From Desmodesmus armatus (Eukaryota; Chlorophyta; Chlorophyceae; Sphaeropleales; Scenedesmaceae), in contig VIIQ02000002.1 of NCBI GenBank assembly GCA_007449985.2, forward strand, positions 1,364,001 to 1,428,000: 64,000 bases of DNA, in the 5' to 3' direction. This document shows positions 1-64,000 of this stretch, piece by piece; position 1 is the stretch's first letter; every line of letters starts with the position of its first letter. The notes below the pieces were generated by a model. That model made no database searches, had not been told where the DNA came from, and saw only the letters and a program-made list of their open reading frames with translations. The position numbers and the translations under genes are program-made.

Positions 1-934
1 TTGTTTGTCGTTAACCAATCAACAATTGCTTGCTAACGTCACCGACCACAGAGGACAGCTCCCACCCCGAGGTTTACTTGTGCAGTCAAACATGGGCAGC
101 CAAGGGGGTGGTCACAGGCTAGCCTCTAGCTCTCTCTGTGAGACAGTGCCCGGAACCGGGGAGGTAGCAAGATTTCCTGTGGAGACACTGGGAACACACA
201 AAGATGGGAACACAGAACACAATGTAACTAGCACTGGGTCCCCCACCGCCACCCCAGGCAACGAAAGCCTAACAAAGCAACCTCACAGTACAATAGAAGG
301 CGTCCAGACCAAAGCTGTGAGTCCAGCAGCCCCATCAAGCCTAGTAGGATTACCTGCAAGCAGCACCACCACCGCGCAGCGAGCGTCAGGAACAGCCCAC
401 CAGGATGCCAGGAAAGAGCATGTAGGCACAAGGAGGGAGGGTGGGGGTCCTCCCCCACCCCCAGCGCTCTAGCTCTCTCTGTGTGTGCTGCTGGGGGGCC
501 TTGCTGCTTCTCAAGGCCCAAGTGGCTACCACCACGCCATTTGTTCTGTGTTGTTCAGAATGATGTTGCACTTGCCAGTGCAATTGCACTGGATGGCCAC
601 GGAGGCTGCCAAGCAACTGGGCTGGAATTACAGCGGACTCAGGTGCGAGTCGAGGTGCATTTCAGAGGTTACAAACGACACCAGTACAAACAAGCCACCC
701 AATCACATACACCATCGCCAGGTGTGAAGATTACAACTGGCGGCAGTACACAATTCGGACCACAGCCTCACATCACTCTGTGCTGGAGCCAGCAGCACCA
801 GTCCGGCATCAACAACCACAACCAATGAGCCCCAAAATCTGCTTCAAAAAATCTTGAAGGTCAAGCCGCCACCCAGTCCACAGACGATCGCAAGGGCGCC
901 AACAGAATCTGTGTCAAGTAGCTGTCCACTGCCA
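1..934. other. 3' flank of shikimate kinase, no gene seen
   Basis: No exon with convincing splice sites or family similarity is visible on either strand. The stretch holds one copy of a dispersed repeat (137-330). On the minus strand a TGTAA motif (plus-strand TTACA near 731) lies about 200 bases beyond the shikimate kinase stop and could be its polyadenylation signal. The longer open frames here are low-complexity and I treat them as chance. Confidence 0.5.
137..330 (+). repeat. Dispersed repeat, copy 1 of 2
   Basis: About 190 bases, starting TGTGAGACAGTGCCCGG and ending near GTCCAGCAGC, recur in the same orientation at 18113-18299 with only scattered substitutions and a few short indels. 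Both copies lie in 3' flanking DNA outside genes. No open reading frame is shared, so a short non-autonomous element (SINE- or MITE-like) is likely. No target-site duplication was recognised. Confidence 0.75.
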
Positions 935-3900
935 TCACTCCTCTGCGGGCTGCTGCTGAACAGGGCTGGCCTGCTTCTTCATGCTGGGCACCTCCCCTGC
1001 CCGCTCAATGGTGAACTGCCTGCGTGCCTCCCTCTCCTCCTTGGTGCTCTGGATCTTCTTGGACATGGCATCCATCAACCGGTGCATCACAACTGGGGGC
1101 ACAGCGGCGGGAATGAAGGGGGGGGGGGGTGCACCGAAGCACACAAGTGAGTGAGGAACAATGTGACACGGTGTCTACAGAGGTAATGCATGTGAGTCAT
1201 ACTCAAGCAACTCCATCAGGATACCAAAACATGGACATCTTTGTGGAGCATCACATGTACCGAGTTGCTTGTGTGAAGCGGCCAAGTATGTGACACCGTC
1301 GGGGCATGTCTCAACACATGTGATACAGGCACATGCACTGTTGGTGGTTCAGCACAGGCAGACGGCGCGCAGACCAATGACCTTCCCCCCCTCCTGCAGC
1401 CCTGTTGGCCCACTGTCCACCTTCACAATTTCCAAAAAAGCCACGTGCCATGGGTGATCTTGGGTTGAGACCACAACAGTGACAGCTGACTCATACGGCT
1501 GGCTGCGGCCGCCATGCCCTTGCACAAACCAAACAACACCGCCTGCCCTCCCACTTGCCGCACCATACCTGCTGCTGGTGCCCCCGCCTGCTCGTCCTTG
1601 CCATATCCGCGCAGGTCTATGGTCACATCAGCGTTCTCATAGTATTTGGTGCGATCTTCCAACAGCTTGTTCAGCTTGCCAAGGCTGATGTCATAAGCCT
1701 GGGCCTCTGGGATAATGGGGGGGGGGGGGGAGAAGGCAAAGGAAGCATTGCAGGCCACAGAGGAAAATGGCAGGGAAAAGGTGAGGTATGGTGTGGATTC
1801 ATGTGTGGAAGCGCTGACATGTGTGTGTTAGTGTGTGTTGGGGGGCGAGCGGGTTGGATGGATGGAGGGAGAAGGGCGTTGTTGCGAACACTGCCGCAAG
1901 TGCGCAAAAGTTTGCTGTCGTTATGCACCTCATATCCGACCCATAGCATACCATGCAAAGCCAACAGTCCAGCCCTTCAGCAAGCCCCCCGGCCTGCTCT
2001 GCAACCTGTCTGCCGTGCTGTGCCTCGCTGTGAGCTGTACTCACCTGACACTCCGTCTCCAAACAGCAGGGGTCGCTTCTCAATGCCCTCGGACACCACG
2101 CGGCGTGCCAGCAGGTCTGGCTCCCCCTTGAGCCAGGCCACAATGCCGTTGTGCATGTAGCTCCAGTTCTTGGGCCGAGTGACGGCACCACCTCCTGTAG
2201 CAATGACCAGGCTCTTGTAGGGAGCCAGCTCCTTCAGCACCTGGGGATGGGGGGAGGGAGTGCGGAGGGGAGGGGGGGGGGTCACACATGGGGTCGTTCT
2301 GTTGACACAGCCGCGTGACAGCACCATCTCCTGTTGCAATCAGGCGAGGCCCTGATCCAGTAAAGTAGTAGTAGTAGTAGTAGTCAGTAGTAGTCAGTGG
2401 TAGTAGTAGCAATGACCAGGGCACTTGAAGTGAGCTAGCTGCTTCAACACCTGGGGATGGGGGCAGGGGGGGGGTCACACAGGGATCACACAGGGGGTCA
2501 CACAAAGGTATTACACTGATGGCACTCAAACACATGTACGTGGCTCTAGTGTGAGTACGGATGCACTCCCTATGCCGATACACCTGTCGTGAGACAGTCG
2601 GCAGTGATGCAACAGGCATATGGCAAGCATCAGGCTTTCAAGCCTCACCGTCAACACACCTCAACAAAAGACTCCCCTCCCCGCCTTGCTGCTCCTCACA
2701 TTGCTCACAGTCCCACACCATTACCATTGGGTGAGCCACATGGATACCACGTGCGCAGGAACTCATACCTTGGTCCCCATTGCAGAAAGACACATGCACC
2801 AAGCAGGGAGCCGGTTCTACTCAACACTGTGCATTAGGCGACGCCTGCACGGATGCAGCCAGCACTCTGCTGCACCCCCCCCCCCTGCACCCCCCCCCCC
2901 CTGCTCCCCCAGCCACCCCCACCTCCTGCTCAGTGAGCAGTGCTCACCTGCTCCTCGCACTGCCTGAAGTAGTCCTCCCCATACTTCTTGAAGATCTCAG
3001 ACACAGTCTCACCAGAGTGAGCACGCTCAATCATGTTGTCGGTGTCAAAGAACGCATACCTGCACAGCATGGCACAGCATAGCACAGCAGACGTGGTCAC
3101 GTACATGACTACTTGCATAATTTGACTATGAGGCAAGCACTGCAGGCGCAACTTCAGTATTGATAGCAACATGCACAGGGCGGTACACAGTGCAGGATAC
3201 TTGAGCTCAAGGACAGCAGCTGTGTTGGCACAGAACCGTCGATGAAAGAGACTGCACACCTAGGGCGATGCGCAACCAATGCAACGCGCCCCCACTGCCA
3301 AGTCACTTGAACAGCACTGCTTGGCACATTGCTGCTTGCGATACCCAACACTGTTGCCTCTGAGGGGGGGGGCAGGACCAAACCCCTTCAACCCCCACCC
3401 CCTTCCTGCACACCGCACACTGTGGGCAGCTGATCCAATCCCCCCCCCCCCCCGAAAGCCCCCCCCCCCCCCCGGGGCTCACTTGAGTGTGTTGGCCAAC
3501 ATCTTCCCTGTTGTGCTCTTGCCGCTGCCCATCATTCCTATGAGGTAGATGCTGCAGCCCTTCAGCTCATCACCTAGCTCCTCCTGGAGCTTCTTCACCT
3601 GGGGGGGGGGAGCAGGAGGAGGAAAGGACGAGGGTGCGTGTGTGTGCGTGTGTTAGCATAGAAGCTGTGCGTGTGGGGGGTGGGGGGGCTCCTGCTGTAA
3701 CAACAAAGGCGGTTGATTAAGCTTGTGTAAGTGTAGGCCGGCTCCCGCCTGATGCGGCAGGGTAGGTAAGGGGATGCCGCCAGCTTAGCAAAGGTTTCGA
3801 AAAATTGAAGGGCTCATCCTAGCATAAAGGAGTGCAGCCGCAGTGCCTGTCAGAGGGGGCAGGCTGGTCCTCTCTGGCCCCACCATCCTCAAACGACAAA

Positions 3901-4688
3901 ACCCCGGCTTCTGTGACTGCCATTCCAAAAACTTCGGTCCTCCTCACCATCTTCCTCCCAGCACCTCTCTGCCCACCCACCAACCCCACCCATCTACCCA
4001 GCTTCCCACACATACCACCTCATGAAGACACCCCCCTCGCTGCCCCTCAACGCCTGTCCCTGTCCACCCTGCTCACCTCTGGTGCCCCTCCTTATCACCC
4101 CCCCCCCCTCATCTCCCCCTCCCTATCCCCCCACAACCATGTGATACACAGCCGCAACTACATGTACAGACTCCCCCCTCCCCGCTCCATTACTCAACAC
4201 CCACAGTGATCACTCATGAGTGGTCATGGTCTCCCCAGCCCCCCCCCCCCTCTCCCCCCCCCCAACCCCCTCACCTCTGCCCCCAGCAGGTCAAAGTCCT
4301 GGTCCACCAGGGGGATGTTGGGGTCAATCTCAACCTGTTCACCCTCACCACCACTGCCAGCCTGATCAGCAGGCACTGCAAACACCACCAGCACCCGCTG
4401 CTGCTGCCTGCGCTGAACCAGCTGCTGCTGCTGCTGGCCCTGCTGCCGGTGAAACTGCTGCTGCCATGGCTGCTGCTGCAGGGTCGCGGGTACGAGAGGC
4501 TGTCGGAGGCTGGTAGAGAGGGCCTGCAGGGGCTGCAGGACAGCACGCTGCTGCTGCTTGTGCTGGTGCTGCTGGCGTGGGGCTGGTGCCGCACTGCGGA
4601 GGGGCCTGCTGCTTAGGGGTGCTAGCTGCTGCTTTGTGCTGCTGAATGCAGCTGGTGTGTGCACTGTGTGCTGCATGGATGCAGCCAT
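935..4688 (-). CDS. SK: Shikimate kinase, probably plastid-targeted
   Basis: Phosphorylates shikimate to shikimate-3-phosphate with ATP, the fifth step of the chorismate pathway. Six exons join in phase: 4688-4275, 3598-3483, 3059-2948, 2240-2045, 1706-1569 and 1092-935, giving 377 residues. Residues 1-138 are a Gln/Ala-rich extension, as expected for a transit peptide followed by a linker. The catalytic part shows Walker A GMMGSGKST (159-167), the shikimate-binding FFDTD (180-184), FRQCE, the ATGGG loop (about 228-232), the lid RPLL and the conserved RTKYYENAD. The C-terminus is a charged tail. In-frame ATGs also exist at 4811 and 4766; 4688 is chosen because the extension it gives is already ample. 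Intron 3 carries a decayed copy of the start of exon 4. The gene is divergent from GID8. Identity is firm; the exact start is not. Confidence 0.93.
2306..2462 (-). repeat. Decayed partial copy of shikimate kinase exon 4 inside intron 3
   Basis: The strand-matched stretch resembles the acceptor side of exon 4 (about 2165-2250). One half (2306-2335) matches the TGGTGCCGTCAC region and the other (2408-2462) matches the segment running from the CAGGTGCTGAAGGAG acceptor. The halves are separated by a (TAG)n-like run at 2363-2412. The copy has lost the reading frame, so it is a pseudo-exon and not an alternative exon. Confidence 0.7.
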
Positions 4689-5363
4689 TGTGGCTCCTGC
4701 ATGACAGCAGCATGGGGCGGGGGCAGCAACAGTGTGGGAGGCGGCACAACGTATGTTCACATCCATATATGATGCTGTTGCTGTTGCATTTGAAAGGGCT
4801 TGACAAATCATTGTTCCAGTACTGATGAAACTTCATAACTTATGTGCAAGCAGCTCTGCAAGCACCTCAGCTGGCTATGCAAACACTCCCACCCACCTCT
4901 GGTGTGCTGCCGGAGTTGAAGTGAGGACACGTTCTGACACTTCAATTACGCCACAAGCATGCACATTGACTACAATCACAGTCAACAATTACTGTTGGTT
5001 GCGATCACGGGCTTTGTTTGGGGTGCAGAATGACCGTTGCAGAATGCCCGAGGCCGGTGAAGGTGAGGGCAAGGTGGGCTATGGTAACAATCTCTGATCG
5101 ATTGTTGTATGTTCACTTTGTTCGCTTGGTGAAGTGCGTCAACCCATCCGTCATTCAACCGCTTTGCCTGATCCATCCACTGGATCAGTTTCTTGCTGCT
5201 CGTCCCTGTTGTGCTGAGGGCCTGATTGCTGCCTGGGGTGTGACATAGTACTCAAGCAGCATCATAGGGACGCGGGTACAAGGAAGGAGTGGACCACGAA
5301 CACAGAGCACACACACCACTCAACAAAGCAGCAGACCAGAGCTGGGTTGCTCTGCCGGTCGCC
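4689..5363. promoter_or_regulatory. Shared 5' region of shikimate kinase and GID8
   Basis: About 675 bases lie between the two divergent start codons. Both promoters and 5' UTRs must lie here. I see no clear TATA box or known operator. The part up to 4811 stays open in the shikimate kinase frame, so the 5' end of that gene could be longer. Confidence 0.5.
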
Positions 5364-8062
5364 ATGCCCCCTTCAGCGTCCAAGAAGACCATCTCAGCAG
5401 ACGCATGGGATGCAAAGCTGTCGCAGGTCAAAGTGTCTAAGGAGGACATGAACAAACTGGTCATGAACTTCCTGGTTACAGAGGTACGCGTGCACAGGTG
5501 GTGCATGCATCCCCACTCACACTCACCAGCCAGATACAGCACCACCTGATTCCGATCAAATTTCGGCCGGAAACGCCTGTGCCTAATGCACACATGCACC
5601 AGTAAGATACAGCAGCAACGGGTCAGACGCTTGGCTGTCTCCCATGACACACCCTTTGCCACATGCCAGTTGCACAGCACCAGCGCAGCAGGGCAAAACA
5701 TTCGGAGGCAAATAGTGTTCCTGCATGCTGTGCCCCTTGCCTCTCTGCTTGCTGTGCTGTCTATCCTAGCAACAAGCAAATGTGTGCGCTGCTAGCAATA
5801 ACATACATGTGCTGCTCTCCCAGCTGTATCGTCCACCCCACCCCACCCAGTGCCACACCACCCCACTTCACATCAATGCCTGGAGAGGGCGGCCAGGTGA
5901 CCCATGCAGTATGTGTATCCCAACCACAGTCTGGATGGTGCTGCTGGCCCCGACATGCAGCTGTCCTTATGACCACCCTCCACCACCAACATGCCGTGTC
6001 CCGCCCCATGCTGCTGTCCCCCCCCCCCCCACGCACGCGCACATACAGGGCTATGTTGATGCAGCGCGCATGTTTGAGTCCGAGTCTGGCACAGCCCCTG
6101 GTGTCCAGCTGTCCACCATCATGGACCGCATGGAGATCCGCAAGGCGGTGCAGACAGGGCAGGTGGAGGAGGCAATAGACAAGGTCAACGACCTGAACCC
6201 TGAGGTAAGTTTACTGTTAGGCATGCTGAGTATGAGGTAGGATACAATTGTGGTGGGAGCAGGTCAGCCTACGGGTGTGACATACAGGTCAGCAGCAGGG
6301 CAATCAGATACCAGCTGGTGCAAGCAAGCACAGGGCAGGACAGTGGTGGTGTCCCTTGTCCGGTGTGGTGTCTCCAGTGTGGCAGCAGGGCGCCCTGACG
6401 GGCCTGCTGAGGAGGTAAGGAGGAGGGGCCAGGTGCAGGAGCTCTTTCTTGAGGCCACTGATGTTGAGAACAACCCAGAGATCATAAGGGAATGATACAA
6501 GATGGACGCAGGTATCAGTGGGCAAGTAGTATGTGCGCTTTGAGCCTGTCTGCTCATGAAGTCCTGCCAGGCATGACCAGCGCTACACCCCATGGACACA
6601 TATTATGGGCTCATAAATGGGGTTGACTGCTGCAACAAATTCTGGTTGCATCTGCACCTGAATGTCAAGCCCTTCCAGGCTCACGTGAGTTGAGTGAGGC
6701 CCACCGTGCGCAGGCAGTTGGTGCATCTTGTAGTGGTGTGCTCTCCACCCTTCACGTGTGATCCTCCCTCTCCTTACTCTGTTGCTGGTGGTGTGGTTTG
6801 CGTGTGGTCCTTGGTGCTGCAGCGCCCAAGGGTAGTTGTTTACTCCTATCACAACCAGAGGGCAGGGGTGCACCCTGCCCTCTGGCTGAGTGAAGGGGTG
6901 GACACCACCCTTTGGCGCTGCAGCACCAATGGCAACAGGCAAACAACACCGCCTGCAACATAGTAAGAGGGGTGAGGGTGAAACAAGTCAAGCCCAGTCG
7001 GTCACGAACCACCAGGCAACCTTCGTATATCACAACACATGTAATCAAAACTACGACAGATGCGCTGCATGCAAAGTTTGTCAGCAAGCCCCTGTAACCA
7101 AGGTGCCTGCTTACACACTGTCAAAGCAGACCCCTATTACCAAAACACCAACACCTACACCAAACCTGCCGCAATGGCTGCTACCTGCTGCTGTGCCCCC
7201 CCCCCCCCCCAGATCCTTGAGGAGCAGCATGCGCTGTTCTTCCACCTGCAGCAGCAGCGTCTGATTGAGTTGATACGCAGCGGCAAGACAGAGGAGGCGC
7301 TGGCCTTTGCCCAGGAGTACCTGGCACCACACGGGGAGGAGAACGAGGCGTTCCTGGAGGAACTGGGTGAGCGAAGACACTCTTGTTTGGGGGGGGGGGG
7401 GGGGCACTCTTCGTGCCTTTGGCGGGGACATTTTCTGTGTGCTTGGAAGGGTGGGGGCTGACGTGGGGGTGGGTATGGGTATTCCTATGGAGGTGGGTGG
7501 GCGCTCTGTATGGTTTCTTGCCCGTGGGCACTGCTGTAGCGGTTGATTGAGGTGCAGGGGATTGTTGCAGAGCCGTTTGTGTTGTACGCAAGCGTGCTGC
7601 TGAGGTGGGGTTGTGTGGTGGCTGATTATGCTGGGGAGCACAAGAGGGGGCCAGGGACAGCAGCACTGTTGGGAGAATGAATGATGTGTTCCTTGTTACT
7701 GCTGGCCATCCTGCTCTCAGCTCGCTGCAGCTGACACACTCCCTGCCATGTTGGTACCAACACCTGCCCCCCCCCCCGCCCCTCCTTCTCCCCTGCCGCT
7801 TCCAGAGCGCACTGTGGCCCTGCTTGCCTTTGAGGACGCCAAGTCCAGCCCCGTTGGGGACCTCATGGATGTGGCCCAGCGCCAGAAGACGGCGAGTGAG
7901 CTGAACGCCGCCATCCTCAGCAGCCAGGGTCAGGAGAAGGAGCCACGGCTGCTGCTGCTGCTCAAGATGATGCTGTGGGCGCAGCAGCAGCTGGATGAGA
8001 AGGCAACGTACCCAAAGGTCACAGACCTGGCCACTGCTAGCCTGTCAAGCCCGGGGAGCTAG
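5364..8062 (+). CDS. GID8: GID8-type LisH/CTLH subunit of the GID/CTLH E3 ligase
   Basis: Scaffold subunit of the GID/CTLH ubiquitin ligase, acting in cytosol and nucleus. Four exons join in phase: 5364-5483, 6049-6204, 7213-7366 and 7806-8062 (stop TAG), giving 228 residues, the usual size for GID8. The LisH segment is near residues 25-60 ([20 protein letters not shown]). The CTLH segment follows with [26 protein letters not shown] and [13 protein letters not shown]. The CRA part has [27 protein letters not shown] and NAAILSSQ, all close to plant and animal GID8. The start is the first ATG in a short leader. Long C runs precede the exon 2 and exon 3 acceptors. The ribozyme element lies about 400 bases downstream. 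Confidence 0.95.
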
Positions 8063-8457
8063 GGGTGGGCGTTTGCGGCTGAGTGGCTTGCTGCATGCAG
8101 GAATGAAGCTGTCGGTTATGTCTGGACCTGTCAAAGTGCCTGGCATCCTGCCAGCATGCTGCTGGTCCAATGTGGCAAGCTTGTTGTCGTCCTTGGCGTT
8201 TTTGGGTTTGTGTCTGTGCGCCAGCATGCGGGTTACTGTGTATATCTCTGAGGAGCTTGTACATTATACAGCTGGGGGACCCTGCCCCAGCACAGCTGTA
8301 CTGCAGAAGTACGGCAGGGCATTCATCAACCTTGCAGTGTACGGGAGTGCCCATGTCTGGCTGCTTGCTTGCCTCTGGCAACACAGACTGGTTTGGGGGT
8401 GTTGGTGGTCTAGACACTGAGGCTGTGACATGTGCAGGGTTTTGTTGTTTTCGGAGG
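8063..8457 (+). other. 3' flank of GID8
   Basis: No gene. This is the presumed 3' UTR and downstream DNA of GID8 up to the target-site duplication of the inserted element. The only nearby plus-strand TGTAA (about 8769) lies inside the element, so the natural polyadenylation site of GID8 is unclear. Confidence 0.5.
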
Positions 8458-8466
8458 AGATGGCTC
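8458..8466 (+). repeat. Target-site duplication, left copy
   Basis: AGATGGCTC directly abuts the first base of the first 388-bp repeat. The identical nine bases directly abut the last base of the second repeat at 9319-9327. Such exact framing is the signature of transposition. Confidence 0.85.
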
Positions 8467-8854
8467 TACAAACGTAACTTGTTGACCAGCAAACGACTGG
8501 TGAATACGTGCCACACAGCCAACAGGCGCTGTGGAGCACGGGCAAGGCAGACCGGTTTCGACCCCAGCCACGGGGTCTCATCAGTGCCCTTGAAAGACAC
8601 ACGACACACACACATGCAATGAGTGCATCTCAAGGGGTACTACTGACCATATATAGGGCAAAGCACAGCCCATGACTAAGCCTGACAAATCGGCATTAGT
8701 CAACTGCATGCAGCCAGAAGCTGCCGGATACACCACATGCATCTCTGCATGCAGCCCAGCAGCTAACTGTAAACACTGCAGATATACACCATGCAGTAGC
8801 TCCAAAAATGAACTACTGGGTCAGCAGCATACACACACATATAGTACATCCCCT
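8467..8854 (-). repeat. 388-bp direct repeat, copy 1
   Basis: Begins TACAAACGTAACTTG and ends ATAGTACATCCCCT. It matches 8931-9318 base for base as far as read, at an offset of exactly 464. The 76 bases that follow (8855-8930) belong to the unit but are absent after copy 2. Confidence 0.95.
8544..8591 (-). ncRNA. Type I hammerhead ribozyme, copy 1
   Basis: Read on the minus strand, the universal core is complete: CUGAUGA (8584-8578), helix II GACCCC/GGGGUC with a 6-nt loop (8577-8560), then GAAA (8559-8556). Helix I pairs AGGGCA (8590-8585) with UGCCUU (8549-8544), six pairs including one G-U. The cleavage triplet is GUC, so the cut falls between 8550 and 8549. Helix III is the loopless palindrome ACCGGU (8556-8551), which cannot close on itself well and points to a dimeric (double hammerhead) active form. 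Covariation could not be tested here. Confidence 0.85.
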
Positions 8855-8930
8855 TGTTGATCGATCGACAAGTAGGTCGATATCGTATAGCAGGCGTCGC
8901 CAAGCTTGGGCGGATCTCTGCAGATTACGC

Positions 8931-9318
8931 TACAAACGTAACTTGTTGACCAGCAAACGACTGGTGAATACGTGCCACACAGCCAACAGGCGCTGTGGAG
9001 CACGGGCAAGGCAGACCGGTTTCGACCCCAGCCACGGGGTCTCATCAGTGCCCTTGAAAGACACACGACACACACACATGCAATGAGTGCATCTCAAGGG
9101 GTACTACTGACCATATATAGGGCAAAGCACAGCCCATGACTAAGCCTGACAAATCGGCATTAGTCAACTGCATGCAGCCAGAAGCTGCCGGATACACCAC
9201 ATGCATCTCTGCATGCAGCCCAGCAGCTAACTGTAAACACTGCAGATATACACCATGCAGTAGCTCCAAAAATGAACTACTGGGTCAGCAGCATACACAC
9301 ACATATAGTACATCCCCT
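8931..9318 (-). repeat. 388-bp direct repeat, copy 2
   Basis: Second copy of the repeat at 8467-8854, at the same orientation. It ends exactly at the right-hand target-site duplication (9319-9327). Confidence 0.95.
9008..9055 (-). ncRNA. Type I hammerhead ribozyme, copy 2
   Basis: Identical to the copy at 8544-8591, shifted by 464 bases, with predicted cleavage between 9014 and 9013. On a minus-strand transcript this copy comes first; cleavage here and at 8550/8549 liberates 9013-8550, exactly 464 nt, with 5'-OH and 2',3'-cyclic phosphate ends suited to circularisation. Confidence 0.85.
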
Positions 9319-9327
9319 AGATGGCTC
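9319..9327 (+). repeat. Target-site duplication, right copy
   Basis: AGATGGCTC immediately after the second 388-bp repeat, identical to 8458-8466. Confidence 0.85.
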
Positions 9328-10589
9328 CCCCTAAGACATAGCTGGCTTGTCTCAACATGCGTGCACAAGCTTGTGGTGTTGCAAGTGCCCATTGCCCGCA
9401 TGTGTTTGAAGGATGGCTGGCTGGTGTATTGATAATGCGACTGTACTTTGGGGAGGCACCAGTTCAACATGAGGCTCAAGCTGAGGGTGGGGCAGTGGCT
9501 GCATGTTGGGCCAGTTTGGTACAAAACTCCAAACTAGTGAGAGAAGCATGCACATGGTTGGAATTACTTATCCGATGGCGGGCAGCATCACCAAGTGCTG
9601 GAAGCATTTATGCCAGAAATGGTCACAAGCAGCAAAAGGCAGTACAGCTTTCCCACACATTTGTGTGTAAGACACATGGCTTGATGACGACGCACACAAT
9701 CCTACTGATAGTTAGAGATGGTCTGTGTGTGTTTGGGGGGGGGGGTGAGGGCCTGAACACATCACCGGCCTTTTTTGTATAGGCGCCAAGCGCCGTCTTG
9801 TGTGGCCTGAGGTTCAAGTCATGCTTGCACCACAATTGTTGCTGAATGCATAGCTTGACGTACTGCACATCTGACAGTAGCTCGCAGGCCACAAACTGTC
9901 TGCCAAGTTTCAGACGTTTCTGACAGCCGAAGGGGTGCAGCCCACAACCTGCTAGCTGATGTTTGGGCACAAGCGACAGCAGGGGTACCTGAGTCGGGCT
10001 GCAACCTGCTGGCCGACTTTCAGAGTACTACTCCTAGTAGGAGCGCATGCTGCAATCTTGCTGTACTACGTAGGACATCAGAACCCTACTACCTGCACAT
10101 GTGTCAGCAAGCAGGACAAAGTGGCGAAGGCAGACACCATGCAGGGATACGTCAGTCAACTGCTGACACACCATGCAAAAGTAGTGTGTGTCAATCGTCC
10201 ACCAGCCCAGTGCGCAACCAGCAAGGCAGGCTCACCAGCTTACTAGCCTTGATGCTGGTTGCACAAGTATCATCGTAATAATTGCCAAGCTTGCAAACCC
10301 AATTGGCCACCCCATGGACATGCACCTCTGAAGCGCACAGACTGGTGGTGATACCCACCTGATTGAACTGACGCAGCCTTGCATGTGCCACATGCTGTGG
10401 CACAGTCGGAATGGGGGGCCTTGCATCCTCTTGTGCTCCATAGTTCTGAAACACTGGTGTGCACATGTCAAGCAGCGGCATCAGCGGTGCACCAGACAAG
10501 CAGCAAGACAGCCATGTGTCCAGTGCATGCTGACACCTGCTGCGGCAGCAGCTGTGAAGCACTCATTGGACATGCAAGCAACTACCGCC

Positions 10590-10965
10590 CAGCACGCGCT
10601 CGCGTTGATGGCGGCGACCCCAGGACACACATCAACATGCCAAGCCAGCACGAGTTCGCGTTGAAGGCTTGGCGACTCACACAAAAAGCAACAGCCAACC
10701 AGCACGCGTTGATGGTGGCGACCCCAGGACACACATCAACGGCCAGGCCAGCACGCGCTCGCGTTGAAGGCTTGGCGACTCACACATTAAGCAACTGCCA
10801 ACCAGCACGCGCTCGCGTTGAAGGTTTGGCGACGCACACAAAAAGCAACTGCCGCCCAGCACGCGCTCGCGTTGATGGTTGGCCACTCCAAGACGTGCAT
10901 CAACTGCCAAGCCAGCACGCGCACGCGTTGAAGGTTTGGCGACCCCACAAAGAACATGCAAGTGC
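10590..10965. repeat. Minisatellite, seven units of about 51-56 bp
   Basis: The phrase CAGCACGCGCTCGCGTTGA or a close variant starts at about 10590, 10646, 10699, 10750, 10803, 10857 and 10913. Each is followed by GGCGAC and an ACACA-rich spacer. Units are diverged by substitutions and small deletions. The units are head-to-tail with no unique spacers, so this is not a CRISPR array. Confidence 0.85.
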
Positions 10966-11197
10966 AACAGCCTGAAGCACAAAGACTGGTGGTGTAACCC
11001 ACCTAATCCGGCCGACACTGGCTTGACATCACGGGTTGGGCTGCTTTACTTCTCAAATACTACACACTCAGTCATATGCTGGCTTGAGGTTGTGAGCCCC
11101 TCCTTGGCTGCCAGTGCTGCACTACATCAAGGAAGCAAAGGAAGAAGATGTGTGCATCTCGGAAGTCGTTCGATTGGAGATAGCAGAAATACCTTAG

Positions 11198-11737
11198 TCA
11201 CGACCTTGCATTCGCCTGGGGAACTTTTGGATGATTGTCGATACTGCAAGACTGTCTTGGGAGCTGGCTTTTGGGGCCGGCCGAGAGCACGCCAAACCAC
11301 AGGTTGAGTGTGGGGTTTACCTTCTCCACCGAGATGGGCGATTCACCCTTGTTGTGAAGAATCACAGTTTTGCAGTGGTCGAACAGGGCATCCCGGCGAT
11401 TGAGCGCCTGCTCACTCTGAGGGCGCACATCTGTACTGTACAAACATGCAGCAGTCTCACCAGCGCAGCATTTCCACACATGTTTTCCTGTGGTTGCAAA
11501 TCCAGTCAACCAATGATCCAAGGCTTTCAACAAACGCTGATGCCTGGTCCCCATCGACATGACAGCATGGCACTGCCGACCAAGGACAAGGCAGCGACCC
11601 ACAGAAGTGCATGTGCTTGACTGACAGATGCTGCAAACCAGGTTGTTTGCAGCAACAGCTACATATAAACACTCCTGCAACACCTGCTGGGGTGTGGTTG
11701 CAACAGCGTCCTCACACAGCTGCCGGACTTGCCACAC
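11198..11737 (-). other. Coding-like block, unrecognised
   Basis: An uninterrupted minus-strand frame of about 179 codons reads like protein rather than low-complexity DNA: it has mixed charges and Cys/His-containing segments (CSICQSSTC, GKHVWKCC) plus VEKVNPTLNLWFG. I do not recognise the family and see no certain splice sites. It lies downstream of SPT4 on the same strand, but SPT4 already appears complete. A transposon remnant or an exon of an unknown gene are both possible. Confidence 0.3.
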
Positions 11738-12569
11738 ATTGCAGCAGCCATCACGTCAGAAAAGCCCTCTCTGCACCATTGGCATGTGGAGAAAGGATAC
11801 AACACACTTGACGACTGGCTTGAGATGCCTGTCAAACAAGTGGGTGGGTGCTGTTACAGAGCCATCATCCCAACAAATTATCAGCCAACTGCTTGCAGCT
11901 TGTATACGCATCTTGACGCCGCTGACTGCCGGTAAAACCACCCTTGTCAAACCCTCCCTGCCAGATGAGCCACCCTCAACCCCAACCACAGAGGCACCGC
12001 CCCTGATGCACAAACAGAAACATCAACCACCACACACAGTCGCAAAAAGGCGTGCCAAATGCAGGGTTGGCTGACGGCCAGTGTGACCCAGCGATTACCA
12101 GCAGCTGGTGTCCATTTGCTGCATACAGAGGCAGAACACCCCATGATCATCACCAGTATAGTGTACAGTCCATGTGCCAGCCCAACAGCACATCCACAGC
12201 AGCTGCTACCACCGCCACCTGATGCCTCGGCCCTCAAGCTTTTCCTGCACGCATGCAAACAACCACCAACCAGGACCAACACCAAGACATAAGATGCTCG
12301 TTGTTTGGCAATCGCCGCATATATGGCTGCCTATTGTGTGACAACCGCATGCAATGTCACCACCTCGATACAGCCATGACTGTGGCTACAGCTAGCAACG
12401 TGCCAGTGCAGCAGGGACACACTACTCTGCATGTGTACCACATCAGGTAAACTTGTGCAGACCATTCCTGCTGTATTAGAGGTCACGAATGAACAGCCCA
12501 TGCGCCAGCAAGTAGCTGATGGGTGCAAAAGGCCACTGACCACACAATGCAGTGAGTGTGCCCTGAGCT

Positions 12570-13790
12570 TCATGCACGTGCGGGGCCAGCTGCTGCCGTG
12601 CTGCCCACCTGCAGTGTCCGTGGTGGTTGCTCGTTCAAGCTCAAAGCATAGCAGCCCGGGACAGCCTTGGCTGCAGACACAAAGACAACCAGCACAACTG
12701 CTGGGTTTTGACTGCAAACACTAAGCTGTGACACATGGTGCTGTGTGTTGGTTGCATCAGCAAATGCCAAGCCACACACCATGTATGCAGGACAGGCGCG
12801 GTGTGTGATGCCAGTTGACGCATACCACAGTCAGTTGCCGCCGTCACTATGATTGACTGCACAGCACTGCCGCTCAGCTCCCCGGCTGCCTTGCTGTGTG
12901 GACCATAACAAGCACTGCGCTACTAGTGGGGCATGCTACTGAAGCTATTACTGGGCCTAACTACTGAGGGCAGAATACACTTACTTGTGTGTTGCCACTT
13001 TGACACCCAGCTGGCTTTGGGGTCCATGACTGTCATCATCCTGCAAGAACCCCCAACAGCACAATGCACAGCAAGCTGACAGCCATGTATAAGCCTGCAC
13101 CCCACCCTAAAAGCTGCTAGGGTTGCCACAGCAGCACTGCGGTCACGAGTGCATGCTGCAGATTGGCTGCATGTATCTACTGCCAGGTGTAATATCATCT
13201 TTGGCAAGGCGCCAGGGGCGTGCCATGCGTGATGGCACAGGACTGTAGACCAAACGTCTGTCATTCAAACTGCTGGGCAAAGCCACTGCCGCTGTACGCT
13301 GCTGCTGCTGGGGTACAGCACACCGCCCCAAGGCCCTCACCCGCTGAAGTTGGGTGTTGTGAATTCGTCCAGGTCCCCATGCAGCAGCTCCTCAGCCATC
13401 CATCTGCAGTTGTCACACCCTGTGTCCATGAACTGCACAGCAGCAACAGCACAACAGCACCAGCACAACAGAACAACGGCCAACCCTTCAGCATCTGCTT
13501 GGCGCTATACAAGGCCTACTCTTGCATACAGCAATTTACACATGCGATGTTGACTGATTTACTGACTTAAAGGGCAGCAGCTGATGATGAAACTGTGCCT
13601 GATTGACACCGGGTGCTTGACAGCTCTCGCATAACAGACCAGAAGCACTCACCTGAGGGCCTGTCTTGACCAGCTTGCAGACATAGCATGCCCTGAGCTG
13701 CTTGTTGAGTAGTGCAAACTCTCCGTCTGCTCCCGTAAAGCGCTGCCCCTCTAGTGCTGGCACAGGCGCCACACGTCCCTGGCCAGCCAT
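12570..13790 (-). CDS. SPT4: Transcription elongation factor SPT4
   Basis: Small zinc-finger partner of SPT5 in the DSIF complex, which binds RNA polymerase II in the nucleus. Four exons join in phase: 13790-13653, 13432-13341, 13040-12985 and 12670-12570, giving 128 residues against a usual 115-120. The zinc ligands are C35 and C38 (RACYVCKLVKT) and C52 and C55 (DTGCDNC). Then come FTTPNFSG, MDPKASWVSKWQ and VPGCYALSL, all family hallmarks. The last exon is read through to TGA at 12570; if a donor at 12609 were used instead, a further exon would exist, but I could not find it. The family's usual C-terminal helix is therefore short or missing here. Confidence 0.88.
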
Positions 13791-14207
13791 CCAGGTGGTA
13801 CGCGCCTATTCGCTGCTGCTGCTGCTCTTGTTGCTGGGCTGGTGTTGTCTGTACAGCCAAGGTATTATCAGAGAACCAAAAGCAGAAGATACGGCCTTGA
13901 CGTGGTTGACAAGCTTCAGCCGTGCCTCCTGCTGTGCTGCTGGTGTGTGCTGCTGCTTGCTTCAAATGACAGGTTGGCCCCGCCGGGTTGTCTGCACGAG
14001 AATTCGTATCTACAAAGAATTATTATGACTGTTGTCTAGAACTTCAACCAGACACGCTGCGTCGCAAGCCGATGGCATGCACAAATCAGAACTCAGATCC
14101 AAACCCCACAGACAGTTGGCAACTGCAGCCAATAAGAAAGCAAACATTGGACTTCATCAACCCAACAAGACGTACTATCAACTTGTTCCAAGCCTCTGCA
14201 CTTGTTT
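13791..14207. promoter_or_regulatory. Shared 5' region of SPT4 and the MMAA-type GTPase
   Basis: 417 bases separate the two divergent starts. It includes a CTG run (about 13813-13840). No clear TATA box was seen. Confidence 0.5.
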
Positions 14208-17200
14208 ATGCACGCCATGCTTTGGGCATTCCCTGCAAGTAGTCTGCACCAGCAGGCACCTGTCCAGGCACTCAGGGACTTACTGGCTAGCTTGCAGCAC
14301 CTCCATGCCCTCATACATTCAGAGCAGGTTCCACTACAGCTGCAGCAGTGCTGCATAGCAAGCACGGCAAGTGATCAAGTGCTACAGCACAGTCAGCAGG
14401 GCCAGTCAGCACCACTACCCCAGCTGAACAGCCGCAGCACTAGTCAGCAACAGGGGGTTTCCCGTCCTCCTGCACCACCCAGCTGGTACAAGCCACGACC
14501 ACTACAGCACCAGCACACTGAGCCGCCGTCGAGCAGCCCCCACTACCTGCAGGCCGCACGTGGCTACTCTGCAACTGCTGCTGCCTCCCTACATGCAGCA
14601 GCCACAGCAATGCCTACCGTCCGCAACAGCACCTCAGCAACCGCCACCAGCACCAACAGCAGTAGAACCACACCAACCCCATTAGTGCAGCAAGCGCCCC
14701 CAGCACCAGGCACACCCCCAAGACCTGCCACCCCCAAGCATGTGAGCCCACAACAGCAGCAGCAGCTAGGCAAGCAGCTCGCCGCACGGCACCTGCGCCA
14801 GTACCTTCAGTCCATCAACAGCAGCGGTTTTGTGGAGGGTCTGGCGCAGGGCATCAGGGCTGGTGACAGGCTGGCCATCAGCCGCAGCCTCACTTTGTGT
14901 GAGAGCACGCGCACAGACCATGCGCTGCAGGCAGCGGCACTGCTGCGCAAACTCATAGACAACAACAGCGAGCTGCAGCGGAAGCTGAACCAGCAGCAGC
15001 AGAATCAGCAGCTCGACACGCCGCTGCAGCAGGGGCGGGAGCAGCAGCAGACGCCGCAACAGAGGCAGCCCCAGCAGCAGGAGGAGCCCAGGCCTCTTTT
15101 GCCTGCAGCAGCAGCTCCCAGCCAGCCAGCAGCACCAGCAGCAGTCCCAACAGCAGCCGTGACACAAGGCATCCTGCATCCACAGTATCCACACCCGCCG
15201 TCTCAGGCTGCCGCCAGCAGCAGCCACAGCAGCCTGGCGCTGCGCATCGGTGTTTCTGGCCCCCCTGGTGCCGGCAAGTCCTCCCTGATAGAGACCTGGG
15301 GGTGCTACCTGGCTGACCAGGGCAGCAGGGTGGCAGTGCTGGCGGTGGACCCCTCCAGCATGGAGTCTGGTGGGGCCATCCTGGGGGACAAGACACGCAT
15401 GGCGCGACTCAGCAGCCATGCCAATGCGTATGTGCGGCCGTCACCTGCACGAGGCACACTAGGTGAGACACAGCAGGCAGGCCGCCAGACAGACAGGTTT
15501 CAGCGAGCGTGCTAGACAGGAAACAGACAGGCAGCTAGCACTAGTGGTGCAGGCAAGCGTGGTGGCACTGTACAAGGGGTGGTCAATCAGAAATGGGCCA
15601 AGTGCTGTGCTGTGCTGTGTGTGTGTGTGTGGAGGGGGGGGGGTGCATCAGCAGAGAGGGGACACAGTCAGGGCCGGCTGTAACAACCCATGGTCGGTCA
15701 GACACCCCATGACTCCATGGGTCGCGTTCGGGCTGATTGTGTGCTGCTGCTGCAGATGGGGCATTGTGTGCTGCGAATGTGGTGTGCATGTGTGAGGTCA
15801 TGTCACCTGCCTCACTTGATGCAGTGCTCACCCTTTCATGTGCTGCTGCTGCTGCTGCAGGTGGTGTTTCTCGTGCCACGTTTGATGCCATGCTGATCTG
15901 TGAGGCTGCTGGTTATGACCGCATCCTGGTTGAGACTGTGGGTGTGGGTCAGAGTGAGGTGGCAGTGGCAGACCTGGTGGACTGCATGATGCTGGTCATG
16001 CCACCAGTGGTGAGAGGGGGGGGGGGGAGGAAGGGGGCATGCATACTATTTGAAAAAGGAGGGGCTGCTGCAGGCCATGCCACCACTGCTGAGCCAGGGC
16101 TGGGAGCATAGGGTGCATCAACAAGGTGTGGAAGGGGGGCTATGCTAATCTTCACAGCACTAGGTCACGGCTGTCTGCGTAGCAGTTGTGCATTGGAGGG
16201 TCCCTGACCTGGCCTAGGCAGAAGGATCTTGTGCTGCGTTGCTGTGTGTCTATTTGCTGTGGTGTGATTGGTGTGATGTGATGTGCTGTGTGCTGTGTGT
16301 CCTGCAGGGTGGTGATGACCTTCAGATGATCAAGCGCGGCATCATGGAGGTGGCTGACGTGGTGGCGGTCAACAAGGCAGACGGGGAGACAGAGAAGGCA
16401 GCAGCACGCGCAGCAAGTGAATACAGCGGCTGCCTGCACCTCATGCCACACAGGTGCGCTGATTCGTTTGATTTATGCCAACCATACCGAGTGTGTGGAG
16501 CATATTTGTATCGCTGGCAAGAAACATTTGTCATGCGTCAATTGGTGGCACTATCTGCACACCCAGCCCTCTTTGTGGACCATTGCGCTGGGGCCGTGCC
16601 TTCAAAGTCCAGGTGGCAACAGCACAATGGCAATCTCAGCACCCATCCGAGGGGGGTACGGTATCCCCTCTCACTCATCATCCCCTGCATGCTTTTTATA
16701 CCACAGGACCCCCTCCTACCGCTTCTGCCATTGCTTTGATCTACCTGCAGGTATCGTGCGTGGGAGCCTCAGGCCCTTGCAGTGAGTGCCCACACAGGCC
16801 AGGGAGTGCCTGCGCTGGCCCGACTGGTCAGCCAGTTCCAACAGGCACTCACAGACAGCGGGGAGCTACAAAAGTAGGTTTGTCGGAGGGTTTTGGTGTG
16901 TGTGTGTGTGGGGGGGGGGGGGGTTGCGGGGGCAATGTGCTGGCGCACAACCTGTTTACACCCGGGAGGCAGACAGGGGTGATGGGCACCAGCAGCTTAC
17001 CATAGTTGACGCTGCGGACGTCATGAGGATCATGATGAGGATCATGAGCATCATGAGGCTTTGCAGTTTGGGGGAGTTGTTTGTGCGCCGTTCTGATGGC
17101 GTGTCTGTCTGGCATGGTGCTCCCTTGCTGTGCTCCCACCCACCCTGTTTTGACCTGTGCATGTGTCTCGCACCCTCAGGTGTCATGTGCAGCGTCAGTC

Positions 17201-17521
17201 AGTGGCCTGGCTGAGCCTTTAGCCCCCCCTCATCCCATGTGTGCTTAGACAAAGATGACTCAAGCCCACATATGCAGACTGTGACCGATTGCTTTGCCTG
17301 TTGTATGTGGACCCCCCCCCTCCTCGCCCAGGTGCCGTGTGCAGCGTGCCGAGTCGGTGGCCTGGCTGAGCCTAGAGGAGCAGCTGCTAGAGGGGCTGAG
17401 GCAGGACCCACACGTGCGCTGGCTGCTGGGGAGGCTGCTGCCCATGGTGCGCGCCGGCACCATGGCACCGCGCTCAGCAGCAGACATTGCACTCGCCTAC
17501 TTCTACCAGCACTGCGGCTGA
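14208..17521 (+). CDS. MMAA: MMAA/MeaB-type G-protein chaperone of an acyl-CoA mutase
   Basis: GTPase of the MeaB/ArgK/MMAA family that loads and protects the B12 cofactor of methylmalonyl-CoA mutase or a related mutase, in mitochondria where known. Five exons join in phase: 14208-15462, 15861-16009, 16308-16453, 16751-16873 and 17332-17521, giving 620 residues. The conserved N-terminal helices begin near residue 195 ([20 protein letters not shown]). The P-loop GPPGAGKS is at about 350, followed by [30 protein letters not shown] and the NKADG base-recognition motif. The first 190 residues and residues 265-335 are Gln/Pro/Ala-rich, making the protein almost twice the family length of about 330. 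A targeting peptide is likely at the start. Start chosen as the first in-frame ATG; 14217 is an alternative. Confidence 0.92.
17168..17218 (+). repeat. Decayed copy of the start of MMAA exon 5 in intron 4
   Basis: The stretch around CAGGTGTCATGTGCAGCGTC and GTGGCCTGGCTGAGCC parallels the exon 5 acceptor and first 50 bases (17327-17377). It carries substitutions and an early frame break, and lies about 155 bases upstream. It retains its own CAG|GT acceptor-like end. Confidence 0.7.
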
Positions 17522-18112
17522 TGCACGACGGGCCATCGATGGCCTGCAGCAATGGTTTCAAATCCAGCCTGTGCCTGCAGCAGGCACTGTACAGTAGTAG
17601 GTTACAGTTGAAGCTGTGCTGTCCTGTGGAGCCACAGTGCGGGACAGAGTTGTGTGGCAGCACGACATTGTGCGCTTTTTGGTGTGCTGATGGGTGGCGT
17701 GTGCATGGTCGGGATGTCTGTACTTGCAAGCAGCTGTGGCGTTGGAGGGGCACTGTGTCGAAGCAAGGGCAAGGAGGGGTGTTGTGTGTTGCCTACGCGG
17801 TGTTGTCAAGACTGTTGCGGCGGCTGCCCTTGCTGTCTGCCAAGCATACTGTACTGCCAGCCTGCATGCAAACGAAGATTGGCTCATTGCAAGTCTGCAG
17901 TGTTTCCTAGTTGTCTAATGGCAAAGTGTGCAAGAGCACAGTTTACAACGTGGAGATGTGTTGCTCACAGTTGTTGACCATTTTTGAAGACTTGTGGGAC
18001 TGTTTTGGCTAATTGTCCCTGCTGCACATGGTGTTTTAGCATCTGGGAAAAGTTGTGTGCTGGCAGTGGAGCACTGCCCAGTTTGCTTCAGTGCATCATT
18101 AGCTATGTGTGC

Positions 18113-18299
18113 TGTGAGACAGTGCCCGGAACCGGGGAGGTAGCGTGATTTCCTGTGGAGACACTGGGAACACACAAGATGGTAACACAATGTAGCTAGC
18201 ACTGGGGTCCCCCACCGCCACCCCAGGCAACAAAAGCCTAACAAAGCAACCTCACAGTACAATAGAAGGCGTCCAGTCCAAAGCTGCGAGTCCAGCAGC
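18113..18299 (+). repeat. Dispersed repeat, copy 2 of 2
   Basis: Same orientation as 137-330 and about 18 kb away, with scattered substitutions and a few short indels. Contains the CCGG-rich TGCCCGGAACCGGGG, able to fold into a short hairpin. Confidence 0.75.
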
Positions 18300-18982
18300 T
18301 ATGTGTGCTGAACAAGTGCTGCACTCATGTGTCAGTGAGCTTGGCTGCTGTCGCACTGCTAGCTGGCTGTTGCCTCTTTCCTGTGGAGGCCTCCTTCGCA
18401 TTGATGTAATGACGCGCCCAATGTAATGCAACCAATGTCCCAGACTATATGTATTTTTTTCAGAGACCGCTCAACCGTTGGGACATGACGTCCTCCTCTC
18501 CTCCCCCCTCCTCCACATGCATCTTTGCTCTTACGCCTGACAAGTATGTTACACTGCTGTTACACAAACTGGTCAACACAACATCACACAACTGAGTAAA
18601 GTACACGCACCACAATACAGGGAAGACAACAACATCTCACCCACAAAACACACCAAACACGAAATGAGCAGTATGTCGCACCTGTCACAGTGCCAGATCT
18701 GAGTGCAGGCTACCTTGCTTGCATTCTGGTACCAGACTACGTTGCAGCAGCAGATGATGCAGGCAGTTGTTGACAGCATACATACTCTGGTGTGCCTGAC
18801 AACCTCAGTAGCAGCACACATCCTCCCAATCATGTATTGCAGAGGGCAGAATGAGCTACCGTTCCGTACAACTCATGCTGGGGACATACACCAGCGATAC
18901 ATTCAGCGCAACAGGCAATCAACCAAACAACAATCAATATTACACCTGATAATAAACAGGGGGGTCACCCCCCTGGCTCCTG

Positions 18983-18987
18983 TTACA
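18983..18987 (-). terminator. Possible TGTAA polyadenylation signal of transaldolase
   Basis: Minus-strand TGTAA lies about 145 bases beyond the transaldolase stop. TGTAA is the usual polyadenylation motif in chlorophyte green algae; position is the only support. Confidence 0.35.
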
Positions 18988-19130
18988 CAGTTGGAGCAGC
19001 GGAACTGTGCCTCGTATGTGGCTGAGTGACAGATGAGTCATCTGAGTCACCTCAGTGCTGACAGGCACCGTGCCTAGGCGCCTACCGTGACAGCGCAAGC
19101 TGAGTGCTGTGCGGTGTCTGCTGCTGCCAC

Positions 19131-22100
19131 CTAGTGCTTCATGTCTGCTGCCAGCTTTGCCAGCTGCTCCTCCAGCTTCTTCTGGTCAGCAGCAAAACCC
19201 TCAATGCCCTGCACCACACAGCACAGCACGGCATGGCATAGCATAGCACAGCACCAGACTTAGGGATTCTTGCTAGCAACACGTTGCCATGATCAACACC
19301 TGCAAATGACATAACCCTGAAGATAGCGGCGGTTGCCGGACATGGGCCTTCCCCAAGGCCATCAAAAATTCTGTGTGCATGGCCTACCACTGCCATTGTA
19401 TCTACTCATCACATAAAATTGCGGCGCTGTTGCTGCAAGACCTGATCGCCTGACTGCCAGCACCATGCTCCACATGCAGACCACCCTTGGCAAAATTGAC
19501 ATATATACCATCCACAAAACCACCCTGGCTGCCCACCTGCTTGAGTTTGTCCACTGCCATCTGGTCTGCCCCATGCATGCTGGTGAACAGGTCAGCAGAG
19601 AATGAGGCTGTCCTGTTGTCAGGGCTGTCTGTCATGTCAGGTGACAGCTTGCGGGGCAGGGGATCGCTGGAGGCCTGGAGCTCAGCCAGCAGCTGAGGGG
19701 AGATGGTGATCTTGTCACACCTGGGGTGGCGGGGGGGGGGGAGAGAAAAGCAAGCAGGACGTCACATTGCATAGCTAGTATGTAGGCACACAGTTGGAAC
19801 GCCAGCTAAAGGGGATGGCACATATACAGCCACCTGTGCACATCACCACTCACAACCATAAGCACCCGACAGCCTGGTACCTTGAGCTCTTGCAGTGGCA
19901 TCATGATCATCTGCGCGTCCCCGCAATTCTAGGAAGCTCCATGTGACCCCCCTGCAGACAAAAGACATCGGCCCCCTCACCCTGCCAGCTCTGTTATCTC
20001 CCCCTTGTTCCTGAAGCTTGTCGCCATCACCACAGTGCAGTAGCGCGCTAGCCGTAGGAGTCGGGACAAATGTGTGTCCAACACTGGCAACATCTACGCC
20101 CCCCCTCCTTACCCTGAAACCTCGTACCACAGGCCCACCATGCCCTCCTCCCCTTTTGACGGACCCTGCCTGCCTTTCCCACCCTGCCAGCACAGCACTG
20201 AGGCTACACAAAGATATCTCAACAAGATCACAAAAAGCTCTCCTCACCCTGCCAGCTCTGTGATCTCCCCCTTGTTCCTGAAGCTTGCCGCCATCACCAC
20301 TGTGTTGTAGCCGTGTGTCTTGTAGTAGGTGTAGATGCGCTTCACACTCTCAACCCCTGGGTCCTCCTCAGGGCTGTAGTCCCGCTTGTACTGGGCCTTG
20401 TGCCAGTCAAGGATGCGACCCACGAAGGGGGAGATCAGGGCCGCACCAGCATCCGCACATGCAGCAGCCTGCAGACATACTGCACACATGTCAACAGTGT
20501 ACTTGATTAGGTGAGTTGATGGACAGCACACCGGTTGTTGTTGTTGCACACCCTGTAGGTGGATGCACAGATATTGTGCTGACATGTTGGAGCGCTGCTA
20601 AGTGTTGCACTGATTGGCAGTCGTGCCCAGTGTACAGGAGATAAGCCCAGTGTGTTGTCCACAAGAGCACGCACCTGTCCAAATGAGAAGAGCAGCGTCA
20701 TGTTGCAGTCCACCCCCTGCCTCTGCAGCTTCCTGCAGGCCTCAACACCCTCCCAGGTTGAGGCCAGCTTGATGTACAGACGCTCAGGACCAATGCCACG
20801 AGAGCCATACAGGTCAACCAGACGCATAGCCTGCGGTGGAGGGGAGGGGGCAAGGCGGTGGGAGGAAAGCAGGGGTTGAGTGTGTGGTGTGCAAGCCGGG
20901 GAGTAGGTGGGGCAGGAAACAGCTGTACAGACCGACCAGGAGAAGCACGAGGGAGGCGGGAAAGTGCGGAGTGTGGAGTGGATGGAGGGATGATGCAGGG
21001 GGCAGGGAGCCTCTCAGCACTGTGGCCGGCACTGGCGAAGCAACAGCTACAGCTGTACAGCAACAGCTACAGCTTCACAGCCCAGCATTTGCACTTGACC
21101 CCGATGAGAAGCTGCACGGCTGTCCTGTGGTTTGTTTACCCCGGCACTGGCAGTGTTCACCGACCTTGTCGTATGTTGCCCTGCTGTCGTAGCTGAGGTG
21201 GGCATCAACCTGAAGTTGGCATCAAAAAACACAAACAGGTCTTACAAGGCGGCATGCGTAGCCAGCATTGCTTGCATGTGACTTGCATAATCATAGAAGG
21301 CTAGCTACACATGCATCCTATATGCCCAACACACTCAAGCTTAGTATGGCACACCCCTGAGTCACTGAGCCAGTGGCAATACACCCATGCCGGCAGGTGC
21401 TGCCGAGTACCGCCGACAGACAGTTGGGAGCCAAGCCACAGGCTGCTGCATTTGCAGCTGTGGTGATGGGACGAGGCTGCCCAGCACTCAAGCCCGCTGC
21501 GTGCTGTGCTGCGCTGTGCCACAGTGTACCACACCCCTGCAGCTGCCTTGCCCCAGCTCCTGCCGCGTTGGGCCAACGCCCCCCTTCTCACCCGCCCACC
21601 ACCACAATGAGCGTCATGCATACCTCTGTTGACACCCTGCCGGGCACAATCTTCAGCATCTCAGCCCCAATGATGGTAGACAGCACGTCAGCAACACCTG
21701 CATGCAGAGAGCGAGTGGTGCAGACCTGCCTCAACAGCCTGAGCAAGCGCTTGCACACGAGCACAGCAGCTGCACAGGCTCTTCAAGCGATGCCCCTCCA
21801 CACTCAACTGCCAAGGCAGTCCGTCAGCTGCTTGCAATGAAGTGCCCAGGCCAGTTACGCTGCACACGCATCACCCAGTGCAAAGTACAATATACACTCA
21901 ACTGGCCTCGCCTTTCTGACGGCGCATAAGGTCAAGCCCCAACCTCTGCTCCTCCCGCCTCCCAAACCCTAAACCCTGAAACCCCCATTCCCACCTGCCA
22001 TGGGCCTGCTGGGGTCCTGGGGTCCCTTGATGCCCCGTGCCTGCTGCAGGGCTTGATGCAGGAAGGGCTGGTACTCAGCTTCCTGCACAGCCTTGTATAC

Positions 22101-22768
22101 CAGACTGTGAGGCACACAAACATACACACAATGCAGCAGCAGCAGTCTGAGAAGGTAGTGGAGTTGGATGGTTTAGACGTTCAGGTTCCTGGGTCAGCTG
22201 CTCAAGCCCACATGCCTTGTCATGCCTCATGGCACACATCGGCTCCTGCTGGTAAAGAGCGGGCAGTGGCACCCAGCTGCAGCCAACACTAATCCTATCC
22301 CTCTGTCTCTCTCCCACCTGGGGTTTGTGGTGCAATCGACGGGCTTGAATTTCTTCACCAGCTGAGGCTCACCAGTGTCTGCCACCACCACACTCATGCT
22401 CCTCAGCACTGCAGGACAACAGACATGTGACTCTGTTATTGTGGAAGCTGGGTGGGCAGACACGCCAGAAATGCTTGCAATTCTCACACAGGCAGCTGCG
22501 GGTCAGTCAGGCGGGGGGTGGTTGAAACCTGTCCTTCAAGGCTTGAGTGGAGGGAAGAGGGAGCTGAGACTGTGGAGCACATACCTTCCAGCTGGTTGCT
22601 GCCCTTGGCTGTCTGGGAGGCTCCAGTCTGCTTCTCTTCGAGGTAAGCCCGAGTGCGGATGCTGCTGGCCGGCCTGACAGCTGCACGCATGCATGGCTTC
22701 TGAGGCTGCCCAACACTGGCACCCTTCATTTGCTGGGTGCTATGCATGGCTACAGACGTCTGCATCAC
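19131..22768 (-). CDS. TAL: Transaldolase
   Basis: Pentose phosphate enzyme moving a dihydroxyacetone unit between sedoheptulose-7-P and glyceraldehyde-3-P through a Schiff base. Nine exons join in phase: 22768-22585, 22408-22318, 22104-21995, 21697-21624, 21209-21165, 20830-20675, 20468-20248, 19720-19537 and 19208-19131, giving 380 residues. The first 60 residues are basic and Ser/Ala/Gln-rich, a likely transit peptide. The catalytic lysine is K189 in [10 protein letters not shown]. Other marks are [50 protein letters not shown] and [12 protein letters not shown]. The C-terminus is a charged helix. Intron 7 carries a decayed copy of the end of exon 7. Two ATGs stand side by side at the start; the upstream one is used. 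Confidence 0.94.
19975..20050 (-). repeat. Decayed copy of the end of transaldolase exon 7 in intron 7
   Basis: Plus-strand bases here repeat 20242-20315 (CTCACCCTGCCAGCTCTG, CTCCCCCTTGTTCCTGAAG, GCCATCACCAC) with few differences, then diverge. The copy includes the donor site and about 60 bases of exon. It lies roughly 200 bases downstream of the true donor in the direction of transcription. Confidence 0.8.
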
Positions 22769-23445
22769 AGAAGGTCAAGATTAGACCTGATGGTTAGGTG
22801 GTGCAGCTGGCAGAGCGGCAGCCAATACACAGCTGATGTGTCGGGGATGTGTCGAAGATGGCAGTTTAGTTCCGACGATCCAAGATGCAATGGGTGCACA
22901 TTGGCATGCACTCAGCATCTTAAGAAAGTTCTGAAAGTGCCTATGCCCACAACACGTGCAAAAGCGCACCTTTCGCCAGGGACACGAAGCAGAGGGGCAC
23001 AACAGAAACCGAATGGGCGCTTGGAGTTTGTTGACAAGCTTGAACCACCGAAATGAAGGCAGAGAATGCAAAAGTTCGTTACCTGGAGATTGGGAGAAAG
23101 GCAGAGCACCTCTTCGATACCAACCGATATGCCACGTCAGCTGTCACGAGCAGAATGCCGAATAATGACGGCAGACAAATTGCTGATTTAACCAAGGCAA
23201 GGAACATGATCAGGCCACCTTTGTCTTGATCGGGAACGTCCACACCAGCAGAGCAGCACCAGATCACCTGTTGCTGCAGTTGTGGCACTGTGACGATCAA
23301 CATCAATTGCTCTTACCTACCTTGGACGTTGCAAACACCGTCATACCACGCGCATCTTCACAGACACGAAACTCATCACACTCAGCCAGATCACACCTAG
23401 CCGTTGACACTACAGGTGGCTCCTGCCTAGTACGGTGCTTGGCAC
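22769..23445. promoter_or_regulatory. Shared 5' region of transaldolase and NUP43
   Basis: About 680 bases between divergent starts. No clear TATA box or exon. An open minus-strand frame at 22781-23071 is probably chance, though an upstream transaldolase leader exon cannot be excluded. Confidence 0.45.
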
Positions 23446-26440
23446 ATGGTGCTGGCATCCAAGAAGTTCGTGGCAGCATGTGTGCAGCAGTGCAAGTGGC
23501 TGCCTTGCCCTGGCAGTATCAGCAGCAGCGAGGACGGCAGCCAGTTTGAAGAACTCCCAGCAGTGCTGGCGGGCTGGAGTGAAGATGCAAAGGTTCTGGA
23601 CACACATCACGGTTTAGCTCAAAACTCCAGCATGCTTCATACACAACAGAGACCACTGTGTTGGTTGACACAGGACGCCTTTGCCTGTCTTTGCTGCAGC
23701 AACATGTGTTTGGGGTGGCAGACGTGCAGCTGCACATGGACAACGCGACTATCCAAGACTGCAAGTACAAGCAGGCCTTCGTGCAGCCACACAGCATAAC
23801 AGATGTGCAGGTAACACTTGGCAGTTGCCAGAGACATAGTTACGTCCGCAAGCAGGGTGCTGACGCGTGCATCATGTTACGGGTCCACCACTGGCAGGCA
23901 CCCTTGTCTGATGCCAGAGATCAAAGACAGCCTGTGCACGTGCCTGGTGGCAGCAGCAGGACCCTTCCCTCTCAACACCTGTCGCATGCCTGCAGGTTGG
24001 CAGATGGGTCGATCAGGAGGCGCATGAAAACTACTTTGCAGTCAGCAGCAACAGCTCAGGCAGTCTGTCACTAGTACTGCTGCAGACGCCAGCAGACCTG
24101 CCAGGGGCGACAACAGCAGACCTGCAGGTGCGACCCCAGTGACTGCCTGCACCCAGGCCCGCTCAGGCCACCCATGCCTGCTGTCGTGCACCTGGCTAGC
24201 AGCTAGCCGTGCTACCTGCTGCTGTGGCAGCCCACCCACCCAAACATGAGCAGCAGTGCATACCGCATAGTCCCCAGTTTCATATTTTGCTGCCACTGTC
24301 GCTGCATTTCTGCAGCAGTGAATGCATATAGGAGTGTGTGCAATCTACATCAGTGGATATGCAACAGGGTGCAGCAATACCTGCCGTCGTAATGCCACTT
24401 CTGTGGGTTGCGTGTCATGCCTGTTGTGGGCTCGCAGGTGGTTGATCCTTCAGGGCGGGGTGATGATGCCAGCTTGGGCGACAGCCAGCTGGTGGTGTCC
24501 ACACAGCAGCTGCACCAGGCACCTGCTGCCTCTGTAGACTACAACGCAGCACGCCAGGTGGGTGGTGGCGCTCAGCCAACAGCAGTACCAGCTGCATCTG
24601 GGGTGCTGCTTACTGCCGCCGTGGTCGCCAACGAACACTGCATCCACTGCGTGATGATGTCTGATAAAACGAGCACTGATGTTGAGCAGGGTTGCAGAGA
24701 AATTGCTGAAGCCATGCTGCTACTCAAGCACACCGCATGTTGCTTCACACTGCATCCTGCTGCCCCGCTGTGTGCTGTGCTGTCCTGTGCTTGCAGCTGC
24801 TGCTGAGTGTTGCGGGCGATGGCAGCATATGCATAGTGCCGATGGTGCAGTTTACCCAGGCTTCTAAAGCTACACACACCTTCAAGCAGGCCTCAGGCTG
24901 GAGTGGCTACAGCCAAGGCAGATGGGCAGACAGCAATATCTTTGTCACGGTAGGTAACCGCTGCCTCAAATCCTGCAGCATGAGGTGCAGTTTGAATTGC
25001 AGGGATGCATCCGCTGCATCAGTTGGTGTGTTGTGTCAACATATGCAACAGCACAAAGCCCTGCAGTGTCAGCTTCAGCATAGAAGCAACACACTGCAGT
25101 GTGGCCTGAGGCAACGCGCATGGCACAGCTCACGTGCATGATCCGGCCTTGACAGCGCTTCAATGTGACACCCTCCCCCCTCAAAGTACACAGACAATGC
25201 CCTTAGGTGTCCTTGCTACAGCAGCTGATACTGTGCTGTGCTGTGAACAATTGTGCTGCCTGCAGACTGGCGTGCTGGGGGGTCTACAGGTGTGGGATGA
25301 GCGGCTGGGGCCTAGCCCTGTCAGCAAGAGCAGGAACAGCTGGGGGCACACAGGCTGTGGCTTGATGGACAAGCAGATGAGCGCACAAAGACAGGTGCGG
25401 GCTCAAGTTGTGCTCGTATGACATGTCAGCGTCTACATGTCAGCCACCGAAGGTGTTGCATCTCTGCAGGCGGAATGGTTATGTGGTGCAGCAGGTTGCA
25501 TGTTTCACCATCGTCACCTACTTTCACTGCTGTGATGGTAGCGGTTTTGATGAGCATATGGGTTTGCTTATCGTCCTGTTTGCTGTGCTGTGCTGCGTCG
25601 ACCCGCTGCTCCTGTATCCTGTTGCTGCAGCTGTTATGTTTGGACATCCATCCGTCCCGGCCAAACCTGGCGGCAACGGGCGCCTCAGGGGGCACAGTGG
25701 CCATCTGGGACCTCAGGTTTGAGTCGGCACCCCTGGCCCTCACAGGGTCACGGCCAGCTACTGGGGATGTGTGCCAGGTGGGTGGCTGGCTGGCTGGGTG
25801 GCTGGGATACCCACTGCAGGAAGCGCCCAGCAGCCCATGTTGAGTATAGCTGTGATGTTGGCGTTTGGGTACTGTTCAAATAGACTGCTGGCAGTCCACA
25901 GATCGAGATTGAACAGAAGGTTTGGCCTTTTGGCTACACCAGCACTTGCCACAACAAGTTTCCATGCCTCCTACATGGAATGGGTCACCGCACCTCAACA
26001 AGCGTTTTTGCAGCCCTATCGAACAGCTGTTGCCTGCCTTGTGTTCTAGCCACGCGTGCTGTCTTTGCAGCTTGCCACGTATGCTGAGCTGCTTGTCCCC
26101 TGCTGTTGCTCTTGATGATGTGCAGTGCAAGTTTGACCTGCACAGCCCGCAGAGCACAGCAGCTGTCCCGCCAGTGTATTACTGCACCCTGGATGGTGCC
26201 TTCTGTGCAGCGCAAGATGCGGCAGCGGCGGCAGCAGCAGAGGCGGCAATGCAAGGCAGCAGCTGGGCCGAGGACAGCAGCAGCAGTGGAGGCTTGGTGG
26301 CGGAGGTGCTCCACCAGGAGTCGTGTGCCATCTGCAGCTTTGATGTGGAGCCAGCCTATGGCAGCAGTATACTTGCAGCAACAGCTGATGAGCATTTGCT
26401 GCTGTTGCAGATGGACGATAGCCAGATGCAGCAGATGTAG
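23446..26440 (+). CDS. NUP43: Nucleoporin NUP43 (WD40), plant type
   Basis: WD40 propeller subunit of the NUP107-160 (Y) complex of the nuclear pore. Eight exons join in phase 0 throughout: 23446-23592, 23700-23810, 23996-24127, 24438-24557, 24797-24949, 25266-25394, 25631-25777 and 26126-26440, giving 417 residues. The order of motifs follows plant NUP43: CVQQCKWLP at the start, SSNSSGSLSLVLL, VAGDGSICIV, FKQASGWSGYSQGRWADS, TTGVLGGLQVWDERLGP-like blade, LCLDIHPSRPNLAATG with GGTVAIWDLR, then SCAICSFDVEPAYGSSILAATADEHLLLLQ. The acceptor for exon 8 is chosen after GATGATGTGCAG because only that phase fits. A 22-residue Ala/Ser-rich insert interrupts the last blade. All introns being phase 0 is notable. 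Confidence 0.9.
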
Positions 26441-27529
26441 GTGTGTGGCTGAGTGCTTGTGAGCGGCAGTGTTGGCAGCTGTGGTGGGTGAGGCATGATT
26501 GATCTGACTGGCTTGATGTGAGGAAGCACAGCAGATCGGTATCACCCTTGCAGGCCCTGCCCTTGAGGCTGACGACTGGCAGATCAGCATGCTGTACCAA
26601 TGCGCACGGTGGTACGCTGCTTGGTGCTGATGATGTGCAATGGCTGGTGTGAATATGTACTTGGGTGTCTCATCAACCTGACATGAGGCTGTTGGCAGGG
26701 GATGCAGTGTGCACGCTGAGTACACCATTGTGCGCTGACACTCTGATGAACATTGGAACAGTGTGTGGTCTCACAGTAGTTGCACAGGTCAGCTCAAGTT
26801 AACATACATCGTGCTCCCAGACTGAGCACGCCCTGCTGACCTCAATCACCGTACACCATGCTGGGCACATGTGCTGTGGGCCCACTATCAGCAGGCAGCA
26901 ATGACATTCATCTGTCTTGTCTGGGCAGGCTTCTGCATGGCCATGTGGCCAGAGGTTGGCGTCTGCAATGCCCTGTGGCACATTGACTGACACATCAACA
27001 ATCAATCAGACTGAGATTCCATATCTTCCTCATAATCAAGCAGCTCCTCGCCAAAGTCGAGCACCTCTTCCAACACTACACCAGGAGCCCCCACACGGTC
27101 ATGACCTTAAGGATGCACGTCCTCCGCACCAATATTGCCTAAAAAAGCATGGCAGCCATCAACCCAGGGTCAACCACACTAGGATAAAAGAACCACCAGC
27201 ATGTAATGCATAGCCCAGCTTTTGGGCCTGTCGTGATAGTGGTTCCTGAAGTGCTGCACCACACATGTATGCCAGTTGTTGTACGCACAGCAGCTGTCAC
27301 GTCGCAGGCCTCACCAAGGCATGTCTGCTGAGCAGACAACCATGGCATGGAGCATACTGGCATGATGACAACACCCTCGGTTGTCCTGGCAAGTCCAACA
27401 CAACCTGCTAGCTATCATAGCACCGGGTACTACCCTGCTAGTAGGGAATCCATGTCTGAGCGCATAACCATATGCATCCGGCGGCCAGAGGATGCACAAC
27501 CATGCGGCAATCAGTCACTGGGGTTGCCT
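26441..27529. other. Intergenic stretch with one possible orphan exon
   Basis: About 1.1 kb between the 3' end of NUP43 and the 3' end of the LRR gene. Apart from a short acidic minus-strand exon-like segment (27002-27108) I see no gene. Confidence 0.45.
27002..27108 (-). other. Possible C-terminal exon of an unknown gene
   Basis: The minus strand encodes about 34 residues ending in a stop: GHDRVGAPGVVLEEVLDFG, then EELLDYEEDMESQSD. A strongly acidic tail of this type reads like a real C-terminus. A TAAG or TGTAG acceptor could precede it. No matching upstream exon was found between here and 27529, so the gene is either tiny, degraded or not real. Confidence 0.25.
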
Positions 27530-29279
27530 TCAAGCTTTTGGATCAATGCCATCACCAACCTCGTGCAGGCCAGGAAATGCAGACAAAAATGACACCATGG
27601 CGCCATCTGACACACTGTGCTGGCATGGGATTGACAGCGCTGTCAGTTCTTTCAATCCAGTCAGCATAAACAGGCCGACCGCATCCACTGACAGACTGTT
27701 TCCATGCAGGCTGAGCCGACGCAGGCTTGTCAGCCTCCCCAACACTGGCAAGACATCCCGGCACTGCAGGCCACATCCACTGACATCCAGCCACTTCAAG
27801 CCCGTCAATTGACAGGCCAGAGCTGCTACAGCCAGGCCAGTCACCCCCGCCCCAGCATCAGTCAAAGCCAAGTGCGTCAGGTCTGTCAGGCATGACAACC
27901 GTACAGCATCAGCCTCAGTCAGCTCAGCATGCTCCAATACCAAGTGCTTGAGTGCCTGCAGCTGCTGCACGGTGGCCCCAAGCTGCATTTCTGCGCTCCA
28001 GCCCTCTTCCCAATCGCTGCTGTCGATTTGCAGGCATGTCAGCCGCTGGAGTGACCCCAGCACAGCTGCCACATGCTGTGCTTGTTGGGCCTGCAACTCA
28101 CTCACACCAACGGGACCCACTTCATGAAAACAATATCCCAGCAGTAGCTCCTGCAGACCCCGCAGGACTGGCAGCTGCTCAACAACATGCATGCAGACCT
28201 CGGGATGGATGATGCTGGCACACAGCACACCAGATGGCAACTCAGCCTGCACACTCCCCGCCAGCTCCAGACGTGTCAACTGCTGCGGCAGTGTCAGATG
28301 CACAGTATGGTCCTGCTTTGGCCAGCACCAACTCAGCACCTTCACGTCCACGAGATGCTGCAGTGACAGCTTCTGTGGCGGACTGCTTGGTGGTTGGGGC
28401 GCCACTTCACCATGCAAAACCAAGACCTGCAAGCTGAGTGGAAGTTGCTGCAGCGCTGCATCTGACACTTGTGCCCCCTTGACAAGGAGCCTGGTCAGGT
28501 GCAGCATGTTGCTGGCAGCATCGTAGATTTGCAGAGGAAGCTGCTCGGAGCTATCGCGATCTTTCACCAGCTCCAGGCACCGCAGACCCTTGAGGGAGCG
28601 CAGGGCTGCCAGCGCGCCGCCCGTGAAGTGTGGCTGCTGGCCATTGAGGTGAAGAAAGGTCAGGCTGTCTGATGGCTGGATGGCCTGCAGGATGCTTGAG
28701 AGGGAGATGCCGATCAGAGACAGCGATGGAAGGCGCAACGCTGTGGCACCTGCTGTGGGCTGAGCACAGACTGCTGTGCTCTTCTGAGGGAAGGTGCCTC
28801 CTGCTGCTGGAACTGCCTTAGACAGCTTGCAAAGCTGCAATGCTTGCGCGAACAGCTGCCCAAAGGCATCCTCGATCCAGTCATCCTGGTGATCAGGCAC
28901 TGATTGTCTGCAATCCAGTGTCAGCTCGCTGACGAGGCCTGCATGCTGCGCCAGCCAAGCCCCACAGCTGGCAGCTGTGTTCTGATGAATCGTCAAGCAG
29001 ACATCCTGCTGGACACCAGAGTGATGTATGGCTTCTCTGCAAGACTTGCTGACTGTCAGCAGGGTGCACAGCAGCTGCACATTGCTGTGAGAGTTCTGCA
29101 GGATCAAGGGCAGCACCATCAACACCTGAAGGAAACAGCAAGGTGGTAATGACGGTCATTTGAGATACTTTGTTGGGTGCAGAGAACTGCAGAACCACAG
29201 CTGTTCCTGTCTTCACCTTGTCTTCATCCAATGCTGCAGGGCTAAACTCCTCCATGTTGGGCTGGGCAGGGTAGTCCAA
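27530..29279 (-). CDS. Leucine-rich repeat protein, F-box-like N-terminus (paralogue A)
   Basis: Two exons joined in phase 0: 29279-29217 (21 codons) and 29125-27530, giving 552 residues. The N-terminal 60 residues after the intron (VLMVLPLILQ, LLCTLLTVSKSCREAI) resemble an F-box-like helix pair. Many LRRs follow, for example LTRLLVKGAQVSDAALQQLP, LKHLVLEHAELTEADAVRLS, LTHLALTDAGAGVTGLA and LKWLDVSGCGL, of cysteine-containing/RNI type. It is head-to-head with paralogue B, which has the same intron position and phase. A role as substrate adaptor of an SCF ligase is possible but is only inference from architecture. No transmembrane segment or signal peptide was seen. Confidence 0.85.
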
Positions 29280-29513
29280 GCACAGGAAAATGGTTTGAAC
29301 AACAAGCTGCAGAAGGTTTCAAGCAAAGGTATGCATTCATGGGTAGCTCGACGCTCACTTCAACAGCTGTCGTTTACGCGGTTTAAAGATTGTGCAGTGT
29401 CGGTTGATATACCTGGTGAGAGAAAGCCATAGATGGTTCATTCAGCCAGTGTATATGCACTTGGAGATCGCCCGTTCACCTTGGTTCCATCCTGACGCTC
29501 AGCTGGACACAAG
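29280..29513. promoter_or_regulatory. Compact divergent promoter between the two LRR paralogues
   Basis: Only 234 bases separate the two start codons, so both 5' UTRs and core promoters are contained here. No TATA box was evident. Confidence 0.5.
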
Positions 29514-31307
29514 ATGGAGGGCAGACTGCCGCTTGACAAGATGGAGGGCAGACTGATCCCAGCAAGGGCTGAAGACAAGGTAGGTAGCTAGTGTCGATGC
29601 TCCTCAACGGGCTGCGTATCAACGGCACCGTATATCTATTGACACCTGACCTTGCCGTTGGTGCTGATCTTACAGGTGCTAGCAGCGTTACCCCTGATTC
29701 TGCAGCAGTGTACAGACAGCAGGGTGCAACTGCTCCTGCTGTGCAACCTGTTGCAAGTGAGCAAGTCTTTCAGAAGAGCTGCACAGCGTTCGGAAGTCCA
29801 GTGCAGTGTCAGCCTTTGGGTTTCAGAAGGCAGCACAGTTGCCAGCTTTGCAGCTTGGCTGTCACGGCATGCTGGCCTCGTCGGCGATGTTGCAGCAGAG
29901 TGCAACTCCTGGCCCCTTGAAGACCCCTTCGCACAGCTATTTGTGCTGGCAGTGCAGAACTACAAGTTGTCCCATCCTGCTTTCACAGCAGGAGGCTGCA
30001 CAAGCTCGGCCACCAGCTCCTGCGGGCCCAGCACAGCCATCATCAAGCTGTCATCACTGCGCTTGGCTTCTATGAGATTCTCAGGCATCCTGCAGGCCAT
30101 CCAACCAGCAGACAGCCTTACCTCGCTTTACTTTAACGGCGGGCAGCAGCACTTCACAACTGGCACCCTGACAGCCCTGTGCTCCCTCAAGAATCTGCAG
30201 GAGCTGGAGCTGACAGATAACAGTGGCAGCCACCTGCCCTTGCAGATCTACGATGCTGTTGGCAAGATGTCACAATTGACCAGGCTCGTTGTCACTGGAG
30301 CACAGGTGTCAGAAGCATCCCTGCAGCAGCTTCCACCAAGCTTGCAGGCCCTGACCCTGCATGGACGGCACAGGATGCAGCCACCTGGCAGTCACCCAGG
30401 AAGGCTGTCGCTGCAGCACCTTGTTGCACTCAGGGAGCTGGGTTGGTGCTGGCCTAAGCAGGACACGGCTGTGCAGCTGATGCTGCCTCAGCAGCTGACG
30501 CGTGTGCTGCTGGCAGGGAGTGTGCATGCTGAGTTGCCACCTGGTGTGCTGTATGCCAGCATTGTCAACCCAGAGGACTGCCTGCCTGTTGTTCGGAACC
30601 TCTTGAGGATGCCAGTCCTGCGGGGCCTGCAGGATCTGTTGTTGGGCTGTGCTGATGATGGTGGCTGGGAGAGGAGTGAGTTGCGGGCCTCACAAGCACA
30701 AGAACTGGTGTCTGTGCTGGGGTCGCTGCAGCAGTTGACATTCCTGCATGTCAACTGCAGTGGTTGGGTGGAGGGATGGAGCACGGAGGTGCAACTTGGC
30801 GCTGCCCTGCAGCATCTGCAGGCACTCAAGCATTTGCACTTGCAGCATGCTGAGCTGACAGAAGCGGATGTGCTGCTGCTGTCGTGCATGACACATCTGA
30901 CACATTTGGGGCTGCCTGATGGTGGTGCTGGGGTGACTGGTCTGGCAGTGGCAGCTCTTGCATGCGAGTTGACCCGTTTGGTGTGCCTAGACATCAGTGG
31001 CTGTGGCCTGCACTGCACAACTGTCGTGCCAGTGCTGGGGAGGTTGACGCTGTTGCGTCAGCTCAACCTGCATGGAAATAGGGTGTCGCTGAATGATCTG
31101 AGTTTGTCCCTGCTGACTGGTTTGCGGGAACTGACGTCCATGTCAATCCCTTGCCAGCACAACATATCAGACCAGGGTATGGCATCCTTCTTGGCTGCCC
31201 TGCCATGCCTACACGAGGTTGATGACGGCCTTGACAAAGATGTGCCTACCCCTCAGCACATCACGGGGCCTGTGTATGACAACGAGTACGACATGTACAG
31301 CGACTGA
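29514..31307 (+). CDS. Leucine-rich repeat protein, F-box-like N-terminus (paralogue B)
   Basis: Two exons joined in phase 0: 29514-29579 (22 codons) and 29676-31307, giving 565 residues. It is clearly homologous to paralogue A along its whole length, sharing for example SSLASM/SILQAIQP-type segments, LPLQIYDA, LTRLVVTGAQVSEASLQQLP, LSWCWPKQD-like ELGWCWPKQD and LSIPCQHSVSD-like MSIPCQHNISD. The first exon contains an internal direct repeat (MEGRLPLDK then MEGRLIPAR), unlike paralogue A. The C-terminus extends past A with an acidic tail (NEYDMYSD). The inverted arrangement indicates an old inverted duplication. Confidence 0.85.
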
Positions 31308-31496
31308 TTTATCAGTGTTGTGCAGAGACGCCTACTGCTTTTGGTTGCATGGTAGTGACTGGTGCCGCCGGACTTGTGGTACCAGTCAAAGCAGCGGCTG
31401 ATCGACCTGTCCACCTGGCGTCAGGCGATGCCATGTCGGACATGCACTCTCACTGGTTTTGCACAACACAGGCAGATCTGAGCCAACAGTGCCTGC

Positions 31497-31523
31497 ATGG
31501 ATGGATGGATGGATGGATGGATG
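31497..31523. repeat. (ATGG)n microsatellite
   Basis: About seven tandem ATGG units in intergenic DNA. Confidence 0.9.
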
Positions 31524-31965
31524 CAGGTTTGAAGCTGCCAGGACAAGTGAGGGCTGGCGGCATACTGCAACAAGGCGGCATGCCTTGAATGCATGTCTGC
31601 TGTGAGGACTCAAAGCTTGGTCAGACCACCATTGTGTATTGCACATGCCTGGCGGTGCAGCACTCGAGGGTGATTTGTTGTGGCCGGCCTGCAAGTGCAT
31701 GTTTGGTGTCGAGCCTGTAGTGCTGATCGTCTGTGCATGGCGATACAGCGTTCCCGAGTGGGACATACATGGAGGCAGAAGTGGATTTTTTTGCATCTCT
31801 TGTGTCAGTGTTCAGCTATACAGGCGCCATGCACCTGGCGTAGCAGAACGTGATGTCAAGATTGCATTGCCATAGACAGACTTCCCGGTGTAGCCCCGCA
31901 TGTTGTTCCACAGGCCCCTCTGCCCTTGCCTCAGCAGCTGGAGGGCATGGACTGGTTGGTTATGA

Positions 31966-31970
31966 TTACA
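31966..31970 (-). terminator. Probable TGTAA polyadenylation signal of Ap4A phosphorylase
   Basis: Minus-strand TGTAA about 100 bases beyond the stop at 32070, the usual spacing in green algae. Confidence 0.45.
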
Positions 31971-32069
31971 CAACTTGCAGAATGCAACAGGCAGCTTGCT
32001 TTTCAAGCTGTTCAGTGGAGGTTGCTTAGTTTCATACCACATGGCGTGCGTACGCATTCTGTAACAGTG

Positions 32070-34765
32070 TCACAAGCTAGGTGCTGTCGTCTGCCAGGGG
32101 TGCCCAACCTCTGCCAACATAGTCAGTGGCCGCTGCTGCTGAGCAAACTGCAGGTCTTCATCAGACTTGAGCAGGATGGTGCCAGCAAAGCCTAAGGAGC
32201 TGCAGGCAACAAACAGCACAACAGCACGCAATCAGGCAGCCAACATGGAGTGACGTCGAAACATTTGTTGCAGGCCTATATGGCGCCTACCGCACAGGGG
32301 GCCAGGGATTCACACCGCTGCAGCTTGCAGGATGACATGTGCATAAAGATTTGGGCTACATCAGACGCGCACATCAGCGCTTACTCAAGAGGAGTAACAC
32401 GAAAGGGACAATGCCAAACAGCACTGCTGCTTGTCAAACCACAAGGTGCTGGTGATTGCCCGCCGCACATGCACTCACTTGATGGCTGCTGGCCCACACA
32501 TTTCCTGCCTCCGAGGCACCATCAACAGGAAGGTGCTGGTCAGCACAACATTGTAGGACACAGGTGCAGGAAGGCCGGCCTGGCACATGGCCAGCAACTG
32601 GTTTGCCGCTGCCTCCATCTCATCCGGCGTTGTGCTGCAGTCACGCAAACAACAGTCGGCACAGAGAGCCAGATTGCTCAAGTACATCTGCGCTGTACTC
32701 AAAGAACAGTGCTGCATTCAAAGCAGCTCATAGCCACTCCAGTAATGTAGAGCTGTGCCATATGGAAGCGTAGGTTGACAGCCATAATGCGCCCCGTCAA
32801 CTATCACATGTGGCGTGGCATTGCACTCCTTTTCCGTTACAGGCTGCAGGCGTACTGCTTTCCTCAAATGCACCTGTCAGCCCACCTGTCTGTTAGCACC
32901 ACTGCGTATGCCCTGTAAGGTAGCTGCCTGACCTCAAAGGGTTGCAGGGGGGCTGCCGCTGCAGCAGCCTGTGCTGCCAGCACCACAGGCTCAATGGGCG
33001 CCTGGGGGGAGCTGCACTGCTGCCCAGCCGGCTGCTCAGCAAAGGGTAGGGGCACTACCTGTGTGCATGGATTTGCATGGACAATGCTAGGCCTCAGGCA
33101 CACCCCCAGTTGTCCAAAATCATCACAACTCAATAGTATGAGCTTGGCAGCAGGAATGTACCTTGAACTAGCCTGGCTGCCTGATGTTTGTGGTGCCACC
33201 AAAAGGCACTAGTAGTGCCTGGCTCAAGGCAATGACACTGTCAGCGTAGCACCAGTGGCTTGCTGTGACAGTGCCCCAGGTGGTCGTCTGGCTGACAGCC
33301 GCAGCAGTGGAGCATGCGATGGCCATGAGTAACCGATTGCGTTGGACAGATGCACAGAAGCCCTGCTGTGAGTCTGATGGGCGGCAACATGTTGCGTGCC
33401 CACCTGAACGTGTTTGTGCGGCTGGCTGCGCCCTGAGTGCTCACCACAGTTGTAGAATGCAACACCACCCTGGGGCATGGCTGCCAGCACCTGCACAATG
33501 CGGACAAAAAAGGGCAGCATGCTGACGCTGCACAGGGGTGAGGTGCAACCGCAGCTAGTGCTGGAGTTTGGATGGCCCAGTCCTGGCCAGCAGATGCCTT
33601 GTCATGTTGCGCTGTGCGGTGTCAAAAGTGTTACACCATCTAATGAACATGCAGCCAGTTAGGCGATAGCTGCAGCTCCGTCAGCTCTGGAGGCATGTGT
33701 AACCTGCATGGCACCCCACTTGCCACTTTTGATGACCGGATGCATTATCGCTTGTACCACGGACACACGTATGTGTGTTGTTCCCACGCGCACCCCAAAG
33801 CAGCCACTGGGATATACCAACCACCCTCACCTGCTGTGTTGCTGCCAGGTCTCTGCTGTTGAGTGGGTCCTGCTGTGACTCGTACTGCCGTGTGACCACC
33901 AGCACGTGGTGCGGCACCACATTGAACTTGTTCAGCAGCAGGGTGTGGCTGTCTGACAGGTGCTGCACCCACAGCTCCTCCTCATATGGCAGGAAGGGGT
34001 TGCGGAAGGCTGGGGGTGGCGTCGCAGGCTGCTGCTGCTGCTGCTGGTGCTGTGCGTCACTGCGGGGGGTAAAGTGCAGGGCATCACAGAGTTGGCATGG
34101 TGGTGGGGTAGTACACAGCAGGATGGCCAATGCAGTGTACAATGCTCAATGAGGTTTGGAACGTGGGGCTTGAAGTGTCTGGGTGCCTGCCTGCAATGCT
34201 GATCTGAACAGGTGCTTGGCACCTGTTTGCACCACTTACATTTTGAGCCACTGCGCTGGCGTTACAGGCCTTGATACTGCACTGCGTGAGGTTCACCATG
34301 CCCCGCCCCCCCCCCCCCCCCCCCCCCGACTCGCCCCACGTCACCCACCCACCTGCTGCCAGACAGCCCCTTGGGCTTTTTCTTCAGTGCGCTGGCCAGC
34401 CTCAGCACAAAGGTGATGCCACCATCCTCACACAGCTGTATCTGAGTGTCTGTCTTTGTGGCTGCTCCTGACTCCTGGGCCCTGTCATACACCTCTAGCA
34501 CCCGCTGCCACAGTGGGTGGATGCCCTGACTGTGGGGAGACATACTTGGAGCTGCAGATATGTTGCTGGTGGTGCTCCTGCAAGGCTGCAGTATAGTAGC
34601 CCTGCTGTATAGTGAGGGTATGGGATTACAGCTTGCCTGCTTCAGATTACTTGCAGGTGGGACTTGGCGAGCACTGAGTTGAGACCTCAAGAGATGCTGC
34701 ATCAGAATAGGCAAGGAGGGGTCACTTGAAGCTTTTCCTGGTGTAGTACAATGCATCCCAGGCAC
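32070..34765 (-). CDS. Ap4A phosphorylase (ATP adenylyltransferase)
   Basis: Phosphorolytic cleavage of diadenosine tetraphosphate to ATP and ADP, by a HIT-superfamily (GalT-branch) nucleotidyl transferase. Six exons join in phase: 34765-34353, 34059-33831, 33490-33404, 33058-32886, 32634-32479 and 32199-32070, giving 395 residues. Family marks are NPFLPYEEELWVQHLSDSH, LLLNKFNVVPHHVLVVTRQY, DPLNSRDL, GGVAFYNCG, the catalytic SQPHKHVQVVPLP with its H-x-H-x-Q triad, SYNVVLTSTFLLMVPR and the C-terminal SLGFAGTILLKSDEDL. The N-terminal 95 residues are low-complexity and may target an organelle. A short poly-Gln lies near residue 145. Alternative downstream ATGs in exon 1 exist. It is divergent from the FKBP gene with 206 bases between. 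Confidence 0.9.
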
Positions 34766-34971
34766 AGCACAATGTTGAAATGTGCAACCCCCTCTTCTCT
34801 ACCATGTCATTAGTCACTCTCTACAATGCCATCCAGCTCAGACCGACTGATCCCATTAGCAAGGGAAGTTTGCTCTACTCAATGGTCACAGGTTGAATTG
34901 CGACTGCAGTTGCATTTTGCTGTTGCACGTCTGACAGCGAGATCACTCCCTCCGCAAATTCCGATCCCGCA
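34766..34971. promoter_or_regulatory. Compact divergent promoter, Ap4A phosphorylase / FKBP-TPR
   Basis: 206 bases between the two start codons must serve both genes. No specific site recognised. Confidence 0.5.
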
Positions 34972-37900
34972 ATGAGCACGCCAGAGGGCCAGGAAAGCAC
35001 TCAAGCAGAACAGATAAATGGCACTCTTGATTCTGTTCCATTGGACCCTCCTGCAGACTGCCTCAAAATCACAGACGATGGGGGTGTGTTGAAGTATGTA
35101 GTAGCAGAAGGGTCGGGAGACTTGCCGGTGCGACATGGCAGGTGTCTAGGTAAGCAATAACAATTTTGATTGCACGTGAACCAATCCCTCCTGGTCAAGC
35201 GCCCTGGCACGCCCATGTGCTGGATAGTCCTGCGCGCCAGGTTGGCAATCCGTTGCTGCCTTGGATTGTGTTGCTGCTGCAGTGCACTATGTCGGGCGCT
35301 GCATACCCAGCGGGGAGGTGTTCATGAACACCAAGGAGGAGACGCAGGGTGCTGACCCCATCGTGGTCATAGCAGGCAGAGGTGAGGGTTGACTCCTGCA
35401 GCTGCAGCACTACACCCTCCTCCCTGTACCAGCTGTATCTCCTAAGCTTCCTTGCAAGAATCTCTGCCCTTTATAACACCCCTACAGCCCTTCAACACCC
35501 CCTCTCTGTCCACCCCTCCATGCCCCTATACCTGACGCACCAGACTCCTCCACCCGCGAGACTGGGCTGTACAGGGCAGTGGCCACGATGCGCCCTGGTG
35601 AGCGCAGCTGGGTGTACATCACAGACTGCAAGTACGGCTATGGGGAGAAGGGCAGCTTCAGCTTCCCCTCAGTGCCACCAGCCTGCCAGCTGGTGTATGA
35701 CGTCACCATGGTCACATGTGAACCACCTGATGAGGTGAGCCAGGGGTAGGGGGGTATGGCTGGAGCAGCAGGGGTCAGAGGGTGCACTCGTTTGGAGGTT
35801 TGATATGGGGAGAGGCGGTGGGGTAGGGAGGGGTGGCAGGGGGGGCACAGAGGTGATGGTTTGCAGCAGCTGTGGGGTTGGTGCTGTGTGGTGAAGGGCA
35901 TTCGCGGCAGGGGCCTGTGGTTTGCCAGACGGTGCCATGCAGATACCGCTTGCTGCCCCCCTCCTTCCCTGTTTTTGCATCCCGGGATCAGCCTCGCTCT
36001 TGCCACTGCTGAGCTTTGTCGTTGGATCGTTGTTTCTTGTCCCGCAGGACCGTGACCGGCGCACGATGCTGTTTGAGGAGCGGCTGGAGGCAGCTGAGCG
36101 GCGGCGGATGGACGGCAATGCACTCTTCGCTGAGGGCAAGTACACAGAAGCACTGGCCAAGTATGCACTGGTGAGGGGCCTGGCTGTGAGGCAAGACAGG
36201 ACTGAGACAGCGTCCAACAATGCCTGGCACAGAATCCCAGGGGTGAGAATGTCAGCCTGCCTGCACTAATCCAGTGCTTTGTGCCAAAGGCAGCCCGCCA
36301 TGTGTGCAGCAGATGGCGGAGAAAGGCTGTTCAGCAGGCTGTACTTAGCATCTGACTGTAGGGCTTGCTCAAGCAGCAAACTGTGCCTGCTTATGTTTGT
36401 TTGCCAGCAACTGCTCACTCCGCTTATGGTTGCTGCTGCTGCGGCTGCCGCTGCTGCCGCTGCTGCTGCCGCTGCTGCAGGCGATCTCTTACTGTGATGA
36501 GGACTTTATGATCCAGCTGCAGGGCCCCCACCTTGACAAGGCAGAGGAGGTGACGGACCCCATACTGCTCAACATGGCAGCAGCACAGCTCAAGACAGGA
36601 AACTACGCCATGGCAGCACACAATGCAACACAAGTAAGCCGCAGGCAGGCCAGGGGGCGTCACTAACAGCTTGCAGTTGGACAGCCCTACATGCAGACAT
36701 TAGGAATATGAATAGTCAGGTGCAGTCGGTTTCCTCTGAAGCCATCACCTGTAGGAACACCAATCCCACACGTCTCAGCGCCGAAGGCACTAGTGTGTTT
36801 GGAGTGGGCGCACGCGTTCCTACCTGAGTATATGGGTCCCCGGTACCAGCTTCATGCTTGCCTGACACACTTGGTAGTGGCTCCATGTGGGGGCTGCCAC
36901 CCCACCAACGCCGGACAACGCCAACATGGCATGACACACCGTGTGATTGCACGCTCGCAAAGATTGTACGCATGGTCCAACATCCTCCCAATGCCAAGTC
37001 CACTACATGTGGCGTGTTTGTGAAGTTGTCTTTTGCTGCGGGGACATGGCGGCTTGATGCATGACTTGGATCCAGAAGGTGTGATGCACTCATGTGTTGA
37101 CAAGTACGCTGTTGTGTGTCTGTGTCTGTGGCTGTCACCCTCATGGCTGTGGTTGCTGCCTGGTGTTGTGTCCAGATCATCATGCGTCACCCGCAGCATG
37201 TCAAGGCGCTGTTCAGGCGGGCTAAAGCGCGCACGGGGCTGGGGCGCACTGAGGAGGCGCTGCAGGACCTTATCAAGGCAGCAGAGCTGTGAGTCACTGC
37301 TCACACTGCATCTGCGCATTTCTCCTCACACCTGGTACATTTCTGCATTGTGCTGATGCACACACAGTGCAGTATCGTCTACAATGCAGCTGTGCTGTTA
37401 GATAAGGACTGCAGAACACAGGCACCACCACACTTGCTTGCTGCTCATGACCATGCTTTCATACAGCCTTGTGACACTATTGTCACATCGCCGATATGGG
37501 TTCCTGAGCTTTGCTGAGACAGTTTCTGTACTTGCAACCGTCACTGTTCCCCTCCATCACCCCCTGCTGTGCAGTGACCCTGAAGACAAACAGATACAGC
37601 GGGAGCTGCGGGCCCTCAAGTCTCTCATAAGGGAGGAGCAGGCTGAGTCAGCAAAGGTCTTCAAGGGTGCACTAGGAGCTCCACCCAAGCCAAAACCCAG
37701 CAATGGCGCAGATAGCAGCAGTGGCGTAGACAGCAGCAGCGGCAATGGGAATGGTACAGCAGCGGCGGCGGCAGTGGCAGCAGCGGCTGCTGGTAGGGCA
37801 GCGGAGATAGATGATTCAGCAGCAGCAAGCGCCTCGAAAGCTGAAGCAGCAGCAGGCGGCTCGAAGGCTGAAGCAGCAGTAGCAAGCAGCAATGGCAGTG

Positions 37901-37992
37901 CGCAATTCCAAATGGCTGCAGCAGCGGCCGTGCTGTTGATAGCAGCGCTGCTGGCATTTTTGTTTGGGTGGTTACCGGGTACCGGTGCGTGA
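34972..37992 (+). CDS. FKBP-TPR protein with C-terminal membrane anchor (TWD1/FKBP42-like)
   Basis: An immunophilin-like co-chaperone. Seven exons join in phase: 34972-35149, 35283-35381, 35544-35734, 36048-36170, 36481-36633, 37176-37288 and 37575-37992, giving 424 residues. An acidic N-terminus precedes the FKBP domain (about 40-158: VHYVGRCIPSGEVF, YRAVATMRPGERSWVYI, YGYGEKGSFSFPSVPP). Three TPR helices pairs follow (about 160-295: DGNALFAEGKYTEALAKY, LNMAAAQLKTGNYAMAAHNA, VKALFRRAKARTGLGRTEEAL). The dicarboxylate-clamp residues N/N/K/R look present, so HSP90 binding is likely. An Ala/Ser-rich linker leads to a C-terminal hydrophobic helix (about 398-417), giving tail anchoring as in TWD1 and animal FKBP8. 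The FKBP pocket is diverged, so isomerase activity is doubtful. Confidence 0.9.
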
Positions 37993-39300
37993 GTGTTGCA
38001 CGTAGGCAGTGGTGCACACAGGGTGCAGCAGGCACAGGAGGAGTGACTGGGGGAGGCCTTGCGCAGGTGACAGAGGCCCGAAACCTTGCCAGCACAAGCA
38101 GCATTGTGCAGCTGCCCCGTAGCAGCGGCAATTTCTGTACCCCCTTCAGGCCGGGTTGTCTGCAGTGCCGGTCTGCTGTTGGCCCAGCCCCGATGCCACC
38201 TTGAGCCACTGCCAAGTGTTATATGGGTGCGAGTAATGACCAGCGCATGCTGTGGCTAGTCGCCAGCTGGCACCGTTTTCAGGCAGGTTGGAATAACTGG
38301 ACTTGTGTGGCCTGCTTGATGGCCATGCACTTGCAGCTGCTGTTGTGCTGTTGCTTAGTTGTGCAAGGGTATTGGCAGCTTTCACACGCCGGCTGTGGTG
38401 CGAGATCTACTTGAAAGCAAGATACCTGGTGGTTGCTGTTGCCGAGAACCGTGGGCATGTGAAAAGGGGGCCACTGCCCACCTGCATGCATGCATCTGTA
38501 CTGAGCGTCCACAGAGCTGGTTTCACGTCTGACTCGTCGCAGGGCGCGGCATGCACGCCTAAAACAGCATGCAAAGCCTGAGTCAATACAGGTTATATTG
38601 CTACACCTCTCCATGTTCCTTGGCATACCTGTCTGCCTTGACAGTGGCCAACATACACACTGTCCTATGGATCAACCAAGCCAAGCTAGCCATGTCCTGA
38701 ACAGCCCATTGGGCACCAGCTGGCTGCCTTGCAGACTGCAGTGCATGTGATGCATGGGCAACTGAAGGCGATACAAAGCAGAGGGCTTTGTCGCCACAAC
38801 TTCTGGCTGCTCAACAAAGGTACTCACGCAACACCTGACCACCACTCGACCACCAGGGACCTAAATAACACGCAGGCTTGCATTCAGTGCCAAGCAGCCT
38901 CCATTGGGCCTGTGAGATGCCTCCAACAGCCTGCCCAAAGAACAACACATCTGCCATACACTGCTGCCAAAGCGCTTTCACTGGCGTAGGCAGGTTTATG
39001 GGATGCTGCAACTGAGATACATGTTGCGGCAACCAGGAGGTGCTTATGCAGCATCAGCTGTCAGTTGCCAATTCACACACACTATGCCATGCAAAACAGG
39101 TGCCCATCTGTACACACACGGCCCTATGTGTTCCCATCAACAGCTGTGCCAATGCTGCCTCCGCTGCCCAGCCTGTATCTGTGCCAGCCAGCTGAGAACA
39201 GCGCTCAACCAGGATAGCCGCTAGCCTGGACTCAGTGACTGAGTTGCAGCCGCCACGGATCACGCATCATATAGTGCGACTGCATTAGGACAGCTGCTCA
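37993..39300. other. Intergenic stretch, nothing recognised
   Basis: About 1.3 kb between convergent 3' ends (FKBP-TPR and the 296-residue gene). I see no exon, repeat family or RNA gene here; open frames are short and biased in composition. Confidence 0.45.
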
Positions 39301-41996
39301 TCACCAGCCGCTGACCGTGAGTCCTGCTGTGGTGATGAGTGTGGTCCACAGCGCACGCATCACGCGCGGCAGGAAGGGCAGGTTGTGCAGCACCTCCGTC
39401 ACATTGATGATGCTCTCGTCCTCTGCACACACAGCACAACGCAGCAGTAGCCACCATGGGTGAAGTTTGTCAATGTTTGACTGTCATGGCTGCACAGACA
39501 TGCACATGCATGGCGGCAGCTCCCTTGCATAAATGCAGCATTCTTGCCAAATGTCCATGCCATGCCAGTGCACTGTCCATGCTCACAACTGTGGCCACTG
39601 GCCGCAGCCACATGCACTGGCTACTGCTGACAGCACTGTGTGATGATCAGCAGCATAGGCCCCTCCATGCAGTGGCCTGCCCCTCACCCCCTGTGACGAT
39701 GCTCCATGTGCCCTTCAGCTTCACTGGGTCAGGCACCACCAGGCTGGCAAACGGCAACCACCTGCACAATCACAGCGCAAGCCACATTTGTGGCACATAC
39801 TTCCGCTCTGATGCAGTCACCCTACTGTTGTCCAAGCCTGCACTTGGGACACATGTCCTACCAAGAGTGGCTACCGCGGCTGGCATCAACAGCTGCACAG
39901 GGATCGTCACGCTGCTGCAATGCAGTTGGGCAACTGCATTACATGATCGCCCGGCAACCCGGGGGTGTGGGTACGCGGCATACCTTGCGCGCGGGTGGAA
40001 GGTTAGCTCCGCATCCACATCTATAATGGCCATCTGCACAGGGACAGCAGCAAACACAAGGCTCTGCCATACTGCTGAGCCTGCTAGATCTACCTCCAGA
40101 GAATGGTCCAAGACAAACAGCTCCTCAGCACAGCATAGCACAGCGCAGTACCATAAGCCAGTTGCATTTTCCAGCTGCCTGACATGCCTGATGCAGCAGC
40201 AACCAATAGCAGCCTAAATGGCTGAAGTTGATATCTGGACATCGCTTGTAATTCTGGCTGCCGTGAGACAACCAGCACAACTGGGGGACTCCGGATCGGA
40301 TCCGGACGACAGTCAGCAGCATCCATGCACAGCTGTCTGGTTGGTGCTGCCTCACCACGCCTCAGCAGGGCATGGTGACTGGATTGGGACCCCAGGCCAT
40401 GATGAAGCCCACCGTTGAGTTGATGATCTGCAGGTTGATTGCCTTGGGGTTTGCCTCCACCACGTCAAATGCAAAGCTCAGCAGGTTTGACAGCACACGC
40501 ATGCGGTCCGCACCACGGCAGAAAAAGAAGGGCAGGTCAAACACGGCACTGCGAGGAGCAAGACACACACATGCAAATTGACAAGAATGGCCCCTCAGGG
40601 GTGGGTGGGGCCTGCAACCCGCCCGGCAGTGCATTGTGTGTAATGTCAGCGGGGAGCAATACACACAAGCGCTGGCTGTAGTGCAGCCAGCGCTCGAGTC
40701 AAAACTTTGCCTGCCTGTACATGTGAGAAGGACAGCTGCAGCTGCAAGATAGTCAAAAGAACAGGTCGCAACACGGTTTGTGCCTTGTGTACTACATAGT
40801 ATGCACCATGCTGGCTCAGCTGCAGGGGCGCAGTCCCTGCCGCCAGCTGCAAGCATGACCATCCTGACAGGGCCCTGGAGCTTCCGAAGCGTCACTGAGC
40901 CACCAGCAATGCAGAGCATGTAAGCCAAGTGCATGGCGCCCCGAAGCTGACAATCTGCTCACTTGAACTGGAAACGGTCATACACCTGCAGACGAGAAAA
41001 TACGTCACAGGAGTTTTTGAACAATGCCGCATTGCCATTGTCACGGGGACAAGGGCCTGCCTTGCTCCTGTGATGATCTGCGTGCATATTTGCGGTGAAA
41101 ATATCTACTTGTAACAACCTCCCCCCCCCCCCCAAAATATGCATGAATCACCATCTGCTGCACGGCCGTTCCGCGGGTTCTGCAACTGCTGCGAAGCGGC
41201 TGAAGCACACCCATCACATGCATGCCTTCAAACACTGTCTGCATGATGTTCCTATGACAACAGCACACATGGCTCGTGCAGTGCACCTGGCTCAGCTCCT
41301 TGTGGCCCCGTGCTGTGTAGATGCCAAACATCGTCATGATCAGGGACTGCACAACGAAGCAGCAGCAGACGTTACGCAGCAGGCAACCAGCACAGGACAG
41401 GACAGTTGTCCAACACTCAACAATGTATGTCCATGCCGATGCTGTCCGCTGTTGTATACAACATGTGGACACTCACCTTCACTTCAGGAGCTGCGTCATC
41501 AAACTGCACATCAAGGAGAGACAGGTAATCAAATTCACTGCTACAGTCAGCGTAGCTAACAGCAGAGCTGAGTGGCAGAACCTGGCTGGACCATGTGCAG
41601 ATCGTGCATACCATTTTGAGGACTGGTGGTGACAGCTGCTGGTCCTTGATGGCACCCCCATAGGGCAGTATAGGCTCCACACTGCCTCGCAGTGGCTGCG
41701 GCGCTGCACCATTGGATTTGAGGGTTGTCATTGCTGGCTGGGGAGTGTGGACACACAACGCACGTGTACAACAGAAGAGCAGTGGCTTGCAAGACAATAC
41801 GAACGCATCTAAACTGTTTTTGGCGTTTCGCCTGTTGCGTTTTCGACCGTTGCAGATTTACGTCACCCGATGACGCCGTCCGCGCGGACAAGCTTTCATC
41901 AACGACGCTGGGAGTATCGATAGTTGTTTGCGCTGCTGAACGCTTGTTAACTTTCGGCTGCTGGAATCTGTGGACTTCCAGCGCAGTGTCGGCCAT
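39301..41996 (-). CDS. Unrecognised conserved-looking protein of 296 residues
   Basis: Nine exons join in phase: 41996-41862, 41737-41477, 41346-41287, 40985-40963, 40548-40413, 40124-40095, 40033-39984, 39761-39688 and 39422-39301. Two are micro-exons of 23 and 30 nt. After a disordered N-terminus (45 residues with KRSAAQTT and Ser runs) comes SSEFDYLSLLDVQFDD, LIMTMFGIYTARGHKELSQ, FDLPFFFCRGADRMRVLSNL, FAFDVVEANPKAINLQI, MAIIDVDAELTFHP, FASLVVPDPVKLKGTWSIVTG and a C-terminal hydrophobic helix ending LTTAGLTVSGW-like. The helix-then-strand pattern in the middle could suit an NTF2/SnoaL-like fold, but I do not recognise the family. The 40124 acceptor (CTGAG) and the 63-nt intron after 40095 are the weakest joins. 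It is transcribed in the same direction as CMP kinase. Confidence 0.65.
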
Positions 41997-42438
41997 GATC
42001 ATGCATGATGGGTGGCAGTGCAGAGCCTGGTAGTACCAGCAGGGTATTGTTACAGTACTTGTGATCGGTGCTGCAACGGATCCACCGAGAGTGGTCCAAA
42101 CTGGACTGCTCAAAGCACCATATGGCTTATCATGCATGCATCTTGATGCCCCACACTGATCAACAATGCCGCATGTGGCTATTATGCCTACCGTGCAGGT
42201 GACCAGACACACAGCTAGATCGCTGCAGGCGATGCAAGGGGCAGAGGGACATGCACACTCCCCTGCTCGCGCACTGGCGCGTTATGCACATATACACATG
42301 TGCTAATGGCGGCCATGTACAAGGCGACTGCTTGCGATTGCCTGCAAGCACACGCCTAACTCAAGAGACACCAGCAATTCTTCCTGAAATCAACCAGACT
42401 GCGTAGCTCAACCAAAATGACAGCACAGCATCTCATGT
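41997..42438 (-). other. Spacer between CMP kinase and the 296-residue gene
   Basis: 442 bases holding the 3' flank of CMP kinase and the promoter of the gene downstream of it on the same strand. No gene seen. Confidence 0.5.
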
Positions 42439-43743
42439 TCATGCTGCTACGGCCTGCTCCTGCTGCTGCTTCTCCATCGCTGCCTCCACAAGGCTGCGTG
42501 CCTGCGCAAACGCTTGGTCTATGCTCATGCTCGTGGTGTCCAGCGTGACAGCATCAGCAGCAGGCTTCAGGGGAGCAGTAGCCCTGTTCATGTCCCTGTC
42601 ATCCCTTGCCTTCATATCAGCAAGGACCGCATCGAAGTTGGCAGCGGCAGCATCAGCACCCTTCCTGGACAGCAGCTCGTCGAGGCGCCGCTGTGCGCGG
42701 ACTGCCACGTCAGCGGTGACGTACAGCTTGACGGGTGCGTCTGGGCAGATGACCGTGCCGATGTCACGGCCGTCCAGCACAGCACCTGCGCAGCAGCAGC
42801 AGCAAAGCACAGCCAGGCTGGTCAGGACCAACTGCCGATGCACACAAACACACCAATGTGTATCATGTTGGTGATACTAGCGCGGCGCGACGTGAAACAG
42901 TGGACTTTGACAACCCCTCCACTCAAACCCCTCAACAAGAATTCTGGCAGCACTCCCGCGATGCTCAGCTGCAGGGCTTGGTAACAAAATCATTCCACCA
43001 CATCTGCTGCTGCTGCCAATGTACCCTGGTTCATACCCTTCTGCACACGATCTGACCTCACCTCTCTTATCTGCAGGCGGGTGTGCAGCAAACTTGCGCT
43101 GCGCCTCCAGCAGCGCCGCCCTCACAGCCGGCAGAGCAGACACCTTGCTGGCCGCTACTGCTGCCTCATCCCCACGCAGCTGCGGATTGCCCGCCAAAGC
43201 AGTCAGATCTAGGGCAGCAGCCAGTGCTGCTACTGCCTGCTCATCTGCCAGGTCGATACCCTTGCTGACAGCCTCCCAGCCAACACCCCTGTACAGCAGG
43301 CCGGTGTCCAAGTGGGCCAGCTGCAGCTCGGAGGCGATGCGTTTGGCGATGGTGCCTTTGCCTGAGGCTGCAGGGCCATCAACAGCAACCACAAATGCTG
43401 CACCAGGGATGCAGGACACATGAGTGCAGAACTTCTGAGAAGCGTGAGCAGTGGTACTGGAAAGTTTGCAGATACCTCCAAAGTACTGGAGGTTGCGGGT
43501 GATACGTCGTGATTGTGGTCTGGCTTAGATTGCAAGCGCCCAGGGCTACAGTAACCTGAGTCACTCACCTGCTGCTGTTGCTGCTGCTGCTCCCATGCTG
43601 CTGCTGTTACTGCTGCTCAGCCTTGTGCCGTGCCCGCAGCCCCGTGCGACTTGAGATTGACCAAAGCAAGTGCTGATCGTGGTGTCGGGGCGAGTCACAG
43701 CTGCTCCTCGGGATGCTGCACGCTGCAGCAGCGGGAAGGCCAT
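42439..43743 (-). CDS. cmk: Cytidylate (CMP) kinase, bacterial type, probably plastid
   Basis: Phosphorylates CMP/dCMP with ATP. Three exons join in phase: 43743-43569, 43397-43062 and 42785-42439, giving 285 residues. Exon 1 encodes a 58-residue Ser/Ala/Arg-rich leader without acidic residues apart from one Asp, a good transit peptide. The kinase begins with [18 protein letters not shown] (P-loop 66-74), then [28 protein letters not shown] and the highly conserved [21 protein letters not shown] with [10 protein letters not shown]. The C-terminal part has [16 protein letters not shown] and [11 protein letters not shown]. All point to the Cmk family, not the UMP/CMP kinases of the eukaryotic cytosol, consistent with cyanobacterial origin. 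It is divergent from D-ribulose kinase. Confidence 0.93.
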
Positions 43744-43937
43744 CTGAAACGGTGGCGATGCGTATGGATTGATGATTAGAAGTGGAAACTGCTACTGACG
43801 TCAGTTGTGCGTGACCTCCGGCCACGGTCAAATTGACAGTACAGTGGCAGTTGTGAGCCAACTCCCGTTCTGGTGGTTGTCCAGATCTGACACCCCAACA
43901 CATGTGCTGTATCTGTGTACTCGCTGTAAGTGTCCCA
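43744..43937. promoter_or_regulatory. Compact divergent promoter with a TGACGTCA site
   Basis: 194 bases separate the CMP kinase and D-ribulose kinase starts. At 43796-43803 stands the perfect palindrome TGACGTCA, the CRE/ATF-type bZIP binding site, roughly 50 bases from the CMP kinase start and 135 from the other. Whether it functions is unknown; it could act in either direction. Confidence 0.45.
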
Positions 43938-47977
<4,040 letters not shown>

Positions 47978-48643
47978 CTGTTGATGGCGGGGGTTGTTTG
48001 TGTTGTTCTGGACCTTCAAAGGTTGTAACCTAGGTAGCCCAGCTGCAACGACGTGTGCTGCTGTGGATTCCACAGTGTGGAAAGGTAACTTACTCAAGAA
48101 AAGGGTGACAGGGAGTTGAGGCACGGGATGCTGATGGCAAGGATTAGACCCTGCTTCAAGAGGTTGGTGACCCCCCCTCCCAAAACACACACTTCAGCTT
48201 CAGCCTCTGCGATCTTACTACAACACACACTCCCACCCCCCTTCACCCACCCACACCTCTCCCCCACTGGCGCGTTGACTCACTGCTTGCTAAAGCTTCT
48301 TTAACGGGTCTGCTCGTCCCCACAATCTCGACACTTGGTCCCAGAACAGTCAGTTTGAAGGGCACTGTAACCGCTGCCTGACAGTCCGTCCTGCCCACAG
48401 GCGTTCTCCATCGATCCAAACCTGATGCGTAGCTTCCAGAAACAACCGCAATCATTGATCAACCGTGGATTTAGGTACTGGCACTCCCTGTATACTTCGA
48501 GCTTCTAGCATCCCGTGCGCAGCCCCGCAACAGTCTTCGACGCGCATTGGCACACTCCAGGAACACTTGCATAGTCTCAATCGTGGACAAGCGTCCCGTA
48601 GCAGACCTCTCAGACGACATTCTGTGATCAGAACAGGAGCATC
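47978..48643 (+). other. 3' flank of D-ribulose kinase
   Basis: About 670 bases without a firm gene. It includes a TGTAA (48024-48028) and a short motif CTTCAGCCTCTGCGATCTTA (near 48200) that recurs at about 52036 and 52147. Confidence 0.45.
48024..48028 (+). terminator. Probable TGTAA polyadenylation signal of D-ribulose kinase
   Basis: TGTAA 47 bases after the stop codon, within the inverted repeat GGTTGTAACC. Spacing is typical of green algal mRNAs if cleavage follows by 10-20 bases. Confidence 0.5.
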
Positions 48644-49303
48644 ATGCAGGGCATGCTGCATCACAGGCCATCGTCTACGTCACCCCTGCCATTCGCTGAG
48701 CCCCTTTTAGGTTCCAGCAAACAGGTGAGCGTGCCTTGACTGCACCACATCACTTGCACATGGTCCTTGGTCCCGCACTGACACTCCCACTGCTCCACAC
48801 ACTTGCAGGGCCGTAATGGACAGTCACTGACACCCAAGCAGATGCAGCAGATCGGTGGTGCCCTATTTGCTCTCCTGCTTCTATTTGCCGGTGAGCAACA
48901 AGCCTGCCTGCTACCAGGAACCCCTGAACAGCAACTTTCAGCTCGCTGCCTTGACTGCAGTTGGGCTCTCCTTCACCATGCAAAATTCTCAACACTACGA
49001 ACACCTAGATCTTGTGGCTCTTTGCTGCAGGAGCAAACTACTTCAGCAGTGCAAACAGGATGCGCAGGCGCAGCTTGTCAAGCTGTGCTGACAGGCTGGC
49101 AGCTGCTGGGTTGGAGCTGTCAGCTGGTAAGACAGGCAGCTGGTCATGCACCAGCACTAACAGAGGTGTTGGCAGCAGGAGCCGGCGCTGCCAGCAGCTG
49201 CAACCCATACAAAGGGTGGCTGTTGTTCTTGGTTCAGCCTGCCGACACCTGTGCACCAGAGACTGTGTGTTGCAGTAGGTGCCTTGTCACGCACCAACAG
49301 TAG
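48644..49303 (+). CDS. Possible small single-pass membrane protein
   Basis: Four exon-like segments join in phase: 48644-48724, 48809-48890, 49031-49126 and 49179-49303, giving 127 residues. Exon 2 encodes GRNGQSLTPKQMQQIGGALF followed by a hydrophobic ALLLLFAGA helix, and exon 3 continues with ANYFSSANRMRRRSLSSC, a positive-inside flank. I do not recognise a family. Exons 2 and 3 look real; exon 1 and exon 4 are less certain, and the gene could end in exon 3 or 4. Confidence 0.4.
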
Positions 49304-49410
49304 CATGATAGAACAGGAGCAAGGACAGGCCCACAACACAGTGCCCAACAGCCAAAGCCTGCAGCAGCCGTTTTCATGCTCCCGCACTGCGCAGGCAAAC
49401 ACGCTAGGTC

Positions 49411-51571
49411 ATGTCCGTGGTCAGGAACGTTCGTATCTCCCTCCTGCTGCCCCTGCTGTCTCCGTTGCCCCCTGCCTCCCTACCTCTGCTGCTGGGCCTT
49501 CCAGCAGCATCCCTGTCACTACCAGGAGCTGCCAACGCAGACGACCCCAGTGCAGCAACAATATACCAACGGGCCCTCGAGCGGCAGACCCTGTATGCAG
49601 ACCTGTCAACGCAGATGCAGCGGCAGGGGCTGCTGCTGGGTCATGAGGTCTTGGGCGGTATGACACAGTCGCAGCTGTTTGACAGGGTCAGCAAGCCTGG
49701 GCACTGGAAGAAGCCGACAGTGAAGCCTATACTGCACAAACTGGAGGTGAGAATGAGCAGTGAGGGGGGCTTGTGCAAGTGCACCATGTCCCTGTATCCC
49801 TTGCACACTGTGGCAGAAAGATATGATGGGTGGCGGTTCAGTGCATCACTCTCACACAGACTGTCTGCATGAGGGGAGGGAAAGTGTCACAGAGTGCATG
49901 GTGCTGAACTTCTGTCTTTTTCGATTCGGAGAAACTTGCAGCATCGTTGGAGCTCAGTACTTCATTTCCCTGTTCAGGGGGGAGCTGGGGCAAATGAGTG
50001 CAAGGCTGAGTGCATCATGCGCAATAGCTTGTTATTATGCTGCACCCTGACATGCTCCCCTGTTATGTCATTGCTGTCCTCCTGCTGCACCTTGATATGC
50101 CCCACTGTCATGACATCGTCCTCCTGCTGCAGCACCCTGTGCGCTCCATTGTGCTGCCCATGCATGATGACGAGGCAGTCACCATCAGCACCGCCATCAA
50201 GAAGGCGCTGCACAACCTGCTGTCACCAGACAGTGTGTGGTGGCAGGAGGAGCACCTGATGCACGCCCCCGTCTTCCACGCAACAGTGCAGGAGGTAAAT
50301 CGCACAGCCACACAGGCAAGCCACGTCCTTGACAGACACTGCCCTGGGTGCTAGGGCTTGTTGCCTGTGGGCAGGCTTCCGCCTGCCCTGGTATCCAGCA
50401 ACATGTTGCTAGGTCCTTGCAACATGTTGCTAGGTCCTTGACAGACACTGCCCTGGGTGCTAGGGCTTGTTGCCTGTGGGCAGGCTTCCGCCTGCCCTGC
50501 TTATCCAGCAACATGTTAAGCGCAGGAGTGCAGGAGCCCATGCGGCCTTCTTGTGGTTGCTTGCATGTGGTGCACCAGCATTTCCGGCCTGCAGCAGTTT
50601 GTTTCAATCTGCACAATGCGGGTCGACCCAGCTGACGTCAGCTGAGCACACACTCCTGCCAAGTGTCTTACACACAAGTGTGTAGTTGTGACAGCTCAGA
50701 CATCTGTGTGCCTGATCTTGCTGCCCACTTGCGGCTGCGCTGCCTATTGTGCAGGCGCCTGCTCCCAGCACCCTTGATCAGCTTCATGCAGAGGCCAGTG
50801 CAGTAGCCACTGTGGCATACAGCCACTGTCCAATCCACGCTGTGCTGGACAGGATCGTGACCACACACTCCGGCACCATTATGGCACTGTGGCAGGTGAG
50901 CAATGGCAGGCAGTGACATTGCCAGTGCTGCATTCAGGGCGGGTAGTCAACACTTGGACATCAAATGCAGTCTCCATCTAAAATGCAGCTGACATTTGCG
51001 TGTTCCCACCCACAAAAGTGTCCACATGTTACTGCTGTACCTGTGTGCTCCAGGTGCTGCCAGGTTCCACTGAGCCTGCTGTGCTCCGTGAGGCCCTGCG
51101 TGATTCACTGCCACAGGCACCAGCAGCAGACCAGCAGCCCGTGCAGTACCCCGCCATGCTCTACACAACAGTGGGCCGCCTGCTGTCACCACCACGCCGC
51201 CCAGACAGCCCCGGCCACCCTGGGATGGTGAGTAACCGTGGCGCCCCATGCCATTTTGCATACTGCTTGGCGGCTGCATGCCTGAATGGCTGGCTGGCTG
51301 GCTGACTGACTGACTGACTGTCTGACTAAGTGACTGACTGACCAAGCGACTGTCCTGTTTGCAGGAGTGGGACATGGTGTGGCTGCAGAGTGCGCTGGTG
51401 GATGCTCTGGATGACGTGTCCGACGACCTGTGCGGCCTCACAACTGTCTTCAAGGACGTGTGGTATGTTCAGGAGAAGGAGCTAATGGCACTAGCCCTGG
51501 ATGGCCACTACACCAAGCACAGCAGCCACCTCAAGTGTCACAGGAAGGCACCTGCAACTGCAACAGTCTGA
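49411..51571 (+). CDS. Conserved plant/algal protein of unknown function, possibly 2H-like
   Basis: Five exons join in phase 0 throughout: 49411-49746, 50133-50294, 50755-50895, 51054-51227 and 51365-51571, giving 339 residues. The N-terminus is a strongly hydrophobic Leu/Pro stretch (residues 8-35) ending in ANA-like AANADD, a likely signal or lumen-targeting peptide. The middle has LMHAPVFHATVQE, then AVLDRIVTTHSGTIMALWQV, LREALRDSLPQAP and MLYTTVGRLL. This order recalls a plant family with two H-x-T motifs, as in 2H phosphoesterases, but here the second is Y-T-T, so catalysis by that mechanism is doubtful. The C-terminal exon holds VFKDVWYVQEKELMAL. Function unknown. Confidence 0.7.
50325..50517. 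repeat. Direct repeat of about 84 bp in an intron
   Basis: 50325-50407 and 50434-50517 are nearly identical (GTCCTTGACAGACACTGCCC to AGCAACATGTT). Between them ACATGTTGCTAGGTCCTTG is itself repeated. The unit contains the hairpin GGGCAGGCTTCCGCCTGCCC. It lies in intron 2 of the unknown-function gene. Confidence 0.85.
51287..51352. repeat. (GGCT)n(GACT)n microsatellite
   Basis: Runs of GGCT then GACT-type tetramers in intron 4 of the same gene, close to the exon 5 acceptor. Confidence 0.85.
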
Positions 51572-51666
51572 GCCTGCAGCCTGATCCTGCAGTTCAGTGG
51601 GAGGAGTTCTGACCAGCTGGCTTGACAAACAGCCGCTTATGTTGCTGCCTCTGCTCTTTTAGCTGC

Positions 51667-51671
51667 TGTAA
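51667..51671 (+). terminator. Possible TGTAA polyadenylation signal
   Basis: TGTAA about 96 bases after the stop at 51571, at the tip of the inverted repeat GCTGCTGTAAAGCAGC. Confidence 0.45.
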
Positions 51672-51952
51672 AGCAGCCCGGCAGCAAGAATGTGTGTCGC
51701 TTATGTGACAACTTGGGGGGCAGCATAGTGCAATACATGTATGAACAGCGATGCATCCCCTGCGCCTTTGTGGTGCTAGTGCCATCTATGTCAAGCTGTG
51801 TAAGCTGTTTTGTGTATAGGTAACTTGTGCAACTATCTTTGTGACGGTGCTTGGGGGTACCAGTAGTAGACTGCGACAATGGAGAGCATCCATCCATCAC
51901 ATACATGGCCAGCATGAGGGTATGGTAAGAGTGATGATTGGCTTACACGTAC

Positions 51953-52171
51953 CAGCTGCATCGAAGCTCGTCTAGCTTCAGCTGCACATGTATATGCATC
52001 ACTAATTACTACTTTTCGTTGGCAGACCCGGCAGCTTCAGCCTCTTCGATCTTCCTACAAGGTACCAGCTGCATCATGGAGGCAACAGCATTTGCACATG
52101 CATATGCATCACTTACTACTTCTTTTCGTTGACAGACACGGCAGCTTCAGCCTCTGCGATCTTATTACAAC
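51953..52171. repeat. Tandem duplication, two units of 111 bp
   Basis: Units at 51953-52063 and 52064-52171 share ACCAGCTGCATC, GCACATG with ATATGCATCACT, TTACTACTTTTCGTTG-like and CAGCTTCAGCCTCT. The last phrase also occurs near 48195, 3.8 kb away. It lies 600 bases upstream of FAD2 and may influence its promoter. Confidence 0.8.
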
Positions 52172-52775
52172 AGCAGGCCTGCGCCGCTGACGCATCAAAC
52201 CCTCACAAGCATCAAACCACCAGAGCACCATGAGCTGTTTTGCCAGCTGCTGTCCAAGTGGCCAGCAGAAGACAAGCTTGTAATGCTACTAGTAAAATGT
52301 TGAGATCAAGCAATGCGGCATATAGACCATCTGGGTGTCTTGTAGCAGAAACCTTGGAGGGAACTGTTTGTTTTGAAAGCAAGGCCATTGAGGCTCCCCA
52401 GGCTCTGATCGCATGCTCACAGATAACAAACGTATGCGTTGAAGTATTGTAGTTAATGCGCCGGCTAGGGGGCTGCACTTACACGTGTTGCTGCACCAAC
52501 CAAGCTGCAATACACTCGGTCGGCTGCCAGTCATGTAGCTGTGCCTGAAGGTCCCTCGTTGAAATGCATACACTATGTAATAAGATTACATGTGTATCAG
52601 GTCGCTTGGACATATTGTAGGCGTTTTGGCATGCGTGCGTTGACCGTAACACATGCAATTTCCTTTTCTTTACATCTGACTGCCAGCTCCACGGCTGAAT
52701 CTCTAGGTGCTGAATCAGGCGCGTAGGCGGGGCTCCAAGCAGCTTTGTCGCTTCCACCTCGACCTTCCTCCCACT

Positions 52776-55700
52776 ATGGCGTCCCTCGAGGAGCTGGTTG
52801 CACCACGCCCATGCACTGAGAAGCCCAAATTCACAGTGGGCGACCTCAGGCGTGCCATTCCTGCCCACTGCTTCGAGCGGAGTGCCTGGAAGAGCTCCCA
52901 GTATCTGCTGGTAGATCTGCTGGCAGTGGCAGCCCTGGTGTACTTTTCCACCTTGATCGACCGGATGCCAGTGCCCTTCTTGGTCCGTGCGGCTATGTGG
53001 GGCATGTACTGGTTCTTCCAAGGAGCTGTGTGCACAGGTAAGAGCCAGCAGCAATGCCACAGCAGCAGTGGCATCTGCATCTGCACCCGCAGTTGAAACC
53101 CCCAGCCAGCACAGCAGAGTGAGACAACATCTTGCCGTTAGCCTGGTCTACATCACTTCAACATGAATTTGAAGGTGGGAATGCTTTCTAGACAAGGAAT
53201 AGGACATTTGCAGCGTCTGGCCAAACCCTTCCCTGGGCAGCAGTCCGCCTGTGTGAAGGTCCACCCTAGATCTGTTGTGTAGTCACCTGCTGGTGTGGTA
53301 TGAAGACTTCTACAAGCGGCTGTAAATACATGACTGGCAGAATGCAGCATCCAGCACCCCACCTGCTGCAGTTTGAATGTTGCCCTGTAGTCCCGCCCAG
53401 GTTGAGTTTTGGTAATTATAAATTTGTAGTGAGTTCCCTGCAAGGCCAGCAGCTGACAGTTGGTGCGGAAGAAGGGTCCAGTGCTTGTAGCACCTCAGCA
53501 ACAAGCACCGTTGTGACATATTGTTCTACCCCCCCCCCCCCCCCACACACACACACCCCTGCAGGTGTGTGGGTCATTGCCCATGAGTGTGGCCACCAGG
53601 CCTTCTCCCCCTCCCAGATGGTGAACGACACCGTTGGCTTCATCCTGCACACACTGCTCCTGGTGCCCTACTTTAGCTGGTGAGCCGCGGCAGCCTGCCA
53701 CCCCCTCACTCCCCACTGGATTCGCACCAGCCTCACAGCACACCTGTGTTGACTTGCCCACCTGCATCAGAGGGTATGAATCCCTCCAGTTCTGCCCTTT
53801 GCCACCTAATCCCCACAGACCACTCAAGCTTTACAGGTGCTGTTTGCATGTTTGGGTGTCCAATCAGGGTTTGACAAACACATGATGATGTGAGCTGCAG
53901 CACTGAGCCATGCCAGGGTTTTACTGGGCAAGGCACGTCACTGCCTTGACTTGGTTTGGCCATATGTTGCACCTGTGCTTGCAGGAAGCACTCCCACAGG
54001 AGGCACCACAGCAACACAGGCAACGTGGAAAAGGACGAGGTACGCAGAGCCTGGCCTGATTACCCCAATGCTTCCACCATCCTGGCAGTGAAAAATCTGT
54101 AGTTGCCCTGGCAGCTCCTGGTCTGGAGGTAGCGCTTGAGTAGCAGGCATTGCACAGCACTGTACCATCCTAGTTTGGCAAATAGCAGATGTGCTGTGGT
54201 TTATTACCAGGGGGATTGTGATTCGATGTGTTGTGATTTGAATAGCTGTGCACCTGTTGATGGTTGATCAATGCACCTCGCATCTCGCTCCGCCGCTGCC
54301 ACCCCCCCCCCCCCCTCACACACATGCGGACTACATTGGTACGCCTGCTGGAATTGCTTGCATGTGACTCGCATGTTACTCCATATGTTCAACATACACC
54401 ACTACCCCACCCCCTGCAGGTGTTTGTTCCCGTGAAGGAGGCAGACGACATCAGCTGCCTGCTGAAGTACAAGTGGTTTGCCGCCGGCTGGCTGGCAGTA
54501 CAGTCCCTGCTGGGCTGGCCCATGTACCTCATGTGGAACGCAGGCGGCCGAGAGTACAGCAGGCACGCCAGCCACTTTGACCCCTTCTCCCCCATCTTCT
54601 CACGCCGTGAGAGGCCTGGCATTGTGCTGAGTGACCTTGGCCTGCTGGCAGTTGGCTACGGGCTGTACAACCTGGCTCAGGCCTTTGGATGGGTGTGGCT
54701 GGTGAAGACGTACTTCATCCCCTACCTCATTGTGAACTTCTGGTGAGGGCAGTGTGAAGTTCATGCAGCAAGGCTTGCACTGTCAGGTAGTAGCATGTGC
54801 ATGACGTGATGGCATGTTATTGGTTGGCCGGATTAATGCACCAGCAGCGGTTACAAGGAGTTGGGATCCAGTGCTGCGTTCCAGGCAGGCTTGCAGGTTT
54901 GCCTGGGTGTTGTGTCATATGTGTCTGTCGTAGACGTGCTCACCCCACTGCGCCTGCTGTCTGGCTGCCTGCGCAGGCTTGTGACGATCACCTTCCTGCA
55001 GCACACCCACCCCAACCTGCCCCACTATGAGGATGAGGAGTGGGAGTGGGTCAGGGGGGCACTGGCAACAGTCGACCGCAGGTGAGACAGGGCTGGGTTT
55101 GATGCTTGCCGGAGCAGGAGCAGAAGCTTGTGGTATCATCTATGTTGATCAAGCTGGCAACACAGGTGGCTGTGCAGTATCTGGCTTCCCGCCCCTGTTG
55201 TTGGAGTAAAATCATGTGGCGCCCTCTCAGAATCTGCTTCATCTCATGGCATTCTGCCACATGTGTCCCATGGTGGCGGCACCTGCTTGGTACTGATTCT
55301 GTGTTTGTTGTTGTGCTGCTTGTGTCGCTGCAGCTATGGCTTCCTGGACATCCTGTTCCACCACATTGCTGACACCCATGTGGCCCACCACCTGTTCAGC
55401 CAGATGCCCCACTACCATGCACAGGTAAGGATGACTGAACAGCCTGACTTGCTTCCCTTGCAGCCACAGCCTTGGAGTAGCCTCATGGAAGCTGTCCCTC
55501 TGCACCTTGTACCACCTGCATGTCAGCTGCTTGTGGACGGCACGCTGCTTTGCCTAGAAAACTCCGCCTGGACATCAGCAACTCTAAAAGGGCTCCAGCT
55601 TGCAGCTTGAACATGGTCCACAAACGTTGTCGCAGTCAGCACCTCCTTGTTCACCAAGCTGACTGTCTGCCGCTTGGCTGCCCCCTGCTGCCTCCCCTTA

Positions 55701-55940
55701 ACCCCATCACAGGAGGCTACCGAGGCCCTGAAGCCCATCCTGGGTGACTACTACTCAAAGGATGGCCGCAACGTGCTGCAGGCACTGTGGCAGGAGCTGC
55801 AGACCTGCCAGTACGTGACACCCGAGCGCGACGGCAGCGGCGTGCTGTGGTTCGCCACCCACACCAAGACGGACGTGGTGTCTGCCACGGCTGTTGCAGC
55901 AGCTGGTTTCAACGCTGACAAGGCTGCTAAGGCTGCTTGA
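52776..55940 (+). CDS. FAD2: Delta-12 (omega-6) fatty acid desaturase, FAD2 type
   Basis: Inserts the delta-12 double bond into oleate on phosphatidylcholine in the ER, using cytochrome b5. Seven exons join in phase: 52776-53037, 53565-53679, 53985-54039, 54420-54742, 54977-55081, 55334-55424 and 55713-55940, giving 392 residues (family about 380). The three di-iron His boxes are HECGH (94-98), HRRHH (130-134) and HVAHH (302-306). Hydrophobic spans fit the usual four transmembrane segments. Other marks are [40 protein letters not shown] and [14 protein letters not shown]. There is no plastid leader, so it is the ER FAD2 and not FAD6. The C-terminus (ADKAAKAA) lacks the aromatic ER-retrieval motif of some plant FAD2s. 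A run of C precedes the acceptors of exons 2 and 4. Confidence 0.95.
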
Positions 55941-58387
55941 AGGGGTTTTGAGGATGCATGTTTGAATTTTTGAACCCCATGTACATGCCCGTCTGTTACA
56001 CTCTCACAGTGTGTAGCAGCGCAGTTGCTGTTGGTGGTGGCTCCGTCCTGGTCGTTGGATCGTGGCAATGTTAGGGTTCAACAAAGGTGGGCTTCAGCAG
56101 GCCTTCCTGCTGCTCCTGGCTTGTTGGTTCTGTTATGGCTGAGTGCTTGCACACCAGCTGGCAGGCCGGCCTACCTCTGGTCCAGCTTGGCTTGAGGGGA
56201 GGCTGCATGTCTTCGGGTTGTTGCTTCTGGATATTAGGACGGCTTGTGTGAAGACTGTCAGTACCCCCGCAGCGTGCATCGCAGGTATCTTGTGTCTTAT
56301 GCAGGCCGTTGTGCTTACGGGCTTGCTGCACTGACTGTTGTGGGCTGCTTTGGGCCAGCGCTGGCTTGTTTGTGTGCTGAGTGGTGTGTGATATTTCTGC
56401 AGCTGTGTGCACTGTGGGAGGTGTGTGTTCTGAGCGTCTTGTGTTTCGCTCGAGCTGTGCCAGCAGCTACCATACTCACAGTATGCCTGTACAACTGCCG
56501 TCGCCGTGTTGACAGTCGGTGTTTGCATGGTCAACGGCACGTGCTGCTGGCAGCATGTGCATATGGCATCATGTGCTGCCCGCATGGTGGTCTTCAGGGG
56601 GGTATTTCCAGGAGTTTCGCTGGGAGACTTGACACAGCAGGTGGCATGCATCGTGCAAAGCAGGTAGTGTGCAGTCTGTATGTGCTGGGGTCACTTCACC
56701 ACACAGTGGTGCACTTGACCCCTGGTGAGTGGCAAAGCACCTGCAGGATAGCAACAGCAGCATAGCCGAAGCCCAGTCTTGCCAAAAGGCTGAGGTGGTC
56801 ACAGCCCATTGCTGCATGGCATGCTGCCAAGAAGAAGGAATGGTTGTTGTACAGCTGCTTGTTGGGTGCCGCCAAGTATGGCAGGCATCATGAGTTGTAG
56901 GGTTTGAAGGCATTGAGTGAGGGGTGTGTTGGGTATGCAGCATTTCTTGCAGACACTGCATGGGCAGCAGCAGGTGTTGGGAGCGCAGAGGGATGGTGCA
57001 TGGTGGCGCATGGAGCACCACAACTCACTGCCAACATCCATGCAGCTTGCTGGGGTGCTTGCTGTTGTGTGTACTGTGTGGGTGTTCTGTCCTCTTGGAC
57101 TGGTGTGCGGGCTGGATGGTTTGATTTCAGCTTTGTATGCAAACGCAGCTTCCTGCAAGTGGCCAGCAGGCCTCTGTGCAGAGATCGTCATACTTTGGGC
57201 TGGTCACACATGTGACTGCCTTGCAGCGGCAAACTGGCATGGCAACCACTTGGTTGGCCATGCAGTGGTGGGTGGGACAACAGCAGTCCTGTTGTAGGCT
57301 CATGCCACGACCAGTGGCTTGTCCAAGAGTCCAGACAAGGAGTTGCTTGTGCTCTGCATGTATCATGGAGCCGCTGGATCAGCAGGACAGTAAGCAAAGG
57401 ACCTTACTGCTGGTGTACAACTGCAGCAGCGCAGCACAGAGTGTTTGGTTTGTCAATCAAAGTTGCAGCGGAGGACTGGCATGCTGGTCGGTCCAATCAA
57501 GTTGTGGCAGCAGGGGACAGGCACCCAAGCTAAGCTTCGGGTATCTGTTGTAGTGAGTAGTTGTACACTTTCCCGCCAATCAGTACATAGTATATTTTGT
57601 GGTTTTGGGAGGGGTGGGGGCTCTCCAAAAGCGCAGCCCTATGTGCTTTGGCACACTTTTGCTGAGCCTTTGGCTGTTGTGGGGGGCTCTGTGCTTCACA
57701 GGCAGGAGGCAGCATGGAACAGTTGTTGGCAGGAGCACATGCATGTACAACAGCATGCACATGCCATATGGCTCGCTTGCACCACGTTGAAGGGCAGGTA
57801 CTTGCCTGCCCAAGGTGGCTGTTGCAACTGATTGTGTCAAATGCTGCACCCCAGCCAGACACCACTTCTTCACCGATGTGGCGATGGCGTGGTGTGCATG
57901 CTGTGCCGTGCCAAGGTGCAGCCTTGCCAGGGGCTTGGGTGGGCCCCACATCTGAGGGTGGTTGGTTTGGGTGTGCAGGTGGGAGGCTGTGTTCGCCTTA
58001 GACAAATGCATTTGAGTCGACCGTGCGCCATGATGTTCTCCTTGCCTTGTTCATAGAGTACCATAGGGGCATGTAGTATCGTTGTAACATATGTACTGTT
58101 GCTCAAGGACGCTCTGCAAAGCCGCTTGCAACAGTAACAGCTGGCACCCCTGCGTGTTGTGCCCATGCACCCAAACCTGTAGCACCTCAGTGGTGCTGGG
58201 CAGCAGTGTGCTGCTTGTGGTTGTTTGACTCCTACTCCTACTGACTACTGCTGACTACTACTTCCCTAGAGTAAGGGACATGCCAATCCCATCGCAGCAC
58301 ACAGTCAGCGGGCCGAGCAAGTTCAGTAAGTTACCCATGCAACTTTGTCGCCCAGTTTCTCAGGTGAAGTATCCCAGCATGTCACAG
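55941..58387. other. Long intergenic stretch, nothing recognised
   Basis: About 2.4 kb between the convergent 3' ends of FAD2 and the DedA-type gene. I searched both strands for exons with family motifs and splice sites and found none. Base composition is TG-rich on the plus strand in 56.0-58.2 kb, as in long 3' UTRs of this window. Non-coding RNA genes cannot be excluded. Confidence 0.4.
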
Positions 58388-61163
58388 TCAGGCCGAGGCA
58401 CCTCCTGCTGCTGAGCCACCATGACCCTTGCGAGCCGCCATGACCTCAAACACCACTGGCAGTACAGACACAGCAACAATACCCAGCACCACCAGCGTGA
58501 AGTTGTGCTGAACCACTGCAAGCAACAACAAGCAAGAGTGCAGGCCAACAAAGTTTGTATGAAGGTTGAACTCAGCATTGTGCCACATCACAATTTTCAA
58601 GAGGTTAGCAGAGCCAGCATGCAAGCATAACCGACCCTGGACTGGGCAGTGCATGCAACACTTAGAGCTGCCGCACATACATGACTTCCTGCTTCTGCCA
58701 TTAACCAACAAAAACCCATACAATTCAAGCTAGCACGGGTTAGCACAACTGTAGCACCATTCCATCTGATAGGAGTAGTGCACAGTGCAGCTGCACAGCT
58801 GCACTGTAACTGCGCATGCACAGGCGCAAACTGTTCACGCGCTCACCTGGGAGGTTACCAAAGAAGAAGCCTGCCCCAAGGAACAGCACAGTCCACACCA
58901 GGGCGCCAACTACATTGTACATAGCAAACCTGCAGACAGCATCATCATTACACGTGTTTCCAGCCAGGTTCATCGCGCAGCATGCTGCTAGCAGCGAGTC
59001 GACCTTGGTGCAAGACAAGCAATACACCATCAGGCGACCAGTGACCTAGGGCACTAGGTCACTGGTCGCCAGTGACCTAGGGCAGCGCAAAACACAGGGT
59101 AAATTTATTGTCCCCAGTAGCCAACGAGCAGGGCGCAGCCACGCTGGCGGTTGTGCATGGCTGCCAGGAGGTCTGCATCAGTCATGTGTTGTACCTTTCC
59201 AAACGTCTGAAAACATCCATCCTGGGTCAGGCCACACCAAGGCTCAGAGAAACACAGCGCACATGTTGCGACCAGTGTGAATCAAGATGTCAAAAGGGGT
59301 CTGCGCACCAACCTGCCCCACCTACCTGCTGTACGCCATGGAGCCTATGCCAGCAACAAAGGGCGCAAAGGTCCGCACGATGGGGACGAAGCGCGCCAGC
59401 ACCACTGTCTTCCCGCCATACTTGGCATAGAAGGCTTCTGTCTGGTCGATGTACTTCTGTTTCAACAGCTGCTTGTTCAGCGCCCAGCCACCTGCAGGGC
59501 AAGTTCAAAGACACCGTGGCACTTCCTGCCTGCCAAGTGGAGTGCTGCCTGGGCCAGCACTGTGGCTGGCCTGCCAACCCCTGAGGAGGGTGTGTCCAGG
59601 GATGCAATGAGTGAGAACAATGGTACGCAGTATGCTAGGTCCCTATGGTGTGCTGACTGTGCCACGCACGATGCTGTACGTTGCATCAGAGACCAGCACA
59701 GATGCTGTCGCCTGCACACAACAGAGCGACTACTGATACTGTGCGCAAGCATGTGCCTGTGGTGTGGGTGTGTTGCAGCAGGCGCTGCCGGCAATACCAC
59801 ACAACACCTACCCAGCTTGTTGCCTATCGCATAGTTGACTGCGTCACCCAGCACTGCTGATGTCATAAACACTGCAAACAGCAGACCAATGTTGAGCTGG
59901 CCCATGCCTGACACAGCGGCAACATGCAACAGCAGGGCAGGACGGCAGCACGGCAAGGCGGTTTGACCATCACGCCGACAGTCACACCGCAACCCAGTGT
60001 GTTTGACCATAGCGCTGCGCACACTGAGGACTAGTGCCAGCAGCAGCAATGGCCTTTGTGTTTGCGCATGGCATGTGGGGATACCTGTTGCACCGCCAAC
60101 AATCATGTCATGGCTGTCACAGCTGCGAGTACAAGAGGTGCCATAGACCCAGCGCTCAAGGTGTTGAAGGAGCACCCTAGACATGCCACACATGGTGCCC
60201 AGCAACGTGGTGAGGCGCGGGACAGGCACTCTGATGTGGTGCTTCCTGCAGTCATTGCCAACTGGTTGAGGGGGAGTGCTGCACAGACTGCCTGCACACC
60301 AACTACACCTACACCTACACTGGCAGCCTGAAGCTGTGCGGATGCGACTCCCTGCCACGTAGCAGGCATAAGTTAGCTACAGTTGGGTCCAGACTTCGCT
60401 GCTGGCACTGCTAACATGTCTGTGTGTCATCAGGCCCCCCAACCCTCCGCTGCAGCAATCTCACCAGCAAAGGCTCCAGCAGCAAACAGCAGTGAGTCTC
60501 CAGGCAGGAAAGGTGTCAGCACAAGGCCAGTCTCACAGAAGACGATGGTCCACAGGATGGCATATGTTGTGGTGCCGTGCTGCTGGATCATAGCCGATAA
60601 GTGCTTGTCCAGGTGCAGGATAAAGCTGAGGGCAGCTTGAGGAGTGAAGGTGTGTATGTGTGTGTATCAGACAGGACAGGGTTTGGTCAGCACAGGAGAT
60701 GGGTTTGGTCCATGGTGATACTACCCCCATGAGATTGAACCATATCTACGTGGCTCCAGGCATGCAGCGTTGCTTGATTATTGAACAATTGTGCTGGCCG
60801 TCAGATGTGCTTACTTTTGATGAGGGATCCCTCCTCAGCGGCTGCAGCTGCAGCTGCTTGTGCAGCATGCGGTGCTAGCAGCGCTCCAAGTGCCACCACA
60901 GCTGCCAGTGCTGCAGCTTTAGGCAGCAATTGCTGCGCTTGAGCCAGCCACTGTGTCCCATGCTGCTGAATCACACCCTTCTCCGCACTATATGGGATGT
61001 GCACTGTCTGATTGTGCTGCTGGTTATCTGCTACTGCTCCTGCTGCTGGTAGAACCCTGTTCAGCCTGGCCGCAGGCACGGAGGTGGCGAAGCACCTGCA
61101 AACAAAGGTTTCTCGGCGACACACTCCACCCTGCAACGGTTGTAGCGCCCTATTGCACAGCAT
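58388..61163 (-). CDS. DedA/VTT-domain membrane protein with N-terminal targeting region
   Basis: Member of the SNARE-associated/DedA superfamily, membrane proteins linked to lipid scrambling and ion homeostasis. Six exons join in phase: 61163-60815, 60635-60465, 59907-59812, 59491-59326, 58929-58847 and 58515-58388, giving 330 residues. Residues 1-110 form a leader: basic, Cys/Arg-containing start, then a polyalanine hydrophobic stretch, suggesting plastid import and perhaps thylakoid delivery. The VTT core has [86 protein letters not shown] and FFFGNLPG. The exon 2 acceptor (CTCAAG) is the only odd one; it is dictated by phase. ATG at 61250 is an alternative start. Confidence 0.9.
59034..59069. 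repeat. Perfect 16-bp inverted repeat with 4-base loop
   Basis: GCGACCAGTGACCTAG, loop GGCA, then CTAGGTCACTGGTCGC, an exact reverse complement. A third partial copy, CAGTGACCTAGGGCA, follows at 59070-59084. It lies in intron 4 of the DedA-type gene and would form a stable hairpin in DNA or pre-mRNA. Confidence 0.95.
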
Positions 61164-61576
61164 TGTGATTGTACACAGAGATCTGGGTGTGATCAATTCG
61201 GTGTGAGCGGAGCAACAGCCAACCTGTAGCAGTAAAGACATAAGTGTCAATGGCAGTGATCGCGCCTGTTTGTTGGGCAGCTTTCAGCTTGGTCACAGCT
61301 TGGTCAACAGGTCAAAATCTGGTGACTAACCCAGACACATATGTACACCTGTAGATGCATGACCAGTCTAACTGCTTGGCACTAGTCTTTTCATCAAATA
61401 GAACCAATGGAATGACATTTACACCAGGCAGAGGAAAGGGGACGATGTTACCTCCTCTAGCTTGCACTAGTACTACCAAGGGTAGTACCCTTGTACATCT
61501 GTCTGGCCGTATCTGTATCTGACACCTGTATGGCAGTTCTCGCTGTGGTCATTCAGTTATCCAGGCACAAGCTTAC

Positions 61577-61690
61577 CACTGGATGCACCATTGTTTACTC
61601 CCGTCGCCACCTGCAGTTTAGCAAAGTCCTCGGCAACCTTGCCACTGAAATTGAACTGTCCAAGCATGTCAGGACTTGGTGCTGGGGGTG
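61577..61690 (-). other. Orphan exon-like segment
   Basis: Bounded by a CTTGCAG acceptor and a GTAAGC donor on the minus strand, with an open frame reading APPAPSPDMLGQFNFSGKV then AEDFAKLQVATGVNNGASSG. It looks coding, but its phase does not fit exon 1 of the DedA gene. It could be a 5' UTR exon with an upstream ORF or part of a small unknown gene. Confidence 0.25.
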
Positions 61691-61845
61691 CTGCAAGCAC
61701 CTCAGGAGGCTTGATCAAACAACACTGCCTGCACCAGCTGCAGCAATGCGGGGAACACAGCAAGACCTTCAAACAACACACCATCTGCTAGAGCCCAATG
61801 TATTCCTCCTAGGTGCCCATGGGCAGGTGAAGGTGTCTCTGACAC

Positions 61846-61940
61846 CCCCCCCCTCCCCTTGGTGGGGGAGGGAGGAGGAGGGGGGGGGGAGCGGAGGGGA
61901 CCCCCCCCCACCCTCCCCGCCCTGCCCGGGGGGGGGGGGC
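61846..61940. repeat. G-run/C-run low-complexity block with fold-back potential
   Basis: Alternating long C runs and G runs (CCCCCCCCTCCCCTT, GGGGGAGGGAGGAGGAGGGG, then C runs, then a final G run of 12) can pair with one another and also form G-quadruplexes on either strand. Confidence 0.8.
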
Positions 61941-62571
61941 AAACAACCAGTAGAGACAAGGACATTGGACCACCATCTTGCTGCCAGCACCGTGCCGGTG
62001 CGCTCTACAGTATATGACGTGCACTACAGAATATGACGTGCGCGTCACCCACCAACCTAGGAGATGAACTAGGCTCCAAAAGAAGATGAATTTCTGCTGC
62101 AGCTACAACACCATCAGAGCCCACTGGCCACACATTTAGACATCAATATATGCCATTGACACAATGGCATGCCAATGAAGCGGCAACGTACCCTGGCGCA
62201 AATGCCCACAGGCAGGACAGTCCCAGTGTCATGCAGAAACAAGTCATGGCTGACACTCACACTCAATGCGGAAAGAGCGGCAGTGATGTTATACAGGTTT
62301 GAACACGCGGTCAGGCTGATTGTGCAACAATCCTGTCAGTGTCAACAATGGTGACGTGCAGCAGCTGCAGTTGCTGACAGACCTTCACAACCAAGGGGGG
62401 GCGGACTGCCCAACCCCAACCTGCTGGACATGGACAGTATCAGGGAGCAGAATTCATACAACCTCAAACACCCCCTTCCCAAAACCCCAACACCACGCAC
62501 ACATCCATCGATTTGATGGCGCCGCCTGCTCACATCATGGCATGTGACCGGATGATCCCGTCACAACACGT

Positions 62572-63785
62572 TCAAACAGGTGCATGCCTGTTCAAGCTCA
62601 CTGGAGTATCCTGCACTCCCACAGTCCGGCCCAGCTGCTGCGGCAGCCCAGCAGCTTTCCGCTGCCTCAGCTTCTGCAGCCACAAGCCACCAATCCCAAC
62701 AGCAGCCAACAGTCCGAGCACCACCACAGCACTAATCAGGCCGATCATAGCTACACTCATCTTCCCACTGCCGCTGCTCCCTGCAGCAATACCACCCCTG
62801 CCAGACCCTGCTCCTGCAGGATCAACACCCGCTGCCATCAACTGCCGCTCCATGTTCCTTACAGCACATGCCAGCACTTTCTCATTGCTGCAAGCCTCAC
62901 ACCACTCCGCACTGCTTTTCAGCGCCTGGGGTTCAGCGATCGCCCTAAAATCCTCCAGGGTGCAGCTGCCGGGACCTGCTAAACCCTCGGCAGCATCGCC
63001 AGCCACTGCACAATGCAGCGGCAGCACTTTGTACGCTGCTTTCGGGCCATCTTGGACCACGGCACGTACCACCAGCTGGCCAGAAGGTGCTTTGTGGAGT
63101 TCAAAGACTAGTACGGCAGCGAGGGAGGGAATCTTGGAGGTCCAGATGTGCTGTGTGCGCTGGCTGGCAGGTACTGCTGCCTGCAGGGCTGACAGCACTC
63201 CCAGCTGAGTGTTGTAGTGGGAAGACACCATGCGCAGCTTGTAGTATGGGGCCTGTAAACAGAGACACACGGCAAGCAGGGGTTGGTATAGTGCAGCATA
63301 TGCGGGAAGCTCATTGGTGATCATGCACAAACTGTGGGGAGGCGCTCATGACCGAAGGGCCATTGAGTGGCCAACTGCTCTATAGTGCAGCCCCTCTGCT
63401 GCTCTGCAGCTGTACCAAGGGACCTTGTATCCCAAAGGCTTCGCGTGAGCTGAGTGACATGACCTGTGTGTTGGCACATACCGTGCAATCAGCCGATAGT
63501 GCGCATACGGTCTGTGGCCACTAGTGAAGTCCCTGCAGTCCCGCCAATCCCCTGCAGCACCATGTGTGTGTGTGTGTAGACACAGGGAGTGCAACCAGCC
63601 AATGCAACCATGTGTGTCAGACCCTTGGACACATGTGTCGTACCTACCTGGCTGCCTGTCAGCACGGCTTGTTCAGCAGTGGCCATGCGCTGCAGTATGT
63701 CACCCAGCAGGGCCCCTCCCAGCAGGTTGCCTGTCAGCTCAGGGGCCATCTTGGAGGTCTCCAGCCACATGGCAAGCTGGTTCAC
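62572..63785 (-). CDS. Histidine acid phosphatase, membrane-anchored, 3' part only
   Basis: Two exons are visible, joined in phase 0: 63785-63648 and 63252-62572, together 272 residues of the C-terminal half; upstream exons lie outside the window. The first exon reads VNQLAMWLETSKMAPELTGN and LLGGALLGDILQRM, typical of the region before the second catalytic motif. The next begins PYYKLRMVSSHYNTQLGVLS, aligning with the family's SAHDTTL..L block, but the Asp after His is Tyr here. Near residue 210 of this part is a single hydrophobic helix (VAMIGLISAVVVLGLLAAVG), then a basic tail (LRQRKAAG), so the enzyme domain is extracytosolic (vacuole, lysosome-like or cell surface). Activity is doubtful if Tyr truly replaces the proton donor. 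Confidence 0.75.
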
Positions 63786-64000
63786 CTGTGAACATCACAG
63801 CAACCACACCGCAGCGGGGACATCAACACACCTACTTTGGGGCGCTAGTCAGAAGAGCCTGGCAGGCAGGCACAAATGCTGCACCGTGCATGTATGTGTA
63901 CCCCGAGGTTATGACTGCGCTGCACCCCGTTCAAATCAGAGTTGGTAACCCAGCACAGTGGGCTGCAGTGTGCAAGTGGTTTGACAGATGCCACACACAT
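63786..64000 (-). other. Intron of the phosphatase gene, window edge
   Basis: 215 bases upstream of the exon at 63785 with no recognisable further exon; presumed intron sequence. Confidence 0.5.

Follow-up and report, generated by a model that had tools for sequence, protein, structure and literature searches.

A probable non-LTR retrozyme family with type I hammerhead motifs in the genome of the green alga Desmodesmus armatus

A stretch of 64,000 nucleotides from the scenedesmacean green alga Desmodesmus armatus (hereafter the window) carries on its minus strand an insertion that is very probably a retrozyme of the non-LTR kind. Our explanation as a whole, to which we assign a probability of about 0.7, is that the element is non-coding and non-autonomous, and that its putative hammerhead-cut circle of 464 nt is copied by a reverse transcriptase, most likely a Penelope-like one. 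At stake is what mobilises non-LTR retrozymes, and whether circles are the template. Both partners reside in one 116-Mb genome, with near-identical insertions, fixed starts and arrays whose common variants look like records of single templates, and the question thus becomes testable in an alga.

The insertion has a layout of 388+76+388 bp and is flanked by a 9-bp target-site duplication. As stated in a preliminary description of this DNA, its two direct repeats of 388 bp are 100% identical, lie 464 bp apart with a 76-bp spacer between them, and each encodes on the minus strand a complete hammerhead with CUGAUGA, a 6-bp helix II, GAAA, GUC and a helix I of six pairs; one of these pairs proved to be G-U. 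The cleavage sites predicted there, 8550/8549 and 9014/9013, indeed bound exactly 464 nt, the length of one repeat unit. The features of the insertion, which belongs to a family here called A, are:

8467-9318, minus strand: whole insertion, family A retrozyme; 1.84 units of 464 nt, 5' truncated, RNA 3' end at 8467
8467-8854, minus strand: repeat copy 1, 388 bp; 100% identity with 8931-9318
8931-9318, minus strand: repeat copy 2, 388 bp; spaced 464 bp from copy 1
8855-8930, minus strand: 76-bp spacer between the repeats; lies inside the unit of other multi-unit arrays, not an LTR-type centre
8458-8466, no strand: target-site duplication on the RNA 3' side, agatggctc on the plus strand; exact 9-nt match to 9319-9327
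9319-9327, no strand: target-site duplication on the RNA 5' side; exact 9-nt match to 8458-8466
8541-8593, minus strand: hammerhead ribozyme 1, type I, with palindromic ACCGGU helix III; core 8550-8584, predicted cut 8550/8549
9005-9057, minus strand: hammerhead ribozyme 2, identical in sequence to ribozyme 1; core 9014-9048, predicted cut 9014/9013
8550-9013, minus strand: predicted 464-nt monomer (the cut-to-cut distance), a putative circular RNA
8467-8549, minus strand: 83-nt tail from the cut to the common 3' end of the family; reverse transcription would start at 8467 (...GUUUGUA)

The unit has a GC content of 51.3%. Its lack of coding capacity, also claimed at the outset, was borne out: the longest M-frames round the circle measure 74 aa (sense) and 92 aa (antisense), and the unit contains neither a long coding region nor a reverse transcriptase frame. 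Simple box patterns revealed no pol III A- or B-box in the unit and ARAGORN found no tRNA genes in the window, on which grounds a pol III SINE was rejected.

The hammerhead core pattern occurred twice in the window and never in 100 shuffles. The strand opens at helix I, which makes the hammerhead type I. Helix II is GACCCC/GGGGUC in both repeats, and helix III consists of the palindrome ACCGGU and nothing more. With only two bases left for a loop, such a helix cannot close on itself, and the ribozymes likely act in pairs, as dimers; dimeric small hammerheads of Penelope-like elements were reportedly described by Lunse et al. in 2017. When an isolated monomer was folded, an inactive structure (-21.0 kcal/mol) was favoured by about 3 kcal/mol over the active one with helices I and II (-18.1 kcal/mol). 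Judging from the motif, family A RNA probably cleaves itself into 464-nt pieces. The sense unit folded as a circle reached -182.8 kcal/mol, compared with a mean of -156.1 (s.d. 6.0) for 60 shuffles, none of which was as low (z = -4.45), and the antisense circle reached -150.0 kcal/mol. A hairpin, UUACG/CGUAA, spanning the unit boundary in the circular fold was discarded, because several copies have an A>C change at unit position 6 that weakens it.

A scan with Rfam hammerhead models, as proposed in the preliminary description, reported nothing at gathering thresholds, and a relaxed scan assigned Hammerhead_3 17.6 bits (E = 1.2) against a curated cut-off of 48.5. Both window copies were matched, each at 32.0 bits (E = 1.6e-6 on a rough calibration; next best match E = 0.47), by a covariance model, R1, that was trained on C, D and E, hammerhead families from elsewhere in the genome, with family A left out. 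As these three families were picked by a pattern that fixes the core, the independent support from R1 concerns helix I, helix II and the spacing only.

A search of the whole genome with the unit, likewise proposed earlier, recovered a mobile family. It returned at least 49 matches (40 of 43 candidates scored), from which 20 independent insertions were taken. Excluded from these were repeat matches within the arrays C285 and C71, C671b (the same site duplicated), C180 (rearranged), the divergent relatives L023-L025 and 14 short divergent copies (L029-L042), while the pieces of C431 and C749, split by later insertions, were joined. The C749 copy (L022 1221-2583) is broken by a later unrelated insertion of 954 bp and the C431 copy (L020 1564-2539) by one of 500 bp.

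All 20 insertions have a common 3' end, where the match stops at unit position 464 (...GUUUGUA) or 1-4 bases beyond; in the window copy it runs 9 bases past position 464, through the duplication, and C233 departs from the others within the motif GUUUGUA. This end lies 83 nt after the ribozyme cut. The 5' ends are spread over the whole unit, compatible with a uniform distribution (KS p = 0.15), and the insertions are 95-3008 nt long, corresponding to 0.2 to 6.5 units. Every insertion crosses the ribozyme cut, half of them (10/20) exceed one unit and 7/20 cross two or more cuts, whereas a 5' start within 2 nt of the cut was found for 0/20. The ribozyme core is intact in the listed copies. Exact target-site duplications of at least 7 nt flank 10/20 insertions, while only 2.3% of permuted pairs (88 of 3789) have them, and for those of at least 10 nt the figures are 5/20 and 0/3789; under this strict test the other ten insertions had no exact duplication of 7 nt or more. 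The duplications span 7-19 bp, the longest (19 nt) being that of C749.

Family A bears the marks of retrotransposition: its 3' ends are fixed, its 5' ends are random, and it has target-site duplications as well as copies shorter than a unit. This pattern fits target-primed reverse transcription of a circular or multimeric RNA that begins at one constant internal site. The initial reading as a retrozyme-like element of a green alga thus held in that the insertions behave as products of retrotransposition, but the element is not of the plant LTR type: the hammerhead is of type I, the duplication has 9 bp instead of 4, and the repeat pair is a truncated concatemer of 1.84 units rather than two LTRs.

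Some copies carry further traces at their ends. At the 5' junction of C104 (L017 1400-1443), about four telomere-like CCCTAAA repeats and 11 more bases are enclosed by the duplication CCTGTTGC; their polarity looks as if telomerase had extended a free cDNA end. Among the 14 old short copies, 9-nt common words put the 3' end of L029-L031 near unit position 461, and 6/14 have a common word of at least 7 nt, a figure that stands without a permuted control. For several of these copies the 5' end is close to the ribozyme cut, which may reflect run-off on cleaved RNA. Of the BLAST-defined 5' ends of short copies, 5/18 fall at unit positions 379-382 (p = 0.005), but the one such old copy with a duplication at its junction, L039, starts 2 nt off the cut, and none of the 20 family A insertions starts within 2 nt of it. 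In a search for a LINE partner with a common tail, no reverse-transcriptase motif was found around the 14 tails in frames of at least 250 aa within about 5 kb.

Other hammerhead families are present in the same genome. A pattern search gave 173 matches compared with 53 in a reversed control, some sites being counted twice. In each of families A-E, helix I comprises an unbroken run of 5 or 6 pairs, some of them G-U, and its sequence differs between families. Helix III is ACGCGU in C and E, ACUAGU in D, and ACCGGU or ACUGGU in B, the latter not a palindrome; an apparent extra U precedes helix II in B and F. Family B, with a unit of 949 nt, forms two arrays in a duplicated stretch of C74 and further ones at C389 and C18; all have a single common 3' position, and their 5' starts are, in that order, 107, 226, 701 and 321. 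The duplicated stretch (L047, G000:C74:232900-236500) is a tandem duplication of about 2 kb comprising a family B array and its flank, with the 5' truncations 107 and 226. Family E has a unit of 461 nt and reaches 4.8 units at C567; the 3' ends of C147 (0.93 unit) and C95 fall no more than 3 and 7 nt, respectively, from that of C567, and six of the nine loci, short and divergent, do not extend that far. Family B thus gives a clear repetition of the fixed-3'-end pattern, and family E a weak one. No clear target-site duplication was seen by eye in either family.

The distance from the cut to the insertion end is 83 nt in A, 85 nt in D (3/3 units of L054), 116 nt in E and 252 nt in B. In L054 (positions 1-651, G000:C330), three Penelope-type tails follow one another head to tail and all end TGTCTGTACAACC; the third starts one base before the hammerhead CTGATGA, and the last is followed by a poly-A run. 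A tRNA-like stretch with A-box- and B-box-like sequences comes after a family C hammerhead, directly at the predicted cut of the latter (L049 1-222, minus strand, G000:C71 about 265300-265521). This is possibly a tRNA-derived SINE carrying a ribozyme, of the kind known from schistosomes.

Penelope-like genes that bear hammerheads co-occur with family A in this genome. Eight copies are 69-70% identical to P0122 over nearly the full length and have open frames of 723-983 aa, one with an internal stop. In 17 of 24 copies, hammerhead D lies exactly 163 nt downstream of the Penelope-like gene match. The gene that precedes it has a telomerase-like reverse transcriptase, and all 12 best matches in a fold search with P0122 were telomerase. 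Penelope-like elements with minimal hammerheads were reportedly found by Cervera and de la Pena (2014), and algal ones are said to have been described by Craig and colleagues (2021). In the Anolis Penelope-like element, the RNA is cut 26 bp, and reverse transcription starts 111-118 bp, into the ORF, and this internal start is the preferred mode (PMC11167929). Subtraction of these published positions gives a cut-to-start spacing of 85-92 nt, which families A and D fit and B and E do not.

Taken together, we consider it probable that a Penelope-like enzyme mobilises family A. The competing candidate, a LINE (APE-type non-LTR retrotransposon) acting as it does for SINEs, appears rather unlikely. 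It draws on RVT_1 matches (150 of 627 candidates scored) that lie close to Exo_endo_phos matches in several families, and on the need for a nuclease to make duplications of 7-19 bp at ordinary sites. A nuclear GIY-YIG domain (PF01541) was not found, both of the Pfam matches lying beside psaA in a chloroplast contig, which means that the Penelope-like gene may lack a nuclease; nuclease-deficient Penelope-like types are known. The one LINE-like family whose 3' end was compared (1264 aa, two copies) ends ...GTAACATTTTCTTCCCC, unlike the retrozyme 3' end, and the cut-to-end distance agrees with Penelope-like elements, both of which speak against a LINE. On the chloroplast contig (L051, G000:C38:154900-157100), an exon that we take to be psaA is preceded by a double GIY-YIG frame, which probably encodes a homing endonuclease.

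Sequence variants within arrays bear on the template. C71 carries five variants in every covering unit (6/6 or 7/7); at its site 6, five of six units have A>C and the remaining one A>T, and two variants differ only at the 5' edge. In C285, one variant (site 120) is common to 3/3 units and four are unit-specific, and in C24 five are common to 2/2 units and three specific to one. C703 has two variants common to its units and one specific, and C699 three common ones. The two partly overlapping units of C671a have no variant in common and one unit-specific variant in their short overlap. Each array mostly repeats one template unit, as its units have variants in common. A one-unit circle is the simplest account of such homogeneous arrays, and a homogeneous multimer would also serve.

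On balance we favour a closed circle over a linear multimer as the template. That the template is instead uncut linear multimeric RNA from an existing array, the hammerhead circles having no role in insertion, seems to us the distinctly less likely course of events. In the Anolis assay, ribozyme mutants still inserted in vitro and cleavage needed protein (PMC11167929); uncut RNA can accordingly serve as template, naked RNA may not cleave, and circles are perhaps not essential. Homogeneous arrays such as C71 could yield multimeric transcripts. A linear source would, however, already have to be homogeneous to explain variants absent from the other arrays compared (C285 site 120, C24 site 335), whereas a circle supplies this directly, and conserved ribozymes would then need another reason.

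With a circle as the template, we propose the following sequence of events. Multimeric minus-strand transcripts would cut themselves at their type I hammerheads, probably in pairs, and the 464-nt units would be closed into circles by a host ligase. A reverse transcriptase, most likely Penelope-like, would start 83 nt downstream of the cut, primed by the cut target, and copy round the template for less or more than one turn until it stopped at a random point. Each insertion made in this way would span 0.2 to 6.5 units, begin at a variable 5' position, finish at the fixed 3' end and be flanked by a target-site duplication of 7-19 bp. More tentatively, and somewhat short of even odds, telomerase-related Penelope-like enzymes may in general copy hammerhead circles by rolling-circle target-primed reverse transcription, with families A, B and E as parasites and A imitating the Penelope ribozyme and its tail of about 84 nt. 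If true, this would explain why type I retrozymes go together with Penelope-like elements, and would extend the animal-type retrozyme to the green lineage.

Two other origins of the family fare much worse than retrotransposition. Satellite DNA spread by unequal crossing-over or DNA circles, its ribozyme decayed, would account for the tandem arrays (C71, C285), but is very improbable in view of the fixed 3' ends, random 5' ends, duplications, sub-unit copies and intact ribozyme cores; unequal crossing-over is largely refuted by the 3' ends and duplications. Hardly credible at all are integrated copies of a viroid-like infectious RNA, for which the circle-sized unit and the stable circular fold would speak: the 'new small circular RNA agent' first suggested is not supported as an infectious agent. 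The family is a genomic one whose copies have diverged to many different extents, and neither bacterial plasmids nor viral contigs gave a match (in the latter, for the exact 35-nt hammerhead string only).

Elsewhere in the window, positions 14136-15515 hold an exon of a MeaB-like GTPase gene, for which Tetradesmus obliquus and Scenedesmus are among the nearest protein matches that bear an organism name (89% over 17% of the unspliced query). Two frames on opposite strands at 27530-31307 have weak leucine-rich-repeat matches, and imperfect repeats of about 36-70 bp (GCCAGCACGCGCTCGCGTTGA...) are spaced about 49-56 bp apart at 10576-10975. In the wider genome, a 762-bp repeat (L050) was found on G000:C93, C101, C224, C553, C651-C653 and C791, dispersed and, on several contigs, also head-to-tail every 1.32 kb or so.

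Hammerheads have been noted in algae before. In the available text, Cervera et al. (2016) give type III as the most frequent in plants, with few of type I, and list algal hammerheads as isolated examples (PMC4918200), and putative algal retrozymes are mentioned in a review from 2024 (PMC11722881). The accessible parts of PMC7761336, PMC3088659, PMC10886601 and PMC8490949 contain nothing on algal retrozymes, and none of the top literature matches described a non-LTR retrozyme from a green alga; this holds for the matches covered, which comprised titles and the beginnings of abstracts from an incomplete range of journals.

Compared with known systems, family A shares with plant LTR retrozymes, as portrayed in the available text of PMC4918200 and PMC7761336, two non-coding direct repeats with a hammerhead each, of about 350 bp in plants. 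These plant elements mostly have type III hammerheads, 4-bp duplications and a centre of 300-700 bp with primer-binding site and purine tract, whereas family A has type I hammerheads, a 9-bp duplication and a centre of 76 bp that is part of the unit. SINEs are non-coding, 5'-truncated and flanked by target-site duplications, and family A is like them in all three respects but unlike them in its multi-unit insertions, its ribozyme and the lack of a simple pol III box. Penelope-like elements resemble it in their minimal type I hammerhead, their tandem copies and a distance of about 85 nt from the cut to the point where reverse transcription starts or the insertion ends (Frangieh et al. 2024, PMC11167929); they encode a reverse transcriptase, and family A does not.

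The closest likeness is to metazoan non-LTR retrozymes, as far as the available text of Cervera and de la Pena (2020, PMC7229834) describes them. Both have one type I hammerhead per unit, tandem copies, no LTRs, no coding capacity and target-site duplications (more than 4 bp in metazoans, 9 bp for family A in the window), and the weak helix III of the amphibian elements, which favours dimers, recalls the bare palindrome of family A. The same text proposes LINEs or, more likely, Penelope-like elements as mobilisers. The unit of 464 nt lies just above the metazoan range of 150-450 bp, and the GC content of 51.3% contrasts with values below 50% there, a descriptive rather than mechanistic trait. 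Family A differs in its host, a green alga, and in that its copies are shown here to be 5'-truncated and to end at a fixed internal 3' position. Accordingly, we place the element among the known animal-type non-LTR retrozymes, in a new lineage, the green one, and with unusually clear evidence of its insertion.
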